From the NCBI GenBank assembly GCA_014896485.1, contig JADBKH010000020.1:19841-83840 (forward strand): a DNA stretch of 64,000 nucleotides, written 5' to 3'. This document shows, piece after piece, positions 1-64,000 of the stretch. Made by a program: the position numbers and the translations under genes. The stretch comes from Bacillota bacterium. Lineage in GTDB: Bacteria; Bacillota; Bacilli; Bu12. Numbering within the stretch: the stretch's first letter is position 1; every line of letters begins with the position of its first letter. The notes below the pieces were generated by a model. The model had not been told where the DNA came from, did no database searches, and saw only the letters and a list, made by a program, of their open reading frames with translations.

Positions 1-2
1 GT

Positions 3-617
3 ATTGTCCATCCCAAGGATGGACAAACCATTGCAGCTTCCGTCTTGCCTGCCGAATTGGTCCGTGCTTTATGGGAGTACGCCCTGGGATACGATGTCAC
101 CCTCTTTTTTGCTGGCCAAGGGACGCTTTTTGGCGGACCGCGTAAGGAGGAGCTCGCCCTTTGGACAGGTTTGCCTTATCTCGCAACCGATCCGCATGCG
201 TTTCCCCCTGCAGACAAGGCGGTGCTCTATGGGGATCCACAAGCCCAGCAAGAGGTGATTCATTGGCTGCAAAGACAGCTTCCAGGCGCAACAGCCGTGA
301 AGAACGGCTCCGGACACGAACTTTTGGCGCCCAGTGCCAGCAAAGGCAGTGGCGTGCTTCAACTTGCTGCCATGAGTGGGATCTCCCTCTCGGAGACCGT
401 CGTCGTAGGGGACGAGCTCAACGACCTCTCCATGTTGCGGGTTGCCGGCGTTGCAGCGGCCGTTGGCAATGCCCTCCCTGAAGTGCGGCAATTGGCAACC
501 CTGCTGCTACCTCCCAATACGCAGGCTCCTCTCGCACGCCTTGCCGAGCAGTTGCGATCACATCTGCTGCAGCCGGTAGAGCATCCCGTACCCCAGCTTG
601 TCTCGACACAAAGTTAA
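3..617 (+). CDS. Cof-type HAD-superfamily hydrolase, 5'-truncated by window edge
   Basis: Open frame runs in from the window start (IVHPKDGQTIAASVLP...); C-terminal HAD motif VVVGDELNDLSMLRVAGVAAAVGNA. Confidence 0.8.
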   Translation: MVHPKDGQTIAASVLPAELVRALWEYALGYDVTLFFAGQGTLFGGPRKEELALWTGLPYLATDPHAFPPADKAVLYGDPQAQQEVIHWLQRQLPGATAVKNGSGHELLAPSASKGSGVLQLAAMSGISLSETVVVGDELNDLSMLRVAGVAAAVGNALPEVRQLATLLLPPNTQAPLARLAEQLRSHLLQPVEHPVPQLVSTQS

Positions 618-682
618 CCTGGCCTGACCGCATATTTGGACGACCCGCTCGTATAGATAGGAGGACAAAGAGCGGGAGGACG

Positions 683-1705
683 GTGTATGCGGTGAAAAGA
701 CGCGTCCTATGGGTAGGCGGCGTGATGACTGGATTGGTCCTTTTTCTTGGCGGGTGCGGTATGGGAACACCCGGAAACACCTCGATCGATGAACCCCCTA
801 CACAACAGAAACATCTGCCCCAACAATCTCCGTCCGGCAGCATTTCAGCGACTATCTATGCACGTTCCCCTGACGGACTTTTAATCCCTGTGGGTGTTAC
901 GCTTCCTCCAAATACCCAAGGTGTGGCCAAGAGTGCCCTTGAAGCGATGGTAGATGGCGCGGCGCCAGATCTCTACGCTCAAACCGGGTTTTCGGCGGTT
1001 TTGCCGAAAGGGACCAAGATAAATGGGCTCAATATCAGCAATGGTGTGGCCACAGTCGATTTTTCCAAGCAATTCAATACGGCGTCCAATGCGGCGGAAG
1101 AGCAACAACGCCTGACAGCTGTCGTGTATACGTTGACCCAATTTCCTACGGTGCAGCAAGTTCGCTTACAGATAGAGGGGCAAGCACTTAGCGCATTGGC
1201 CAAAGGGACGACCATCGATACGCCGTTGAGTCGGCAGACGCTCGGCATCAATGAGCAGATCACTCCAGAAGCGCAACCAGGGAACAGCATGATGGTTACA
1301 GACTATTTTCTCTACCAGGGTGCTCAGCAAACACAACCTTTTTTGGTGCCCGTAAGCCGTATCATCCCGACAGCGCAGGACCCGGTGGCTGCCGTTGTCA
1401 AAGAGTTGATCCGTGGGCCGATGGATCCACGTCTGCAACCGGTGATCCGTGCAGATGCAAAAGTGCTCCAAGCAAAGCTCAATGGCCAGACAGCAACCGT
1501 CGATCTGGACCAGTCGGCGCTCCAAGGGCTTGATCAGCAGCAACGCAACCAGTTGGCACAGGCACTTGTGTTGAGTCTCACCGAGCTTTCCCAGGTACAG
1601 CAGGTGACGGTCTCCCAAAACGGGGATACTGCAGCGTTTTCCCAGCAGAGCATGGCGCAGCCAATGATGCGCCCGCACTTGATCAATCCACCGATTCCAG
1701 CGTGA
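683..1705 (+). CDS. gerM: GerMN-domain sporulation/germination lipoprotein
   Basis: Lipobox LGGCG; two GerMN-like repeats (ARSPDGLLIPV..., YFLYQGAQQTQPFLVPVSR); located directly before rdgB. Confidence 0.8.
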   Translation: MYAVKRRVLWVGGVMTGLVLFLGGCGMGTPGNTSIDEPPTQQKHLPQQSPSGSISATIYARSPDGLLIPVGVTLPPNTQGVAKSALEAMVDGAAPDLYAQTGFSAVLPKGTKINGLNISNGVATVDFSKQFNTASNAAEEQQRLTAVVYTLTQFPTVQQVRLQIEGQALSALAKGTTIDTPLSRQTLGINEQITPEAQPGNSMMVTDYFLYQGAQQTQPFLVPVSRIIPTAQDPVAAVVKELIRGPMDPRLQPVIRADAKVLQAKLNGQTATVDLDQSALQGLDQQQRNQLAQALVLSLTELSQVQQVTVSQNGDTAAFSQQSMAQPMMRPHLINPPIPA

Positions 1706-1714
1706 AGACCATGG

Positions 1715-2353
1715 GTGTATCATGAAGAAGTTATGCAAGGGCAGACAAATCGAAGCTTGATCCTAGCTACCCACAATCCTGGAAAAATTCGAGAATATTA
1801 CGATGCCTTGACGCCGCTGGGATATCGGTTGAAGACAGCAGAGGAAGTCGGCGTTTGTCTGCCAGAGGAGACGGGGCAGACCTTTTTGGAAAATGCACGT
1901 ATCAAGGCTCGGGCCGTCGCACAGCAGACAGGCTTGCTTGCCTTGGGAGATGATTCGGGACTGGCAGTGGATGCTTTGGACGGGGCCCCAGGAGTCTTCT
2001 CTGCACGCTATGCCGGGCCAACTGCTACCGCCGAGGAAAACAATGAAAAACTGATAGCAGCATTGCAAGGCGTACCTTGGGAGCAGCGGACAGCGACGTT
2101 CATTTGCACCTTGTCGTTGTGGGATTCTCAAGGAGAAGTGACCTGGGTGGAGGGTCGCTGTCGTGGATATGTGCTAAAACGGCCGCGGGGTAAGAATGGC
2201 TTTGCCTATGACCCCTATTTTTGGGTGCCACAGCTGCAGAAAAGCTATGCCGAATTGAACACGGAGGAGAAAAACCGTATCAGCCATCGCGGGTTGGCGT
2301 TACGCCACCTGTATCAGCGCTTGGCGGAGATGGAGGGAAGGTATTCCCTTTAG
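1715..2353 (+). CDS. rdgB: XTP/dITP diphosphatase (RdgB/HAM1 family)
   Basis: LILATHNPGKIREY, LALGDDSGLAVDALDGAPGVFSARYAG, SHRGLALRHL family motifs. Confidence 0.92.
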   Translation: MYHEEVMQGQTNRSLILATHNPGKIREYYDALTPLGYRLKTAEEVGVCLPEETGQTFLENARIKARAVAQQTGLLALGDDSGLAVDALDGAPGVFSARYAGPTATAEENNEKLIAALQGVPWEQRTATFICTLSLWDSQGEVTWVEGRCRGYVLKRPRGKNGFAYDPYFWVPQLQKSYAELNTEEKNRISHRGLALRHLYQRLAEMEGRYSL

Positions 2354-2382
2354 CCCCGCTCTTCCACCACCCATTGAGGAAT

Positions 2383-2410
2383 GTTTTGTAGGCAGGTTCT
2401 GGGCAATACT
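2383..2410 (+). promoter_or_regulatory. Candidate sigma-F-like promoter upstream of lonB
   Basis: GTTTT - 14 nt - GGCAATACT; the -10 fits GGnnAnAnT. The -35 is weak. Confidence 0.35.
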
Positions 2411-2424
2411 GGAAGTATTAGCGC

Positions 2425-4131
2425 ATGATGAAGGTGGTTGCCCTGAACCTGCTTTTGATCCTCTCGTTTGTACAATCGATCCAGATGGGTGTCGTGGCGA
2501 TCTATTTCATCCAGACCATGCGGGCGCAACAAGGAAACCGAAACGCGATTGACCAACTTTCAAAACAGCAGCAAGAGGAGCTGCGGCGTCTACGGGCCAA
2601 TCGCCTGACACCGCCGCTGGCAAGGAAAACCCGCCCCACGTCGATGGGAGAGATTGTCGGCCAAAAAGAGGGCTTGGCAGCATTGCGTGCTGCTTTATGT
2701 GGCCCCAATCCACAGCATGTGATCCTTTACGGACCCCCGGGTGTCGGCAAGACTGCAGCAGCGAGGCTTGTCTTGGAGGAAGCCAAGCGGAATGTTCATA
2801 GCCCTTTTTGTGCCGATGCCCCTTTTGTGGAAGTGGATGCCACCACGGTGCGCTTTGACGAACGTGGCATTGCCGACCCATTGATCGGTTCAGTCCACGA
2901 TCCCATCTATCAGGGGGCCGGGGCAATGGGGATCGCCGGTATTCCCCAGCCCAAACCCGGAGCGGTCACGCGTGCCAATGGGGGCGTGCTGTTTATTGAC
3001 GAAATTGGCGAGCTCCATCCATATCAGTTGAACAAGTTGCTCAAAGTACTCGAAGACGGGAAGGTCCTGCTCGAAAGTGCGTATTATACGCCGGGTGATC
3101 CGAATATACCCAAGTACATTCACGATATCTTCCAAAATGGTTTGCCTGCCGATTTTCGATTGGTTGGTGCCACGACCCGTAGTCCGAAGGAGCTTCCAGA
3201 AGCAATTCGTTCACGGTGCGTCGAAATCTTTTTTCGCCCGCTTACCGAAAAAGAGATCACCCTTATTGCTCAACGTGCCATCGAAAAGGTGGGCGTGTTG
3301 GCCGGGCCCGGTGTGGCGGAAACAATTGCAGATTATGCCAACAATGGGCGGGATGCAGTCAGCATGGTGCAGCTAGCCGCTGGATTGGCCATTGAGCAGG
3401 GGCGACGGAATATCGAACCGAAAGAGATTCACTGGGTCGCTCAACATAGCCAGCTTGCCAAGCGTCTGCGCCCTCATCTGGCCTCAAATCCCCAGGTAGG
3501 ACGTGTCAACGGTTTGGCTGTCGCTGGTCCCAATATCGGCGTCCTGCTGGAGATCGAGGCCGCGGTGTTGCCGGCACGTACGCCTGGGAAGGGAAGCATT
3601 ACTGTAACAGGCATCGTCGAAGAAGAGCAACTTTCTGGCAGGGGCGGCGAAGCTTTGCGGCGTAAATCGATGGCCAAAGCCTCGGTGGAGACGGCAACGA
3701 GTCTGTTGCGACGGCTGCTGCGGATCGATCCGTCCAACTTCGATATCCATGTCAATTTTCCAGGAGGTATGCCTGTCGATGGTCCCTCGGCAGGGGCTGC
3801 ACTCTGCGTAGCCATCGCTTCTGCACTGCTACAGCGTCCGGTCGAACCGTGGGTGGCGGTGACCGGAGAGATTTCTCTGCTGGGAGAGATCAAGCCGGTG
3901 GGGGGTGTTGCGGCTAAAGCTGCTGCTGCTGCGGAGGCAGGGGTCAAGCTGATCTTACTGCCTGCAGCAAACGCCGCAGAAGTGGAAGCGCAAGAAGGGG
4001 TAGCGATCCGTTCGGTTGAGACAGTCGAAGAAGTGCTGCACGCGGCACTTCTCCCACAGCCAGCAGGAGAAGAAGCCCATCACCTTGCTCCTTCCCTGCC
4101 CGGTGCTTTACTATCCGAGCAGACCGGTTGA
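2425..4131 (+). CDS. lonB: ATP-dependent protease LonB
   Basis: N-terminal TM segment, Walker A GPPGVGKT, Walker B GGVLFIDEIGEL, Lon catalytic PVDGPSAGAALCVA. Confidence 0.93.
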   Translation: MMKVVALNLLLILSFVQSIQMGVVAIYFIQTMRAQQGNRNAIDQLSKQQQEELRRLRANRLTPPLARKTRPTSMGEIVGQKEGLAALRAALCGPNPQHVILYGPPGVGKTAAARLVLEEAKRNVHSPFCADAPFVEVDATTVRFDERGIADPLIGSVHDPIYQGAGAMGIAGIPQPKPGAVTRANGGVLFIDEIGELHPYQLNKLLKVLEDGKVLLESAYYTPGDPNIPKYIHDIFQNGLPADFRLVGATTRSPKELPEAIRSRCVEIFFRPLTEKEITLIAQRAIEKVGVLAGPGVAETIADYANNGRDAVSMVQLAAGLAIEQGRRNIEPKEIHWVAQHSQLAKRLRPHLASNPQVGRVNGLAVAGPNIGVLLEIEAAVLPARTPGKGSITVTGIVEEEQLSGRGGEALRRKSMAKASVETATSLLRRLLRIDPSNFDIHVNFPGGMPVDGPSAGAALCVAIASALLQRPVEPWVAVTGEISLLGEIKPVGGVAAKAAAAAEAGVKLILLPAANAAEVEAQEGVAIRSVETVEEVLHAALLPQPAGEEAHHLAPSLPGALLSEQTG

Positions 4132-4160
4132 CCTGAGTTTAACAGGGCGGGGGAAGATGT

Positions 4161-4892
4161 GTGGCTGTGATACGCGTGAGCAGTATGCAATGGGCAGGTG
4201 GTGCGACAAGTCGAAGCCGTTGGCCAGTGCTGCAGGGCCCGGAGATCGCCCTTTGCGGTCGCTCCAACGTAGGAAAATCGACGCTGATCAACCGCATGGC
4301 CGGCCAACACAACTTGGCGCACACTTCAAAGACCCCGGGGCGTACCCAACAGCTCAATTTTTATCAATGTTGGCTCAAGCCGCTTCTAGAATCGATAGAT
4401 ATGCATAGCTTTGCAACGATGCAGCGTACGCCCGACAGCCCGCTGCGTTATGGTGCCGTGCTGACTGACTTGCCAGGATATGGTTACGCCAAGGTGCCGG
4501 AAGCGCTTCTCCAGCAATTTCGGCAATTCATCACAAGCTACCTGAGAGGCCGCGATCGGCTTTCTGCTGCGCTGCTGGTCATTGATGCCCGGCGCATTAC
4601 AGAGCAGGATGAGCAGATGGCTGCTTTTTGCCATGCCCAGAACATCCGCTTCGGCGTCGTGCTCACCAAGGCAGACCAGGTTCCTCGCTCCAGACAACAT
4701 CCCTCTCTCCAGGAGGCGGCGCAGCGCCTCAAACCTGATTTTCCGCCGGTGCTCTTCTCTGCATTGCATCCCACTGAGGCCAGTAGGGATGCGCTGCTGG
4801 ATCTGCTCTATGCACTGTGGAGTGGAAACCCACTTCCGCAACGCACAGCTGTCCTCCCACCGCAGGAAGAGAACCCCTTTTCACAGAGGTGA
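4161..4892 (+). CDS. ysxC: Ribosome biogenesis GTPase YsxC/EngB
   Basis: GRSNVGKSTLINRM, TSKTPGRTQQLNFYQ, DLPGYGYAKV, TKAD motifs; follows lonB. Confidence 0.92.
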   Translation: MAVIRVSSMQWAGGATSRSRWPVLQGPEIALCGRSNVGKSTLINRMAGQHNLAHTSKTPGRTQQLNFYQCWLKPLLESIDMHSFATMQRTPDSPLRYGAVLTDLPGYGYAKVPEALLQQFRQFITSYLRGRDRLSAALLVIDARRITEQDEQMAAFCHAQNIRFGVVLTKADQVPRSRQHPSLQEAAQRLKPDFPPVLFSALHPTEASRDALLDLLYALWSGNPLPQRTAVLPPQEENPFSQR

Positions 4893-4903
4893 ACTCCCAA
4901 CGC

Positions 4904-5833
4904 TTATGCTGGCCCGGATAGGTGGTGGTCCCAAAGGGCCTGCGCTTCTCTGGCTGCTTGCTCATCTGCAGCAGTCCACCGGTCGTAGCCGATCACCTGG
5001 TAGAGCTGTTGGCGTGTAGTCATCTCAGGCAATAGCGACGTTTGGCTTCCCTCTTCAAGCAGCGTCTGGTAAGTTTTTGAAACCGCTGTCATCATCATGC
5101 GAAAAGCCGTCATGGGGTAGATGAGCAGGCGGTAGCCCGCTTCACGAAAGAACGAAGCAGGAAGGATCGGGGTTTTCCCAAACTCCGTCATGTTGGCCAA
5201 AAGTGGTACAGGGCACTCCTGTGCGAAGCGGCGAAACTCGTCTTCGTTTTCCAATGCCTCGGTGAAGATGGCATCTGCACCGGCTTGTGCATAGAGATTG
5301 GCACGTTCAATGGCTGCTTGCAGTCCTTCGACTGCACGTGCATCGGTTCGTGCGATGATCAGGAAGTCGGGATCGGTTCGCGCGTCTGTCGCTGCCTTGA
5401 TCTTTTCCAGCATTGCTTGGGAAGAGATCACTTGCTTGCCCTCAAGATGCCCACAACGTTTCGGAAAGACCTGATCTTCGATATGAATGCCGGCCAGTCC
5501 CGCCCGTTCAAAGAGTGGTATGGCTCGGCGGATGTTGACGCTTTCACCAAAACCGGTATCTGCGTCGAGAATGGCAGGAATTTGGACAGCCTGGGTGATA
5601 TACCCAGCGAGCCAAGCCACTTCCCCAAGGGAGAGCAAGCCGATATCCGGTGCCCCCAACATGCCATTGACCAAGCCTGCTCCGGATATGTAGATGGCCT
5701 CAGCGCCCTTTTGTTCGGCCAGCTGTGCACTGATCGCATTGAAAACACCAGGCAGGACCACCATATGATCGGCCATTAGCTTGCGCAGTTGCGTTCCTGC
5801 TCCCATTTTCCCACACTCCTTCGTAGCATCCAC
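4904..5833 (-). CDS. prpB: Isocitrate lyase/PEP mutase superfamily, methylisocitrate lyase-like
   Basis: ILDADTGFGE, IHIEDQVFPKRCGHLEGK, IARTDARAVEGL motifs of PrpB. Confidence 0.8.
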   Translation of the reverse strand: MDATKECGKMGAGTQLRKLMADHMVVLPGVFNAISAQLAEQKGAEAIYISGAGLVNGMLGAPDIGLLSLGEVAWLAGYITQAVQIPAILDADTGFGESVNIRRAIPLFERAGLAGIHIEDQVFPKRCGHLEGKQVISSQAMLEKIKAATDARTDPDFLIIARTDARAVEGLQAAIERANLYAQAGADAIFTEALENEDEFRRFAQECPVPLLANMTEFGKTPILPASFFREAGYRLLIYPMTAFRMMMTAVSKTYQTLLEEGSQTSLLPEMTTRQQLYQVIGYDRWTAADEQAAREAQALWDHHLSGPA

Positions 5834-5946
5834 GCTCTATCGTAGCGGAGCACCGTGGCAGGCTCAAGGAGTGTTAAACCTGGATGGAGTTTGTTTATCT
5901 CGATCATGGAAGCGTGTTAGAATCGCTGTGCGAAAGGAGGAACGGC

Positions 5947-6369
5947 ATGAAACTCCGCGCGCATCATCTGCTGTGCACCCAAGGCTTTGTGGGGATGGGG
6001 TATTCTGACGCATTTACGCGCAATATGGCCGATGTCGTTGCGCGGATGGATGCAGGGGAAGCCATTGAAGTGGTCGATTTGTGTGACGATATCTGTGCCG
6101 CGTGTCCCCATCGCAAGGGTACGGCCTGCGGTGCTTCTGATCATGCCGAAGCAGATATCCAGGCGCTCGATGCGCGAGCTCGTGCACAGCTGGGGTTTGC
6201 CGTCGGCGAAGTTGTCGATGTATCTTTGATTCACCGGAGCCTGCGCCAGCGGCCGGTCGCGCAAAAGTTGCCCGAGATCTGTGTCGGTTGCCAATGGTTG
6301 TCCCATGGTGTCTGTCAACAGGCGCTGCAACGCCTTGAAGGAGGTCTCCCTGTCCATGGTGCCGTTTGA
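5947..6369 (+). CDS. DUF1284 domain protein (putative cysteine-rich metal-binding protein)
   Basis: MKLRAHHLLCTQGFVGMGYSDAFTRNM N-terminus and CxxC/CxxC pattern; preceded by AAGGAGG. Confidence 0.75.
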   Translation: MKLRAHHLLCTQGFVGMGYSDAFTRNMADVVARMDAGEAIEVVDLCDDICAACPHRKGTACGASDHAEADIQALDARARAQLGFAVGEVVDVSLIHRSLRQRPVAQKLPEICVGCQWLSHGVCQQALQRLEGGLPVHGAV

Positions 6370-6994
6370 AGAAGTCTTACCGACGGTCTTTCAGTGCCGT
6401 CTACGGGAGCCGGAAACCGGAACGTTTTCTTATCTGATTCGACGTCCGCAAGGCAACCTATTGGTCGATACTCCTCCCGTTACCGACGCGGTTTTGGCGG
6501 CGATAGATGCAATGGGAGGCGTTGTTGCGCTATTTTTGACCGATGCTTCTCATACCGCCAAAGCATATACGCTCGTCGAAAGGTTTGGGTGTGCGGTGAT
6601 TGCCCACGAGAAAGAGGTGGACGCGACTGGCTTGCCCGAGGTACATGCTTTCTCCGAAGATATCCAGTGGGCGCCGGAAATCCGCTTGCTTGCGCTGCCA
6701 GGACGGACCAAAGGTTCAGCAGGACTCTATTATGAACCCCAGCGAGCCCTTTTTACCGGAGATCTGGTCACCTATGATGGCGAAGCGTTTGTTTTGGGAT
6801 TGATCCCACAAGATGCGAATCGCATGGAAAAACGCGCTTCAATTCTGCGTTTGGTTCAGATTCCCTTTCAGACCATCCTCCGCGCTCATGGCAACGAACA
6901 GGCTCCTGCTATCATCTACAACGCCTATCCGGACTTTGCCGCTTTTGTGGAAGAGACCAAGCAGCGCGCGTTGATGCCAGATGACGGTGCCTGA
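6356..6994 (+). CDS. MBL-fold metallo-hydrolase-like protein
   Basis: Fold pattern FSYLIRRPQGNLLVDTPP..., LLALPGRTKGSAGLYYEPQRALFTGDL; ATG at 6356 overlaps the DUF1284 stop; the HxHxDH metal motif is not intact. Confidence 0.6.
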   Translation: MVPFEEVLPTVFQCRLREPETGTFSYLIRRPQGNLLVDTPPVTDAVLAAIDAMGGVVALFLTDASHTAKAYTLVERFGCAVIAHEKEVDATGLPEVHAFSEDIQWAPEIRLLALPGRTKGSAGLYYEPQRALFTGDLVTYDGEAFVLGLIPQDANRMEKRASILRLVQIPFQTILRAHGNEQAPAIIYNAYPDFAAFVEETKQRALMPDDGA

Positions 6995-7001
6995 TTTGCG
7001 T

Positions 7002-7670
7002 CTATTTTCCCACCGTTCGAATACCATGCTCATGACCGATGATGGCCATCGAGGCGATTTCACAAAACAGCCCCGTTTCGACGACACCGGGCAGTAATTT
7101 CAGCTTTTCGTGAAGTTTCTGCGGAGCATCGATGGGTCCAAAGTCGCAGTCAAGCATGTAATTACCATTGTCCGTTTGAAACGGTGTGCTGGCAATCTGA
7201 CGCAAGGTGCAAGTGGCACCTATTTGGCAGATGCGCTCGGCCGTTGTCTGCCAGGCAAACGGGACAATCTCGACGGGGAGGTGAAAGCTGCCGAGAACCG
7301 GCACACATTTGCTTTCGTCGGCGACGATCACCACACGTTCGCTGGCCAAAGCAACCAGTTTTTCCCGCAGCAGTGCGCCGCCGCCCCCCTTGATCAAACA
7401 AAGCCCCGGGTCGATCTCATCGGCACCGTCGATATCCAGATCCAGTCGGCGTGTTGCAGAAAAATCGGTCAGCGGAATGCCCAGCTGGTGTGCGAGACGC
7501 TCGGTTTGAAGTGAAGTCGGAATGCCGATCACATGCAGCCCTGCGGCAATCCGCCGGCTCAAGGCCAACAGGGTGTAGCGCACGGTCGAACCCGTACCCA
7601 GCCCGATTCGCATGCCATCCTCCACCAGTGCTGCAGCGGCTTCACCTGCGTGTGCCTTTGCCTCTTCCAC
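7002..7670 (-). CDS. rpiA: Ribose-5-phosphate isomerase A
   Basis: GLGTGSTV, DIDGADEIDPGLCLIKGGGGALLREK, VIVADESK motifs. Confidence 0.93.
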   Translation of the reverse strand: MEEAKAHAGEAAAALVEDGMRIGLGTGSTVRYTLLALSRRIAAGLHVIGIPTSLQTERLAHQLGIPLTDFSATRRLDLDIDGADEIDPGLCLIKGGGGALLREKLVALASERVVIVADESKCVPVLGSFHLPVEIVPFAWQTTAERICQIGATCTLRQIASTPFQTDNGNYMLDCDFGPIDAPQKLHEKLKLLPGVVETGLFCEIASMAIIGHEHGIRTVGK

Positions 7671-7768
7671 GAAGCAATCCCTTCCCTTCTGATCTCCTGC
7701 TGTCGGGCGGGTTCATTGTACCATGGGGAAAAGTGCAGTACAGGGGTCGAACTTTTCAAAAATATAAC

Positions 7769-7782
7769 TTGATTACAATCAA
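7769..7782. promoter_or_regulatory. Candidate operator palindrome upstream of the acyl-CoA operon
   Basis: TTGATT-AC-AATCAA perfect inverted repeat 42 bp before the ATG at 7824. Confidence 0.3.
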
Positions 7783-7823
7783 AATTGGAAGTACACTCCA
7801 GAAAAGATAGGAGATGGCGTTGC

Positions 7824-8993
7824 ATGCAGTTTTCCTTGACTCCCCAGCAGGAAGCCTGGCGCGAAGAGGTTGAAGCCTTTTTGCGTGAGAACATGACCGA
7901 AGAACTACGCCAAGAACTCTGGGAATCTGGAGGTATTCGACGGGGACCCCATGAGAAGGCTTTCCGCAAGAAAGTGGCCGAGCGCGGATGGAATGGCCTG
8001 AATTGGCCCAGGGCTTACGGCGGATTGGAAAAGAGCGCCATTGAACAGCTCATCCTTATCGATGCTTTCGAGCGTGCGGGTGCCCCCATGTTGGATCTGA
8101 CCGTCACCTCCCTGGGGCCAACCATTATCCGGTTTGGAACAGAAGAGAACAAACGGAAGTGGTTGCCGCCGATCATCCGGGGAGAGGTTGATTTTACCTT
8201 GGGCTATTCCGAACCGAATGCCGGGACGGATTTGGCCAATTTGCAGACACGGGCGGTGCTTGAGGGAGAAGAATGGGTGATCAACGGCCAAAAAATCTGG
8301 AACAGTGAAGCCCACTTGACCACCCACGAATGGTTGGCCGTACGAACAGACCCCGATGCTCCGCCACATCGTGGCATTTCGGTGATCATTGTGCCGATCA
8401 ATGCCCCTGGTGTGACGGTCAATCCGCTGTGGACATGGGGAGATGTACGCACCAATTTGACGTTTTTTGAAAACGTGCGTGTTCCCAAAGAAAACCTGAT
8501 CGGCGAAGCTAACCAGGGCTGGTACTACATCATGGCTGCCCTCGATTTCGAACGTGTGGCTTTGGGGAGCACAGGCTCTTTGCGCCGACTGCTGGATGAT
8601 CTCACTGCATTCTGCAAAGAGACTGTGCTGGATGGAGCGGTACTGGCTCAGCGTCCAGAGGTACAGCTGAAGCTGGCTGAATTGGAGATGGATCTTGAAA
8701 TTGGCAGCCTGTTCGGCCTGCGGACGGCTTCTCTCATTGACGCTGGAAAGGTGCCCAATGCAGAAGCGTCGATGCAGAAGGTCTTTACGACCGAACTTCG
8801 TACGAAATTGGCCGATTGGGGGATGCAAATCCTCGATATGTATGGCCAACTCAACAAGCGTGACCGTTGGGCTCCGTTGCGAGGGCGGGTGGAAGAGACC
8901 TATCGCCAAGCGCCTTTTCTGCGCTTTGGTGGTGGTACCAACGAGATTCAACGCAACATCATCGCACAACGCGGCTTCGGACTGCCACGATAA
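7824..8993 (+). CDS. Acyl-CoA dehydrogenase
   Basis: LGYSEPNAGTDLANLQTRA, VINGQKIWNS, RFGGGTNEIQRNIIAQRGFGLPR; start at MQFSLTPQQ. Confidence 0.92.
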   Translation: MQFSLTPQQEAWREEVEAFLRENMTEELRQELWESGGIRRGPHEKAFRKKVAERGWNGLNWPRAYGGLEKSAIEQLILIDAFERAGAPMLDLTVTSLGPTIIRFGTEENKRKWLPPIIRGEVDFTLGYSEPNAGTDLANLQTRAVLEGEEWVINGQKIWNSEAHLTTHEWLAVRTDPDAPPHRGISVIIVPINAPGVTVNPLWTWGDVRTNLTFFENVRVPKENLIGEANQGWYYIMAALDFERVALGSTGSLRRLLDDLTAFCKETVLDGAVLAQRPEVQLKLAELEMDLEIGSLFGLRTASLIDAGKVPNAEASMQKVFTTELRTKLADWGMQILDMYGQLNKRDRWAPLRGRVEETYRQAPFLRFGGGTNEIQRNIIAQRGFGLPR

Positions 8994-9039
8994 AAGGCGA
9001 TTCGCTACCGTCATACCCGGATGAATACGCCATGAGGAG

Positions 9040-10188
9040 ATGTTCTGCGTGGATTTGACACTTTCTGAGGAGCAGCAGATGCTGCAGCGTTCGGCCCGGG
9101 ACTTTCTCGAGCGTGCATGCCCGACCACAAAGGTGCGCGCACTGCGTGAGCCTTCATCCAGTGGTCACGACCCGGAACTGTTTCAGCAAATGGGCGAACT
9201 TGGGTGGTTGGGCTTACCTTTTTCAGAACAGTATGGCGGTGGTGGCGCTACCCTGTTTGAGCTTGGCCTGATCTACGAAGAGGCCGGGCGCGCTCTGGTG
9301 CCCACCTCGCTTTACAGTACGGTAGAGGCAGCCTTACTACTCGATGCTTTGGGCAGTGAAGCGCAGAAAGAGGGCTGGCTGCCTGCGATGGTGGCCGGTC
9401 AACGTGTCAGTACCCTTGCTGCCAGCGAACCCCAGGCGATCCATGATCCTCGTTTTTGGAAGACCCAGGCGCAAAAGCAGGGCAGCCACTGGATCTTGCA
9501 TGGGAGGAAGGTGTTTGTGCGTAATGCCCACTTGGCAGAACCGCTTTTTGTCGTTGCACGCACCGGAAGCGGTGCTGTTCCGTCGAGCTTGACTGTTTTT
9601 GCTGTCTCCCCCCAAGCCGAAGGATGCCTCCTTGAGTCGCAAGAGACATTTGGAAAGGATCGCCAGAGTCTTGTCTCGTTGGACGGAGTAGAGGTAGAAG
9701 AGGATGAGATCGTCGGTGGCAAGGCAGCAATCGGGCGTTCCTGGGAAGCACTGGTGCATCTCAACGAGCAGACGACGGCGCTGCAATGTCTCGAAATGGT
9801 GGGCGGCGCGCAGCGTGTGCTTGAGATGACGGTCGATCACGTACGCACCCGCGAACAGTTTGGGCGGCCAATTGGCAGCTTCCAGGCGGTGCAGCACCAT
9901 GTGGCCAATATGGCGATTGCAGTCGATGGAGCGCGATTGGCCAGTTACCAGGCGCTGTGGCGTGTCGCCAATGACCTCTCCGCAACGCGTGAGGTGGCGA
10001 TTGCCAAAGCATGGTCAGGCGAAGCGTACAAACAGGTAACCGTAATGGCCCACCAGCTTTTTGGCGGGATGGGGTACGTAAAAGAGACGGATCTACATCT
10101 GTGGTCGGAACGGGCCAAGGCGGCCGAACTTTTCTTGGGCGCGCGTGACAACCAACTGCAGCGTTTGGCCAAGGCGATGGGACTGTAG
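9040..10188 (+). CDS. Acyl-CoA dehydrogenase (second, tandem)
   Basis: DLTLSEEQQMLQRSARDFL, RTREQFGRPIGSFQAVQHHVANM, HQLFGGMGYVKETDLH. Confidence 0.9.
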   Translation: MFCVDLTLSEEQQMLQRSARDFLERACPTTKVRALREPSSSGHDPELFQQMGELGWLGLPFSEQYGGGGATLFELGLIYEEAGRALVPTSLYSTVEAALLLDALGSEAQKEGWLPAMVAGQRVSTLAASEPQAIHDPRFWKTQAQKQGSHWILHGRKVFVRNAHLAEPLFVVARTGSGAVPSSLTVFAVSPQAEGCLLESQETFGKDRQSLVSLDGVEVEEDEIVGGKAAIGRSWEALVHLNEQTTALQCLEMVGGAQRVLEMTVDHVRTREQFGRPIGSFQAVQHHVANMAIAVDGARLASYQALWRVANDLSATREVAIAKAWSGEAYKQVTVMAHQLFGGMGYVKETDLHLWSERAKAAELFLGARDNQLQRLAKAMGL

Positions 10189-10220
10189 AGACGACAAGGC
10201 GAGAGGAAAGGGGCCGTCGG

Positions 10221-11012
10221 ATGGGCTACCGGACGATTCGTTACGAGACACAGGGACACGTCGCTATCTTGATCCTCAACCGCCCGGAAGTGATGAACGC
10301 CGTCAACGCGCAGATGACGGCAGAAGCTGGGGATGCCCTTGAAACATTTGCAAAACAGCAGGAGTCGTGGGTTTGTGTGATCACTGGCACAGGGGATCGG
10401 GCTTTCTGCGCCGGGGCTGACCTGAAGGAGGTTGGGCAGCACCTGGGTGCCTTGGCCGACCCAGGAGCGATGCGTTTCGGTTTTGCTGGAATTACCCAGC
10501 ATTTCATCGCTAAACCGCTGATCGCTGCCGTCAATGGCTTTGCGTTGGGTGGTGGAACCGAGATTGCCCTGGCCTGTGATCTGGTCATCGCTTGCGAGCA
10601 GGCCTCGTTCGGTTTGCCCGAGGTCAAGCGCGGCATTCTGGCAGCTGCCGGTGGATTGCTGCGCTTGCAGCGACAGATCCCCTTAAAACGAGCTGCTGAG
10701 CTGATCTTTACAGGGGAACCGCTTTCTGCTGCGGAGGCCTATCGACTTGGGTTGGTCAACCGTGTGGTGCCACCACAGCAGTTGATGGACGAGGCGCTTT
10801 CCCTGGCGCACAAGATCTGCGAAGCTGCACCGCTGGCCGTACAGTCCAGCAAGGAGATCCTTTACCGTAGTCTCAACTTACCGCTGGATCCTCTCACCAG
10901 CGCATGGGATGTCAACGCCCAGTACTTGCCGAAAGTGTTTGCTTCTCAGGATGCCAAAGAGGGTGTCGCAGCCTTTAACGAAAAGCGCCCCCCACACTGG
11001 AGCGGACGCTAA
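10221..11012 (+). CDS. Enoyl-CoA hydratase/isomerase
   Basis: RAFCAGADLKEVG, INGFALGGGTEIALACDLVIA crotonase motifs. Confidence 0.92.
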   Translation: MGYRTIRYETQGHVAILILNRPEVMNAVNAQMTAEAGDALETFAKQQESWVCVITGTGDRAFCAGADLKEVGQHLGALADPGAMRFGFAGITQHFIAKPLIAAVNGFALGGGTEIALACDLVIACEQASFGLPEVKRGILAAAGGLLRLQRQIPLKRAAELIFTGEPLSAAEAYRLGLVNRVVPPQQLMDEALSLAHKICEAAPLAVQSSKEILYRSLNLPLDPLTSAWDVNAQYLPKVFASQDAKEGVAAFNEKRPPHWSGR

Positions 11013-11092
11013 GAGAAGATCGGGAAGCAGGTGCTGTTTTGGCACAGGCTGGAAGTAAAACACAGCTCGATCGGGGCAAAGGGGGAGAAAGT

Positions 11093-12295
11093 GTGTCCCA
11101 AGTGTTGGACGATGTACGCATCGTCGATCTAAGCCGATGGATACCCGGTGACTACTGCACAAAGCTGTTTGCCGATTTTGGCGCCGATGTGATCAAAGTG
11201 GAGAAACCCTCGGAGGGCGATTGGACACGTCATTATGGTCCATTCCCAGGTGATCGGCCCGACCCCGAAAAAAGCGCGCTTTTCCTCCATCTCAACACCA
11301 ACAAACGTTCGATCACGCTAAATTTGAAAAGTAAAGATGGAAAGCAAATTCTCTGGCAGTTGATCCTTCGTGCAGACGTTTTGGTCGAATCGTTTCGACC
11401 AACCACGATGGAATCCTTGGGGTTTCCATGGGAAGAACTTCATGCCCGCAACCCCCGTTTGGTTTACACGCGGATCAGCAACTTTGGCCAAGATGGTCCG
11501 TATCGGGACGATCAGGCCTCCGGGTTGACCTTGCAAGCGATGGGTGGGCCCATGCAGTCGACGGGCTTGGCCGATCGGGAACCGTTGCAAAAGCCGGGCA
11601 ACCTTTCGCTTTACTCGATCGGCAATATGGCTGCCGAAGCCACGATGGCTGCTCTACTGGTCAGCAAAGGGCAGGGTGAAGGACAACAGATCGATGTGAG
11701 CGGCCTGGAGGCACTCCTCTCTTCGGTAGATCGCAGGATGACCTTCCTGATGGCTGCCTCCTATACCGGGGAAGATGCACCACGTGGAGAAGGGGCGATC
11801 AGTCTATTTCCTACCGGTGCTTTTCCCTGTGCGGATGGCTACGTAATGTTCTTTGTGGCGCCGGCTTTCTTCAAGGGATTGCTCGAGCTTTTGGGTGATC
11901 CGCAACTTTTGGCTTATTTTGAAGATCTCGAGGCGATTTATCGGCCTGAGGAATCCCGTGCACGTCTGGACGAGGTGCTCTATCCCTGGCTGATGTCTCA
12001 CACCAAAGCAGAAATCATGGAGCTTGCAGAGTCCCACCAAGTACCAATTACGGCGGTCTATACCATCGAAGAGATGCGCAACAGCACCCATTTCCGGGAA
12101 AGGGGTTTCATGGAACCCATCGATCATCCGGTTGCGGGGACATTGGAGTATCCAGGCGCTCCTTGGCGTATGCGCCATGGTTGGGCCCTGCGACGTCCTG
12201 CACCTCGACTGGGAGAACAGACCGAAGAGATTCTCACGGAGTTGGGCTATCATCCCGATGCTTTGCCGCTGTTGCGTGCCAATGGCGTGATCTGA
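11093..12295 (+). CDS. Family III CoA-transferase (CaiB/BaiF), A-type subunit
   Basis: DDVRIVDLSRWIPGDYCTKLFADFGADVIKVEKPSEGD and GQQIDVSGLEALL; alternative in-frame start at 11039. Confidence 0.9.
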   Translation: MSQVLDDVRIVDLSRWIPGDYCTKLFADFGADVIKVEKPSEGDWTRHYGPFPGDRPDPEKSALFLHLNTNKRSITLNLKSKDGKQILWQLILRADVLVESFRPTTMESLGFPWEELHARNPRLVYTRISNFGQDGPYRDDQASGLTLQAMGGPMQSTGLADREPLQKPGNLSLYSIGNMAAEATMAALLVSKGQGEGQQIDVSGLEALLSSVDRRMTFLMAASYTGEDAPRGEGAISLFPTGAFPCADGYVMFFVAPAFFKGLLELLGDPQLLAYFEDLEAIYRPEESRARLDEVLYPWLMSHTKAEIMELAESHQVPITAVYTIEEMRNSTHFRERGFMEPIDHPVAGTLEYPGAPWRMRHGWALRRPAPRLGEQTEEILTELGYHPDALPLLRANGVI

Positions 12296-12307
12296 GGGGG
12301 GAGAGGA

Positions 12308-13597
12308 ATGGCAAGGTTACCTCTGGAAGGCGTGCGTGTGGTCGACATGACGGTCGTCTGGTCAGGACCGGGATGTACCATGCTACTGGGCGATCTGGGC
12401 GCTGAAGTGATCCGTGTGGAGACGGCGCAACATTTCCCCAACTCAACCCGTGGCATTGCACCGCGGTTGTCCAAAGAGCAGGCTGAAAAGCTCGGTTATA
12501 TCGGAAGTGCTTTTCCAAATAAAGATCCTGGGGAACATCCCTACAACCGACAGGCCATGTTTAATTGTCATGGACGTAACAAACGCAGTGTCACCATGGA
12601 CCTCAGTCGGCCGGAAGGCCGGGAAGCGTTCTTGAAGTTGATCGCCATCAGCGATGTCTTTGTCGAAAACAATGCGTTACGTGTCCTGGATCATCTCCAA
12701 CTGACCTACGATGTCCTTCGGGAAGTTAACCCTCGGCTGATCATGGTTCGAATGGCCCCGTTGGGCATGAGTGGGCCTTTTCACCAGTTTCTTGGCTTTG
12801 GTCCAAATTTCAATGCTTTGGCCGGCCTGGTGGCGATGAGCGGTTACTACAATGCCGATCCTACTACGGCCGGTGAAAACTATCATATGGACGAGGCGGC
12901 GGCACCGGCGGCCGCATTTGCGGTGATGGCGGCGCTGTATGACCGCGCCAAGAGCGGAGAGGGGCAACAGATTGAATTCGCGCAGTGTGAGAACCTGATC
13001 GAGGGGTTGGGAGAGTGGATTCTCGACAACCAGATGAACCCAGGTCGGCTGCCCTCCGTTCTTGGCAATCGAGATCTCTATCTGTTACAGGGTGTCTACC
13101 CCACCTTGGAAGAGAACCGGTTTGTCGCCCTCACTATTCGCAATGACCAGGAATGGGAACGTCTGGTACGTCTGATGGGGGATCCGCCTTGGGCAAAAGA
13201 TCCCTTGTTTTGTACAGCAGTAGGGCGTTTGGAGCACCAAGACGAAATTGACACTCACTTGGCCGCGTGGACTGCATTGCGTCGTCCCGGACAGCTCTTT
13301 GCCCTGCTGCAAGCTGAAGGGTTGGCAGCAGGACCTGTTTGGCCAGAGTCGGTCGCCTTGGCCGATCCCCATCTGGCAGAGCGCGGCTATTTCCGTCCGC
13401 TCACCCAAACGGAATCTGGAACGCACCTGCATCCTGGCCACCCTTGGAAAGCGTCGGGTATGGAGCTGCAATGGTCGAAAGGGGCACCTTGTTTGGGCGA
13501 AGATAACGCCTATGTCTACAAAGAGCTTCTCGGTTATTCGGAGTCGCAGTACCAGGCGATGATCGAAGCGGGACATGCGCGAACAGAATACGTCTGA
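12308..13597 (+). CDS. Family III CoA-transferase (CaiB/BaiF), B-type subunit
   Basis: LEGVRVVDMTVVWSGPGCTMLLGDLGAEVIRVE, NRNKRSVTMDLSRPEGRE-like region; tandem with the A-type gene. Confidence 0.9.
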   Translation: MARLPLEGVRVVDMTVVWSGPGCTMLLGDLGAEVIRVETAQHFPNSTRGIAPRLSKEQAEKLGYIGSAFPNKDPGEHPYNRQAMFNCHGRNKRSVTMDLSRPEGREAFLKLIAISDVFVENNALRVLDHLQLTYDVLREVNPRLIMVRMAPLGMSGPFHQFLGFGPNFNALAGLVAMSGYYNADPTTAGENYHMDEAAAPAAAFAVMAALYDRAKSGEGQQIEFAQCENLIEGLGEWILDNQMNPGRLPSVLGNRDLYLLQGVYPTLEENRFVALTIRNDQEWERLVRLMGDPPWAKDPLFCTAVGRLEHQDEIDTHLAAWTALRRPGQLFALLQAEGLAAGPVWPESVALADPHLAERGYFRPLTQTESGTHLHPGHPWKASGMELQWSKGAPCLGEDNAYVYKELLGYSESQYQAMIEAGHARTEYV

Positions 13598-13609
13598 AAT
13601 CATTGTTCA

Positions 13610-13657
13610 ACAAGCAAAGGGCACCCGCAACTGTTGTGTGGGTGCTCTTTGCTTGTG
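13610..13657. terminator. Intrinsic, probably bidirectional terminator between convergent genes
   Basis: ACAAGCAAAGGGCACCCGCA-actgt-TGTGGGTGCTCTTTGCTTGT hairpin with GU pairs. Confidence 0.8.
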
Positions 13658-13675
13658 ACGAGCAGCGACTCTGAT

Positions 13676-14092
13676 TCAGGACTTGGTCCAGCGCAGGGCA
13701 GTGCCCATCCCGTCAGTTTCATCAAAAGCGGCGCGAACGATCATGCCGCATTCCAAGCGTTCAACGTCTGGATCAAAGTAAGGGGCCAAGAGGCGTATTC
13801 CCTGGCCCAGATCGGCATCGACGATGCCATAGGGCAGGTGCTCTTTGAACCACGGGTGAAAGGCTCGGTAACAGACGGTATACGTGTATATACTGCCTTG
13901 CTGTCCGATTTCTGCCCATTCCAGTGCGGGGCGATGGCAGACAAAGCAAAACTCCCGCGGCGGCCACTGCCAGTGACCACAGGAAGAACAGCGTTGCACC
14001 ATCAGCTTGTGCTCCTGCAAACCCTGGATGTACGGTCGGTAAAGGGGCTCTTGGGCATTGGGCAATGGTCGTGCGATCGCAGCTGTAGGCAT
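13676..14092 (-). CDS. DUF35 Zn-ribbon/OB-fold acyl-CoA-associated protein
   Basis: LMVQRCSSCGHWQWPPREFCFVCHRP (CxxC...CxxC) followed by OB-fold pattern GSIYTYTVCYRAFHPWFK..PYGIVDADL. Confidence 0.88.
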   Translation of the reverse strand: MPTAAIARPLPNAQEPLYRPYIQGLQEHKLMVQRCSSCGHWQWPPREFCFVCHRPALEWAEIGQQGSIYTYTVCYRAFHPWFKEHLPYGIVDADLGQGIRLLAPYFDPDVERLECGMIVRAAFDETDGMGTALRWTKS

Positions 14093-14113
14093 CTTCCAGT
14101 TCCTCCCTTTGCA

Positions 14114-15286
14114 TCAGTTATGCAGAATGGCCAAAGATCCATCACTGAAGTCCCCGTACCCGGTGACCAAACCGATATGCGCCTGTTCAACCTGTGCAGC
14201 GCCTGCCTCGCCCCTTAGCTGGCGGACCGCTTCGACGACGTGGTTCATGCCGATGACGTGTGCCTGGGAAAGCAGCCCGCCGTGCGTGTTGACCGGAAGC
14301 TCTCCGCCCAAGCCGATACGCCTTTCCTTGACGAATTCGGGAGATTCTCCACGGGCACAAAAACCCATCTCTTCGAGCTGCCGCAGCACGATGAAGGTGA
14401 AGCAATCATAGATTTCCGCAAAATCGATCTCGTCTCGGGTGATGCCGGCGGACGCAAAGGCCCTTGGCGCAGCTTTGGTGATCCCCATGTTGAGAATATC
14501 CGGTCGACTGCTCAGGTCGTCTGGAACGTCCGCGTGTCCCTCGGCACCGCCGGCAATATAAACCGGGCGATGCCCAGTATACAGAGAGGCGTCTGCCGCA
14601 CTGGTCAACAAGACGGCTGCAGCCCCATCCGTCTCTAAACAGATGTCAAACAAATGAAACGGTTTGACCAGGATTGGCGAGGCATCGTACTGTTCGGCTG
14701 TCAGGGGCCGATCTTTCATGTACGCCTTGGGATTGAGATGGGCATGCTCACGGGTGGTCAACGCTACGATTTTCATGCCTTCTGGATCGGCGTGGGTCTC
14801 GTAGAACCAGCGATTGGCATGGAGGCTGTACCACTGCATCGGCACCATTAATCCCGCGGGATATTCGATATTCCTCCGAATCTCTCGTCCGGGTCCCCCG
14901 AGATCTCTTGAGGTTGCATCTTCTGATCCCAATCGCACTCCCGAAAAGGATCGCCAGCCTGTAGCGACGATCACACGGTGCGCACGGCCGGCCGCAATCA
15001 TCGCTGCTGCCTCGATGATCCCTGCAACGGCGCTGGCACCTCCGATGTGGATGTGGGCATGAGCATGCAGATCGCGAATTCCCAGTGCAGCGACGAAATC
15101 TTCATTGGTGGGGACGTCGACCATCGCCATCACCACGCCGTCGACTGATTCCGGCTCTATCCCCGCATCTGCACAGGCTGCCAGCGCTGCCTCCAGAATG
15201 AGTTGTCGATCGTTTTTTTCCGTTCCGCGGACGTAGTCGGTCTCTCCTGTGCCGACGATGATCGCCTTGTCTGTGATGGGATCCAT
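14114..15286 (-). CDS. Thiolase-fold protein (SCP-x/Ltp2-like lipid-transfer thiolase or aldolase)
   Basis: AIIVGTGETDYVRGTEKND, IYDCFTFIVLRQLEEMGFC, LPVNTHGGLLSQAHVIGMNHVVEAVRQLRG; no Cys at the usual nucleophile position. Confidence 0.85.
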   Translation of the reverse strand: MDPITDKAIIVGTGETDYVRGTEKNDRQLILEAALAACADAGIEPESVDGVVMAMVDVPTNEDFVAALGIRDLHAHAHIHIGGASAVAGIIEAAAMIAAGRAHRVIVATGWRSFSGVRLGSEDATSRDLGGPGREIRRNIEYPAGLMVPMQWYSLHANRWFYETHADPEGMKIVALTTREHAHLNPKAYMKDRPLTAEQYDASPILVKPFHLFDICLETDGAAAVLLTSAADASLYTGHRPVYIAGGAEGHADVPDDLSSRPDILNMGITKAAPRAFASAGITRDEIDFAEIYDCFTFIVLRQLEEMGFCARGESPEFVKERRIGLGGELPVNTHGGLLSQAHVIGMNHVVEAVRQLRGEAGAAQVEQAHIGLVTGYGDFSDGSLAILHN

Positions 15287-15342
15287 CCTTTTCTCTTCCT
15301 CCCCACTGGCAAGTTGTGCATGGTTGAAACACTGTGGGAATT

Positions 15343-16506
15343 TCAGTAAGACTTCGGCAATCCGAGTACGTGCTCACCAATAAAATTGAGGATCATCTGG
15401 TTGTTGACCGGTGCAGTCTTGCCCAGGCGGGATGCCTGCCATCCTTGCAGAATTTCGTAATCGCGATCGAAACCGTACCCACCGTGTGCCTGCAGGACAA
15501 TATCCCAAGCGTCGAAAGCGGCTTCGGAGGCCAATAGTTTGGCCATATTGGATTCAACGGCGGCGGATTCCCCGGCGTCAAAGCGCTCGGTTGCACGGTA
15601 GAGCATCAAACGGGCAGCATCGAGTCGTGCCCGTGCCATTGCCATCGGATGTTGCAGCGCTTGGTAATGGCCGATGGGATCTTCGCCAAAGACGACCCGT
15701 TGCTTGGCGTAAGCGACACCCTTTTCTAGCGCCAGATAACCGGAACCGATCGCCGAGGCCGCGCCTATCTGTCGTTCCGGGTTGAGGCCATCAAACAGGT
15801 AGCGTATCCCCATACCCTCTTCCCCAAGGCGGTTTTCAGCAGGGACAGGGACATCGTTAAAGAAGACGTGGAATTGCTTGTCTGGCTCTTCCAACCCGAT
15901 GTTGAGGGGACGCATCTCGATGCCGGGGGAGTGTAGATCGACCAAGAAGAGGGTCAGTCCCATGCGCCGATCGGAGACCTGTTGATACGGGGTCGTGCGG
16001 GCGACGACGAGGGCGTAATCAGAGACATGGATATCGGAAATGAAAATTTTCTGGCCGGTGAGGCAGTAGCTTCCGTCGGGCTGTGGGGTAGCCAACGTTT
16101 CGATTTTAAACGTATTGGTTCCAGCGTTTGGTTCGGTGATGGCAAAACACAGTTTGAGCTCACCTGTCGCCGTTTTGGGCAAAAAACGTCGGCGCTGTTC
16201 TTCGGTTCCATATTTTAAAATGGGAATACGTGACAGGCCGGTGACCACCAAAAGCAAGGTAGCCGTGCCGTGCCGAGCCAACTCCTCCATGACGAGCGCC
16301 AGCTCGGTCATACCGCCGCCGCTGCCCCCGTATGTTTCCGGAACCGTCAGGCCAAGCAAGCCCAACTCACCCATTTCGTGCCACATATCGTCGACCCAGC
16401 GGTCTTCGGCAATGCATCTCTTCCAGTAGTTGCGGTCGTACTTTTTACACAGTTGAGCCACACTGTCACGAAGCAGTGCCCGTTGCTGCTCCACTCCGGA
16501 TGTCAT
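15343..16506 (-). CDS. Acyl-CoA dehydrogenase (third)
   Basis: LCFAITEPNAGTNTFKIET, LTGQKIFISDIHVSDYALVVART, HGGYGFDRDYEILQGWQ. Confidence 0.9.
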   Translation of the reverse strand: MTSGVEQQRALLRDSVAQLCKKYDRNYWKRCIAEDRWVDDMWHEMGELGLLGLTVPETYGGSGGGMTELALVMEELARHGTATLLLVVTGLSRIPILKYGTEEQRRRFLPKTATGELKLCFAITEPNAGTNTFKIETLATPQPDGSYCLTGQKIFISDIHVSDYALVVARTTPYQQVSDRRMGLTLFLVDLHSPGIEMRPLNIGLEEPDKQFHVFFNDVPVPAENRLGEEGMGIRYLFDGLNPERQIGAASAIGSGYLALEKGVAYAKQRVVFGEDPIGHYQALQHPMAMARARLDAARLMLYRATERFDAGESAAVESNMAKLLASEAAFDAWDIVLQAHGGYGFDRDYEILQGWQASRLGKTAPVNNQMILNFIGEHVLGLPKSY

Positions 16507-16529
16507 CTAAACCATTTCTCCTTTTCTAA

Positions 16530-16559
16530 TTGACAATTCGTTACATTTTATACTATACT
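16530..16559 (+). promoter_or_regulatory. Candidate sigma-A promoter in divergent ACAD/CoA-transferase intergenic region
   Basis: TTGACA - 18 nt - TATACT. Confidence 0.5.
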
Positions 16560-16603
16560 GATCATAGTGATAGAATACAAGTTATTTTATTGAATGGATT
16601 GCG

Positions 16604-17604
16604 GTGGGGGAAAGGCCAGAAAACGAGGGGTCACCAGAGGTCCCTACCCAGGTTTTTGAGGGGTTACAGCTCTTAGATCTCTCTACAGGGATTGCCGGAG
16701 AATATTGCACCAAATTATTCGCCGATTTTGGGGCGACGGTCATCAAGGTCGAGCCGAGAGAAGGGAGTCCGACACGACGTTGGCAGCAAGTCGGGGAAGT
16801 CAGCCCGCTTTATTCGCACCTCAATACGAACAAACGTTCCATCACCCTAGATCCTTCCACTGCGACAGGAGCTTCCATTCTATTGGAGCTTGCCGCACAT
16901 GCGGATGGGATGGTTGAGTCCTTTGGGACAGGTGTACTTGTACTGGAGTCATGGGGATTATCCTGGCCTCGCCTGCAGGCGATCAATCCGGCCCTGGTAT
17001 TGACCCGTATCACTGCATTCGGGTTAAACGGACCTTATGCGCAGGATGCGGCAACGCAGCTGTCGCTTGCTGCCATGGGCAGCGCAATGAACAGTTCTGG
17101 TCGTGCCGATCGGGAGCCTTTACAAAAGCCGGGGCATCTCGTCTCCTATTCGGTTGGCAATACGGCTGCCGTAGCTACCTTGGGGGCGTTGTGGATGGCG
17201 CAGCGAACACACACCGGCCAGCAGATCGACGTCAGCGCATTGGAAGCATTGGCTGAACCGCAGGCAATTGGGCAATTCAACGAGCGTTTTTACCCTTGGT
17301 TGATGAGCCATACCCGCCAAGAAATCATGTCAATTTGTCAAGAAGCACATCTTCCGGTTCTGGCCGTCTATGGTATGCGCGATCTGCTCGAATCCGAGCA
17401 TTTTCGCACCCGCGAATTTTGGGTTGAGCAACCTGTGGCCGATGGACGTCCGCTGCAGTTTCCGGGTCCCCCTTGGCGTATGGAAGGGGATGGATGTTGC
17501 GGCACCCTGCGCCTGCCTTGGGTGAAGCGACCGTAGAGATGCTGTCTGAATTGGGATGGAGCCGACAGGATATCGATACACTCTATAATATAAAAGTAAT
17601 ATAG
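16604..17604 (+). pseudogene. Disrupted second A-type CaiB/BaiF CoA-transferase: internal in-frame deletion plus C-terminal frameshift
   Basis: Strong similarity to the 11093-12295 product, but ~75 aa missing between VSALEAL and FYPWLMSHTRQEIM; the C-terminus continues in another frame (LRHPAPALGEATVEMLSELGWSRQDIDTL) from ~17496. Confidence 0.8.
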
Positions 17605-17620
17605 AAATTGGAGTGAGATC

Positions 17621-18910
17621 ATGCCGCTTCCTCTGGAAGGCATTCGGGTGACCGATCTGGCAGTGGTTTGGTCTGGACCGATGGCAGCCACCCTGCTCGC
17701 CGATCTGGGTGCCGAAGTGATCCATTTGGAAAATCTCCGCCATCCTCCCACATTGACCCGGGGAGTGTTGCTCCGTCCTACGCGGGAGCAATCGCTGCTA
17801 TTGGGACCTTTGGGCTCTGGTTATCCCGATCATGAACCGGGACAGCGTCCCTGGAATCGCACGGCCATGTTCAACGCTCATGGGAGAAACAAGCGGTGTG
17901 CCACCGTCGATTTAACCCAAGCGAGTGGTCATGAGATCTTTTTACGGCTCATTGAAAAAAGCGATGTCTTTATTGAAAACAATGCACGCACGACGCTTGA
18001 ACATCTGGGGCTTGACGCGACGGTGCTTTTCGAGGTGAATCCACGTCTGATCCTGTTGCGCATGCCTCCTTTGGGGTTGGAGGGACCGTTTGCCGCATAC
18101 CGGGGGTTTGGGCCAACGTTTAATTCGTTGGCAGGCGTGACGGCAATGGGAGGCTATCACGATGCTGACCTGACCAGTCAAGGCGACAACTACCATATGG
18201 ATGAGGCTGCTGCTCCGGCGGCAGCCTTTGCTGTAATGGCCGGGCTTTGGCGCCGGGAACAGAGCGGGACTGGCCAGCTGATCGAGTTTCCTCAAGTAGA
18301 AAACTTGATCCAGCAGCTCGGAGAGTACTTGATCGCGTTCCAGCTTACCGCAGAGGAGCCGCCCCTTTATGGCAACCGGGATCCATACCTTGTCCAGGGA
18401 GTCTATCCCTGCCCAGGATCCGATCGGTGGATCGCCATCTCGCTGCGTGATGATGCAGACTGGGCGGCGCTCAAGCGCGCGATGGGCGCCCCTGCTTGGG
18501 CTGAAATGGAGATTTTCTCAACGCATTTGTTGCGCATGCACAACCAGAATGCCCTGGACGAGCGGATTGCGGCTTGGACCTCTACGTTGTGACCGGAAGC
18601 ACTGCATCGCTTACTGCAAAGCGAGAAGATTCCGGCAGGCCCTGTGCTCCGCGAGTCGGATGCATACGCCGATCCCACTCTGGCAGAGAGGAACTTTTTC
18701 CGTCCCATGACGCATCCGGAGGCAGGAACGCACCGTTATCCGAGCCATCCTTGGCGATACTCACAAACCCTTTTGCGCTGGGATCGTCCTGCACCGCGTA
18801 CGGGCGAAGACAATGAGTATGTCTACAAAGAACTCCTGGGCTATTCGGAAGAAGCGTATCGCCGTTTTGCCGAGATGGGGCATGTCGGTATGGATTTGCT
18901 GGCAACGTAG
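17621..18910 (+). pseudogene. Second B-type CaiB/BaiF CoA-transferase interrupted by an in-frame TGA
   Basis: ORF 17621-18592 and downstream ORF 18644-18910 share one frame; the paralogue has Arg where TGA (18590-18592) lies: WTSTL*PEALHRLLQSEKIPAGP vs WTALRRPGQLFALLQAEGLAAGP. Confidence 0.85.
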
Positions 18911-19043
18911 TTTCCGCTGTCGGCATGTAGGCGAGAATTGCTCTGTGCGCAGCTGCGAGCGCCTTGTGGTGCATGCGGAAGTCTGTTAGCATTAAGAATA
19001 CTGGGAACCTAGAAAAGCAAATGGGGAAAGAAGGGAAGCGTTC

Positions 19044-19856
19044 GTGGAAGTATCGGCGGATTCACCCGTGCAAGTGGAACAGGCCCAGGAGGGCTATGCA
19101 ATCATCCGGATCAACCGACCTCACGTGGCAAACAGTCTTAACGACGAGGCGTTGCACCTGCTGAAGCAAAGCATCGAACAAGTGGGCAGACAGAAGGGAA
19201 CGCGCGCCGTGGTGCTCACGGGAACAGGGCACTTTTTCTGTGCCGGTGCTGATCTGCAGCAGGACGAGGGCAACCCGATTGCTGGAGGAGGGGCCGGTGC
19301 TGTGGGAGCGGCCCATGTGCGCGAGCTGTATTCAGCGTTGGCCGTAGGGCTGGCGAATTTGGATCTGCCTGTCCTTGCTGCGATCAATGGGGCCTGTGCC
19401 GGAGCTGGTTTGGGCATCGCGCTGCTTTGTGATTTCCGTATTGCTATTCAAGGGGCAACCTTTACGACAGCGTTTGCGAAGATTGCGTTGGCCCCAGATA
19501 CTGCTGTCAGTTGGACGTTGCCGCGCATTGTTGGTACACAGCTCGCAAGGCGGTTGCTGTTGAGCAGTGAGCGCTTTTCAGCCGAAGAGGCGCTGCAATG
19601 GGGGCTCGTCGACGAGGTGGCAGATACGACAGACTTTGAGCAACGTTGGCGGACCCAGGCCACTGCGTTGGCCCAGGGACCGACGCTGGCCTATGGCGCT
19701 ATGAAGCGACTGTTGCGCAACACAGAGACGAACACGTTGGAAGAACAGGCTGGCTTAGAAGCGTTGGAACAAGGGTATTTGATTGCCAGCGAGGATTTTC
19801 AGGAGGGAGGTCGTGCTTTTCTGGAAAAGCGTTCGCCCCATTTTGAAGGACGTTAG
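19044..19856 (+). CDS. Enoyl-CoA hydratase/isomerase (second)
   Basis: FFCAGADLQQDEG, INGACAGAGLGIALLCDFRIA, FLEKRSPHFEGR. Confidence 0.9.
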   Translation: MEVSADSPVQVEQAQEGYAIIRINRPHVANSLNDEALHLLKQSIEQVGRQKGTRAVVLTGTGHFFCAGADLQQDEGNPIAGGGAGAVGAAHVRELYSALAVGLANLDLPVLAAINGACAGAGLGIALLCDFRIAIQGATFTTAFAKIALAPDTAVSWTLPRIVGTQLARRLLLSSERFSAEEALQWGLVDEVADTTDFEQRWRTQATALAQGPTLAYGAMKRLLRNTETNTLEEQAGLEALEQGYLIASEDFQEGGRAFLEKRSPHFEGR

Positions 19857-19992
19857 CTCGTGAAGATGGTTTGGCGAATGGAGGTCTTCTCGGCACAAAA
19901 GGTGCTGTCGGTTGGCCCTGTTCTGTGCTAAACTGCTCTGCGTGACAATATCGACGATAAGAAATGTTTTGTAAAGAAAAAAGAAGTCGGAA

Positions 19993-21351
19993 ATGCGCAG
20001 AGCGTCAAAACACTGGATGCAAGTCGCGCTGTCTGCAAGTTTGGCTCTCTTGTTGGCGGGGTGTTCAGGTGCTCAGGCAGAAAAAGGCTCCACCACCGTG
20101 CAAAGCACTCAAAAGATCCCTGTCTCTGTAAGCACGGCCCAGCGGGGATCGTTACAGACACAAGTGTTGGCCAGTGGTGTGGTGACTGCTGCGTCCCAGA
20201 CGGCTGTGTTGCCTTTGGCCTCAGGAACGGTACGTTCGGTCGATGTGGACGTCGGGCAGCAGGTCTATAAGGGAGATCCCCTCTTTGCCGTGGATGCAGA
20301 AACTGCTTCTGCTCAACTGCAGCAGGCGCAAGCTGGGCTCAAAGCGGCTGAGGCACAGTTGGCTGCCGCGGAGACACAGGCTGATGTACAGCTGGCACAG
20401 GTGCAGACGGCCCTCAAACAAGCGCAAGCGACCCTACAGCAGGCCCAAGCAGCCGAAAAGGCTGCCATGCATGTCTCAACAGCGGTCACGCAAGTTTCTG
20501 GTGCTCTGCCTTCTGGCCAGGCTCCTGGTGCTCCTGCACAAGGAGCCTCCTCCCCAAGCCAGCCCCCCTTCTGCAGCGCCTACTGGAGCTAGCGCATTCT
20601 CTCTCTCCCGAACAGGCTAAAGCCAACCTGGAAGCTGCGCAAGCAGGGGTCGATGCCGCACAACAAGCATTGGATGCGGCACGGGAAAAGGCCCCGGTCG
20701 CAGCGGCTCAAGCAGGGGTCGATCAGGCACGGGCAGCGGTCCAAGCTGCACAGCTGCAGGTAGACAATGCTACGGTGGAAGCGCCAGTGGAAAGGACCGT
20801 GACTGCTATCAATGTCAGCGTCGGCAGTATTGCGTCCCCGCAAATGCCGCAACCTGCTGTGATGATCGAACAACTCAATCCCCTGCAGTTCACCCTCTCC
20901 CTAACAGAAAATCAGATCGGCAATGTAATCCCCCGAAAGTGTTTTGACAACCTCCATTCCTGCTGCCGGTGTCGGAACTGTCAAGCTGCACGTGATCCGT
21001 GTTGCCCCTGCAGGCAACCCGCAGCTGCATACTTTTACCGTCAAAGCGCAGTTTAATTCAGCCCCAAAGGGTGTCCGGGAAGGAATGACGGTTTCGGTCC
21101 AGCTGCCTGGCCAACGCTCGAAGGAAGGCATCGTCATCCCACTCGACGCACTTTTTCAGCAGCAGGGCGTCTACGAGGTCTACGTTGTCGATGTCAATGG
21201 CACCGCGCATTTGCGACAGGTTGCGTTGATCCAGCAGAATGAGCAACAAGCTGTCTTGGCTTCAGGGGTACGTGCAGGAGAGCAGGTTGTGACGAAGGGA
21301 CAGAACTTGTTGCATGATGGGGTCGCAACAGAGGTCATTGCACATGAGTAG
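19993..21351 (+). pseudogene. RND efflux membrane-fusion (adaptor) lipoprotein with two frameshifts
   Basis: LLAGCSG lipobox, VLPLASGTVRSVDVDVGQQVYKGDPLFAVD biotinyl-lipoyl motif; frame changes at a C6 tract (~20573) and a C5 tract (~20930). Confidence 0.8.
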
Positions 21352-21399
21352 CTGTCTGAGGAAGAGCCGCTTCTTCCTACATAAAGGAGAGCTGCTTTA

Positions 21400-22860
21400 A
21401 ATATCGCTCGTTTCTCGGTCCAGCGGCCCGTCTTTGTCACAGTTATTATCGTAGCCATCTTGCTCATCGGTACCGTGGTTTTGCCAACGTTACCGATCGA
21501 TTTACTGCCACCACTGCAGTATTCTGCTGCAGTGGTGGTTACGGCCGACCCAGGTGCTGCGCCCGGTGAGGTGGAGACACTGGTCACCGATCCGGTTGAA
21601 GGCGCTGTCGGAACGGTTCCAGGAGTGACCTCGGTACAGTCAACCTCACAAGCCAATGTCTCTACGGTCATCGTGCAGTTTGGCTGGGGTACGGATATGA
21701 ACTTTGCCGAGCTAAAGTTGCGCAAAAACTTGACCAAGCCCGGCCACAACTTCCAGATGGGGCCCAAGCACCCCAATTGATGACGCTGGATCCCAATGCC
21801 CTGCCGGTGGTCACCTTGGCGCTCGAGGGCAACGGCGGGCTCACCCAAGTTGCCAGCGTTGCCGATCAGACCGTCCGCCAGCGCCTTGCCCGGGTCGAGG
21901 GTGTTGCCGCGATTCAGGTGCAGGGAGGTCAAACAAGACAAGTAAAGGTGGCCCTCGACCCGGCAAAATTGGCAATGTATGGCATCAGTGCCAGCCAGGT
22001 GGCGCAGGTGCTCTCTGCGCAAAACCTCTCTGCTTCAGCAGCAACGGTCGATCGGGGCAGTGGTTCCATCGACGTTGAAGTCGGCCATACCTTTCAGAAC
22101 GCACAAGAAATTGGACAGATTCCGATTCCCGTCTCGGCTCCGGCTGCGAGCAGCAGTCGTAGTGGCTCTACCCAAGCAGCTGTTCCACTCGATGTACTGG
22201 GGCGCATCATCGACGGTTACGCGGATGCCAGTCAGTATACCTACGTCAATGGCAAACCTGCTGTTGTCCTGTCCGTGCAGAAAGCCTCGACTGCAAACAC
22301 CGTGCGTGTTGCTGCCGGTGTCGAACAAACAGTCCGTCAGCTCAACGCCGGGCAGCTTCCCACCGGTGTCCATCTGTCCACCGTGTTGAACCAAGCCGAC
22401 TATATCAATCTTTCCATTGGTTGTCATGTTTTCGTTGCCGGGAACTTTTATCGGCGTCGTGGCGGGATTGCTGGTCACCCGCCAACCGCTCTCTGTGACA
22501 GCGCTGATCGGGGTGCTCATGCTCATTGGCATCGTGATGAACAATGCCATCGTTTTAGTCAATTATATCAACCGGTTGCGGCGACAAACGGTGGAAACCG
22601 ATGAGGCGATCGCACGAGCAGGTCCCATTCGTCTCCATCCGATTTTGATGACCGCCCTGGCGACTGTCTTGGCCTTGGTACCGTTGGCAGTGGCTGGGGG
22701 AGAGGGATCGGAGCTGCTGCGTGGCCTGGCCATTGTCGTTGGCTTTGGGTTGATACTCTCCACCTTGGTGACACTGCTTTTGGTACCGGTCGTCTACCAG
22801 CGTTTTGACCGGTTGGGAAGCTTTTTGCGGCATCGGCATCGGACGTCTCCTTCGAGTCAG
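21400..22860 (+). pseudogene. RND-family efflux permease remnant, large internal deletion and frameshifts
   Basis: NIARFSVQRPVFVTVIIVAILLIGTVVLPTLPIDLLPPLQYSAAVVV at the N-terminus, GTFIGVVAGLLVTRQPLSVTALIGVLMLIGIVMNNAIVLVNYINRLR near the C-terminus; total ~480 codons instead of ~1000; no in-frame start codon. Confidence 0.82.
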
Positions 22861-22954
22861 CCTCCCGTGACGCCGCTGTGCCAGGATTTGCCATTTGCTT
22901 GCGAGACGATTATCCTGCGCAGTACGGGAGGGAAACGAAAGGGGGGTTTGCAGC

Positions 22955-23062
22955 ATGGAGACCATAACCTATGTCTGCCCCAAATGTGGGGCAGAGCGCG
23001 AGGAAGAGGCGGAAAGCGCCCCAATTTGTTGTGGTGTCCCGATGGAACCCAAAGAGGCGTAA
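22955..23062 (+). CDS. 35-aa zinc-ribbon-like microprotein
   Basis: METITYVCPKCGAEREEEAESAPICCGVPMEPKEA; CxxC...CC motif; purine-rich RBS (GGGGGG) upstream; followed by terminator. Confidence 0.6.
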   Translation: METITYVCPKCGAEREEEAESAPICCGVPMEPKEA

Positions 23063-23102
23063 ATCAATCGCCCCATTGCGGTTCTAAACGACGAACACAG
23101 AG

Positions 23103-23136
23103 GATGAAAGGGCCTACAAGGTAGGTCCTTTCATCT
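23103..23136 (+). terminator. Intrinsic terminator
   Basis: GATGAAAGGGCCTAC-aag-GTAGGTCCTTTCATC hairpin. Confidence 0.75.
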
Positions 23137-23246
23137 GTTGAAGGGCACAGGGAAGCGACAAGCACGGTCGATTTTGCTACGATAAAATTCTCAATGTCGT
23201 TGGGTGTCGATCAGGCAAAGCATCCGACCGTTCTATTGGAGGGAAG

Positions 23247-24197
23247 GTGAAGGCCGCGGTTTGGATTTTTGGGAGTTGTAACATGGATTTGGTCGCACAG
23301 GTCGCGCAGGCACCACGGGCGGGTGAGACAGTGATGGCTCGAGCTTTCTCGCGCCATTCCGGAGGCAAAGGCGCCAACCAGGCAGTTGCAGCGGCCAGAT
23401 GGGGCGGTCGTGCCCGGTTGGTCGCCTGTGTGGGAGAGGATTCTTTTGGAGATGCGCTGATGACAGAGCTGGACACCTATGGGGTTGACCTGCAGGATGT
23501 GCGCCGAGTCGATCAGCCGACAGGAACAGCGCTGATCGTGGTAGAAGAAGGAGGAGAGAACCGTATCGTCATTTTTCCAGGCGCAAACCATGCGTTATCC
23601 GCGGAAGACGCACAGGCGATGGTTGCGCAGATGCAGCCGGACGATGTTCTCTTGGCTCCGCTGGAAGTGCCTCTCGACGCGGTCTGTGCTGCCTTTGCTG
23701 CTGCACATGCGCGCAATGTTTTTACCATCCTCAACCCAGCACCCGCGCTCTCCTTGCCCGATCAACTGTGGCATGCGATCGATCTGCTGACACCCAACGA
23801 GCATGAACTTTCTGCTCTCACCGGCCTGGCGACGGATACAGAAGAAGGATTACAAGCCGCTGCAGAGCACCTGCTTGCGCGTGGTCCTTCCTTTGTGGCG
23901 GTTACCTGTGGGAGTTCAGGCGTCCGTCTCTATGCCCGGGAGGCAGCTCCCATCGTTGTAAACGCCCCACGGTTGGACGCAGTGGATACGACGGGTGCAG
24001 GGGATACGTGGAACGGCTGTCTTGCAGCACAGCTGGAAGCAGGGGTAGCGTTGCAGGAGGCTGTGCAAGTGGCAACCCTTGCTGCTTCTTTGAGCTGCAC
24101 GCGTCCAGGCACCATGCAGGCTGTTCCCACGCCAGAGGAGGTGCAGCAGTGGCGAACGCGACACGGCCTTACGGGTCTAGTAGGGGGAGGTAAATAG
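23247..24197 (+). CDS. PfkB-family sugar kinase, ribokinase-like
   Basis: GGKGANQAVAAARWGG, DTTGAGDTWNGCLAAQL motifs. Confidence 0.88.
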   Translation: MKAAVWIFGSCNMDLVAQVAQAPRAGETVMARAFSRHSGGKGANQAVAAARWGGRARLVACVGEDSFGDALMTELDTYGVDLQDVRRVDQPTGTALIVVEEGGENRIVIFPGANHALSAEDAQAMVAQMQPDDVLLAPLEVPLDAVCAAFAAAHARNVFTILNPAPALSLPDQLWHAIDLLTPNEHELSALTGLATDTEEGLQAAAEHLLARGPSFVAVTCGSSGVRLYAREAAPIVVNAPRLDAVDTTGAGDTWNGCLAAQLEAGVALQEAVQVATLAASLSCTRPGTMQAVPTPEEVQQWRTRHGLTGLVGGGK

Positions 24198-24214
24198 TCC
24201 ATTTTGATGATTGT

Positions 24215-24465
24215 GTTTCCGGGGTCCCCGCGCTATGCTCAAGATGGTTCCAGAAAGGTGCCGGCAACGGTGCAGGAAGAACCTGAACGAGACCCGCGAA
24301 ATGGGTAAGCCGGCAGAAACGGAACCAGGGGATCCCAAAAAAGAATAGGCAAGCGACCTTGCGCGGTGTAGGGTAAGACTGGTAGGTGATGCAAGCTGGT
24401 TGGAACGGGCAAGGTCTAGAGCGCGGTATCTCCAGGAAAATGAGGTACCGCGCTTGCATTTTAAC
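24215..24465 (+). ncRNA. Candidate structured non-coding RNA (family not recognised) ending in intrinsic terminator
   Basis: Nested stems 24221-24229/24328-24336, 24246-24251/24321-24326, 24259-24265/24309-24315, two internal hairpins, a second domain 24355-24362/24409-24416, and terminator hairpin 24421-24453 followed by a T-rich tail. Confidence 0.55.
24421..24462 (+). terminator. Intrinsic terminator or attenuator upstream of ppdK
   Basis: GCGCGGTATCTC-caggaaaat-GAGGTACCGCGC then TTGCATTTT. Confidence 0.7.
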
Positions 24466-24571
24466 AGCATCTTTTCGCGTAGGTGCGTATCTACCATGTA
24501 ACATTAAGGGCAATGTGCTACACTATAAGTGCGATTCTAAAAATAGCGCAAAAGTGAGGGGGCATGGCCAG

Positions 24572-27262
24572 ATGGCAGGAAAGTGGGTCTATCGCTTTTC
24601 CGAGGGAAGCGAAGCGATGCGCAATCTGCTCGGTGGAAAAGGGGCAGGTTTGGCGGAGATGACACGGGCTGGCCTGCCGGTGCCGCCTGGTTTTACGATT
24701 ACAACAGAGGCGTGCCATCTGTATGTAAAAGAAGGAACGTTGCCGCAAGAGGTGCGCCAGCAGATTGATACGGCGTTGGCCGATCTGGAACGAGAAGAGG
24801 GGCGCCTCCTCGGGGCACCGGAGCATCCGCTGCTCGTCTCGGTGCGTTCAGGCGCTCCGATCTCCATGCCGGGCATGATGGATACGGTGCTCAATTTGGG
24901 GCTCAACGATCGATCGGTTGTCGGTTTGGCGCAAGAGACAGGCGACTGGCGTTTTGCATACGACTGTTATAGGCGCTTTTTGCAGATGTATGCCAGTATC
25001 GTGATGGGGGTCAATGAATCTCTGTTTGAAGAAGTACTGGCCCAAAAGCGCGCTGCGGCTGGGGTAAAGACCGACGCGGAGCTCACCGCTGAACAGCTTG
25101 CAGATTTAATCGAAGAATATAAGCGGATTGTCTCCGAAGAGACGGGTTCAGAAGTGCCCCAGGATCCTTATCAACAGTTGTATGGGGCCATTGAAGCGGT
25201 CTTTCGTTCTTGGAACAATCCCCGTGCAAAAGCCTATCGGGCTGCCAATGAGATTCCCGAGAGCTTGGGTACGGCGGTCAACGTCATGCGTATGGTTTAT
25301 GGAAACATGGGCGAAGATTCTGGAACAGGTGTTTGCTTTACACGGGACCCGAATACCGGGGAAAAGGTGCTCTACGGCGAGTTTCTTCCCAATGCACAAG
25401 GAGAAGATGTCGTCGCAGGGATCCGTACGCCACTGCCGATGGAAGAGATGGAGCGACGGTTTCCGGAAGCGTATCAGCAACTTTGTGAGGTCGCCGAACG
25501 GCTGGAACGCCACTACCGGGATGTGCAGGATCTGGAATTTACCGTTGAACACAATCGCCTTTACATGTTGCAGACACGCAGTGCCAAGCGGACCGCCTTT
25601 GCTGCGGTGAAAATCGCATTGGACATGGTCAACGAGGGACTGATCGATCGGGATACGGCTTTATTACGCGTTTCGCCTGACCAAATCGACCAGCTCTTGC
25701 ATCGTACCCTCGATCCGAACGCAGAGAAGAAAGAACTGGCGAAAGGGCTGCCGGCTTCGCCGGGAGCAGGTTCGGGAGAAGTCGTCTTTGACGCCGATCG
25801 TGCGGAGGCGCTGGCACAGCAAGGCCGGCAGGTCGTTCTCGTACGTCCCGAAACGACACCCGACGATGTGCACGGGGTGATTGCAGCACAAGCGGTGTTG
25901 ACCAGCCGCGGTGGCATGACCAGCCATGCGGCAGTCGTGGCGCGAGGAATGGGGAAGCCTTGCGTCTGTGGAGCAGAAGAGATCCAAATCGATTTGGCAG
26001 AGCGGCGCTTTACAGCACGGGGCGTGACGATCGCAGAAGGGGACATCATTACCATCGATGGTACGCAGGGATGCGTCTATCTTGGGCGCGTTCCGACGGT
26101 AGAACCGACCCTTTCCCACGAGCTAGAGACTTTCCTTTCCTGGGCGGATCAGCGGCGTCACCTGGGCATCCACGCCAATGCCGATACCCCGCAAGACGCA
26201 GCCCGAGCCCGGCAATTGGGCGCAGAAGGCATCGGACTGGTGCGTACGGAGCACATGTTCATGGCCAAGGATCGCCTTCCAGCCATGCAGGAAATGATCT
26301 TGGCCAATGCGCCGGCGGAGAGGGCCGAGGCGCTGGCAAAGATTTTGCCAATGCAGGAAGAGGACTTCTACGGGATCTTCAAAGCCATGGAAGGTTTGAC
26401 GGTTACGATTCGGCTGCTCGATCCACCCTTGCATGAGTTTCTACCGCGGCGAGAGGTGTTGGTCGCCCAGATCGCGGCGTTGGAGAAGAGTGGAGCTTCG
26501 GCGGAAGAGATCCGGCACCATCGGGCGCTGCTGGCCCAAGTGGATGCGTTGCACGAGAACAACCCGATGCTTGGTTTTCGTGGTTCGCGTCTGGGATTGG
26601 TCTATCCTGAAATTACACAGATGCAGGCGCGCGCCATTTTCCAAGCGGCAGACCGGCTCTGGCAAGAAGGTGGGCGGGTCAAGCTGGAGATCATGTATCC
26701 GCTGATCGGGTACGAGACGGAATTCCATGAAATGAACCGCATTGTCTCTCAAACGGCAGAGCAAATTTTTGCACAGACAGGACGTCGCATCCCGTATCAT
26801 GTCGGGACGATGATCGAAGTTCCACGTGCGGCTATCATTGCGGATAAGCTGGCCAAAGAATGTGACTTCTTTTCCTTTGGGACCAACGACTTGACGCAGA
26901 TGACCCTTGGTCTTTCTCGGGATGATGCGCAAGGTCGCTTTTTGGGCATTTACCTGAAGCGCGAGTTGATTCCAGCCGATCCGTTTATCTCTATCGATCA
27001 GGAAGGGGTTGGTGCACTGGTCCGATTTGCCGTTCAACAGGCTCGACAGGTTCGGCCGGAGATCGAACTGGGAGTCTGCGGCGAACATGGCGGTGAGAAA
27101 AAATCGATCGCCTTCTTCCGCCGCGTCGGTCTGGACTACGTCAGTTGTTCCCCTTATCGCGTGCCGGGGGCACGACTGGCAGCTGCCCAAGCAGAAATCC
27201 AATTGGAACAGGAAAAAGGGACGCAAGAAGTACCGCCTGAAAGCGTGATGCAGCCTGCTTAA
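24572..27262 (+). CDS. ppdK: Pyruvate, phosphate dikinase
   Basis: NLLGGKGAGLAEMTRAGLPVPPGFTITTEAC, LTSRGGMTSHAAVVARGMGKPCVCG, GLVRTEHMF, GVCGEHGG. Confidence 0.95.
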   Translation: MAGKWVYRFSEGSEAMRNLLGGKGAGLAEMTRAGLPVPPGFTITTEACHLYVKEGTLPQEVRQQIDTALADLEREEGRLLGAPEHPLLVSVRSGAPISMPGMMDTVLNLGLNDRSVVGLAQETGDWRFAYDCYRRFLQMYASIVMGVNESLFEEVLAQKRAAAGVKTDAELTAEQLADLIEEYKRIVSEETGSEVPQDPYQQLYGAIEAVFRSWNNPRAKAYRAANEIPESLGTAVNVMRMVYGNMGEDSGTGVCFTRDPNTGEKVLYGEFLPNAQGEDVVAGIRTPLPMEEMERRFPEAYQQLCEVAERLERHYRDVQDLEFTVEHNRLYMLQTRSAKRTAFAAVKIALDMVNEGLIDRDTALLRVSPDQIDQLLHRTLDPNAEKKELAKGLPASPGAGSGEVVFDADRAEALAQQGRQVVLVRPETTPDDVHGVIAAQAVLTSRGGMTSHAAVVARGMGKPCVCGAEEIQIDLAERRFTARGVTIAEGDIITIDGTQGCVYLGRVPTVEPTLSHELETFLSWADQRRHLGIHANADTPQDAARARQLGAEGIGLVRTEHMFMAKDRLPAMQEMILANAPAERAEALAKILPMQEEDFYGIFKAMEGLTVTIRLLDPPLHEFLPRREVLVAQIAALEKSGASAEEIRHHRALLAQVDALHENNPMLGFRGSRLGLVYPEITQMQARAIFQAADRLWQEGGRVKLEIMYPLIGYETEFHEMNRIVSQTAEQIFAQTGRRIPYHVGTMIEVPRAAIIADKLAKECDFFSFGTNDLTQMTLGLSRDDAQGRFLGIYLKRELIPADPFISIDQEGVGALVRFAVQQARQVRPEIELGVCGEHGGEKKSIAFFRRVGLDYVSCSPYRVPGARLAAAQAEIQLEQEKGTQEVPPESVMQPA

Positions 27263-27296
27263 ACCGTGAAAGCAAAAAAGCACTGGATGAAAGAAG

Positions 27297-27328
27297 CGAC
27301 GGGCATTCTACAGGCCCGCCGTTTTTAT
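27297..27328 (+). terminator. Intrinsic terminator after ppdK
   Basis: GACGGGC-attctacag-GCCCGCCG then TTTTT. Confidence 0.65.
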
Positions 27329-27407
27329 GTACTCAGTCAGCGCAGTGCCCTGCCCATTTGGAGCTTCGGGAGGAGGGTGCTATGCTCAAGGACCGAGGCG
27401 GTGGAAC

Positions 27408-28457
27408 GTGGCAGTACTCTTCGAACCTTACTCACTAAAGGGAGTTACTCTCAAAAATCGTGTTGTGATGTCCCCCATGTGTCAGTACTCAGCCGAAGTG
27501 GACGGGCAGATCAATGCATGGCACTTTGTGCACTTGGGTGCACGTGCCCTCTACGGTGTCGGCTTGATCCTCGTGGAGGCGACTTCCGTCCAGTCCTGTG
27601 GCCGTCTTTCTACCCACGACGTGGGGTTGTGGTCAGATCTCCATATCGAACGCTTGGCAAAACTCGTCGAATTTGTCCACGCACAGGGCGCGAAGATAGG
27701 CATTCAGCTTGCTCACGCCGGTCGCAAGGCACAGCCAGGCGATGAGCCGATCGTAGGGCCAACTGAAGTTCCTTTTTCCGATCGATATGCAATTCCCCAT
27801 GCGTTGACCCCGGAGGAAATTCAAGAGGTGACACGAGATTTTGTCCGTGCGGCGCAGCGAGCCGTGAAGGCCGGCTTCGATGTGATTGAGTTGCATGCTG
27901 CCCACGGTTACCTCTTGCAGCAGTTTCTTTCGCCGCTGAGCAATTGGCGTACCGATCACTATGGGGGCAGCGAGCAGAACCGCTTGCGCTTTCCCCTGGA
28001 GGTCCTTCAGGAAATAAAACGTGTGCTCCCACCTCCTATGCCGCTTTTTGTCCGCGTATCGGCTGTCGAATATACATCCGAAGGCTATGGACTGGAGGAG
28101 ATGATCCGGTTTTGCCACGCTTTTAAAGAAGCGGGTGCCGATCTGATCGATGTCAGCTCAGGAGGGGCTACGCCTGCTGCCGTGAACGATTATCCGGGCT
28201 ACCAGGTCCCCTATGCACGGCGGATTCGGCAGGAGGTGGAGATTCCGACGATGGCCGTCGGGATCCTTGGCAGTCCGGCACTCTCAGAAGCGGTTCTTGC
28301 TTCGGGGGATGCGGACTTGGTGGCGCAAGGACGTGCCTTGTTGCGCAATCCGGCTTGGGTGATGGAAGCAGCTCGGGAACTGAATGCCGTAACCGAGGTA
28401 CTGGTGCCACGGCAATACGGGCGCGCCTTTCCTGGTTGGCCCCGTTTGGAGCGATAG
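27408..28457 (+). CDS. namA: NADH:flavin oxidoreductase / NADPH dehydrogenase, old yellow enzyme (YqjM/NamA type)
   Basis: LFEPYSLKGVTLKNRVVMSPMCQYSA, GIQLAHAGRKAQ, ELHAAHGYLLQQFLSPLSN. Confidence 0.9.
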   Translation: MAVLFEPYSLKGVTLKNRVVMSPMCQYSAEVDGQINAWHFVHLGARALYGVGLILVEATSVQSCGRLSTHDVGLWSDLHIERLAKLVEFVHAQGAKIGIQLAHAGRKAQPGDEPIVGPTEVPFSDRYAIPHALTPEEIQEVTRDFVRAAQRAVKAGFDVIELHAAHGYLLQQFLSPLSNWRTDHYGGSEQNRLRFPLEVLQEIKRVLPPPMPLFVRVSAVEYTSEGYGLEEMIRFCHAFKEAGADLIDVSSGGATPAAVNDYPGYQVPYARRIRQEVEIPTMAVGILGSPALSEAVLASGDADLVAQGRALLRNPAWVMEAARELNAVTEVLVPRQYGRAFPGWPRLER

Positions 28458-28566
28458 GGGTCCGATAAAATGCTTACGATGTGTAACCGATTTGTGGGCG
28501 TTTTAGGCTTGGACGTATAATGCTCTTGGTCTTTTCTGTGTCTCATTGAAAAGGGAGGCGCTTCGG

Positions 28567-29922
28567 TTGCACATTCTGGTTGCCGGTGTCAGCTACAAGC
28601 GAGCGCCGGTTGCTGTGCGGGAGGCGTTCGCTGTATCCGAGGACGAAGCTGTCCAGTTCATGAAAGGACTTTGCCAACAAGAGGGCATCTTGGAGACAGT
28701 CCTGCTTTCGACCTGCAACCGGACAGAGATTTATGCCGTCAGTACGCGCTATCACGAAGGAGAAACGCTTCTACGCAAAGCGTTGACGCAACGTTGGCCC
28801 CATGGCACGTTTGAAGAATCTTGGATCTCTACGGTTGCCAATGAAGAAGCGATGCGCCATCTCTTCGAGGTCGCGGCAGGACTGGATTCGATGGTACTTG
28901 GAGAGACGCAGATCTTGGGACAAGTGCGCCGTGCGTATGAACTTGCAAAAGAAGCGCACACCGTCGGGCCATGGTTGGATCACCTCTTTCGGGGGGCGAT
29001 GGCCGCTGGCAAACGCGTACAGAGCGAGACGGCCATCGGCCACGGCTCGGTTTCGATCGGCCATTCTGCCGTTGAGTTTGCAAAAAAGGAACGGGGTAGC
29101 CTCCAGGAAACGCGTCCGCTGTTGATCGGGGCTGGACAGACTGCACAGCTTGTAGCAAAGCATTTGGCGGAAGAGGGCGTGGCTGCGATCGATGTGGTGA
29201 GTCGGACGCCAGAACATGCCCGCAGACTTGCGCAGGCTTACAATGGCAATGGCGATGGGCTGCACGCGTTGGAAGAGGCGTTGGCGCGAACGACCATTGT
29301 CTTTGCTGCGGCACGTTCTTCTCAACCACTGTTGAAAGAAGAACATCTGCAGCAATGGGAACGCTCCCATCCGAGTGAGGTTCTGCTGGCTGTCGACTTG
29401 GGGTTGCCTCGCAATATTGCCGTGCCAAAGTGGGGTACGCAGCAGGTTCGATACTGCGATCTCGATACGTTGCAATCTGAAATCACCGCCAATCTGCAAC
29501 GTCGGCAGCACGAAGTGACCAGGAGCGAAGCAATTCTTTCGCAAGAGCTACAGAGGCTCCACGAGTGGGTGATCGGGCGACAGGTAGGGCCGTTGGTCCA
29601 GGCCATTTCGGTACATCTGCAGGGCCTGACCGATCATTTATTGACAACCCTGTATAACAAGCTTCCTGATTTAGACGAACATGCACGCAAGACCATAGAG
29701 CGACACGTGCGTACGTTGCAGAACCAGTTTCTCCATCAACCGATTGCTGGTGTGCGGCAATTGGCCGAAACACCACACGCATTGACGGCATTGGCCTTGA
29801 CGGCTTACCTGTTCGGGAGCGCTTCTTCCGATTGGTCGGACCATGTTGAGATTTTGGGTCAGGATGATGAACCGACAGAAAGCCACTCCCTGATCGAGTT
29901 GCTTGAACTCGTCCGAGCATGA
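28567..29922 (+). CDS. hemA: Glutamyl-tRNA reductase
   Basis: VLLSTCNRTEIYAV, GLDSMVLGETQILGQVRRAYE; followed by hemC, hemD, hemB. Confidence 0.95.
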   Translation: MHILVAGVSYKRAPVAVREAFAVSEDEAVQFMKGLCQQEGILETVLLSTCNRTEIYAVSTRYHEGETLLRKALTQRWPHGTFEESWISTVANEEAMRHLFEVAAGLDSMVLGETQILGQVRRAYELAKEAHTVGPWLDHLFRGAMAAGKRVQSETAIGHGSVSIGHSAVEFAKKERGSLQETRPLLIGAGQTAQLVAKHLAEEGVAAIDVVSRTPEHARRLAQAYNGNGDGLHALEEALARTTIVFAAARSSQPLLKEEHLQQWERSHPSEVLLAVDLGLPRNIAVPKWGTQQVRYCDLDTLQSEITANLQRRQHEVTRSEAILSQELQRLHEWVIGRQVGPLVQAISVHLQGLTDHLLTTLYNKLPDLDEHARKTIERHVRTLQNQFLHQPIAGVRQLAETPHALTALALTAYLFGSASSDWSDHVEILGQDDEPTESHSLIELLELVRA

Positions 29923-30002
29923 GCCTGCATCGGTGCTTGCTTGCGCCAAAGAGAAGCTTCCGATGCAAACGGGTTGGGGAAGGCGTGAAATGAGGAATTC
30001 CT

Positions 30003-30658
30003 TGGGCATGGACTACATGGCGTTGTTGCGGCTGGAAAACCGTTTGTGCATTGCGGCCGGTGAGGAAAGCTGGTTGGCGCCTGAACTGAGCCGATGGGTT
30101 GAAGCCGGGGCTCGCGTTCGGCTGTTCGCATCACCGGAGGCACCTTTTGGCACCCAAGAAGGGGTCGAATGGATCCGGCGGCCTTATCGATCGGGCGATT
30201 TGCAAGGAGCCTTTTTGGCCCTCTGCGCGCTTCCTTTGCCTCAAGCGGCCGATTTCTGTGCAGAGGCGGAAGAAGCTCATGTTTTGTTCTATGCTTCTGC
30301 GCTGACCCAGCGATCCTCGTTTATCCTGCCACGCAGGATCGAGCGAAGTCCGCTTCTGATTGCATTGAGCACGTCGGGATTCTCTGAAGAGGTGGAGGAA
30401 TTGGCGGCATCGGAGATCGCGCAGCGGATTGGTCCGGAATATGGGGAGGCAGCGGCGATCTTAGGAGAGTTGCAACCTTTGATCGAAGCGCACTTGCCCG
30501 ATCGCACCTTCCGAACGCAGGTTCTTTCTTCTTTGGCGGGAGATCTGGTGGAAGCCGTGCATGTCGGTGTGCCCGATCATGCCCGTGCGTTGGCGCGCAA
30601 TACCATCTCTTCCTACGATCCTGCCCTCCAGAAAACGTGGGGAGAAGAGAGGTCGTGA
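30003..30658 (+). CDS. Precorrin-2 dehydrogenase/sirohydrochlorin ferrochelatase-like protein (siroheme synthase N-terminal family)
   Basis: Length and layout of Met8p/CysG-N; FILPRRIERSPLLIALSTSGFSEEVEELAASEI region; located between hemA and hemC. Start uncertain (29903 to 30009). Confidence 0.7.
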
Positions 30659-31560
30659 TGCCCCTTCGCACGACGCCAAAAAGGATGATTCGGGTTGGTA
30701 CGCGGCAGAGTGCCTTGGCGATGGCGCAGACCGCATCGGTGGTCGATGCGCTCCGTGCCGCGTGGCCGACGCTGGAGATCACGCTTGTTCCCATGATCAG
30801 TGAGGGAGATACCACAGCACGTCCTTTTGGGGAGATTGCTGGAGAAGGGCTCTTTACCAGCCGCTTGGAACAGGCCCTGCTCGACGAAACGATCGATGTG
30901 GCGGTACACAGTCTCAAGGATCTGCCCACGCAACTGGCGGGAGGCTTGACGATTTTTGCTTTTCCCCCTCGTGCCGATGCGGCCGATCTTCTCGTCGGCT
31001 TGCCGGAACGGCGGCTGGGTGCAGGCTGTCGTATCGGCACCTCAAGTCCTCGACGTGCTTCCCTGTTGCAGGCCTCCTATCCTGGGGTACAAATCCTCCC
31101 GTTGCGGGGAAATGTCGAGACAAGGCTGAAACGTCTGCAGCAAGGTGCCTGTGATGCAACCGTGTTGGCAGCGGCAGGAATAGGGCGCCTTGGACTGGAA
31201 GTCGAAGGTGAACGACTCTCCCCACAGCATTTTATCCCAGCGGTGGGCCAAGGCATTCTGGCCATTGAAGGACGTGAAGAGAAAGCCTTGCAGGAGTTGT
31301 TTGCCCCGTTGGACGATAAACCTACCCGCCGTGCTGCCCTAGCCGAGCGCGCTTTCCTTCGGCGAATGGGTGGAGGCTGCAAGACCCCTATGGGGGCGTA
31401 TGCGCGGCAAGCTGGCGATGGATTGACGCTCGATGCATTTGTGGCTGAAGAAGACGGGTCTCAGCTGATACGGATCAGGCAAAGCGGAATCGGCGAACCA
31501 GCGGAACTTGGCAGACAGGCTGCCGAACACTTGCTGAAAAAACGTGATGGCAATGCTTAG
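30658..31560 (+). CDS. hemC: Hydroxymethylbilane synthase (porphobilinogen deaminase)
   Basis: IRVGTRQSALAMAQT, DVAVHSLKDLPTQL, GTSSPRRASLL, GGGCKTPMGAYA. Confidence 0.95.
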   Translation: MPLRTTPKRMIRVGTRQSALAMAQTASVVDALRAAWPTLEITLVPMISEGDTTARPFGEIAGEGLFTSRLEQALLDETIDVAVHSLKDLPTQLAGGLTIFAFPPRADAADLLVGLPERRLGAGCRIGTSSPRRASLLQASYPGVQILPLRGNVETRLKRLQQGACDATVLAAAGIGRLGLEVEGERLSPQHFIPAVGQGILAIEGREEKALQELFAPLDDKPTRRAALAERAFLRRMGGGCKTPMGAYARQAGDGLTLDAFVAEEDGSQLIRIRQSGIGEPAELGRQAAEHLLKKRDGNA

Positions 31561-32695
31561 GTCGAAAGTGATCGTCATCGGCGTGTCTTCGGATGCATTC
31601 GCCCTTTCCCTCTATGCTTCGGGTCTACTGCGGAAAGCCGATCTCGTTTTTTGGGATGTACGCCTTTCAACGACCCCTCTCTCTTGGACACCGCCTTCCT
31701 GTGACGTGTCTGTTGTCACCGCCGGTGACCAGATCGAAAAAATGTCAGAAGCCGTTCAGAGGTCCATAGGGGAAAAGAAGTTGGTGATTTGGCTGACCCC
31801 AGCTAAACAGCAGCAGGTGGTTGCGGCGCAACTGCGTCAAGAAGCGCAACGACATGCAACGGCATTTGAATGGGTCCCTGTTTCTGCATGGCCAGTGGCA
31901 TCTACGCAACCGCCCGGTCCTTTGGCGGGGAAATGCATCCTGATCACACGTCCCGCACATCAGGCGGAAGGATTGGCGCATGCCGTTTACCAATACGGTG
32001 GAAGGGCGGAGATTCTGCCTGCCATTCGTTTGGAACCCCCCCAACAATGGATACCGGTGGATCGTGCCCTCGGTCAGCTTCAGATGTATGATTGGGCGAT
32101 CTTTACCAGCGCGAATGGGGTGACTGGTTTTTTCCAGCGGTTGGTGGAGATCGGCGGGGATCTGCGTCAATTGCGTGCCCATCTGGCTGCGATTGGTCGT
32201 GCAACTGCGGAACAGCTGCGGAAGTATGGGCTACAGGTCGATCTCATTCCCGATACTTTTGTGGCTGAAGCGTTGGCCGAGAAAGTCACCGCGCAAATCA
32301 AAGGTGGCGAAAGGGTGCTCTTGCCTCGGGCGGCTCAGACCCGGCCAGTACTTGTCGAACGACTGCGGGCAGCGGGAGCAACGGTCGATGAAGTGGCGGT
32401 TTACCGTACCTTGCCAGAGAAACGGTTTGCCCAGCCTTTGCAGCGTCTGCTGCAGGCAGAAGATCCGCTATGGATCACGTTTACCTCTTCTTCGACAGTC
32501 GACGGTGTGGTTGCGGCATTGGGTGAGCAAGCACCGGCGCTTTTGGCCCGACATGCGTGTGCCTGTATCGGTACGATTACGGCCCAGCACCTCCAAGCGT
32601 TGGGGATTGCACCGACTGTGGTGGCTCAAGAAGCGACTGCCGACGCGCTGCTGGAGGCCATTTGTAGGGCGGTAAGGGAGGAGAAAAGCAGGTGA
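31544..32695 (+). CDS. hemD: Uroporphyrinogen-III synthase
   Basis: C-terminal HemD domain (GKCILITRPAHQAEGLA..., WAIFTSANGVTGFF, TFTSSSTVDG); position between hemC and hemB. Confidence 0.88.
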   Translation: MMAMLRSKVIVIGVSSDAFALSLYASGLLRKADLVFWDVRLSTTPLSWTPPSCDVSVVTAGDQIEKMSEAVQRSIGEKKLVIWLTPAKQQQVVAAQLRQEAQRHATAFEWVPVSAWPVASTQPPGPLAGKCILITRPAHQAEGLAHAVYQYGGRAEILPAIRLEPPQQWIPVDRALGQLQMYDWAIFTSANGVTGFFQRLVEIGGDLRQLRAHLAAIGRATAEQLRKYGLQVDLIPDTFVAEALAEKVTAQIKGGERVLLPRAAQTRPVLVERLRAAGATVDEVAVYRTLPEKRFAQPLQRLLQAEDPLWITFTSSSTVDGVVAALGEQAPALLARHACACIGTITAQHLQALGIAPTVVAQEATADALLEAICRAVREEKSR

Positions 32696-33678
32696 GTACA
32701 GAGTGGGTGCGCAACCGGCGTTTGCGCCAGACCCCGTCGATGCGCCGTTTGGTACGAGAGGTGCGCCTCTCACGGGAACAGTTGATCTACCCGCTTTTTG
32801 TTGTGCCAGGAGCAAAGGTGCGCGATCCGATTCCTTCGATGCCCGGCATTGATCATTTTTCTTGTGACACAGTGCTCGAAGAAGTTCGGGAAATCGTCGA
32901 TTTGGGATTGCAGGCAGTGCTCGTTTTTGGCGAGCCCGAAGTAAAAGATGCGGAGGGAAGTGCCGCTTGGTCTGCAGATGCCCCGGTGCAGCGGGCCGTT
33001 TCGGCGATTAAGGAACACTTTCCCGATCTGGTGGTCATCACCGATGTCTGTCTCTGTGCGTACACCCTTTCCGGACATTGCGGAGTGGTCGAGGGCGAGC
33101 GTATCCTTAACGATCCCACTTTGCCACTCTTGGCCCAGACAGCTCTTTCCCACGTTCGCGCCGGTGCGGATATTGTGGCCCCGTCGGATATGATGGATGG
33201 TCATGTGGCTGCTATCCGTGCCGCACTCGATGATGCCGGTTTTTCGCAGACGCCCATATTGGGCTATTCAGCAAAGTATGCCAGTGCCTTCTATGGTCCT
33301 TTTCGAGAAGCAGAAGATTCCACTCCCGCTTTTGGAGATCGGCGCAGCTACCAGATGGATCCGGGCAACCTCCGCGAAGCCTTGAGAGAAGTGCAGGCCG
33401 ATATCGACGAAGGTGCAGACATGGTGATGGTCAAACCTGCATTGGCCTATCTCGATGTGGTGCGCGCTGTATCCGAAAAGACGACAGTTCCGGTAGTTGC
33501 CTACAATGTTTCTGGCGAATATGCCATGATCAAAGCGGCAGCTGCCCAAGGGTGGATCGATGAGCGTCAGTCTGTTTGCGAGGTGCTGACGGCCGTGATA
33601 CGGGCCGGTGCGCAAGCGATCATCAGCTATCACGCGAAAGATGTGGCCCGTTGGATGGACGCTGGCCAATGGGAATGA
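32692..33678 (+). CDS. hemB: Delta-aminolevulinic acid dehydratase (porphobilinogen synthase)
   Basis: RRLRQTPSMRRLVRE, TDVCLCAYTLSGHCGV, APSDMMDGHVAAIR, MVKPALAYLDVVR. Confidence 0.96.
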   Translation: MSTEWVRNRRLRQTPSMRRLVREVRLSREQLIYPLFVVPGAKVRDPIPSMPGIDHFSCDTVLEEVREIVDLGLQAVLVFGEPEVKDAEGSAAWSADAPVQRAVSAIKEHFPDLVVITDVCLCAYTLSGHCGVVEGERILNDPTLPLLAQTALSHVRAGADIVAPSDMMDGHVAAIRAALDDAGFSQTPILGYSAKYASAFYGPFREAEDSTPAFGDRRSYQMDPGNLREALREVQADIDEGADMVMVKPALAYLDVVRAVSEKTTVPVVAYNVSGEYAMIKAAAAQGWIDERQSVCEVLTAVIRAGAQAIISYHAKDVARWMDAGQWE

Positions 33679-33693
33679 CTTATGGAAATGAAG

Positions 33694-33735
33694 GTGTACG
33701 ACGCCTGATAGGATATCCTATCAGGCGTCGTACAC
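33694..33735. repeat. 42-bp perfect palindrome with zero spacer in hemB/SCP2 convergent intergenic region
   Basis: GTGTACGACGCCTGATAGGAT|ATCCTATCAGGCGTCGTACAC; arms exactly complementary over 21 bp. Confidence 0.95.
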
Positions 33736-33767
33736 AGGAGCGATCTGTTCAACGATGAGATACGGAC

Positions 33768-34292
33768 TCAGGCAGCTGCTTTACTTGGAAAGCTCATCTC
33801 TGTCTGCTGAATTCCCGCCCGCAACCACTCTACAAAGAAGTAGATGATGCGGAAAAAGGCATCGATATCTCCCTTGGTCAGCAGAAAGTTGCGGTACATG
33901 ACCGCTTGGGTCACGTCCATGCTTCCTTCCTTGCAACGTTTCCAACCGGTGACATCGGTTTGCAAAATGAAGGGTGCCGCACTGGCCTCCTCGCGAGAGC
34001 AGAGATGTGCTTCGGTTACCTTTCCTTGTTCGAAGTTGAGCAAAGCATACTTGGGCTCCATCAAACCGTGTGCTTCATCGGCTTTCAGCACCATCGCCAT
34101 GGGTGCACTGAAGGATTGGCCCATCTTGTCGACAATTTCCCAGTAATCGAGCGTCTTTGCTTTTTTCAAAGATTCAGGTGCTCCGGCATTGGCATTGGTT
34201 ACGAACTCCTGAAGCCATTCGTCGCTAAAAAGTTCTGCCACGGTTTCTCTCCTTTCACTTGGGATCGCGCTCAGCGAGTGAGACGCGATCAT
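33768..34292 (-). CDS. SCP2 sterol-binding-domain-like protein
   Basis: Small protein with SCP2-like layout (PESLKKAKTLDYWEIVDKMGQSFSAPMAMVLKADEAHG... GSMDVTQAVMYRNFLLTKGDIDAFFRIIYFF); 4-bp overlap with the upstream R2-like gene; start uncertain. Confidence 0.6.
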   Translation of the reverse strand: MIASHSLSAIPSERRETVAELFSDEWLQEFVTNANAGAPESLKKAKTLDYWEIVDKMGQSFSAPMAMVLKADEAHGLMEPKYALLNFEQGKVTEAHLCSREEASAAPFILQTDVTGWKRCKEGSMDVTQAVMYRNFLLTKGDIDAFFRIIYFFVEWLRAGIQQTEMSFPSKAAA

Positions 34293-35254
34293 CCCCCGGC
34301 CAATGCCTCTGCCCGGACATTTTTGGCCATCGCCTCGAGATCGGGCGGCAAGCTGACGCCTACCGCGCGCAACTTGCGGTTGAGCTGATCCATAAAGATG
34401 TTTTTGATATCTTCAGCCGTATAGCCGATGGGATCATAGAAGACTGGTGTGCTGGCCACCGAGCTGACGCTCAGGACGGTGCGCAAGGATTCGTGGATAT
34501 CAGCGACCAGGCTGGGATCTTGCTGCAACATGCGGTGCATGACGGAAGTGCCGAACTGCACATGCCTGGATTCGTCCCGGGTTGTGGCGTTGAATCCTGT
34601 GTAATATCCGGGCAATACATTGCGACTACGGCAAAAGTTCAAGGTCGTCTTCATCACGGAAAGGGCCAGGACGCCTTCAATCCACAGATGGTAAGTGGTC
34701 AGAAAGCGCATGAAGAGGTGCTTGTCATCCAGCCTGTCGAGCAAGCGATCGGCCAAATACGCCAAGTATCCGAATGAGCCGACGAATGTCTCGGTGATGT
34801 GTTCGTACGATGCATCCAGCATACCCCGAATGTCTGGTGCCTGGTAACCGACCACTTCTCTGTAAAAGTGGTCAAAGAAGATGGTGTGCCGTGCTTCATC
34901 TTCCAACTGGCTGGTCAGAAAGATCTTGTCCTCTTCCGAGTCGCTGGCCAACAGTTCGGGACTGAGATCGGCTTCGACTTGTCGTTCTCCGTGATGAAAA
35001 CCGGTGGCAATCGCAAGGAATGCTTCCTTTTCTTCCGGCGAAATCTTGGTCTGCCAATCGATTTTGTCTTGGGTGAAATCCAAGTCATAGACGTTCCAAC
35101 GCTGTACGGAGTATTTCTTGTAGAGATCAAGGGATGTGGGCCACTGTGTGATTCCTTCGTGGACATATTCAATGACATCATTGATGTCAATGTCGCGCAA
35201 CTGACGCAAGTCGGCGCGCTCGATGGCCTGTTCGTGTTTGAGATCGATCGCCAT
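34289..35254 (-). CDS. R2-like (ribonucleotide-reductase beta-fold) ferritin-like oxidase, R2lox-type
   Basis: DFTQDKIDWQTKISPEEKEAFLAIATGFHHGERQ, LEDEARHTIFFDHFYREV, TTRDESRHVQFG di-metal ligand motifs. Confidence 0.8.
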   Translation of the reverse strand: MAIDLKHEQAIERADLRQLRDIDINDVIEYVHEGITQWPTSLDLYKKYSVQRWNVYDLDFTQDKIDWQTKISPEEKEAFLAIATGFHHGERQVEADLSPELLASDSEEDKIFLTSQLEDEARHTIFFDHFYREVVGYQAPDIRGMLDASYEHITETFVGSFGYLAYLADRLLDRLDDKHLFMRFLTTYHLWIEGVLALSVMKTTLNFCRSRNVLPGYYTGFNATTRDESRHVQFGTSVMHRMLQQDPSLVADIHESLRTVLSVSSVASTPVFYDPIGYTAEDIKNIFMDQLNRKLRAVGVSLPPDLEAMAKNVRAEALAGG

Positions 35255-35556
35255 TCTGTACTACACCTCCATATTACTTTCAAAGATACTGATAAATAAT
35301 ACGCATAGGTATCTTGTGATGTCAAGAGAGGAAAAATGAGAAAACAAGGAGAAGAGGGAGCTAGATAGGCTTGGTGGGTGAAAATACACGAAAAGTGGAG
35401 CAAAGAAAACGTAGTTTGCGCCGCATCCTTATAATGGTATACTAAGAACGTTGGACAAAAGGGGTACACATCCAATCTTGCGATTGAATGGCGCTTGGAA
35501 GCACGCAAGAAACCGCAAGAATGCTTTTGAGATGAATCGATTGAGGAGGCAACGGA

Positions 35557-36720
35557 ATGAGTGTTGACCGGCAAATGTTGACGGGCAGCTTTCGACTGAT
35601 GAAGAAGCTGAACAAAACCGTCATTTTGAATATTATCCGCAACCAGGGGCCCATCTCAAGGGCAGACATCGCGAAAATCACGGGACTTACGCCTCCTACG
35701 GTGACGAACATTGTTGGAGAGCTGCTCGATACAGGTATTGTGGAAGAGGGGGAGCTGGGAAAGTCCAGTGGTGGACGCAAGCCCATTCTGCTCCAGATCA
35801 ATGCGAGGGCCAGCTTTGTGATCGGTGCTGCGGCCCTCACCGATCGTACGGTGCTCGCGCTGTGTGATCTGGATGCCAATATCGTCGAACAACGGGAGTT
35901 GCCCCCACTTCCCTCTACCAATGAGGCGTTTGTAAGCACCCTTTCTGATTCCGTCAAGCAGCTGATGCAGGAAGCTCACGTAGATGAAGACAAGGTACTT
36001 TATCTCGCATTGGGTATTCACGGCCGGATGGACATTCGTCGCGGTGTGCTCGAGTCGGTTCCTGCTTTTCAGTTGGAGAATCTAGAAATTCGCGATCTGC
36101 TGCAGGATCGTCTCCGCATTCCCATGGTGCTCGATGAGTTGGTTCGTGCAGAGACGTTGGGAGAAGCATGGTATGGTGCAGGCAGAAACTTGACCCATTT
36201 TTTGTATTTCAGCCTCGAAGAGGAGCCTGGGATGGGCATGGTCGTCGAGGGTCAGGTACAAGCTGGCGCGGCCGATGCTGCGGGAGAACTGGCCCATGCC
36301 CGCGTCGCGTCCGCGGAAGAACGGTGTCCGGAGGGACATGATCACTGCCTCAGCGGGTTGCTTTCGGCAGATGGGTTGCGTGCGGCATTAGGTTTGGACG
36401 GAAAGGCGACATTGGATGAAGTTGCAACACGTTTAGAGTCTTCTGAAGCGGATGATCTTCGTGGACGAGCTGCCTTGCTGTTGGGGCAGGTCATCGGTAT
36501 GTTCGTCAATGCGCTCAATCCAGAACGGGTCATTATCGGAGGGGCACTGGCCCGATCCCATTTTGTCCGCCAAGTCGCCGAACAGGCAAACGCCTTGTTC
36601 AACGAGGCCAATGCAGGGCGCTGTGAGGTTGTCGCAGCAGAGCTGGGGGAGAACATTGCTCCCATCGGTGCTGCAACTCTGGCCTTGCGGCAGCTTTTTG
36701 GCGCACCTCGCCTTGTTTAG
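35557..36720 (+). CDS. ROK-family transcriptional regulator (NagC/XylR type)
   Basis: N-terminal HTH (NKTVILNIIRNQGPISRADIAKITGLTPPTVTNIVGELLDTGIVEE) plus ROK domain with CPEGHDHCLSG. Confidence 0.88.
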   Translation: MSVDRQMLTGSFRLMKKLNKTVILNIIRNQGPISRADIAKITGLTPPTVTNIVGELLDTGIVEEGELGKSSGGRKPILLQINARASFVIGAAALTDRTVLALCDLDANIVEQRELPPLPSTNEAFVSTLSDSVKQLMQEAHVDEDKVLYLALGIHGRMDIRRGVLESVPAFQLENLEIRDLLQDRLRIPMVLDELVRAETLGEAWYGAGRNLTHFLYFSLEEEPGMGMVVEGQVQAGAADAAGELAHARVASAEERCPEGHDHCLSGLLSADGLRAALGLDGKATLDEVATRLESSEADDLRGRAALLLGQVIGMFVNALNPERVIIGGALARSHFVRQVAEQANALFNEANAGRCEVVAAELGENIAPIGAATLALRQLFGAPRLV

Positions 36721-36777
36721 CTTCAATCGTTGAACCGTCTGGAAGCATCCGATAGAATAAGCAGCAAATCGATCAGT

Positions 36778-37000
36778 GCATGGTTGCCTGCAGAGGAGTA
36801 GGCTACGCAGAGACACTTCAGAGAGGGTCCGTCGGTGGAAAGGATCCGTGTCTAGTAGCTGAACGTCGCTGCAAGAGAGGCAATCCGTTTTCCGCGTTAT
36901 GGAAAAGAGCCCGGAGTAAGATACTTACGGGGAAACAAGGTGGTACCACGAGCCGCTTCGTCCTTGGACGGAGCGGCTCGTGTGCGCCTTTGCCTCAACC
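36778..37000 (+). promoter_or_regulatory. T-box leader of valS (specifier GTC)
   Basis: T-box sequence AAGGTGGTACCACG at 36938-36950 overlapping hairpin CACGAGCCGCTtcgtccttggacggAGCGGCTCGTG; GAAC-GTC at 36861-36867; located before valS. Confidence 0.88.
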
Positions 37001-37057
37001 AGGGAGAGACGAAGTGCAACATGGGCACTGGAGCGAACGCAGCTGGAGGGGACGTAG

Positions 37058-39703
37058 GTGATCGAAACAGAAGAGATGGCCAAAAGTTATACGCCTGCTC
37101 AAACGGAATCGAAAGTGACATCGTTGTGGGAGCAAGCGAGATTGTTTACTCCGCACATCGATCCATCGCGCCCGCGCTTTTCGATGGTGATGCCTCCACC
37201 CAATGTGACAGGACAACTTCACGTCGGACATGCACAGACCTTTACAATGCAGGATGTGCTCGCCCGCTTTCACAGAATGCGCGGCGAAGAGACGCTTTGG
37301 GTTCCTGGTACCGATCATGCCGGCATTGCTACCCAAGCTAAGGTAGAGGAGCAGTTGGCCAAGCAGGGCCGTTCTCGGCTTGAGATCGGACGTGAAGCGT
37401 TTGTGGCTGAAGTATGGCAATGGAAAGAACGGTATCATGCGCGGATTGTCTCCCAACTCCGCCGTGTTGGGGTGTCGGCCGATTGGAGTCGGGAGCGCTT
37501 TACTTTGGATGATGGTCTTTCTACTGCTGTACGCCATGCCTTTGTCAGGCTCTATCAAGAAGGACTGATCTATCGCGGAAACTACATTGTCAATTGGTGC
37601 CCCCACTGTCGGACGGCCATTTCCGATATCGAGGTCGACCATGTGCCCGAGAAGGGCAAGTTGTATCGTATTGCCTATCCCTACGCTGACGGCAAAGGGG
37701 CATTGGTGGTGGCGACGACGCGCCCCGAGACGCTCTTTGGTGATGTTGCTGTTGCGGTTCATCCCCAAGACGATCGGTATCGGTCAGCTGTGGGACGTTC
37801 GGTGCGTTTACCGCTGACCGACCGTGTTTTGCCGGTTATCGCCGATGCCTATGTCGAGAGGGAGTACGGTACAGGCGCCGTCAAGATTACTCCAGCCCAC
37901 GATCCGAACGATTTTGCTGTAGGAGAACGCCATGGTCTACAGCCGCTCTTTGCTTTGGATGAAGAAGCCCACCTGACGTCGTTGGCCGGAAACTTTTCGG
38001 GAATGACACGAGAAGAAGCACGGAAAGCCGTGGTCGTGGCCCTTTCGCAAGAAGGGCTGCTCGTTGGGGAAGAAGACATCGAGCATGCGGTCGGCCATTG
38101 CAGCCGTTGTGGCACAGTCGTCGAACCGCGACTTTCGCTGCAGTGGTATGTACGCACAAAACCAATGGCCGACGCGGCTGCACAAGCCGTTCGCGTGGGG
38201 CGCACCCAATTGCTACCCCAGCGGTTTACAAAGGTTTTTCTCAACTGGATGGAAGAGATCCACGACTGGTGCATCTCACGCCAGCTCTGGTGGGGCCATC
38301 GCATTCCTGCTTATACCTGTACATCCTGCGGGAAGTTGGTGGTCGCCGAAGAAGCACCGGTCCGTTGCGATCACTGCGGCCATGAACGCTTCGATCAGGA
38401 TCCTGATGTGTTGGATACCTGGTTTAGCTCCGCTTTGTGGCCCATGTCGACGCTGGGTTGGCCGCAACAAACACCCGATTTCCAACGATACTTTCCAACC
38501 GATGTACTGGTGACCGGATACGATATTCTCTTCTTTTGGGTTGCACGGATGATGATGATGTCGTTGCATTTTACCGGCGAAGTTCCTTTCCGAAAAGTTT
38601 TTCTGCATGGTCTGATCCGAGATGCACAGGGTCGCAAGATGTCGAAATCCTTGGGCAACGGCGTCGATCCCATCGAGGTCATCGATCGCTTCGGTGCAGA
38701 TGCGTTACGTTTCTCTTTGCTTCATGGTGTAACGCCGGGAAACGATACCCGCTTTTCACAGGAACGGGTTGAAGCTGCTCGTAACTTCGCCAACAAAGTC
38801 TGGAACGCTGCTCGTTTTGTCCACATGACCACCAGTGGGTGTTCCGACGTACTGCCTGCGTGGGAGAACCTGGGCCCCGCGGAGCGGTTCTTACTCGATC
38901 GCCTCAACAGGACGATCGAAGCGGTGACCCAGCACTTTCAGGAGGGCGATTTTGGCGCCGCGTGCGAACGCCTCTACAGTTTTATCTGGGACGAGTTCTG
39001 TGACTGGTTCGTGGAGTGGGCCAAGACCGATTTGTATGGGGCTGATCCAACAAGGCGTGAGACGATGGGGCGCACCTTACGCTTTGGATTGGATCAGCTC
39101 TTGCGCTTGTTGCATCCGGTCATGCCGTTTTTGACAGAAGAGATTTGGCGCCATTTTCCCCATCAAGAGGGACTGCTCGCGGGGGCAGCATGGCCGACCC
39201 CGGACAGGCAGTGGGAAGCTCCTGTCGAGGTGGCCAGGATGCAACAATGCCAGGAGCTGGTACGTCAGGTACGTACATTGCGCTCGATACTCACCATTCC
39301 GCCGAAGCGCACCCTGCGGTTGGCGGTACAGGAAAGTCCTCAGACACCTCCTGCACCGGTTTTGGCATATTGTAAACGATTGGCAAATGTTACGGTTGAG
39401 CAGATCGATGTGGATGCACCGGCTCCCCCCTATAGTTTGCCAGGGGTAGCGATGGGCATCAGCTATTTTGTGGAGATCGGCGATGCCATCGATCCTCAGG
39501 ATGCGCTCGCACGCTTACAAGATCAGGAGAAACGATACCGCCAAGAGCTTGCCCGTGCCGAAAAGAAGCTGGCCAATCCCGGCTTTATGCAGCAAGCCCC
39601 ACCGACATTGGTTGAAGCGGAGAAGGAGAAGCGCGATCGCTATGCTGTCGATCTGCAGCGTATTCACCAACTCGAGCAGGAGATCATGACATGGCCGCAC
39701 TGA
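37058..39703 (+). CDS. valS: Valyl-tRNA synthetase
   Basis: PPPNVTGQLHVGHA (HIGH), GRKMSKSLGNGVDP (KMSKS), WCPHCRTAISDIEV. Confidence 0.97.
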   Translation: MIETEEMAKSYTPAQTESKVTSLWEQARLFTPHIDPSRPRFSMVMPPPNVTGQLHVGHAQTFTMQDVLARFHRMRGEETLWVPGTDHAGIATQAKVEEQLAKQGRSRLEIGREAFVAEVWQWKERYHARIVSQLRRVGVSADWSRERFTLDDGLSTAVRHAFVRLYQEGLIYRGNYIVNWCPHCRTAISDIEVDHVPEKGKLYRIAYPYADGKGALVVATTRPETLFGDVAVAVHPQDDRYRSAVGRSVRLPLTDRVLPVIADAYVEREYGTGAVKITPAHDPNDFAVGERHGLQPLFALDEEAHLTSLAGNFSGMTREEARKAVVVALSQEGLLVGEEDIEHAVGHCSRCGTVVEPRLSLQWYVRTKPMADAAAQAVRVGRTQLLPQRFTKVFLNWMEEIHDWCISRQLWWGHRIPAYTCTSCGKLVVAEEAPVRCDHCGHERFDQDPDVLDTWFSSALWPMSTLGWPQQTPDFQRYFPTDVLVTGYDILFFWVARMMMMSLHFTGEVPFRKVFLHGLIRDAQGRKMSKSLGNGVDPIEVIDRFGADALRFSLLHGVTPGNDTRFSQERVEAARNFANKVWNAARFVHMTTSGCSDVLPAWENLGPAERFLLDRLNRTIEAVTQHFQEGDFGAACERLYSFIWDEFCDWFVEWAKTDLYGADPTRRETMGRTLRFGLDQLLRLLHPVMPFLTEEIWRHFPHQEGLLAGAAWPTPDRQWEAPVEVARMQQCQELVRQVRTLRSILTIPPKRTLRLAVQESPQTPPAPVLAYCKRLANVTVEQIDVDAPAPPYSLPGVAMGISYFVEIGDAIDPQDALARLQDQEKRYRQELARAEKKLANPGFMQQAPPTLVEAEKEKRDRYAVDLQRIHQLEQEIMTWPH

Positions 39704-41022
39704 GCTTTGAAGCGGCGGAGCGGTACGTCCTTCAGCGCCAGCGTTTTGGCATGCGCCCTGGGCTGGGAAGGATGGAGGTATTGCTGAAACGGCTGGGACA
39801 CCCGGAGCGTCGGTTATCCGTGGTCCACATTGCTGGTACCAATGGGAAAGGGTCTACGGCTGCACTCCTTGCCGCAGCCTTACAGGCGGCTGGGTATCGG
39901 GTCGGCCTATACACCTCCCCCTACATCGTCTCCTTTACAGAACGGATTTGCATCGATGGGATGCAGATGCCTCGCGATCATTTCGCAGCGGAAGTAGCAT
40001 CTCTGCAGCCTTTGGTTGAAATGATCGATGCCAGTGCATTGGGCCCCATGACAACATTCGAATTGATCACGGCAGTAGCATTGGATTACTTTTCCAAACA
40101 GCATCTCGATGTGGTCGTGCTCGAAGTGGGATTGGGGGGAAGACTGGACGCGACCAATGTTGTGCGCCCGATGTTGAGCATCATCACCAACATTGGTCAC
40201 GATCATATGGATGTGTTGGGGCCAACACTGGGGCAGGTGGCCTATGAAAAAGCCGGCGTTGTCAAATCTGGTGTCCCCTTGATCTGTGGGGTAGAGCTCG
40301 ACGAACCTGCCCGTGTCATCGAAGCCATCGCTCACCGCCGCCATGCGTCGGCATATTGGGTCCATCGCGCCTATGAAGCACGGATGATAGAAAGTACCTT
40401 ACAAGGAACAACCGTCGATTTGACGAGTTGCTTTGGAGCGATCGACAACCTGTTTGCTTCGTTGACGGGCAGCTATCAGGTTGCAAACATTGCGGCGGCA
40501 GCTTTCGCCGTGCAACTCCTTGAAAAGGAGGGACTCGAACGCCTCAATGAGGACGCCTTACGCCACGGTTTTGCACAAGTACAATGGCCTGGACGCTTTG
40601 AGCAGCTTGGGACAGATCCGCTGGTGATCGTCGATGGTGCTCACAATCCAGAAGGGGCGATGGCACTGCGGACAGCCATCTTGTCACTGGGAGAGAAGGG
40701 GCCTTTGACGTTGGTCGTTGGCGTGCTGGAGGACAAAATGCTTTCACCTATGCTGGATGCTCTCCTGCCCTTGGCCGATTGGATCGTGGCCACTGCACCT
40801 GCATCTCCTCGTGCGCTTCCCGCACAGCAGTTAGCCGCTGCCATACGTGCCAAGGGGCAGCGGGTGACTGCGACCTGCGATCGTGTCGAAGAGGCAGTGG
40901 CAGTGGCATACAATACCCTTCCTGCAGGAGGATGGATGGTCGTCACCGGGTCGTTGTATACCGTTGCACAGGCCCGTCGGTTTTGCCTTTCAAAGATGAG
41001 AAAAGGGAGTCGAATGTGTTGA
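39691..41022 (+). CDS. folC: Folylpolyglutamate/dihydrofolate synthase
   Basis: HIAGTNGKGSTAALLAAALQAAGYRVGLYTSPY, GLGGRLDATNVV; follows valS. Confidence 0.95.
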   Translation: MAALSFEAAERYVLQRQRFGMRPGLGRMEVLLKRLGHPERRLSVVHIAGTNGKGSTAALLAAALQAAGYRVGLYTSPYIVSFTERICIDGMQMPRDHFAAEVASLQPLVEMIDASALGPMTTFELITAVALDYFSKQHLDVVVLEVGLGGRLDATNVVRPMLSIITNIGHDHMDVLGPTLGQVAYEKAGVVKSGVPLICGVELDEPARVIEAIAHRRHASAYWVHRAYEARMIESTLQGTTVDLTSCFGAIDNLFASLTGSYQVANIAAAAFAVQLLEKEGLERLNEDALRHGFAQVQWPGRFEQLGTDPLVIVDGAHNPEGAMALRTAILSLGEKGPLTLVVGVLEDKMLSPMLDALLPLADWIVATAPASPRALPAQQLAAAIRAKGQRVTATCDRVEEAVAVAYNTLPAGGWMVVTGSLYTVAQARRFCLSKMRKGSRMC

Positions 41023-42419
41023 TCCCAGGACCCAAGGTACACTTCATCGGCATCGGCGGCTACGGGATGAGTGGTCTGGCCATGGCTTTGCTGGAGCGAG
41101 GCTACCGCGTCACTGGCTCTGATGTGGAGGAAAAACCCATTCTCGACGAATTGCGGGCCAAAGGAGCGGTCATCTTCCTCGGTCATGACGCAGGACATGT
41201 GAAAGGGGCAAACCTGGTCGTCTACAGTACGGCCGTTGCAGCGGACAATGTTGAACGCAGGGCAGCGCAGCTCCTTCACATTCCCCTTTGGCATCGATCA
41301 GAACTTTTGGCGGCTTTCTTGTCGGCAGGAAGTGGAATTGCAGTAGCTGGCTCTCATGGCAAGACGACGACCACCACCATGATCGGCCTCATCCTCCTCG
41401 ATGCCGGGGCAGATCCGACGGTCATCGTGGGGGGCGAGGTACCGGCTTTTGCAGGAACGGCGTGTGCAGGGCGCTCCCCAGTGATCGTTGCCGAAGCCGA
41501 CGAAAGCGATCGCTCTTTTTTGCGCTACCATCCTTCCATCGCGGTGGTAACCAATGTCGAGCCCGATCATCTCGAACATTACAACGGTCAAGTGAAGCTG
41601 CTCGAAGAGGCATTTCTGCAGTACATCAATCAGACACAGCCTGATGGTCTTGCCGTATTGTGCCTGGACGATGCGTTCTTACAGAAAGCGCTGTGCCAGC
41701 ATCAGATTCTCGTTCCATTTACAACGTATGGAAGCCATATGTCTGCTACATGGCGGGTTTGCGACACGAAAGTGAGCGCAACAGGGACGGACTTTCTTCT
41801 CTGTCATGAAGATGAACGATTTTCCCTCCATCTCAATCTATATGGAAGCCAGTATGCAATTGATGCTGCCGCGGCATTTGCAGTCTGTCGGCATTTGGGT
41901 ATTTCTCCCGCGAAGATTGCGCACACCTTGTCCACCATGCAAAATGCCCACCGTAGGTTTGAAGTGCTCTATCGGGATGAACAGTTCACCGTTGTAGACG
42001 ACTATGCCCATCACCCGACGGAAATTGCTGCCACCCTTCAGACTGCCCGGTCCATCGCTTCGGGGCGGGTGATCGCTTCTTTTCAACCCCAGCGGTTTAC
42101 ACGGACGCAATATCTTTTCGATCAGTTTGCAACAGCATTTCAGGACGCTGACGAAGTTTTTGTTCTGCCTATCTATGCTCCGGTGGGCGATAGACCTACC
42201 CAAGGGATCGACAGCGAGCACCTCGTTGAAGCCATTTGCCGCAGAAGCAAAACCTCTGCCCATTACGTGCCCAACATGGAGACTTTGTTTGCGACACTCG
42301 TTCAACACCTTGTTCCAGGGGACGTGGTGGTGACGATGGGGGCCACTGGGATTTGGAGGTTGGCGGAAAAGTTGCGCGATTACGCTGCTGAGCATCGCGG
42401 ATCCTTCTTGGTACGGTAG
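41016..42419 (+). CDS. murC: UDP-N-acetylmuramate--L-alanine ligase
   Basis: VHFIGIGGYGMSGLAMALLERGYRVTGSD, GSHGKTTTTTMIG, EADESDRSFL, DDYAHHPTEI; GTG start at 41016 overlapping folC end. Confidence 0.93.
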   Translation: MLIPGPKVHFIGIGGYGMSGLAMALLERGYRVTGSDVEEKPILDELRAKGAVIFLGHDAGHVKGANLVVYSTAVAADNVERRAAQLLHIPLWHRSELLAAFLSAGSGIAVAGSHGKTTTTTMIGLILLDAGADPTVIVGGEVPAFAGTACAGRSPVIVAEADESDRSFLRYHPSIAVVTNVEPDHLEHYNGQVKLLEEAFLQYINQTQPDGLAVLCLDDAFLQKALCQHQILVPFTTYGSHMSATWRVCDTKVSATGTDFLLCHEDERFSLHLNLYGSQYAIDAAAAFAVCRHLGISPAKIAHTLSTMQNAHRRFEVLYRDEQFTVVDDYAHHPTEIAATLQTARSIASGRVIASFQPQRFTRTQYLFDQFATAFQDADEVFVLPIYAPVGDRPTQGIDSEHLVEAICRRSKTSAHYVPNMETLFATLVQHLVPGDVVVTMGATGIWRLAEKLRDYAAEHRGSFLVR

Positions 42420-42439
42420 CCTCTGGAAGCAGATCCGGT

Positions 42440-42468
42440 TGACTGCCCGTTGTGCGACCGGTATAATC
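42440..42468 (+). promoter_or_regulatory. Sigma-A promoter of the G5/3D-domain gene
   Basis: TTGACT - 17 nt - TATAAT. Confidence 0.75.
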
Positions 42469-42556
42469 TCGGCGAAGTGTGACACTTCGTTCGATTGTTA
42501 AATTTATGCAATCGGACGCAGCGGTGCCATAAGATGGGAGCATAAGGGGGTGAGCG

Positions 42557-43576
42557 ATGGGCTCGTTACGGATCGGTGCAGCCGTCACCGCTGTCGCACT
42601 TGTCGGTTCGGCGGTTGCCGCAGGACATGCGACAGAGGTCAAGGCAATCACTCTTACCGTCGACGGGCAACGTAGCACGTACTACACAGCCATGGATGGT
42701 ACGGTAGGTGCGTTTTTACAGCATCAGCGGATCTCGTTCGGAGCACACGATCGCATCTATCCTGCTGTAGGGAGCGAGCTGCGCTCCGCAATGGAGATCG
42801 AAGTGCGTCACGCTGTTGCGGTTCGTTTGAATGACGGTGGAAAAGTCCAGACGGTTTATACGACTGCGGCGGATGTTGCGGGTTTGTTGGCAGCCCAACG
42901 GGTACACTTGGGCAATTACGATCGTTTGAACAACTCACCGTTTGAACCGATACGTCCCAATATGACCGTGACGATTCTCCGCGGCCGTCGGGAAGTGCAA
43001 ACGAAGGAAGTGGCTATCTCTCACCGTTCCCTCACGAAAGAAAGCGCCCAACTCAAGAAGGGCGAGCGGGAAGTGGTCCAGGCTGGCCATGATGGGTTGA
43101 AACGGGTGACCGTCACACGCTTCTACGAGAATGATCGGTTGGCCTCGACACAGCAGAAAGAAGTTGTGGTCAACCATCCCACCGATGAGATTGTCGTAAT
43201 AGGAACGAAAGAGGAGCCCACCCCTACCCAACCGATCGTCGCATCTCGTGGTGGACAACGGCCATCGCAACAGCCGCGTGTAAGGGTATCGACACAAACT
43301 CCCCGCTCTTCTGGAAGAACCCTACAGATGGTCGCGACTGCGTATTCGGGTGATGGCTATACGGCCAGTGGCAGAAGAACGGCCCGTGGGCTCGTTGCGG
43401 TGGATCCGGATCTCATCCCGTTGGGAACGCGGCTCTACATTTCCGGCTATGGTGAAGCGATTGCAGCAGACACCGGTGGCGCTATTCAAGGGCGGCGCAT
43501 TGATCTCTATTTTCCGAGTGCGGCACAAGCACAAAGCTGGGGTGTACGAACTGTATCGGTTACCATTCTCAACTGA
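42557..43576 (+). CDS. YabE-like cell-wall protein: DUF348 repeats, G5 domain, 3D domain
   Basis: Two ubiquitin-like DUF348 repeats; G5 region (KEVAISHRSLTKESAQLKKGEREVVQAGHDGLKRVTVTRFYENDRL); 3D motif (MVATAYSGDGYTASGRRTARGLVAVDPDLIPLGTRLYISGYGEAIAADTGGAIQGRRIDLYF). Confidence 0.9.
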   Translation: MGSLRIGAAVTAVALVGSAVAAGHATEVKAITLTVDGQRSTYYTAMDGTVGAFLQHQRISFGAHDRIYPAVGSELRSAMEIEVRHAVAVRLNDGGKVQTVYTTAADVAGLLAAQRVHLGNYDRLNNSPFEPIRPNMTVTILRGRREVQTKEVAISHRSLTKESAQLKKGEREVVQAGHDGLKRVTVTRFYENDRLASTQQKEVVVNHPTDEIVVIGTKEEPTPTQPIVASRGGQRPSQQPRVRVSTQTPRSSGRTLQMVATAYSGDGYTASGRRTARGLVAVDPDLIPLGTRLYISGYGEAIAADTGGAIQGRRIDLYFPSAAQAQSWGVRTVSVTILN

Positions 43577-43702
43577 GACGGGGATTGCGCGATGTTGTCC
43601 AGAAAATCGACAGAGGAGAAGGCGGGCATGCACGAAACGCATGTCCTTTTCTTTTCGACAAAATTTCGCGGTTGTTCGCGCATTTTCGCATATGGTACAC
43701 TC

Positions 43703-43723
43703 GACGCGGTTTGAAACCGCGTC
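43703..43723. promoter_or_regulatory. Palindrome upstream of radC (operator or short hairpin)
   Basis: GACGCGGTTT-G-AAACCGCGTC perfect inverted repeat. Confidence 0.4.
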
Positions 43724-43762
43724 TCTGCTTCTTCTTATGTTGGAGGTTGTTCTTTGTCCACC

Positions 43763-44428
43763 ATGCGGATTCCTCAAGAGGATCGCCCGCGGGAACGAGC
43801 ATGGCGCCTCGGTGTCCAGGCACTTTCCGATGCGGAGTTGCTTGCGCTTCTGTTGCGCACAGGTCAGCCAGGTCGAGCGGTTACCTTACTCGCACAAGAT
43901 GTTTTGGAAACTTATGGGGGGCTGCTCGGCGTTGCGCAGTGTTCCCTTCATGAACTCGCGGACAAAACAGGCGTGGGTCGCGTAAAGGCGATTACCTTGG
44001 CCGCAGCGTTTGAATTGGGTCGCCGTATCTTGGAGCGTGAGCAACAAGAGGGGTTTGCCATCCACAATGCTGCTGATGTGGCAGCGTACATGCGGCCGCG
44101 TTTGCGGCTTTTGCAGCACGAGGAATTCCATGTGCTGCTGCTCGATACCAAGCACCGCGTCGTCGCTGGCTCATGTGTCTCCCAGGGAACGTTAAATACT
44201 GCACCCGCTCATCCACGAGAGGTTTTTCGCGATGCTGTGCGTCGGGCAGCCGCAGCTGTTGTGCTCGTACATAACCATCCCAGCGGCGATCCTTCCCCAA
44301 GTGTTGACGATCAACGGACCACCCGGCGACTCGTAGAAGCCGGCCGCATCTTGGGGATCGACGTACTCGACCATGTCATCCTGGGTGATCCAACATATTA
44401 CAGTTGCCGTGAGCATGATCCCTGGTAA
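43763..44428 (+). CDS. radC: RadC-family JAB-domain protein
   Basis: LSDAELLALLLRTG, LVHNHPSGDPSPSVDD, LDHVILGD motifs; precedes mreB. Confidence 0.93.
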   Translation: MRIPQEDRPRERAWRLGVQALSDAELLALLLRTGQPGRAVTLLAQDVLETYGGLLGVAQCSLHELADKTGVGRVKAITLAAAFELGRRILEREQQEGFAIHNAADVAAYMRPRLRLLQHEEFHVLLLDTKHRVVAGSCVSQGTLNTAPAHPREVFRDAVRRAAAAVVLVHNHPSGDPSPSVDDQRTTRRLVEAGRILGIDVLDHVILGDPTYYSCREHDPW

Positions 44429-44519
44429 GGTGCTAAGAGGCAAACTGCGTGGATGCTCAGGCGAATCCAAAAGAAACGGTTCCGTGTTTTGTGGTACAGA
44501 AAAATAAGGAGGTCTTGGA

Positions 44520-45545
44520 GTGTTTGGCAGCCATGATATGGGGATTGACTTGGGAACGGCCAACTCCTTGGTCTATTTGAAAGGCAAAGGCATTGTCGTG
44601 CGGGAGCCCTCGGTCGTGGCGATCGAGGTTAACAGCGGACAAGTTCTGAAGGTCGGTATGGAAGCGAAACAGATGGTAGGGCGCACACCTGGCAATATCA
44701 TCGCCATCCGACCCATGCGTGATGGCGTCGTGGCTGACTTCGAGACGACACAGAAGATGCTTCATTACTTTATCAATAAGGCGTCACCGCGTCGGTCCTT
44801 TTCTCGGGGACCCCGGGTGATTATCGGAGTGCCGTCGGGCATTACCGAAGTTGAAAAGCGGGCCGTACATGATGCTGCCATTCAGGCAGGAGCACGCGAG
44901 GTACACCTGATCGAAGAACCGATGGCTGCAGCGATTGGCGCCGGCCTGCCCGTTGCCGATCCGACAGGCAGCATGATCGTCGATATCGGTGGTGGGACAA
45001 GTGAAGTGGCCATCATCTCCATGGGAGGCATTGTCACTGCCCGCTCAATCCGCATCGGTGGGGATGAGATGGACGAGGCGATCGTCAGTTACGTAAAGCG
45101 GACATACAATTTGCTCATCGGTGAGCGCACCGCCGAGGAGTTGAAGACGACGATCGGATGCGCCGATGGGGGTAGCGCGGAAGAGACGATGGAAGTGCGG
45201 GGCCGCGATCTGGTGAGTGGATTGCCCAAGATTCAACCGATCAGTGCACTCGAGATTCAAGAGGCCCTTGCTGATCCTGTAGCAGCCATTCTAGCGACCG
45301 TCAAGGAGACATTAGAACAGACGCCTCCGGAGTTGGCAGCAGATATCATGGACCGAGGTATCGTCATGAGTGGTGGCGGTTCCTTGTTGCGTAATCTGGA
45401 TCAGTTGATTGCCCAGGAGACGGGAATGCCGGTTCATATCGCCGAAAATCCGCTGGATTGCGTCGCGCTGGGGTGTGGACGTGCGCTAGACGATGTTGCG
45501 CTGCTGCACGAGGTAGCCGTCGGTGAAGGCCGCCGCATCGGTTGA
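44520..45545 (+). CDS. mreB: Rod-shape determining protein MreB
   Basis: [49 protein letters not shown]. Confidence 0.97.
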
Positions 45546-45563
45546 TGTGCAGAGGGGCAGGAG

Positions 45564-46442
45564 ATGTCAAGCGTGTGGAGACGACGTTGGTGGTTGTGGC
45601 TGGTCGTCGCCGTAATCGTGGTGTTGGTCGTCTTCAATTTGGCTGGCAGGGAGAAACCTTCGAGCAATCCGGTTATGCGGAGTGTTCAGACTGCTGTGGC
45701 CCCGGTGCAGGATGTGCTGGTTCATGTGCCTCGTGCAATCGGGCAGTGGGCTCAGGCAGTCGCCAATGCCCGTGCTGCACAAGCAGAAGTCGCCCAGCTG
45801 CAACAACAACTCGCCCAGCTTAACCTGCAACGGGATCAGCTGGCTGCATTGCAAACGGAAAATCAGCAATTGCGTGATGCCCTGCATTTCAAACAGCAGA
45901 TTGGGAGTCGCTTTGTCACGATGGCCAATGTGGTTGCGCGTAATCCAGATCAGTGGCAGCAGTTTGTTACCATTGATGCAGGGCAACAGCAAGGTGTATC
46001 GGTTGGTATGGCGGTTACAGATACTTCTGGCGCAGTGGTCGGACGGATCATCAATGTGACGCCTACTTCTGCAAAAGTCGAACTGTTGAGCAATCCGGCG
46101 CGAAGATCGGGCATCGGTGCCGTCATCGATCCGGTGCAAGGGGGAGAACCGGTCTACACGACAGTCAATGGAATCAACAGCGAAGGGCTTTTTGTTGCGA
46201 CCTTCGTGCGTACGCAAAAGGGTGCACAAGTGTTGGCAGGAGAAAATCTGCAGCAGGGGAGTCTCGTGCGGACCTCGGGGTATGATCAACAGTTTCCGGC
46301 ACACTTGCAGATTGGTCACATTGCACAAATACAGCAACCTACTCCGGACTCACGGGTGGTCAGTGGTCTGCTGATTCAGCCAGCAGCTGACTTTCAGCAC
46401 CTCTCTCTTCTGGTAGTTGTGGCTGCGGAGCACCAATCGTGA
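45564..46442 (+). CDS. mreC: Rod-shape determining protein MreC
   Basis: TM segment, coiled coil, ANVVARNPDQWQQFVTIDAGQQQGVSVGMAV; after mreB. Confidence 0.93.
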   Translation: MSSVWRRRWWLWLVVAVIVVLVVFNLAGREKPSSNPVMRSVQTAVAPVQDVLVHVPRAIGQWAQAVANARAAQAEVAQLQQQLAQLNLQRDQLAALQTENQQLRDALHFKQQIGSRFVTMANVVARNPDQWQQFVTIDAGQQQGVSVGMAVTDTSGAVVGRIINVTPTSAKVELLSNPARRSGIGAVIDPVQGGEPVYTTVNGINSEGLFVATFVRTQKGAQVLAGENLQQGSLVRTSGYDQQFPAHLQIGHIAQIQQPTPDSRVVSGLLIQPAADFQHLSLLVVVAAEHQS

Positions 46443-46933
46443 ACCCACGGTGGCGTTATCTCTGGATCGCCCTTGTGGCCCTCGTGGCAGTCTTGTTAGA
46501 GGGGAGTCTCTTGCGGCCGTTGATCGAGGCACGGCTGACCATCGACTTGGGCCTGATCGTCTTGGTCGTCGCAGCCCTTACCTTTGGCCCTTGGATGGGC
46601 GCACTCTACGGTGTAGGAATTGGCTTTTTCGAAGAAGCGGTCTATTCGGTGTTGATCGGGCCGATGACGCTGGTTTTTGGCTTGATTGGACTTTTTGTTG
46701 GTATCGCGCATGTCTACCTGTTTGAACACAGCTGGAGTGTCACAACATTGTTTACTTTTGCCGTAACCTTCTTGCTGGAAACATTACGCTTCGCCATCGA
46801 TCTCTTCTATGGCGTGGCGATTCTCCCGGTTGGTACTGCCTTGGTAGAGGTCATTTTGCCGGCTGCCGTTCTCTCGGCGGCGACGATGGCGATCTGTTAC
46901 TGGCCTTTGGCCAAGTTGGCCGGTTGGCGTTGA
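46439..46933 (+). CDS. mreD: Rod-shape determining protein MreD
   Basis: Polytopic hydrophobic protein with 4-bp overlap with mreC. Confidence 0.88.
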   Translation: MNPRWRYLWIALVALVAVLLEGSLLRPLIEARLTIDLGLIVLVVAALTFGPWMGALYGVGIGFFEEAVYSVLIGPMTLVFGLIGLFVGIAHVYLFEHSWSVTTLFTFAVTFLLETLRFAIDLFYGVAILPVGTALVEVILPAAVLSAATMAICYWPLAKLAGWR

Positions 46934-47012
46934 ATGCGGGGACCTAGCGTCGCTTGTCTCCCTTTTGGAAACTAGCCCGCTGTGCTATGGTGACGCGAGA
47001 AGAGGTGTGAGG

Positions 47013-49418
47013 ATGGCCACATCTTCTGCACGCAGAAGGCGTGGGAGCCGACGCGTACGGGGTCTTTTCGGGCTTTCCGTCTTTTTGATCATGGTATTGG
47101 TGGTCCGCATCGCTTATCTGCAGATGGGCAGTGGACCCAAACAGGCCCTCAGCGAAGTGACTTCTCCCTATGTCAGTACATCGACCATTGCTGCTCAACG
47201 GGGCGGCATTTGGGTTAACTTGCCCAACGGCCAGCTGGCACCCCTGGTGATGGGAGATACATCGGGCAGTGCCGTCACCTATTTACCCGGCGAGGTGCTG
47301 GACCAAGCGCGTTTGCATCAAGTGGAAGCCTACAACGCGCATCTTTTGGCACCGGTTCTGTTGCCTTACCTTCAAAAATATTGGAAAGAGCATTCTGATC
47401 AAAAAGATACGCGCGGTGTACTCTATCGTCGCCCACCGACGCTGGCGGATGTCGAGGCCTTGTTGTTGGCAAACGAACGCTATAATATGCCAAAATCGTG
47501 GAAACGAACGATCAATGCTTTCAATGAGAACAATCCGATGCTGACGACAGTTCCTATCGATCTCAAGGATCAACAGTACATCTCGGGGCAGTTGGATAAC
47601 CTGCAGGGGGTTTCCGTCGAACCGGCCAACCGTGTCATTGAAATGCCGTACGCCCAAACGTTGGTTGGCAAAAGCTTTATGGACAATGTGGTGGGTCAGA
47701 TGACCCTGAACCCTATGGATAAAGGGGATAGCAACAAGCGGTTTTTGGCCGATCCCAACGAGCTCAATGGACCTCACCCAGGCTGGGGATTACAGCTCTA
47801 TTACGACAAGGTCTTGGCCGGTAAGCCAGGAGAACGCCTTGTGACCACCGATTGGCAAGAAAATACCGCTGAATCGAAGGTGATCACGCCGCCGCAGGAG
47901 GGACAGGATCTCATTTTGGGCATCGATTTGGGGCTACAGCAAGTTGCCCAGTATGAGATCGATCACCTCCTTGCAACCCTGCAGAGCAGGGGGAGCGCAG
48001 CCAGACAAGGCTCGATTGTCGTGCTCAATCCCAAAAACGGCCAAGTGCTCGCAATGGCCGAACATAACCCATTGGAGGCGCCTGCTTCAGGCTTTTTGCC
48101 GGTCCAAGATGCTGAGTTTCCTGGATCAACGGCAAAGCCAGCAACAGTGGCGATGGGTTTGATGGAGGGTATCATTACCCCTAATACCACCCTCTACGAT
48201 CCCGGGGAGTACAGCAGTCCCAGGACCGGTAATCGCCCGATCAAAGAGTGGACGGGAGGTGGCTCTCCGACTGGGCAGACGTTGACGCCGCGCAGCGCAC
48301 TTTCCAAATCTTCGAACGTCTTTATGTCGATGATCGGAGATCGTCTACTTACTTACGAAAGCCAGAAACTTGGCACGAGTGATATCAATCAGTATGGGCG
48401 GGCTGCGGTGAGTGTCCTGCAGCGCTATGAGAACATGTTCGGATTGGGTGCGGTGACAGGAATCGATATCCCCAATGAACGCAAGGGTAAAGATGTGCGT
48501 GCGGTGTTGGACGAAGGGAGCTTGTGGACCGATGCCAGCGCTGCTCAGAAACAGTTCAACGCGCGTAACTTTATGACCACAGGATTTGGACAATTGGTGC
48601 AATTTACTCCGATTCAGTTGGCGCAGTATACCGCAGCCATCGCTACCGGTGAGCGCCTGGCCCCTCACGTCGCTGCAGCGCTGCAGCCGCCAGGCGGTAC
48701 GCATCGTACGGCGATCGCACCTAAGGTGCTCAACAAGATCGCGGTGAACGATTCCTACCTTGCGTTGATTCGTGAGGGAATGGTGGGGGTTACCCAACCG
48801 GGAGGGACAGCGGTCTCGGCTTTTGTAGGTACTCCTTACAAGGTAGCTGCTAAGACAGGAACGGCAGAAACGGGAGCTGCAGGGGATAACTCGGTCTTTA
48901 TCGGGTTTGCACCTGCGGATAACCCTCAGGTGGTCGTTGCGGTCCTGGTTCCCAAAGCCGGAACGCACGGTGCGGATGCTGCGCCTCCGGCCCGAGATCT
49001 CTTTGATGTTGCACTTCACTACAAGACACCCGAACAAATCCTCGGGCACGGTCTTGTGGGCCTGACGGAAGCGATGGGGGAAGTGCAGCAACTTCCAACA
49101 CGTGCCACCCTGCAGCAGCCTGAGTCTGCCACACCGCCAGCATCGTCGACAGATACGACTCCCTCTTCCCCTGCGCAACCGGTGCAACCACGAACGACGC
49201 CACGACAGCAGGCGGTGCCCCAGCAGCAGGCATTGGAGCAGCGGCCACCGCGACAACCTTCCGTATCGCCGCCGGTCCGGCAGGTTCAACAACATCAGGC
49301 ACAGCAACAGCAGACCATGCCTCAGCAGACAGTGCCCCAGCAGGCAGTTCCACAACAGCAGACCGTTTCTCAGCAGCAAAATGTACCGCCGCAGGCGGGG
49401 GGTAATGGGGCACCGTGA
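47013..49418 (+). CDS. mrdA: Penicillin-binding protein 2 (transpeptidase) with Gln/Pro-rich C-terminal tail
   Basis: SALSKSSNVFM (SxxK-SxN region), KTGTAETG; tail of QQAVPQQQ-type repeats. Confidence 0.9.
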   Translation: MATSSARRRRGSRRVRGLFGLSVFLIMVLVVRIAYLQMGSGPKQALSEVTSPYVSTSTIAAQRGGIWVNLPNGQLAPLVMGDTSGSAVTYLPGEVLDQARLHQVEAYNAHLLAPVLLPYLQKYWKEHSDQKDTRGVLYRRPPTLADVEALLLANERYNMPKSWKRTINAFNENNPMLTTVPIDLKDQQYISGQLDNLQGVSVEPANRVIEMPYAQTLVGKSFMDNVVGQMTLNPMDKGDSNKRFLADPNELNGPHPGWGLQLYYDKVLAGKPGERLVTTDWQENTAESKVITPPQEGQDLILGIDLGLQQVAQYEIDHLLATLQSRGSAARQGSIVVLNPKNGQVLAMAEHNPLEAPASGFLPVQDAEFPGSTAKPATVAMGLMEGIITPNTTLYDPGEYSSPRTGNRPIKEWTGGGSPTGQTLTPRSALSKSSNVFMSMIGDRLLTYESQKLGTSDINQYGRAAVSVLQRYENMFGLGAVTGIDIPNERKGKDVRAVLDEGSLWTDASAAQKQFNARNFMTTGFGQLVQFTPIQLAQYTAAIATGERLAPHVAAALQPPGGTHRTAIAPKVLNKIAVNDSYLALIREGMVGVTQPGGTAVSAFVGTPYKVAAKTGTAETGAAGDNSVFIGFAPADNPQVVVAVLVPKAGTHGADAAPPARDLFDVALHYKTPEQILGHGLVGLTEAMGEVQQLPTRATLQQPESATPPASSTDTTPSSPAQPVQPRTTPRQQAVPQQQALEQRPPRQPSVSPPVRQVQQHQAQQQQTMPQQTVPQQAVPQQQTVSQQQNVPPQAGGNGAP

Positions 49419-49464
49419 TCCTTCCCTGACAAGGAAATGGGGACAAGGAGGCAAAAGACGCGCA

Positions 49465-50130
49465 ATGGCTTATCTGCCTTCCCATATTCGCGTCAAGGGT
49501 AGTCGTGATGGGCTGACCTTTTACTTTGACGGCAACGTTGCAATGGAAGTATGGCTTGCGGAACTGCAGCAGCTGTTGCAGCGTGAACATCACTTGTTCC
49601 AGGGACCGGCTGTACCCGTTCGCATCTGTTTTGGGCGTGTCCCCTTGGGAACAGAGGAAGCGGCGATTCGAGCCTGCTTCGCCTCTCATCCCAACCTGAT
49701 CGTACACAGGGTCGAAGCCTCATCCACCTCTATCACGTCGAGGACCGGCGAAAAGGAGAGGACCGCTCCGACGTTGCTGTGGGGACCGGTGCGCAGTGGT
49801 GCAGAGATCCAATCAGATGGCGCATTGATCGTGGCAGGGGACGTCCACAGTGGTGCAAGGCTTGTGGCGAAGGGGACCATTCTCGTTTTTGGCATTTTGC
49901 GCGGCATGGCATGTGCCGGATCTGACGGTGATATCGAAGCTATCATTGCCGCATGGGAGCTCGCTTGTCCGGTCGTCGAAATTGCCTCCCGTCGTAAGAG
50001 CTTTGAGAAACTGTCGGCAGGTCCTACGCTTGTTCGGCTTGAGGGAGAAGAGCTCGTCACTGCGCCTGCACGCCATCTGAAGAGGGGGCAGGGAGGAAGG
50101 GAACAACCATGGGCCAAGTGGTGGTCGTGA
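49465..50130 (+). CDS. minC: Septum-site determining protein MinC
   Basis: C-terminal beta-helix pattern VRSGAEIQSDGALIVAGDVHSGARLVAKGTILVFGILRGMACAG; immediately precedes minD. Confidence 0.9.
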   Translation: MAYLPSHIRVKGSRDGLTFYFDGNVAMEVWLAELQQLLQREHHLFQGPAVPVRICFGRVPLGTEEAAIRACFASHPNLIVHRVEASSTSITSRTGEKERTAPTLLWGPVRSGAEIQSDGALIVAGDVHSGARLVAKGTILVFGILRGMACAGSDGDIEAIIAAWELACPVVEIASRRKSFEKLSAGPTLVRLEGEELVTAPARHLKRGQGGREQPWAKWWS

Positions 50131-50942
50131 CTTCGGGCAAAGGAGGCGTTGGCAAGACAACTACGACAGCCAACGTCGGTTTGGCTTTGGGGATGTTCGG
50201 GCAGCGCGTCTGCCTGATCGATACCGATATCGGATTACGCAACCTGGATCTGGCCTTGGGGCTCGATGAGCGCGTTGTCTATGATTTGATCGATGTTTGT
50301 AGCGGCGTTTGCCGACTGCAGCAGGCTTTACTGCGCGACAAGCACATCGAAACCGTTTACCTTTTGCCGGCTGCCCAAACAAAGGCGAAGACCGATATCA
50401 CGCCCGAACAGATGCGTACCCTTCTCGAGCAGTTGAAACCGTCGTTTGATTTCATTTTGCTGGACTCGCCAGCTGGCATCGAGCAGGGTTTTCAGAATGC
50501 GATAGCGGGCGCAGATTGGGCGATCGTCGTCACCAATCCCGAACCTGCTGCCGTACGTGATGCCGATCGGGTGATCGGGCTGTTGCACGGTGCAGGTCTG
50601 ACCGATGTGCGTCTGATCCTCAATCGGTTGAGAACGCAGCGGCTAGATGCACGATCCACAGGGAACGGGACTGCTGGACTGGGGGAGATCGAGGAGGTGG
50701 TGGATCAACTTGCCGTCGACTTGCTCGGTGTCGTGCCAGAAGATGAACGTGTGGTGGATTCAAACCTTCAAAAGGAACCGCTGGTGCTCCATCAACAGGA
50801 TCGTGCCGGTCAGGCTTACCGGGAGATTGCCCGTCGCATGCTCGGCGAGTCGATCCCTTTGATGGAGCTCACTCCGCCCAAGCCTTTCTGGCGACGGCTC
50901 GGACTGCGTTTTGGCCATCACGCCCGTGTGGAACGCAAGTGA
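50109..50942 (+). CDS. minD: Septum-site determining protein MinD
   Basis: VVTSGKGGVGKTTTTANVGLALGMFGQRVCLIDTDIGLRNLDLALGLDERVVYD. Confidence 0.96.
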   Translation: MGQVVVVTSGKGGVGKTTTTANVGLALGMFGQRVCLIDTDIGLRNLDLALGLDERVVYDLIDVCSGVCRLQQALLRDKHIETVYLLPAAQTKAKTDITPEQMRTLLEQLKPSFDFILLDSPAGIEQGFQNAIAGADWAIVVTNPEPAAVRDADRVIGLLHGAGLTDVRLILNRLRTQRLDARSTGNGTAGLGEIEEVVDQLAVDLLGVVPEDERVVDSNLQKEPLVLHQQDRAGQAYREIARRMLGESIPLMELTPPKPFWRRLGLRFGHHARVERK

Positions 50943-50960
50943 GGTGCGAGGAGAGAGAAC

Positions 50961-52061
50961 ATGCCGGTATCGTATTGGCGGCGCATGGATTTTGTCTTAC
51001 TCGGATTGACACTTGCGCTGATCGTAGTGGGATTCTTTGTCATTGGCCAAGCGCAGCCAACCGAAGTCCGCTCACTCGTTTTGCACCAAGTGGTGGCGGT
51101 CTGTTTGGGATTGGTCGTCTTGGTCGTTCTTCTGATCCTTTCTTATGAGCGATTGATGGTCGCCAGCCGCTGGATCTGGGCGGGTGGAGTGCTGCTACTC
51201 GGTGTGGTGCTGCTCTTTCCTCCGATCAACGGCGCACGTGGCTGGATTCCTCTCCCTTTTTTCAGTATCCAGCCGATCGAACTGATGAAGCCCATCCTGG
51301 CGATTGCCCTGGGAGCGGTTTTTGGACGGTTGGGACCGGCTGGAGTCACCCGTGTGGGTGATTTGTGGCGCCCGATCGTCGTCTATGCCGTACCAACACT
51401 GCTTGTGGCCCTACAGCCGGACATGGGAGGCGTGCTCGTCCTCACTGTAGAATTTTTGGCAGCCTTGTTCGTCGCAGGCATGCCCTTTCGCTATTGGGCG
51501 GTCTTGTTGATCGGGGGAGCTGCGGTGCTCGGATTCTTTTTTACAGTGGGGTTGCAGTACCTGCCCGATTATCAAGTCCAGCGGATCAACGCTTTTTTGG
51601 GGGGCAGTGGCGCCAATCTCTATCAAACCCAGCGTGGCCAGGCAGCCATCGAAGCCGGTGGACTGTTTGGAACCGGCATTAGCACGTCCCACCCGGCCCT
51701 TTACCTCACCATTCCAGAGGTACAGACGGACTTTATTTTTGCTGTAGTCGGGGAGTCGTTCGGATTTATCGGCGCTTGCCTGCTGTTGTTGGCATACTTG
51801 GGTGTGTTACGCCGCATCAGCAGCATCGGACAGCGCAGTACTGATCCTGCTGCCCAAGTGCTCGTCAGCGCCGTTTTCGGGGTGTTTCTCATTCACATCG
51901 TAGAGAACATCGGTATGGCAGTCGGAATTTTGCCCGTCACCGGGATTCCCCTGCCCTTCCTCAGTTATGGCGGCAGTGCCACCTTGGGCTTTCTGACTTC
52001 GTTGGGTCTGGTAGAGAGCGTCGCGGTTCGGAAACAAGGGCTCGATTTTCTAGAGACGTAG
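50961..52061 (+). CDS. rodA: FtsW/RodA/SpoVE-family SEDS protein
   Basis: Polytopic; INGARGWIPLPFFSIQPIELMKPILAI, AVGILPVTGIPLPFLSYGGSATLG. Confidence 0.92.
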   Translation: MPVSYWRRMDFVLLGLTLALIVVGFFVIGQAQPTEVRSLVLHQVVAVCLGLVVLVVLLILSYERLMVASRWIWAGGVLLLGVVLLFPPINGARGWIPLPFFSIQPIELMKPILAIALGAVFGRLGPAGVTRVGDLWRPIVVYAVPTLLVALQPDMGGVLVLTVEFLAALFVAGMPFRYWAVLLIGGAAVLGFFFTVGLQYLPDYQVQRINAFLGGSGANLYQTQRGQAAIEAGGLFGTGISTSHPALYLTIPEVQTDFIFAVVGESFGFIGACLLLLAYLGVLRRISSIGQRSTDPAAQVLVSAVFGVFLIHIVENIGMAVGILPVTGIPLPFLSYGGSATLGFLTSLGLVESVAVRKQGLDFLET

Positions 52062-52108
52062 CTGCGCTTTTTGTTGCATAGCCACCCTACCCCTCTCATA
52101 GATCCGGA

Positions 52109-52942
52109 GTGCAGAGCATGTCCGTACAGGAGGGGAAGCCAGTGGAATTTGACCCCAATGAGATCAAACGGAGGCGGCAGCAGCGAGAACAGGCATTGGT
52201 TGCTGGTGCTGTAAAAAAAGACGATTCAGATGATCTCTTCTCTGTCCCGAAGATGAATTATGAAGAGGAATGGTATGTCCCCCAAGAACCGCTCGCTTCT
52301 CCCGAACGCATATCGGTCCAGGCTCCTCGTCATCCCTGGCGCCGAAATTGGGGAGCACGGTGGTTGGTCAGTCTCCTGCTTTTTGTAGGCCTTTTCCTCA
52401 CCTTTCACTCCGATAGCGATCTGGCCAAGCAAGCGCAACTTACGGTGCGCAATGTACTGACGAAGCCGATCGACGTTCAGGCTGTCTCGAGTTGGATTTC
52501 CCAAAGCGCGGCACGTATGCACCTCTCCCTGCCCGCTTTTAGCGGCGCCCAATCGACTTATGCAACGCCGATTGCTGGCCCAATTTTGCGGTCGTACGAC
52601 GCGACCAAGCATCCCGGTATCGATATTGCTGCTGCAGGCGGACAATCTGTCTTTGCCATGGATTCTGGGATGGTAATGGAATCCGGCGAAGATCCACAAA
52701 TGGGAAAGTACGTGACGATTGATCACGGCGGCAATCCCGCACTCGTCGCGACCTATGCTGGATTGGGCGAGGTTCGCGTACGTGCCGATCAATGGGTTAC
52801 CAAACGTGAGGTCATTGGCACAATAGCGGCGCAAAGTGAAGGAGAGGAGGCTCACCTGCACCTGGCTATCCGTCTAGAGGGCAAAGTGGTTGATCCCAGC
52901 TCGGTATTGACCAATCTGAAACAGAATGTTTCTTCACAGTAA
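52109..52942 (+). CDS. spoIVFA: M23 (LytM) peptidase-domain protein, SpoIVFA-like
   Basis: Single TM then LytM region with HPGID and HLHL; precedes spoIVFB. Confidence 0.8.
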   Translation: MQSMSVQEGKPVEFDPNEIKRRRQQREQALVAGAVKKDDSDDLFSVPKMNYEEEWYVPQEPLASPERISVQAPRHPWRRNWGARWLVSLLLFVGLFLTFHSDSDLAKQAQLTVRNVLTKPIDVQAVSSWISQSAARMHLSLPAFSGAQSTYATPIAGPILRSYDATKHPGIDIAAAGGQSVFAMDSGMVMESGEDPQMGKYVTIDHGGNPALVATYAGLGEVRVRADQWVTKREVIGTIAAQSEGEEAHLHLAIRLEGKVVDPSSVLTNLKQNVSSQ

Positions 52943-52944
52943 CC

Positions 52945-53817
52945 ATGGCGCGGATAAAATTCTTTTCGACGGTACGCTTTCCGGCTGTTTCTGTACATCC
53001 CCTCTTTGTGCTGTTGGTGATCTTTTTGTGCAGTGTAGGGCTGCTTGGAGAAGCAGCTGTGGCAGTCGGAGCGTTGCTGTGGCACGAAAGTGGGCACCTC
53101 GTCGCTGGCTGGCTCTTTCGGATTCGCCTTCGCCACATTGAATTGCTGCCTTTTGGGGCAGTGGCGCAGACCGAGCCGCCTCTGGAAGAAAGACCGGCCG
53201 TTGAAAGATACGTTGCATTTGCGGGGCCCCTGGTGAGCTTGCTTGGAGCAGGTCTTACATTGTGGATACGGGGAGCACCCTTTTGGACAGGCGAGTTGGC
53301 CGCTTTTTGTGTACAGGCACACCTTGTACTTGCCCTTTTAAATCTACTGCCGGCTTGGCCTTTGGACGGTGGTCGACTGCGCGAAGCCAAACTGCTCTTG
53401 CAGATGGATTGGGAGAACGCACAGCGGCGCCTCTTACGGCAGAGTTTCGCGGTAGGTGGGTTGCTGGTGGCGATAGCCATTGCCCTCCTGATCACGGGTA
53501 CCGTTTTGTTCCCGCTTTTGATATTGGGCGCATTTCTGATTGCGACGGCTTGGGCCAAGCAGCGAGAAATGCCCTACCACACTGCTGTGCTCTCGTTTCA
53601 GCGACGGTCGATTTTGCGCTCGTCTACTTACCCGGTGCAATGGATAATGGTTTCCCCATCGACAGCGGTGCGGACGGCGCTCCGTATGCGCAGTCCCGGT
53701 TACTATCTGCTCATCGCCGTCGTCGATGAAGGTCGTTTTCGTGGAACGCTGACCGAGCAGCAGTTGGTGGCAGCAGCACAGAAAGGAGCCGAGACGACGG
53801 TCGCTCAACTGCTCTGA
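52945..53817 (+). CDS. spoIVFB: Intramembrane M50 metalloprotease SpoIVFB
   Basis: LLWHESGHLVAG (HExxH), LLNLLPAWPLDGGRL. Confidence 0.92.
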   Translation: MARIKFFSTVRFPAVSVHPLFVLLVIFLCSVGLLGEAAVAVGALLWHESGHLVAGWLFRIRLRHIELLPFGAVAQTEPPLEERPAVERYVAFAGPLVSLLGAGLTLWIRGAPFWTGELAAFCVQAHLVLALLNLLPAWPLDGGRLREAKLLLQMDWENAQRRLLRQSFAVGGLLVAIAIALLITGTVLFPLLILGAFLIATAWAKQREMPYHTAVLSFQRRSILRSSTYPVQWIMVSPSTAVRTALRMRSPGYYLLIAVVDEGRFRGTLTEQQLVAAAQKGAETTVAQLL

Positions 53818-54074
53818 GATCCGAACCGGATCACCCAATGAAGCCGCCAAGAAAGGTCCGGATCTTCTTCACACGAGGATCTTCATGGACCAGCAAGCGT
53901 ATTTGCGTCCCTCTCGACCCCATGCTACCTTGGAGGTGCGTGTGCAGATAGACAAGAGGTGGGGCGGATGCAGCGGGAGATCTTGATCAGTGCTCACGGA
54001 CTCCTGCCGCGCGCAGCATTGTTAGAGGACAATGAGCTAGCGGAGGTCTACTACGATGCCAACCGCAGTAAAGG

Positions 54075-54290
54075 AGCGGCAGGTCAGATTTACAAAGGTT
54101 GTGTGACCGATGTCCTTCCTGGGATGCAGGCTGCTTTTGTGAATATTGGAGCCGAAAAAAATGCTTTTCTCTATATCGATGAAGTAGACAAACGCAACCG
54201 GTCGAAGCAGACGCCGATTGAGCAGTTGCTTCATCCTGGAGACGAGATCATCGTGCAAGTGAGCAAGGAGGCAGTGGGGACCAAGGGGCC
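54075..54290 (+). repeat. Inverted repeat, left arm (within the rng 5' coding region)
   Basis: Matches the reverse complement of 54839-55046 at ~90% by eye; the first ~65 nt are identical. Confidence 0.9.
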
Positions 54291-54838
54291 GCGTGTGACG
54301 GAATTTGTCTCTCTTCCAGGTCGCTATCTCGTTCTTTCCCCCAAGACGACTGGAATAGGCATTTCTCGCAAGATTACCAGCAAGGCAGAACGAACGCGCT
54401 TGCGGCAAACCATGACAAGGCTTTGCGGAGAAGAGATCGGCTTGATCGTTCGCACAGCTGCTCGTTTTGCATCTGAAGAGGAATGTGTGCTCGATTTTGA
54501 ACGCTTGAGAGATCAATGGGAAGCCATTGTTAAAAAAGCGGAACGCCTTCCTGCGCCGGTACTGTTGTATGAGGATGAAAGCTTGACGGTGCGTGCCTTA
54601 CGTGACTTCTTTTCTCCGGAAGTAATCGAAGTGGTCGTCGACGATCCTGCCGCTTTGCGTGAAGCAAAAGCGCTGATTTCCAATTGGATGCCAGAATGGA
54701 CAGGGCGCTTGACCTTATTTCACGGAAACATGGACTTATTCGAACAGCGGGGGATCGATCAGTCTCTCAATAAAGCCCTGCGGCGAAAGATTTGGTTGCG
54801 TTCTGGCGGGTATCTGATCATCGACCATACGGAGGCCT

Positions 54839-55046
54839 GGCCCCTTGGTCCGCTGCCTCCTTGCTCCTTGCACGATGATCTCATCTCAGGATGAAGCAAC
54901 TGCTCAATCGGCGTCTGCCGCTTCGACCGGTTGCGTTATCCCTTCATCGATATGAGAAAGCATTTTTCGGCCAATATTCCACAAAAGCAGCCTGCATCCC
55001 AGGAAGGACATCGGTCACACAACCTTTGTAAATCTGACCTGCCGCT
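54839..55046 (-). repeat. Inverted repeat, right arm (replaces rng catalytic region)
   Basis: Reverse complement of 54075-54290 with mostly short indels. Confidence 0.9.
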
Positions 55047-55676
55047 GCTGCGCGCGACCGGACACACGTGCATGTGCTTGGGTTGACCAAGTTGGGGATT
55101 GTCGAAATGACGCGAAAAAAAGGACGACAGAGTTTAGATGAAGTAGTTCAGCGGGTCTGTCCGCTGTGTGAGGGCAGTGGGCGTGTCAAAGAGGAACATG
55201 TCGTTGCAGCGGATGTGGAACAGGCTTTGCAGCGGTTAAAAAGGGATAAAAAGACGACTGCCTGTGCCATCCGCGTTCACCCGTTGGTTGGGTCTGTCCT
55301 CATCGGTCAGGGTGGGCGACATTTGCAGCAACTAGAGCAACAATTGGGTCTCAAGCTCTTCATTCGGGGCGATGGCAGCTTGCGCCCCGATCTCTTTTTC
55401 ATTCAACAGTATGACGACGAAGCGTTGGCATGGGCAGAGGCTGTTCCTGTCAGCCGAGGTGAGACGTATTCCGTGCTTATTGAGACACAACACCACGATA
55501 GACTGGGAGATGGCATTGCCCGGATCAACGGCTTTGTGATTGAGGTGAGTGGTGCCGGGGAACGGGTTGGCCAGCAAGTGCGCATCCGTGTGGACGAACT
55601 CTATAAGACACATGCGCATGCAACGTTGGTTGCCGAGGGATAAGAGGAATAAAAGGGAAAAAGGAAGGGGTGGGCG

Positions 55677-56651
55677 ATGACAACGCAGCTGATCTGCCTC
55701 GGCGAAGCAGTTGCTGATTTGGTCGAAGGTCCGACCGATGTATTCACCCGTTATGTCGGCGGTGCGCCGGTCAATGTCGCGGTTGCTGCGGCGCGCAGTG
55801 GCCTCCAGACATCGTACCGCAGTGTATTGGGCGATGATGCGGCGGCTTATACACTGCGCAGCACGCTTGATGAAGCGCGTGTCGATTGCAGCAGCTGTAA
55901 GGAGCAGGACGTTAAGACGATGGTTGCCTTTGCAGCTCTCGCCGCTCAGCCGGGCGCTGCAGAGACAAGCTATAGCTTCTTCCTGGATCCACACACCTAT
56001 CAGCTCGATCCGCTCGCCTTTTGCCAGCCATCATTTTCACAGCATCAAATCATCCACTTTGGGGCGGTAGCACTGGCTATTGCAGGCCTTCGTGAAGCGG
56101 TGATTTCTGCCGTAAGTCAAGCACACCGCGCCGGCGCGATGATCTCCTTCGATGTCAATTGGCGCAGCGAACTCTGGCCGCATTCGAGTGTGTGGCAATG
56201 GGAAGTCCGTGCTGCGGTTGGACAGGCCGATCTCGTGAAAGTGAATGCGCAAGAGCTACATTTGCTCACTGACTGTGATGCGATCGACGAAGGAATTGCC
56301 ACATTGATGAAGGAGGGCGTAAAAGCTGTCTTGTTGACCCAAGGCGGTGCAGGGAGCCGCTACGTCGATCAGTTCGGCCACGATGAGCACGTCGCTGCTT
56401 ATACTGTCCAGGAAGTTGCCGATACGATTGGTGCCGGGGATGTCTTTACTGGGGCCTTTTTGGCCGCATTGATGCAGCTGGAGCCGCTGGGCGCCCCTCC
56501 ACTTACGAAAATTGCCGGCTATAGCAGTGCACAGGTGCATCGGGCGATGGCGTATGCATCCTGTGCAGCAGGATTATCCACCCGCTTTCATGGAGGAACT
56601 GCAGCGCCATTCCGTGCCCAGGTTGAAGAAGCACTCCAAGAGTGGAAGTAA
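55677..56651 (+). CDS. PfkB-family carbohydrate kinase (fructokinase-like)
   Basis: LICLGEAVADLVEG, GGAPVNVAVAAARSG, VADTIGAGDVFTGAFLAALM. Confidence 0.88.
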   Translation: MTTQLICLGEAVADLVEGPTDVFTRYVGGAPVNVAVAAARSGLQTSYRSVLGDDAAAYTLRSTLDEARVDCSSCKEQDVKTMVAFAALAAQPGAAETSYSFFLDPHTYQLDPLAFCQPSFSQHQIIHFGAVALAIAGLREAVISAVSQAHRAGAMISFDVNWRSELWPHSSVWQWEVRAAVGQADLVKVNAQELHLLTDCDAIDEGIATLMKEGVKAVLLTQGGAGSRYVDQFGHDEHVAAYTVQEVADTIGAGDVFTGAFLAALMQLEPLGAPPLTKIAGYSSAQVHRAMAYASCAAGLSTRFHGGTAAPFRAQVEEALQEWK

Positions 56652-56716
56652 GGGGGTGCTTCTGCTTTCCATAGGATTCCTTCTGCCAGGAAGCATTTTC
56701 AACCTAACTGAATACG

Positions 56717-57088
56717 TTGAAAATGCTAGGAGGGGTTTGGAAAGTGAGTGAGTGGGAGCACGACAAATTTGCTGTCTTGCAAGAGGCGCTGGCATTCCTC
56801 CAGGAAGCATGTTCGATCGTGGAGCAGATTCTTGTCGAACTAGAACCTTCCCATCGCAAAACACCTATCGACAAGAAGCGTAATGTTGAGGACCATCCGG
56901 TAGGAGATGGACTTTTTTCTCCCTCCAAAATGCGTGCGTTGCGCAGACAGATGCATCTTTCCCAGGCGATGCTGGGAGAACAATTGGGCTTGTCCCAGAC
57001 CCAGATCTCCCGTTTGGAGCGCGGCATGAACGTCCGACTTTCCCAAGAAAATCGAGAGGCGTTGCAGCGTTGGATGCAATCCGCTTAA
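56717..57088 (+). CDS. XRE-family helix-turn-helix protein
   Basis: C-terminal HTH MRALRRQMHLSQAMLGEQLGLSQTQISRLERG. Confidence 0.8.
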   Translation: MKMLGGVWKVSEWEHDKFAVLQEALAFLQEACSIVEQILVELEPSHRKTPIDKKRNVEDHPVGDGLFSPSKMRALRRQMHLSQAMLGEQLGLSQTQISRLERGMNVRLSQENREALQRWMQSA

Positions 57089-57138
57089 AGGGTCCTTGCT
57101 TTGAAAGCAAGAGTGTTTTGCCAAAAGGCGCGCATGAG

Positions 57139-57168
57139 TTGACGACACAGGTTGTTATCCGATAAACT
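57139..57168 (+). promoter_or_regulatory. Candidate sigma-A promoter for rplU-rpmA
   Basis: TTGACG - 18 nt - TAAACT. Confidence 0.5.
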
Positions 57169-57271
57169 TACCCATTGGCTTGCACGGTCATTCGTGCGTC
57201 AAGTGCGCTCGAAACAGGCTTGAAACACCGTAGAGGGTGCCTCGATTTCGGCGGCGGGGGTGTCGAACGGA

Positions 57272-57583
57272 ATGTATGCAGTAGTCGAGACGGGTGGTAA
57301 GCAGATACGTGTTGCTCCAGGTGAGAAGGTCACAGTTGAAAAGTTGCCCGGTGAATCTGGCAGCACCGTCTATTTTGACAAAGTATTGCTGATCAGCGAA
57401 GGCGATCAAGTTCGGGTAGGCCATCCGTATCTGGATGGTGTACGGGTTGTCGGCGAGCTGTTGGAAAGTGCGCGAGGGAAAAAGATCCGCGTCTTTACGT
57501 ATAAGCCCAAGAAAAATGAGCGCCGGCGGATGGGCCATCGCCAGTGGTATACCGCTGTGCGCATCCAAACTATCGAAGGGTAG
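57272..57583 (+). CDS. rplU: 50S ribosomal protein L21
   Basis: [25 protein letters not shown]..., [28 protein letters not shown]. Confidence 0.97.
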
Positions 57584-57611
57584 CCGTCTATCACAGAGGG
57601 GATGAAGTCTC

Positions 57612-57893
57612 ATGGCACACAAGAAAGGGTTGGGCTCGAGCCGTAACGGGCGGGACAGCAATCCCAAATACTTGGGTGTGAAGCGTTTTGGTGGGCAAAA
57701 GGTGACCGCTGGTACCATTTTGGTGCGCCAGCGGGGGACGAAGTTCCATCCTGGCAAGAATGTCGGCCGTGGCGGAGACGATACACTCTTCGCGTTGATC
57801 GATGGCAGTGTGAAATTCGAACGTGAAGGGCGCAACCGCAAGCGTGTCAGCGTTTACCCACTCGTTCGTGAATCTGCCGAAAACGCGCAGTAG
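57612..57893 (+). CDS. rpmA: 50S ribosomal protein L27 (no N-terminal extension)
   Basis: [48 protein letters not shown]; in-frame TGA just upstream at 57603-57605. Confidence 0.97.
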
Positions 57894-57909
57894 CAACTTG
57901 TCGGCTGGG

Positions 57910-57940
57910 AAGGCCCAGTACCTGCGTACTGGGCCTTTTT
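57910..57940 (+). terminator. Intrinsic terminator after rpmA
   Basis: AAGGCCCAGTAC-ctgc-GTACTGGGCCTT-TTT. Confidence 0.9.
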
Positions 57941-57963
57941 GCTCATCGTGTGGGAGGGTGCGG

Positions 57964-58491
57964 GTGGTGGAGACCGCAGAAGCACTGGAAGTAATCAACC
58001 AGTTGCGCCATGTTGTCCAAAACGATCTGCAACTGATCGATGGCTACATCGCTTTACAGCAGATCGAGCGGGCACGCGCTGCTGTATCACAGGCAGGGAA
58101 AAGAATGCAGTTGTGGGGTCGATTGGCGGCCTTGGACAAAGGGTCTTGGAGTTGGTTTTTGCTGCTTCTAGCGGGACGCTGGCCGGATGCCTCTTTCGAA
58201 ATCTCCACGGGCGAAACGCCGGCGGTGTTGCCGGACGGGGTACTTGCTGCATTTGAAAAAGCTCCGGGACCGCTGCTGAGCGCAAGGTTGGAATCTCAGG
58301 CCAATGGGCAGTGGCTGACAGCCTGTTTCGAAGCTTTGCAGCAAGATTCTCTGGATGAGTGGCTGAGCGTAATCTCCCTGCTCGGTGGAGACATTGAAAG
58401 AGAACAGGGGAGGATCACGATACGGCTACGATTGGATACAACCGAACAAGGCAGCAAGAGGGGAACGCTTCGTGAGCAACGAGAGGCGTGA
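57964..58491 (+). CDS. spo0B: Spo0B-like sporulation phosphotransferase
   Basis: LRHVVQNDLQLIDGYIALQQIERA resembles the Spo0B phosphoacceptor helix; located between rpmA and obg. Confidence 0.8.
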   Translation: MVETAEALEVINQLRHVVQNDLQLIDGYIALQQIERARAAVSQAGKRMQLWGRLAALDKGSWSWFLLLLAGRWPDASFEISTGETPAVLPDGVLAAFEKAPGPLLSARLESQANGQWLTACFEALQQDSLDEWLSVISLLGGDIEREQGRITIRLRLDTTEQGSKRGTLREQREA

Positions 58492-59785
58492 TTTCGTCGA
58501 CACGGCAAAGATCCATCTCAAGGCGGGCAATGGCGGCAATGGTGCTGTAGCGTTCCGCCGGGAAAAATATGTGCCTGCTGGTGGGCCTGACGGGGGGGAT
58601 GGGGGACGGGGCGGCGACATCATTTTCGAAGTCGATGAAGGCTTGCGTACCCTGCTACACTTGCGTTACCATCACCGGTTTAAAGCTGAAAATGGCGAGA
58701 ATGGGTCCAATAAACAACGGTATGGTCGGGATGGGGCCGATCTCATCCTTCGGGTGCCGCCCGGTACGTTGGTGCGGGATGCGCAGAGTGGCCAGCTGAT
58801 TGCTGATCTGGTCACACCCGGCACGCGTCGTGTCATTGCACGGGGAGGACGCGGCGGGAGGGGCAACATGCATTTTGCAACGTCGCAAAACCGCGCTCCA
58901 GAGATTGCCGAAAATGGAGAGCCGGGTGAAGAACGGATCGTGGTTTTGGAGCTTCGCCTGTTGGCTGACGTCGGCTTGGTAGGGCTTCCAAACGCGGGTA
59001 AGTCGACCCTTCTGTCGGTGCTGAGCAATGCCCATCCTCGTATCGGCGATTACCCTTTTACGACCTTGACGCCGCAATTGGGTATGGTACAGCTCGATGC
59101 GGAAAGATCGTTCGTGCTTGCCGATTTGCCAGGACTGATCGCCGGGGCGCATGAGGGCGCAGGTCTGGGGTTGGATTTTCTTCGACATATTGCGCGTACC
59201 CGTGTCCTTCTCTTTGTGCTAGACATGGTTGCTGCCCTGGGGGAGGGGCCTGATCCAATCGAAGCGTATCGCATTCTCGATCGGGAGCTGTCCCTCTATG
59301 ATCCTGCTCTTCAGGATCGGCCTCGTGTGGTTGCGGCAAATAAAATGGATTTACCGGGGGCCGAAGCGCAGTTGCATGCCTTTCTCACGGCCTATCCAGA
59401 TCTGACGGTTTGTGCCCTCTCGGCTGTGACCCATCAATGCGTGGATGAATTGCGCGAGACACTTTTTCGCGTTCTGCAGCAAGCACCACCGATACGCGAT
59501 GAACGAGAGACAGAGGTGTGGACGCCGTCTCTCGAAGAGGATGTGTTGCAGATCGAACGTCAACCCGATGGATGGGTGGTCCGAGGAAGGGCTGTGGAAC
59601 GGCTGGTTGCCATGACCAATTTCGATCACGAGCAGTCGATCGAGCGTTTTCAACATATTCTCGAGCGAATGGGCGTTGAAGATGCCCTGCGCCGTGCTGG
59701 TGTTCAAGAGGGGGATGAAGTGCGGATCGGGCGCCTCGCATTTGAGTACGTGCAAAGCCAGCCAGACAGGGAACCGTCCGTGTAG
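58472..59785 (+). CDS. obg: GTPase Obg/CgtA
   Basis: DTAKIHLKAGNGGNGAVAFRREKYVPAGGPDGGDGGRGG, GLPNAGKSTLLSVLSNAHPRIGDYPFTTLTPQLG. Confidence 0.96.
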   Translation: MSNERRDFVDTAKIHLKAGNGGNGAVAFRREKYVPAGGPDGGDGGRGGDIIFEVDEGLRTLLHLRYHHRFKAENGENGSNKQRYGRDGADLILRVPPGTLVRDAQSGQLIADLVTPGTRRVIARGGRGGRGNMHFATSQNRAPEIAENGEPGEERIVVLELRLLADVGLVGLPNAGKSTLLSVLSNAHPRIGDYPFTTLTPQLGMVQLDAERSFVLADLPGLIAGAHEGAGLGLDFLRHIARTRVLLFVLDMVAALGEGPDPIEAYRILDRELSLYDPALQDRPRVVAANKMDLPGAEAQLHAFLTAYPDLTVCALSAVTHQCVDELRETLFRVLQQAPPIRDERETEVWTPSLEEDVLQIERQPDGWVVRGRAVERLVAMTNFDHEQSIERFQHILERMGVEDALRRAGVQEGDEVRIGRLAFEYVQSQPDREPSV

Positions 59786-59827
59786 GGGTGCCGTTCTCGC
59801 GAGGAAGTTGTGCAAAGGGGGGGTTCG

Positions 59828-60443
59828 GTGGCGGCAATACGGCGCATTGGGCTGTTTGGAGGGACGTTTGATCCCATCCATTATGCCCATCTGCTCCTCG
59901 CAGAGCGTGCGTTTGAAACCATGGAGCTCGAGCAGGTTTGTTTCATCTGCAGGTGCGCCCCCCCATAAGATAGGGAGCTACATCTCTCCTGCGGCGATGC
60001 GCGTTGCAATGGTACAGCTCGCTATTCAAGATAACCCTCATTTTACATTATCGACTATGGAAATCGATCGCCCGGGTCCCTCGTATACCTACCAGACGGT
60101 TGCTGCTTTTGCGGATAGGTACCCAACGACAGAGCTTTACCTTATTTTGGGCGGTGATATGCTGTTGGACTTTCCACATTGGCAGGGGGCGGAGTTGATC
60201 TTGCGGCAGGCCTACTTGGTTGCCGCCAAACGGCCCGGGTATTTCGCCGAGGAAGCCTTGGATCGCTTTGGACCGCTACAGGCATTGGCGCGTCGACGGT
60301 TGCGCTGGGTGGAGATGCCCATGCATGACATCTCTTCGACCAATATTCGTCATCGTGTTCGGGAAGTTCGTTCCATTCGGTATCTTCTTCCCGATGCTGT
60401 GATCGACTATATTCATCGCAACGAGTTGTATCGAGAAGGGTAG
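59828..60443 (+). pseudogene. nadD: Nicotinate-nucleotide adenylyltransferase with a frameshift (true mutation or sequence error)
   Basis: Frame 2 gives [40 protein letters not shown]; frame 0 continues [23 protein letters not shown]...; the shift fits loss of 2 nt near 59945-59950. Confidence 0.88.
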
Positions 60444-60451
60444 AATGACGG

Positions 60452-61042
60452 TTGTGGGAAGAGCAGAAAATGCGCCAATGGCTCCAGCAGCACTTGCCAG
60501 CTGGGCGCTACGCCCATTGTGAGGGAACGGCGGAGACGGCAGTGGCATTGGCGGCTCGAGTGGGTGTCGATAAGTATAAAGCGCATCTTGCCGGATTGCT
60601 GCACGATGCCGCCAAATCGCTTTCACTGGCCGAGATGCGGCATTATGCTGAAGGGGAGCCCCTGCTGGATACCATGCTTTGGAACAGCCGCAACCTTCTC
60701 CATGCACCGGCGAGCAGTGGATTGTGTCGCAGACTGTTTGCCGTCGATGATGAAGGGATTCTGGCAGCCATCCGTTGGCACACCACGGGTAGGGTAGGTA
60801 TGACCTTGTTGGAACGTATCGTTTTTTTGGCTGATGCGATGGAGCCGACCCGGAACTATCGGGGCGTAGAGGAGATTCGAAAGGCGGCGCAAGACAGCAT
60901 CGAGTCCGGTATGTTGGCCAGTTATCGGGAAACGTTCTGCTTTTTGCTTGAGAGTGGACAGCCCATTCATCCAGCCGGTATTGTGGCGCGAAACGCGATC
61001 CTCGAAGAGTTGCGTCCCACGAAGGGAGAACCATTGCCATGA
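60452..61042 (+). CDS. yqeK: YqeK HD-domain hydrolase (NAD-cluster, Ap4A hydrolase type)
   Basis: RYAHCEGTAETAVALA, GLLHDAAKSL, IRWHTTGRVGMTLLERIVFLADAMEP. Confidence 0.92.
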   Translation: MWEEQKMRQWLQQHLPAGRYAHCEGTAETAVALAARVGVDKYKAHLAGLLHDAAKSLSLAEMRHYAEGEPLLDTMLWNSRNLLHAPASSGLCRRLFAVDDEGILAAIRWHTTGRVGMTLLERIVFLADAMEPTRNYRGVEEIRKAAQDSIESGMLASYRETFCFLLESGQPIHPAGIVARNAILEELRPTKGEPLP

Positions 61043-61428
61043 GTGAAAGCGATCTCTCAACAACGCCTCAAACGGTTGAACCCCTAGCGCTGGCAATACG
61101 ACTTGCCGAAGTGGCGCAGGATCGCAAGGCCATCCATCCGATTGTGCTGGACATCCGCCCTTTGACGGTGATCGCGGACTACTTTCTTATCGCCAGTGGC
61201 CGCACGACGGTGCAGGTACAGGTGTTAAGCGATCGGATCCGTGAGGCGGCTGAAGCGATGGGATGTCCACCCCGGGCCATTGAAGGTGCCCAGGAGGGGC
61301 GCTGGATCGTCCTTGATTTTGGGGAGGTCGTCGTGCACTTGTTTCGCGACGATGATCGCCGCTTCTACGATCTTGAACGACTGTGGGGCGAGGCGACGCT
61401 TTGCTTTGAAGGAGAAGAGGAGCCTTAA
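61039..61428 (+). CDS. rsfS: Ribosome silencing factor RsfS
   Basis: VLDIRPLTVIADYFLIASGRTTVQVQ, WIVLDFGEVVVHLFRDDDRRFYDLERLWGEA. Confidence 0.94.
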   Translation: MSESDLSTTPQTVEPLALAIRLAEVAQDRKAIHPIVLDIRPLTVIADYFLIASGRTTVQVQVLSDRIREAAEAMGCPPRAIEGAQEGRWIVLDFGEVVVHLFRDDDRRFYDLERLWGEATLCFEGEEEP

Positions 61429-61446
61429 CCCTACAGAAGATGTTAT

Positions 61447-61475
61447 TTGACGCCATTGGGGCGCCTTCGTATAAT
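61447..61475 (+). promoter_or_regulatory. Sigma-A promoter upstream of leuS
   Basis: TTGACG - 17 nt - TATAAT. Confidence 0.7.
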
Positions 61476-61516
61476 AACGCGTAAGTCTTATTCCGCGCTG
61501 CACGGAGACGGCGCGT

Positions 61517-61566
61517 AAGCCTCTCGTACCTCGCACGATCGGCTGGGGCGAGAGGCGTTTTTGCGA
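61517..61566 (+). terminator. Intrinsic terminator/attenuator in leuS leader
   Basis: GCCTCTCG...CGAGAGGC followed by GTTTTTG. Confidence 0.7.
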
Positions 61567-61596
61567 AGGAGCGCGCCTGTAGAGGAGTGAGCCGAT

Positions 61597-64000
61597 TTGC
61601 CGGAGTACGATCCGCAAATCATCGAACCAAAATGGCAACGTTTTTGGGAAGAGAACCATCTTTACCAAGTGGACAATGACGTTCCACAACCGCGCTACTA
61701 CGCTCTGGAACAATTTCCCTATCCTTCTGGAGACTTGCACATGGGGCATATGCGCGTCTACTCGATTGGCGATGTCATTGCTCGTTTCCATCGGATGAAC
61801 GGGTATCACGTCCTCCATCCAATGGGTTATGACGCATTTGGCCTGCCCGCGGAAAACGCAGCGATCGAAAATGGTGCAGATCCCCGTCAATGGACGCTTC
61901 ACAACATCGCGCGAATGCGTGGGCAGCAGCAGCGTCTGGGATTGAGCTATGATTGGAGCAGGCAGGTCATTACTTGTCTGCCTGATTATTATCGTTTCAC
62001 TCAGTGGTTGTTTTTGCTGATGTACAAGCGCGGCTTGGCCTACCGCAAAAAGCAGGCCGTCAACTGGTGTCCAGGTTGCCAAACGGTGCTTGCCAATGAG
62101 CAAGTCGAGGATGGCCGTTGTTGGCGGTGTGATTCGCTCGTGGAAAAGCGGGAACTGGAGCAGTGGTCGCTGCGCATTACTGCCTATGCCGATCGTCTTC
62201 TCGACGATCTCGACAAACTGGATGGCTGGCCCGAGCGGGTACGTACCATGCAGCGCAACTGGATTGGACGCAGTTTCGGTGCAAAGATCCATTTTCCGAT
62301 TCTCGATCAAGAAGGGACCATTGCGGTTTTTACCACGCGATCCGATACATTGGCCGGCGCCACCTACCTGGTTTTGGCTCCCGAACATCCGTGGGTGACC
62401 CGACTGATTCATGGGACGCCCTATGAAGCGGCAGTGGAAGCTTTTATTACACGGATTCGCAATGAGTCGGAGATCGATCGTACCGCAGAGACGACGGCCA
62501 AGGAAGGACTTTTTATCGGGGCGTGGGCACGTAATCCCTTGACAGGCGAGCGTATCCCGATTTGGATCGCCAACTACGTGCTGCCCGATTATGGCACCGG
62601 AGCTGTGATGGGGGTGCCAGCACATGATGCGCGTGATTTTGCCTTTGCGAGCAAATACGGGTTACCCATTGTATCGGTAATACAGCCGGAGGGACTCTTG
62701 TCGGATGAGGAAGTGCACCCTTCTGAACCGTACGTCGGCCCGGGACGCCTGATCCGTTCAGGTGCTTTTGACGGTATGCCGAATGAAGAGGCCAAAAAGG
62801 CTATTGTCGCAGAATTGCATCGTTTGGGCCAAGCAGAGGAGGCCAAGTCGTATCGCCTGCGTGATTGGCTCATCTCGAGGCAGCGCTATTGGGGAGCGCC
62901 GATTCCCATTATCTATTGCGACCGCTGTGGGATTGTACCCGTTCCAGAAGATCAGCTGCCCGTCTTGTTGCCGGAAGGCGTCCGTTTTGAACCGGGCGTA
63001 CTTTCGCCGCTGGCGCGGGTCGAAACTTTTGTACAGACGCTTTGTCCGCAATGCGGCGGTCCAGCACGGCGGGAAACCGATACGATGGATACCTTTATGT
63101 GCTCTTCCTGGTATTTTTATCGCTATGTTTCTCCAAAGGAAGAGCACCAGCCCTTTTCTTCTGAAGCGGTCAACCAGTGGATGCCTGTCGATGCCTATGT
63201 CGGTGGCATTGAGCATGCGGTTCTGCACCTGCTCTACAGCCGGTTCTTCTGCAAAGTGCTCTACGACGCCGGTTTGGTCGCGTTTGACGAACCTTTCACC
63301 CAATTGGTTCCCCAAGGGATGGTGCTCAACAAGGGTGCCAAGATGTCCAAGTCGAAAGGCAATGGTGTCGCTCCGGATGACATCGTGCAGCAGTATGGAG
63401 CCGACGCGGGGCGACTTTTCATTCTATTCGCAGCCCCTCCCGATCGGGACTTCGAGTGGAGTGATGCCGGCATTGAGGGAAGTTATCGCTTTTTGCAGCG
63501 GTTGTACCGCTTGGTGCGGGAACATCGCGATCTTTTTCCCGTCCAACCGTACGATGCAACGCAACTCGATCCGGATGGTCGTCAATTGCATCGAAAGCTT
63601 CATCAGACGATTCGTAAGGTTACCCAAGACATCAGCCAACGCAACAATTTCAATACGGCGATTGCCGCTGTGATGGAGCTGGTCAATGCTTGCTATGCCT
63701 ACCCGCAAGAGGCAGAACGACGCGTGTTGGCGACGGCCATCGAGCAGACGGTCCTGTTGATGGCACCGTTTATCCCCCATTTGGCGGAAGAGTTGTGGAC
63801 GCTGTGTGCACATGAACCTTCTGTCCATCAACAGCCTTGGCCCAAGTATGACGAGGCGGCACTGCAGACCGACGAGATTGAAATTGCCATTCAGCTTAAC
63901 GGCCGGGTGCGTGCACGCATGCGTGTGCCTTCCGATGCAGATAAGGCGGCGATAGAGGCTGCTGTACTGCGGGATCAAGCGGTACAGCAACTGATCGGGG
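61597..64000 (+). CDS. leuS: Leucyl-tRNA synthetase, 3'-truncated by window edge
   Basis: TTG start; PEYDPQIIEPKWQRFWEENHLY, FPYPSGDLHMGHMRVYSIGDVIARFHRMNGYHVLHPMGYDAFGLPAENAA; KMSKSKGNGV near 63340; no stop before window end, so absent from the ORF track. Confidence 0.96.
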   Translation, partial: MPEYDPQIIEPKWQRFWEENHLYQVDNDVPQPRYYALEQFPYPSGDLHMGHMRVYSIGDVIARFHRMNGYHVLHPMGYDAFGLPAENAAIENGADPRQWTLHNIARMRGQQQRLGLSYDWSRQVITCLPDYYRFTQWLFLLMYKRGLAYRKKQAVNWCPGCQTVLANEQVEDGRCWRCDSLVEKRELEQWSLRITAYADRLLDDLDKLDGWPERVRTMQRNWIGRSFGAKIHFPILDQEGTIAVFTTRSDTLAGATYLVLAPEHPWVTRLIHGTPYEAAVEAFITRIRNESEIDRTAETTAKEGLFIGAWARNPLTGERIPIWIANYVLPDYGTGAVMGVPAHDARDFAFASKYGLPIVSVIQPEGLLSDEEVHPSEPYVGPGRLIRSGAFDGMPNEEAKKAIVAELHRLGQAEEAKSYRLRDWLISRQRYWGAPIPIIYCDRCGIVPVPEDQLPVLLPEGVRFEPGVLSPLARVETFVQTLCPQCGGPARRETDTMDTFMCSSWYFYRYVSPKEEHQPFSSEAVNQWMPVDAYVGGIEHAVLHLLYSRFFCKVLYDAGLVAFDEPFTQLVPQGMVLNKGAKMSKSKGNGVAPDDIVQQYGADAGRLFILFAAPPDRDFEWSDAGIEGSYRFLQRLYRLVREHRDLFPVQPYDATQLDPDGRQLHRKLHQTIRKVTQDISQRNNFNTAIAAVMELVNACYAYPQEAERRVLATAIEQTVLLMAPFIPHLAEELWTLCAHEPSVHQQPWPKYDEAALQTDEIEIAIQLNGRVRARMRVPSDADKAAIEAAVLRDQAVQQLIG

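Follow-up and report, generated by a model that had tools for sequence, protein, structure and literature searches.

A putative CoA-transferase-coupled retro-aldol module for acid degradation in a Bacilli genome

The window analysed here, 64,000 nucleotides long, is part of contig C13 of the 2.17-Mb genome, 96% complete, of an uncultured Bacilli-type member of the Bacillota. Positions 7824-16506 hold eight genes, all of them open, of normal length and with catalytic residues conserved at the sites expected by model: two acyl-CoA dehydrogenases (ACAD1 and ACAD2), a crotonase (ECH1) and two family III CoA-transferase subunits (CaiA1 and CaiB1) on the forward strand, and a third acyl-CoA dehydrogenase (ACAD3), a thiolase-fold protein and a DUF35 protein on the reverse strand. 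A second set of CoA-transferase genes and a second crotonase (ECH2) follow on the forward strand up to position 19856. A sequence-only reading of this DNA had proposed this inventory, and Pfam searches confirmed the run ACAD-ACAD-ECH-CaiB(A)-CaiB(B), the three reverse-strand genes and ECH2.

The island is preceded by gerM-like, Ham1-like and Lon-like genes and the gene of a ribosome-binding GTPase, and followed by hemA, hemC, hemD, hemB, valS and mreB. Since these are housekeeping genes of the Bacilli type on both flanks, a contaminant origin of the contig is unlikely. The GTPase and hemA genes are presumably adjacent in Bacillus subtilis, and, provided that this holds, the island lies within a conserved gene block. 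As the same reading had correctly noted, the 7.8-19.9 kb interval contains neither an SDR nor an acyl-CoA ligase gene; in the same genome, contig C56 has a gene resembling AMP-ligases as well as an SDR-MaoC-MaoC stretch. No HAD was found in the island.

CaiA1 (11093-12295, forward strand) and CaiB1 (12308-13597, forward strand) have as best PDB matches chains A and B, respectively, of benzylsuccinate CoA-transferase (9fn0), with 163 bits for CaiA1 (next match 154) and 203 bits for CaiB1 (next match 125), a one-to-one correspondence. In a 94-row alignment in which the position of the catalytic Asp was taken from YfdW, all B-type rows have Asp (Asp195 in CaiB1), and the residue is Leu in CaiA1 and Tyr in Bbs chain A. 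Adjacent homologous subunits of which only one bears the Asp are the arrangement of two-subunit BbsEF-type enzymes, which supports the earlier suggestion that a BbsEF-like family III enzyme would activate the acid. The corresponding tree of 94 rows, obtained by a short search with SH-aLRT support only, placed A-type and B-type subunits on opposite sides. On both sides the Bbs chains group with the G188/G371 pairs and not with the window pair, whose supported clade comprises Actinomycetota (Nocardioides, and Jatrophihabitans for B) and other pairs of its own genome, related pairs being encoded on contigs C56 and C65. In the phylogenetic check against Bbs that the reading had put forward, the CoA-transferase thus does not belong to the clade in which the solved Bbs chains are found.

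The genes that had been taken for a second CaiB(A)-CaiB(B) pair are decayed. In CaiA2 (16604 to 17536 or 17604, forward strand), residues corresponding to CaiA1 227-296 are missing and the frame shifts near 17475, so that the C-terminal part is read in a different frame, while CaiB2 (17621-18910, forward strand) is interrupted by an in-frame TGA at 18590, the remainder of the protein continuing in the same frame up to 18910. These three lesions rule out two functional CoA-transferase pairs and leave a single intact activation enzyme at the locus instead of a working tandem. TGA is the commonest stop in the window genes, ending 16 of the 28 intact ones, and no internal stop occurs in their 33.5 kb; TGA recoding was thus rejected, and general sequence noise is equally unlikely. 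Furthermore, the RND genes downstream (19993-23124) are fragmented, one matching profile positions 134-330 and the next 890-1020, and a paralogue of ACAD1 on contig C65 carries a stop. We read 16.6-23.1 kb as a probable decay zone, and with decay so close by, the island itself may be losing its function.

ACAD1 (7824-8993, forward strand) resembles the catalytic (alpha) subunit ChsE4 of steroid degradation, its best PDB match (4x28_A, 286 bits), followed by Tcur3483 at 263 bits and by the next protein at 160. ACAD1 and ChsE4 share 42% identity, with the helix-G Glu (Glu256 in ACAD1, numbered from a start at 7785) and the FGGGTNE loop aligned; this JK-loop has no Glu, and ACAD1 has no MCAD-type Glu. 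ACAD2 (9040-10188, forward strand) is a beta-like subunit that has no catalytic Glu at the two known sites, and generic ACADs match it slightly better than steroid beta subunits do. In heteromeric enzymes of this kind, alpha subunits bear the catalytic Glu and beta subunits touch the ADP-ribose part of FAD (PMC11153573). ACAD1 and ACAD2 show this ChsE-type division between an alpha subunit with the helix-G Glu and a beta subunit without catalytic Glu, consistent with the steroid-type heteromeric dehydrogenase predicted by the sequence-only reading. The curated PimC model gives 209 bits even for ChsE4 and 187 bits for ACAD1, both far under its cut-off of 624, so curated models do not separate out PimCD as the closest ACAD. 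ACAD3 (15343-16506, reverse strand) is an additional acyl-CoA dehydrogenase with a helix-G Glu.

ECH1 (10221-11012, forward strand) is a crotonase with what we take to be both hydratase Glu positions, in GGGTE and GLPEV. Judged in the same way, both residues are missing from the PaaG-like crotonase ECH2 (19044-19856, forward strand), which is probably an isomerase. ACAD2, ACAD3, ECH1 and ECH2 gave broad-family matches under all the curated NCBIfam cut-offs listed. Three MaoC matches were found elsewhere in the genome.

The thiolase-fold protein (14114-15286, reverse strand) is of the retro-aldolase type. Ala84 replaces the thiolase Cys, and the protein has the motifs GGAS, YDCF (Tyr293-Asp-Cys295-Phe) and SQAH and lacks the HD and GHP motifs of SCP-2/BbsB thiolases. 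Its best match is TcLtp2 (223 bits, versus 103 for BbsB), it scores 113 bits on the BbsB equivalog model, whose cut-off is 750, and in a tree a branch supported at 100/100 sets the Cys-bearing thiolases apart from it. In the bile-acid aldolase CtSal, the catalytic residues are Tyr302 and Cys304 of a YDCY motif and Gly replaces the nucleophilic Cys (PMC12329534). Loss of this Cys together with a YDxx motif is the signature of Ltp2/Sal aldolases; found here as Ala84 and the YDCF of steroid retro-aldolases, it makes BbsAB-type thiolysis, one of the two models offered by the reading, unlikely, and we rejected it on these active-site residues. The other model, an Ltp2-DUF35-type aldolase pair, is favored by the same data, the stand-alone DUF35 protein (13676-14092, reverse strand; zinc ribbon and OB fold) being the likely partner. 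The window protein sits in a sub-clade of its own and has His at the site of TcLtp2 Tyr344 and CtSal Gln352, suggesting that its chemistry may differ. An AlphaFold model built from a four-sequence input was poor (pLDDT 43). The closest relative found, at 62%, is from Paenibacillus periandrae, where it adjoins a DUF35 gene and a CaiB-CaiA pair of a different sub-clade.

Gene neighbourhoods were compared by a scan of named genomes and local tblastn. The neighbourhood conservation whose absence in relatives would, by the reading's own criterion, have refuted it was found only in part: among 399 genomes sampled from the phylum, and at the limit used, CaiB matched in three others and the aldolase in two, so that close homologues are almost absent, whereas two distant Actinomycetota, Jatrophihabitans (L029) and Nocardioides daejeonensis (L030), have the order ACAD1-ACAD2-CaiA-CaiB followed by hydratase, aldolase and DUF35. 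Identities of these two to the window are 50-52% for ACAD1, 38-39% for ACAD2, 49-51% for CaiA and 48-49% for CaiB. These relatives have an aldolase of a different clade and MaoC hydratases: in N. daejeonensis the aldolase is preceded by a MaoC-like protein whose 26 bits narrowly miss the Pfam cut-off, and in Jatrophihabitans we read two open frames before the aldolase as MaoC-like. The order aldolase-DUF35-ACADalpha-ACADbeta occurs on a Croceicoccus plasmid and, with an ECH between, on a Prescottella plasmid; a Rhodococcus ZPP plasmid has the aldolase with DUF35, ECH and two CaiB-type genes. From these arrangements we infer that the front and back ends of the module may be swapped independently.

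The sequence shows which genes are present, their catalytic residues and their order; the reactions of the scheme that follows, the CoA donor and the class of substrate are all inferred. With moderate confidence, we propose that the island encodes a module that degrades a beta-branched or alicyclic acid in one round and without a ligase. The CaiA1-CaiB1 heteromer, with its Asp on one subunit type only, would charge the free acid with CoA taken from a donor thioester, which is probably succinyl-CoA. ACAD1-ACAD2, as a putative ChsE-like alpha2beta2 dehydrogenase, would introduce an alpha,beta double bond, which ECH1 would hydrate to a beta-hydroxyacyl-CoA with a tertiary hydroxyl. The thiolase-fold aldolase and DUF35 would then make a retro-aldol C-C cut, with Tyr293 as base and Cys295 as acid, so that acetyl- or propionyl-CoA is released together with a ketone or an aldehyde. 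Retro-aldol chemistry needs no ketoacyl-CoA, which would explain why the island has no SDR, and the one methylmalonyl-CoA mutase of the genome means that propionyl-CoA could be used. It is possible, but doubtful, that such a steroid-type retro-aldol module, with a two-subunit CoA-transferase in place of a ligase and with freely swapped hydratase and aldolase, is a route that Actinomycetota, Chloroflexota and Bacillota repeatedly use against alicyclic or beta-branched acids. Of 80 loci retrieved through CaiB homology, seven also carry a Cys-less protein of the aldolase type. A literature search for a cyclohexylacetate retro-aldol lyase yielded nothing usable.

Much of the island has counterparts in Bbs-like beta-oxidation, in which activation, dehydrogenation and hydration would be followed by oxidation by an enzyme encoded elsewhere and by BbsAB-type thiolysis of a 3-ketoacyl-CoA: the CoA-transferase pair, ACAD, ECH, DUF35 and thiolase fold all correspond, and BbsB is a detectable homologue of the thiolase-fold protein. 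We consider this reading unlikely given the exchange of the thiolase Cys for Ala, the missing HD and GHP motifs, the low equivalog score, the position of the CoA-transferase outside the Bbs clade and an island devoid of SDR and HAD. A genuine steroid or bile-acid side-chain pathway would account for the ChsE4-like ACAD1 and the Ltp2/Sal-like aldolase with DUF35. Aerobic steroid catabolism combines a P450 side-chain oxidase with a large Rieske ring hydroxylase, and a search for these two oxygenase families in the genome, which is 96% complete, yielded no P450; the sole Rieske protein lies in a frame of 218 aa, which is not long enough for an oxygenase of the KshA type. This makes steroids unlikely as the substrate. 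As the hydratase is moreover a crotonase and not of the MaoC type of ChsH1-ChsH2, and the acid would be activated by CoA transfer and not by a ligase, we regard a steroid pathway as very improbable. A beta-branched or alicyclic acid, suggested by the retro-aldol chemistry, would fit better.

The broad-family matches of ACAD2, ACAD3, ECH1 and ECH2 could also be those of an island for the ordinary oxidation of branched-chain fatty acids, with only family breadth behind its likeness to steroid systems. However, over 100 bits separate the steroid-type and generic ACAD matches of ACAD1, and the aldolase residues and the gene order are seen again in phyla far removed from this one, so that this explanation appears quite unlikely. 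Finally, the broken CaiA2, CaiB2 and RND genes and the stop in the C65 paralogue are what a relic with no functional pathway remaining would leave, but the eight open, normal-length genes at 7824-16506, with their expected catalytic residues conserved, leave such a relic with very little probability. Under the module that we favor, the locus would couple steroid-type side-chain chemistry, without steroid oxygenases, to activation by CoA transfer in a Bacilli lineage. If confirmed, it would provide gene candidates for the degradation of tertiary and alicyclic acids and a test for the targets of the many CaiB-type pairs of Chloroflexota and Actinomycetota.

Among known systems, the igr-type module for propionyl side-chain removal in steroid degraders (ChsE1-ChsE2, ChsH1-ChsH2, Ltp2-DUF35) shares with the island a heteromeric ACAD with one catalytic subunit, a hydratase and a thiolase-fold aldolase with a DUF35 partner. 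The island differs in having a crotonase for the MaoC hydratase, a DUF35 unfused to MaoC and a CoA-transferase for the ligase, in a genome without P450 or large Rieske oxygenase. With the Bbs pathway of anaerobic toluene degradation (BbsA-H) it has in common a two-subunit family III CoA-transferase with a single Asp-bearing subunit, an ACAD, an ECH and DUF35 with a thiolase fold; in contrast to Bbs, its CoA-transferase belongs to another clade, the thiolase Cys is lost, there is no SDR pair and the ACAD is of the heteromeric steroid type. The Sal aldolase (CtSal-CtShy) resembles the window aldolase in its YDC(Y/F) motif and missing nucleophilic Cys, whereas the latter occupies a separate sub-clade, has His at the CtSal Gln352 site and is accompanied by a stand-alone DUF35. 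By description, the island can also be likened to ipfDE of ibuprofen degradation, where retro-aldol release of propionyl-CoA is tied to a thiolase-annotated gene pair (PMC9195938), although ipfDE, unlike the island, comes into play once a CoA ligase and ring dioxygenase have acted.

Directly 5' of the broken CaiA2, the decayed CoA-transferase subunit of the second pair, we observed a promoter-like sequence at 16530-16559 (TTGACA-18-TATACT, 11/12). Fragmented efflux genes (HlyD-like and RND), split across frames, lie at 19993-23124, where the RND pieces cover only positions 134-330 and 890-1020 of the profile. Outside the island, the window also encodes an Old-yellow-enzyme-type NADH:flavin oxidoreductase (27327-28457, downstream of the island) and a ribonucleotide-reductase small-chain-like protein (34289-35254, - strand, 60 bits) that could be an R2-like oxidase.

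Elsewhere in the genome, a paralogue of ACAD1, the ChsE4-like acyl-CoA dehydrogenase, carries an internal TAA (L015, C65:41527-42672) and adjoins a CaiA-CaiB pair that is itself intact. Another acyl-CoA island occupies positions 1-8120 of L014 (C56:56000-75403) and comprises two ACAD genes, a distant CaiB-CaiA pair, an SDR, two MaoC-like genes and a thiolase-like protein that carries the HDAW and GHP motifs and has Ser at the Cys position. A probable remnant lies at 16208-17872 of L014: a 554-aa frame in which a piece of one CaiB-type subunit runs into the beginning of a second.

Aldolases sharing 45-47% identity with the window protein were found, among the matches listed, on four further sphingomonad plasmids besides that of Croceicoccus. 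The Croceicoccus plasmid locus (L112, 6606-19070) displays an aldolase-DUF35-ACAD-ACAD-ligase run with a P450 upstream, followed by an FAD oxidoreductase and hydrolases.
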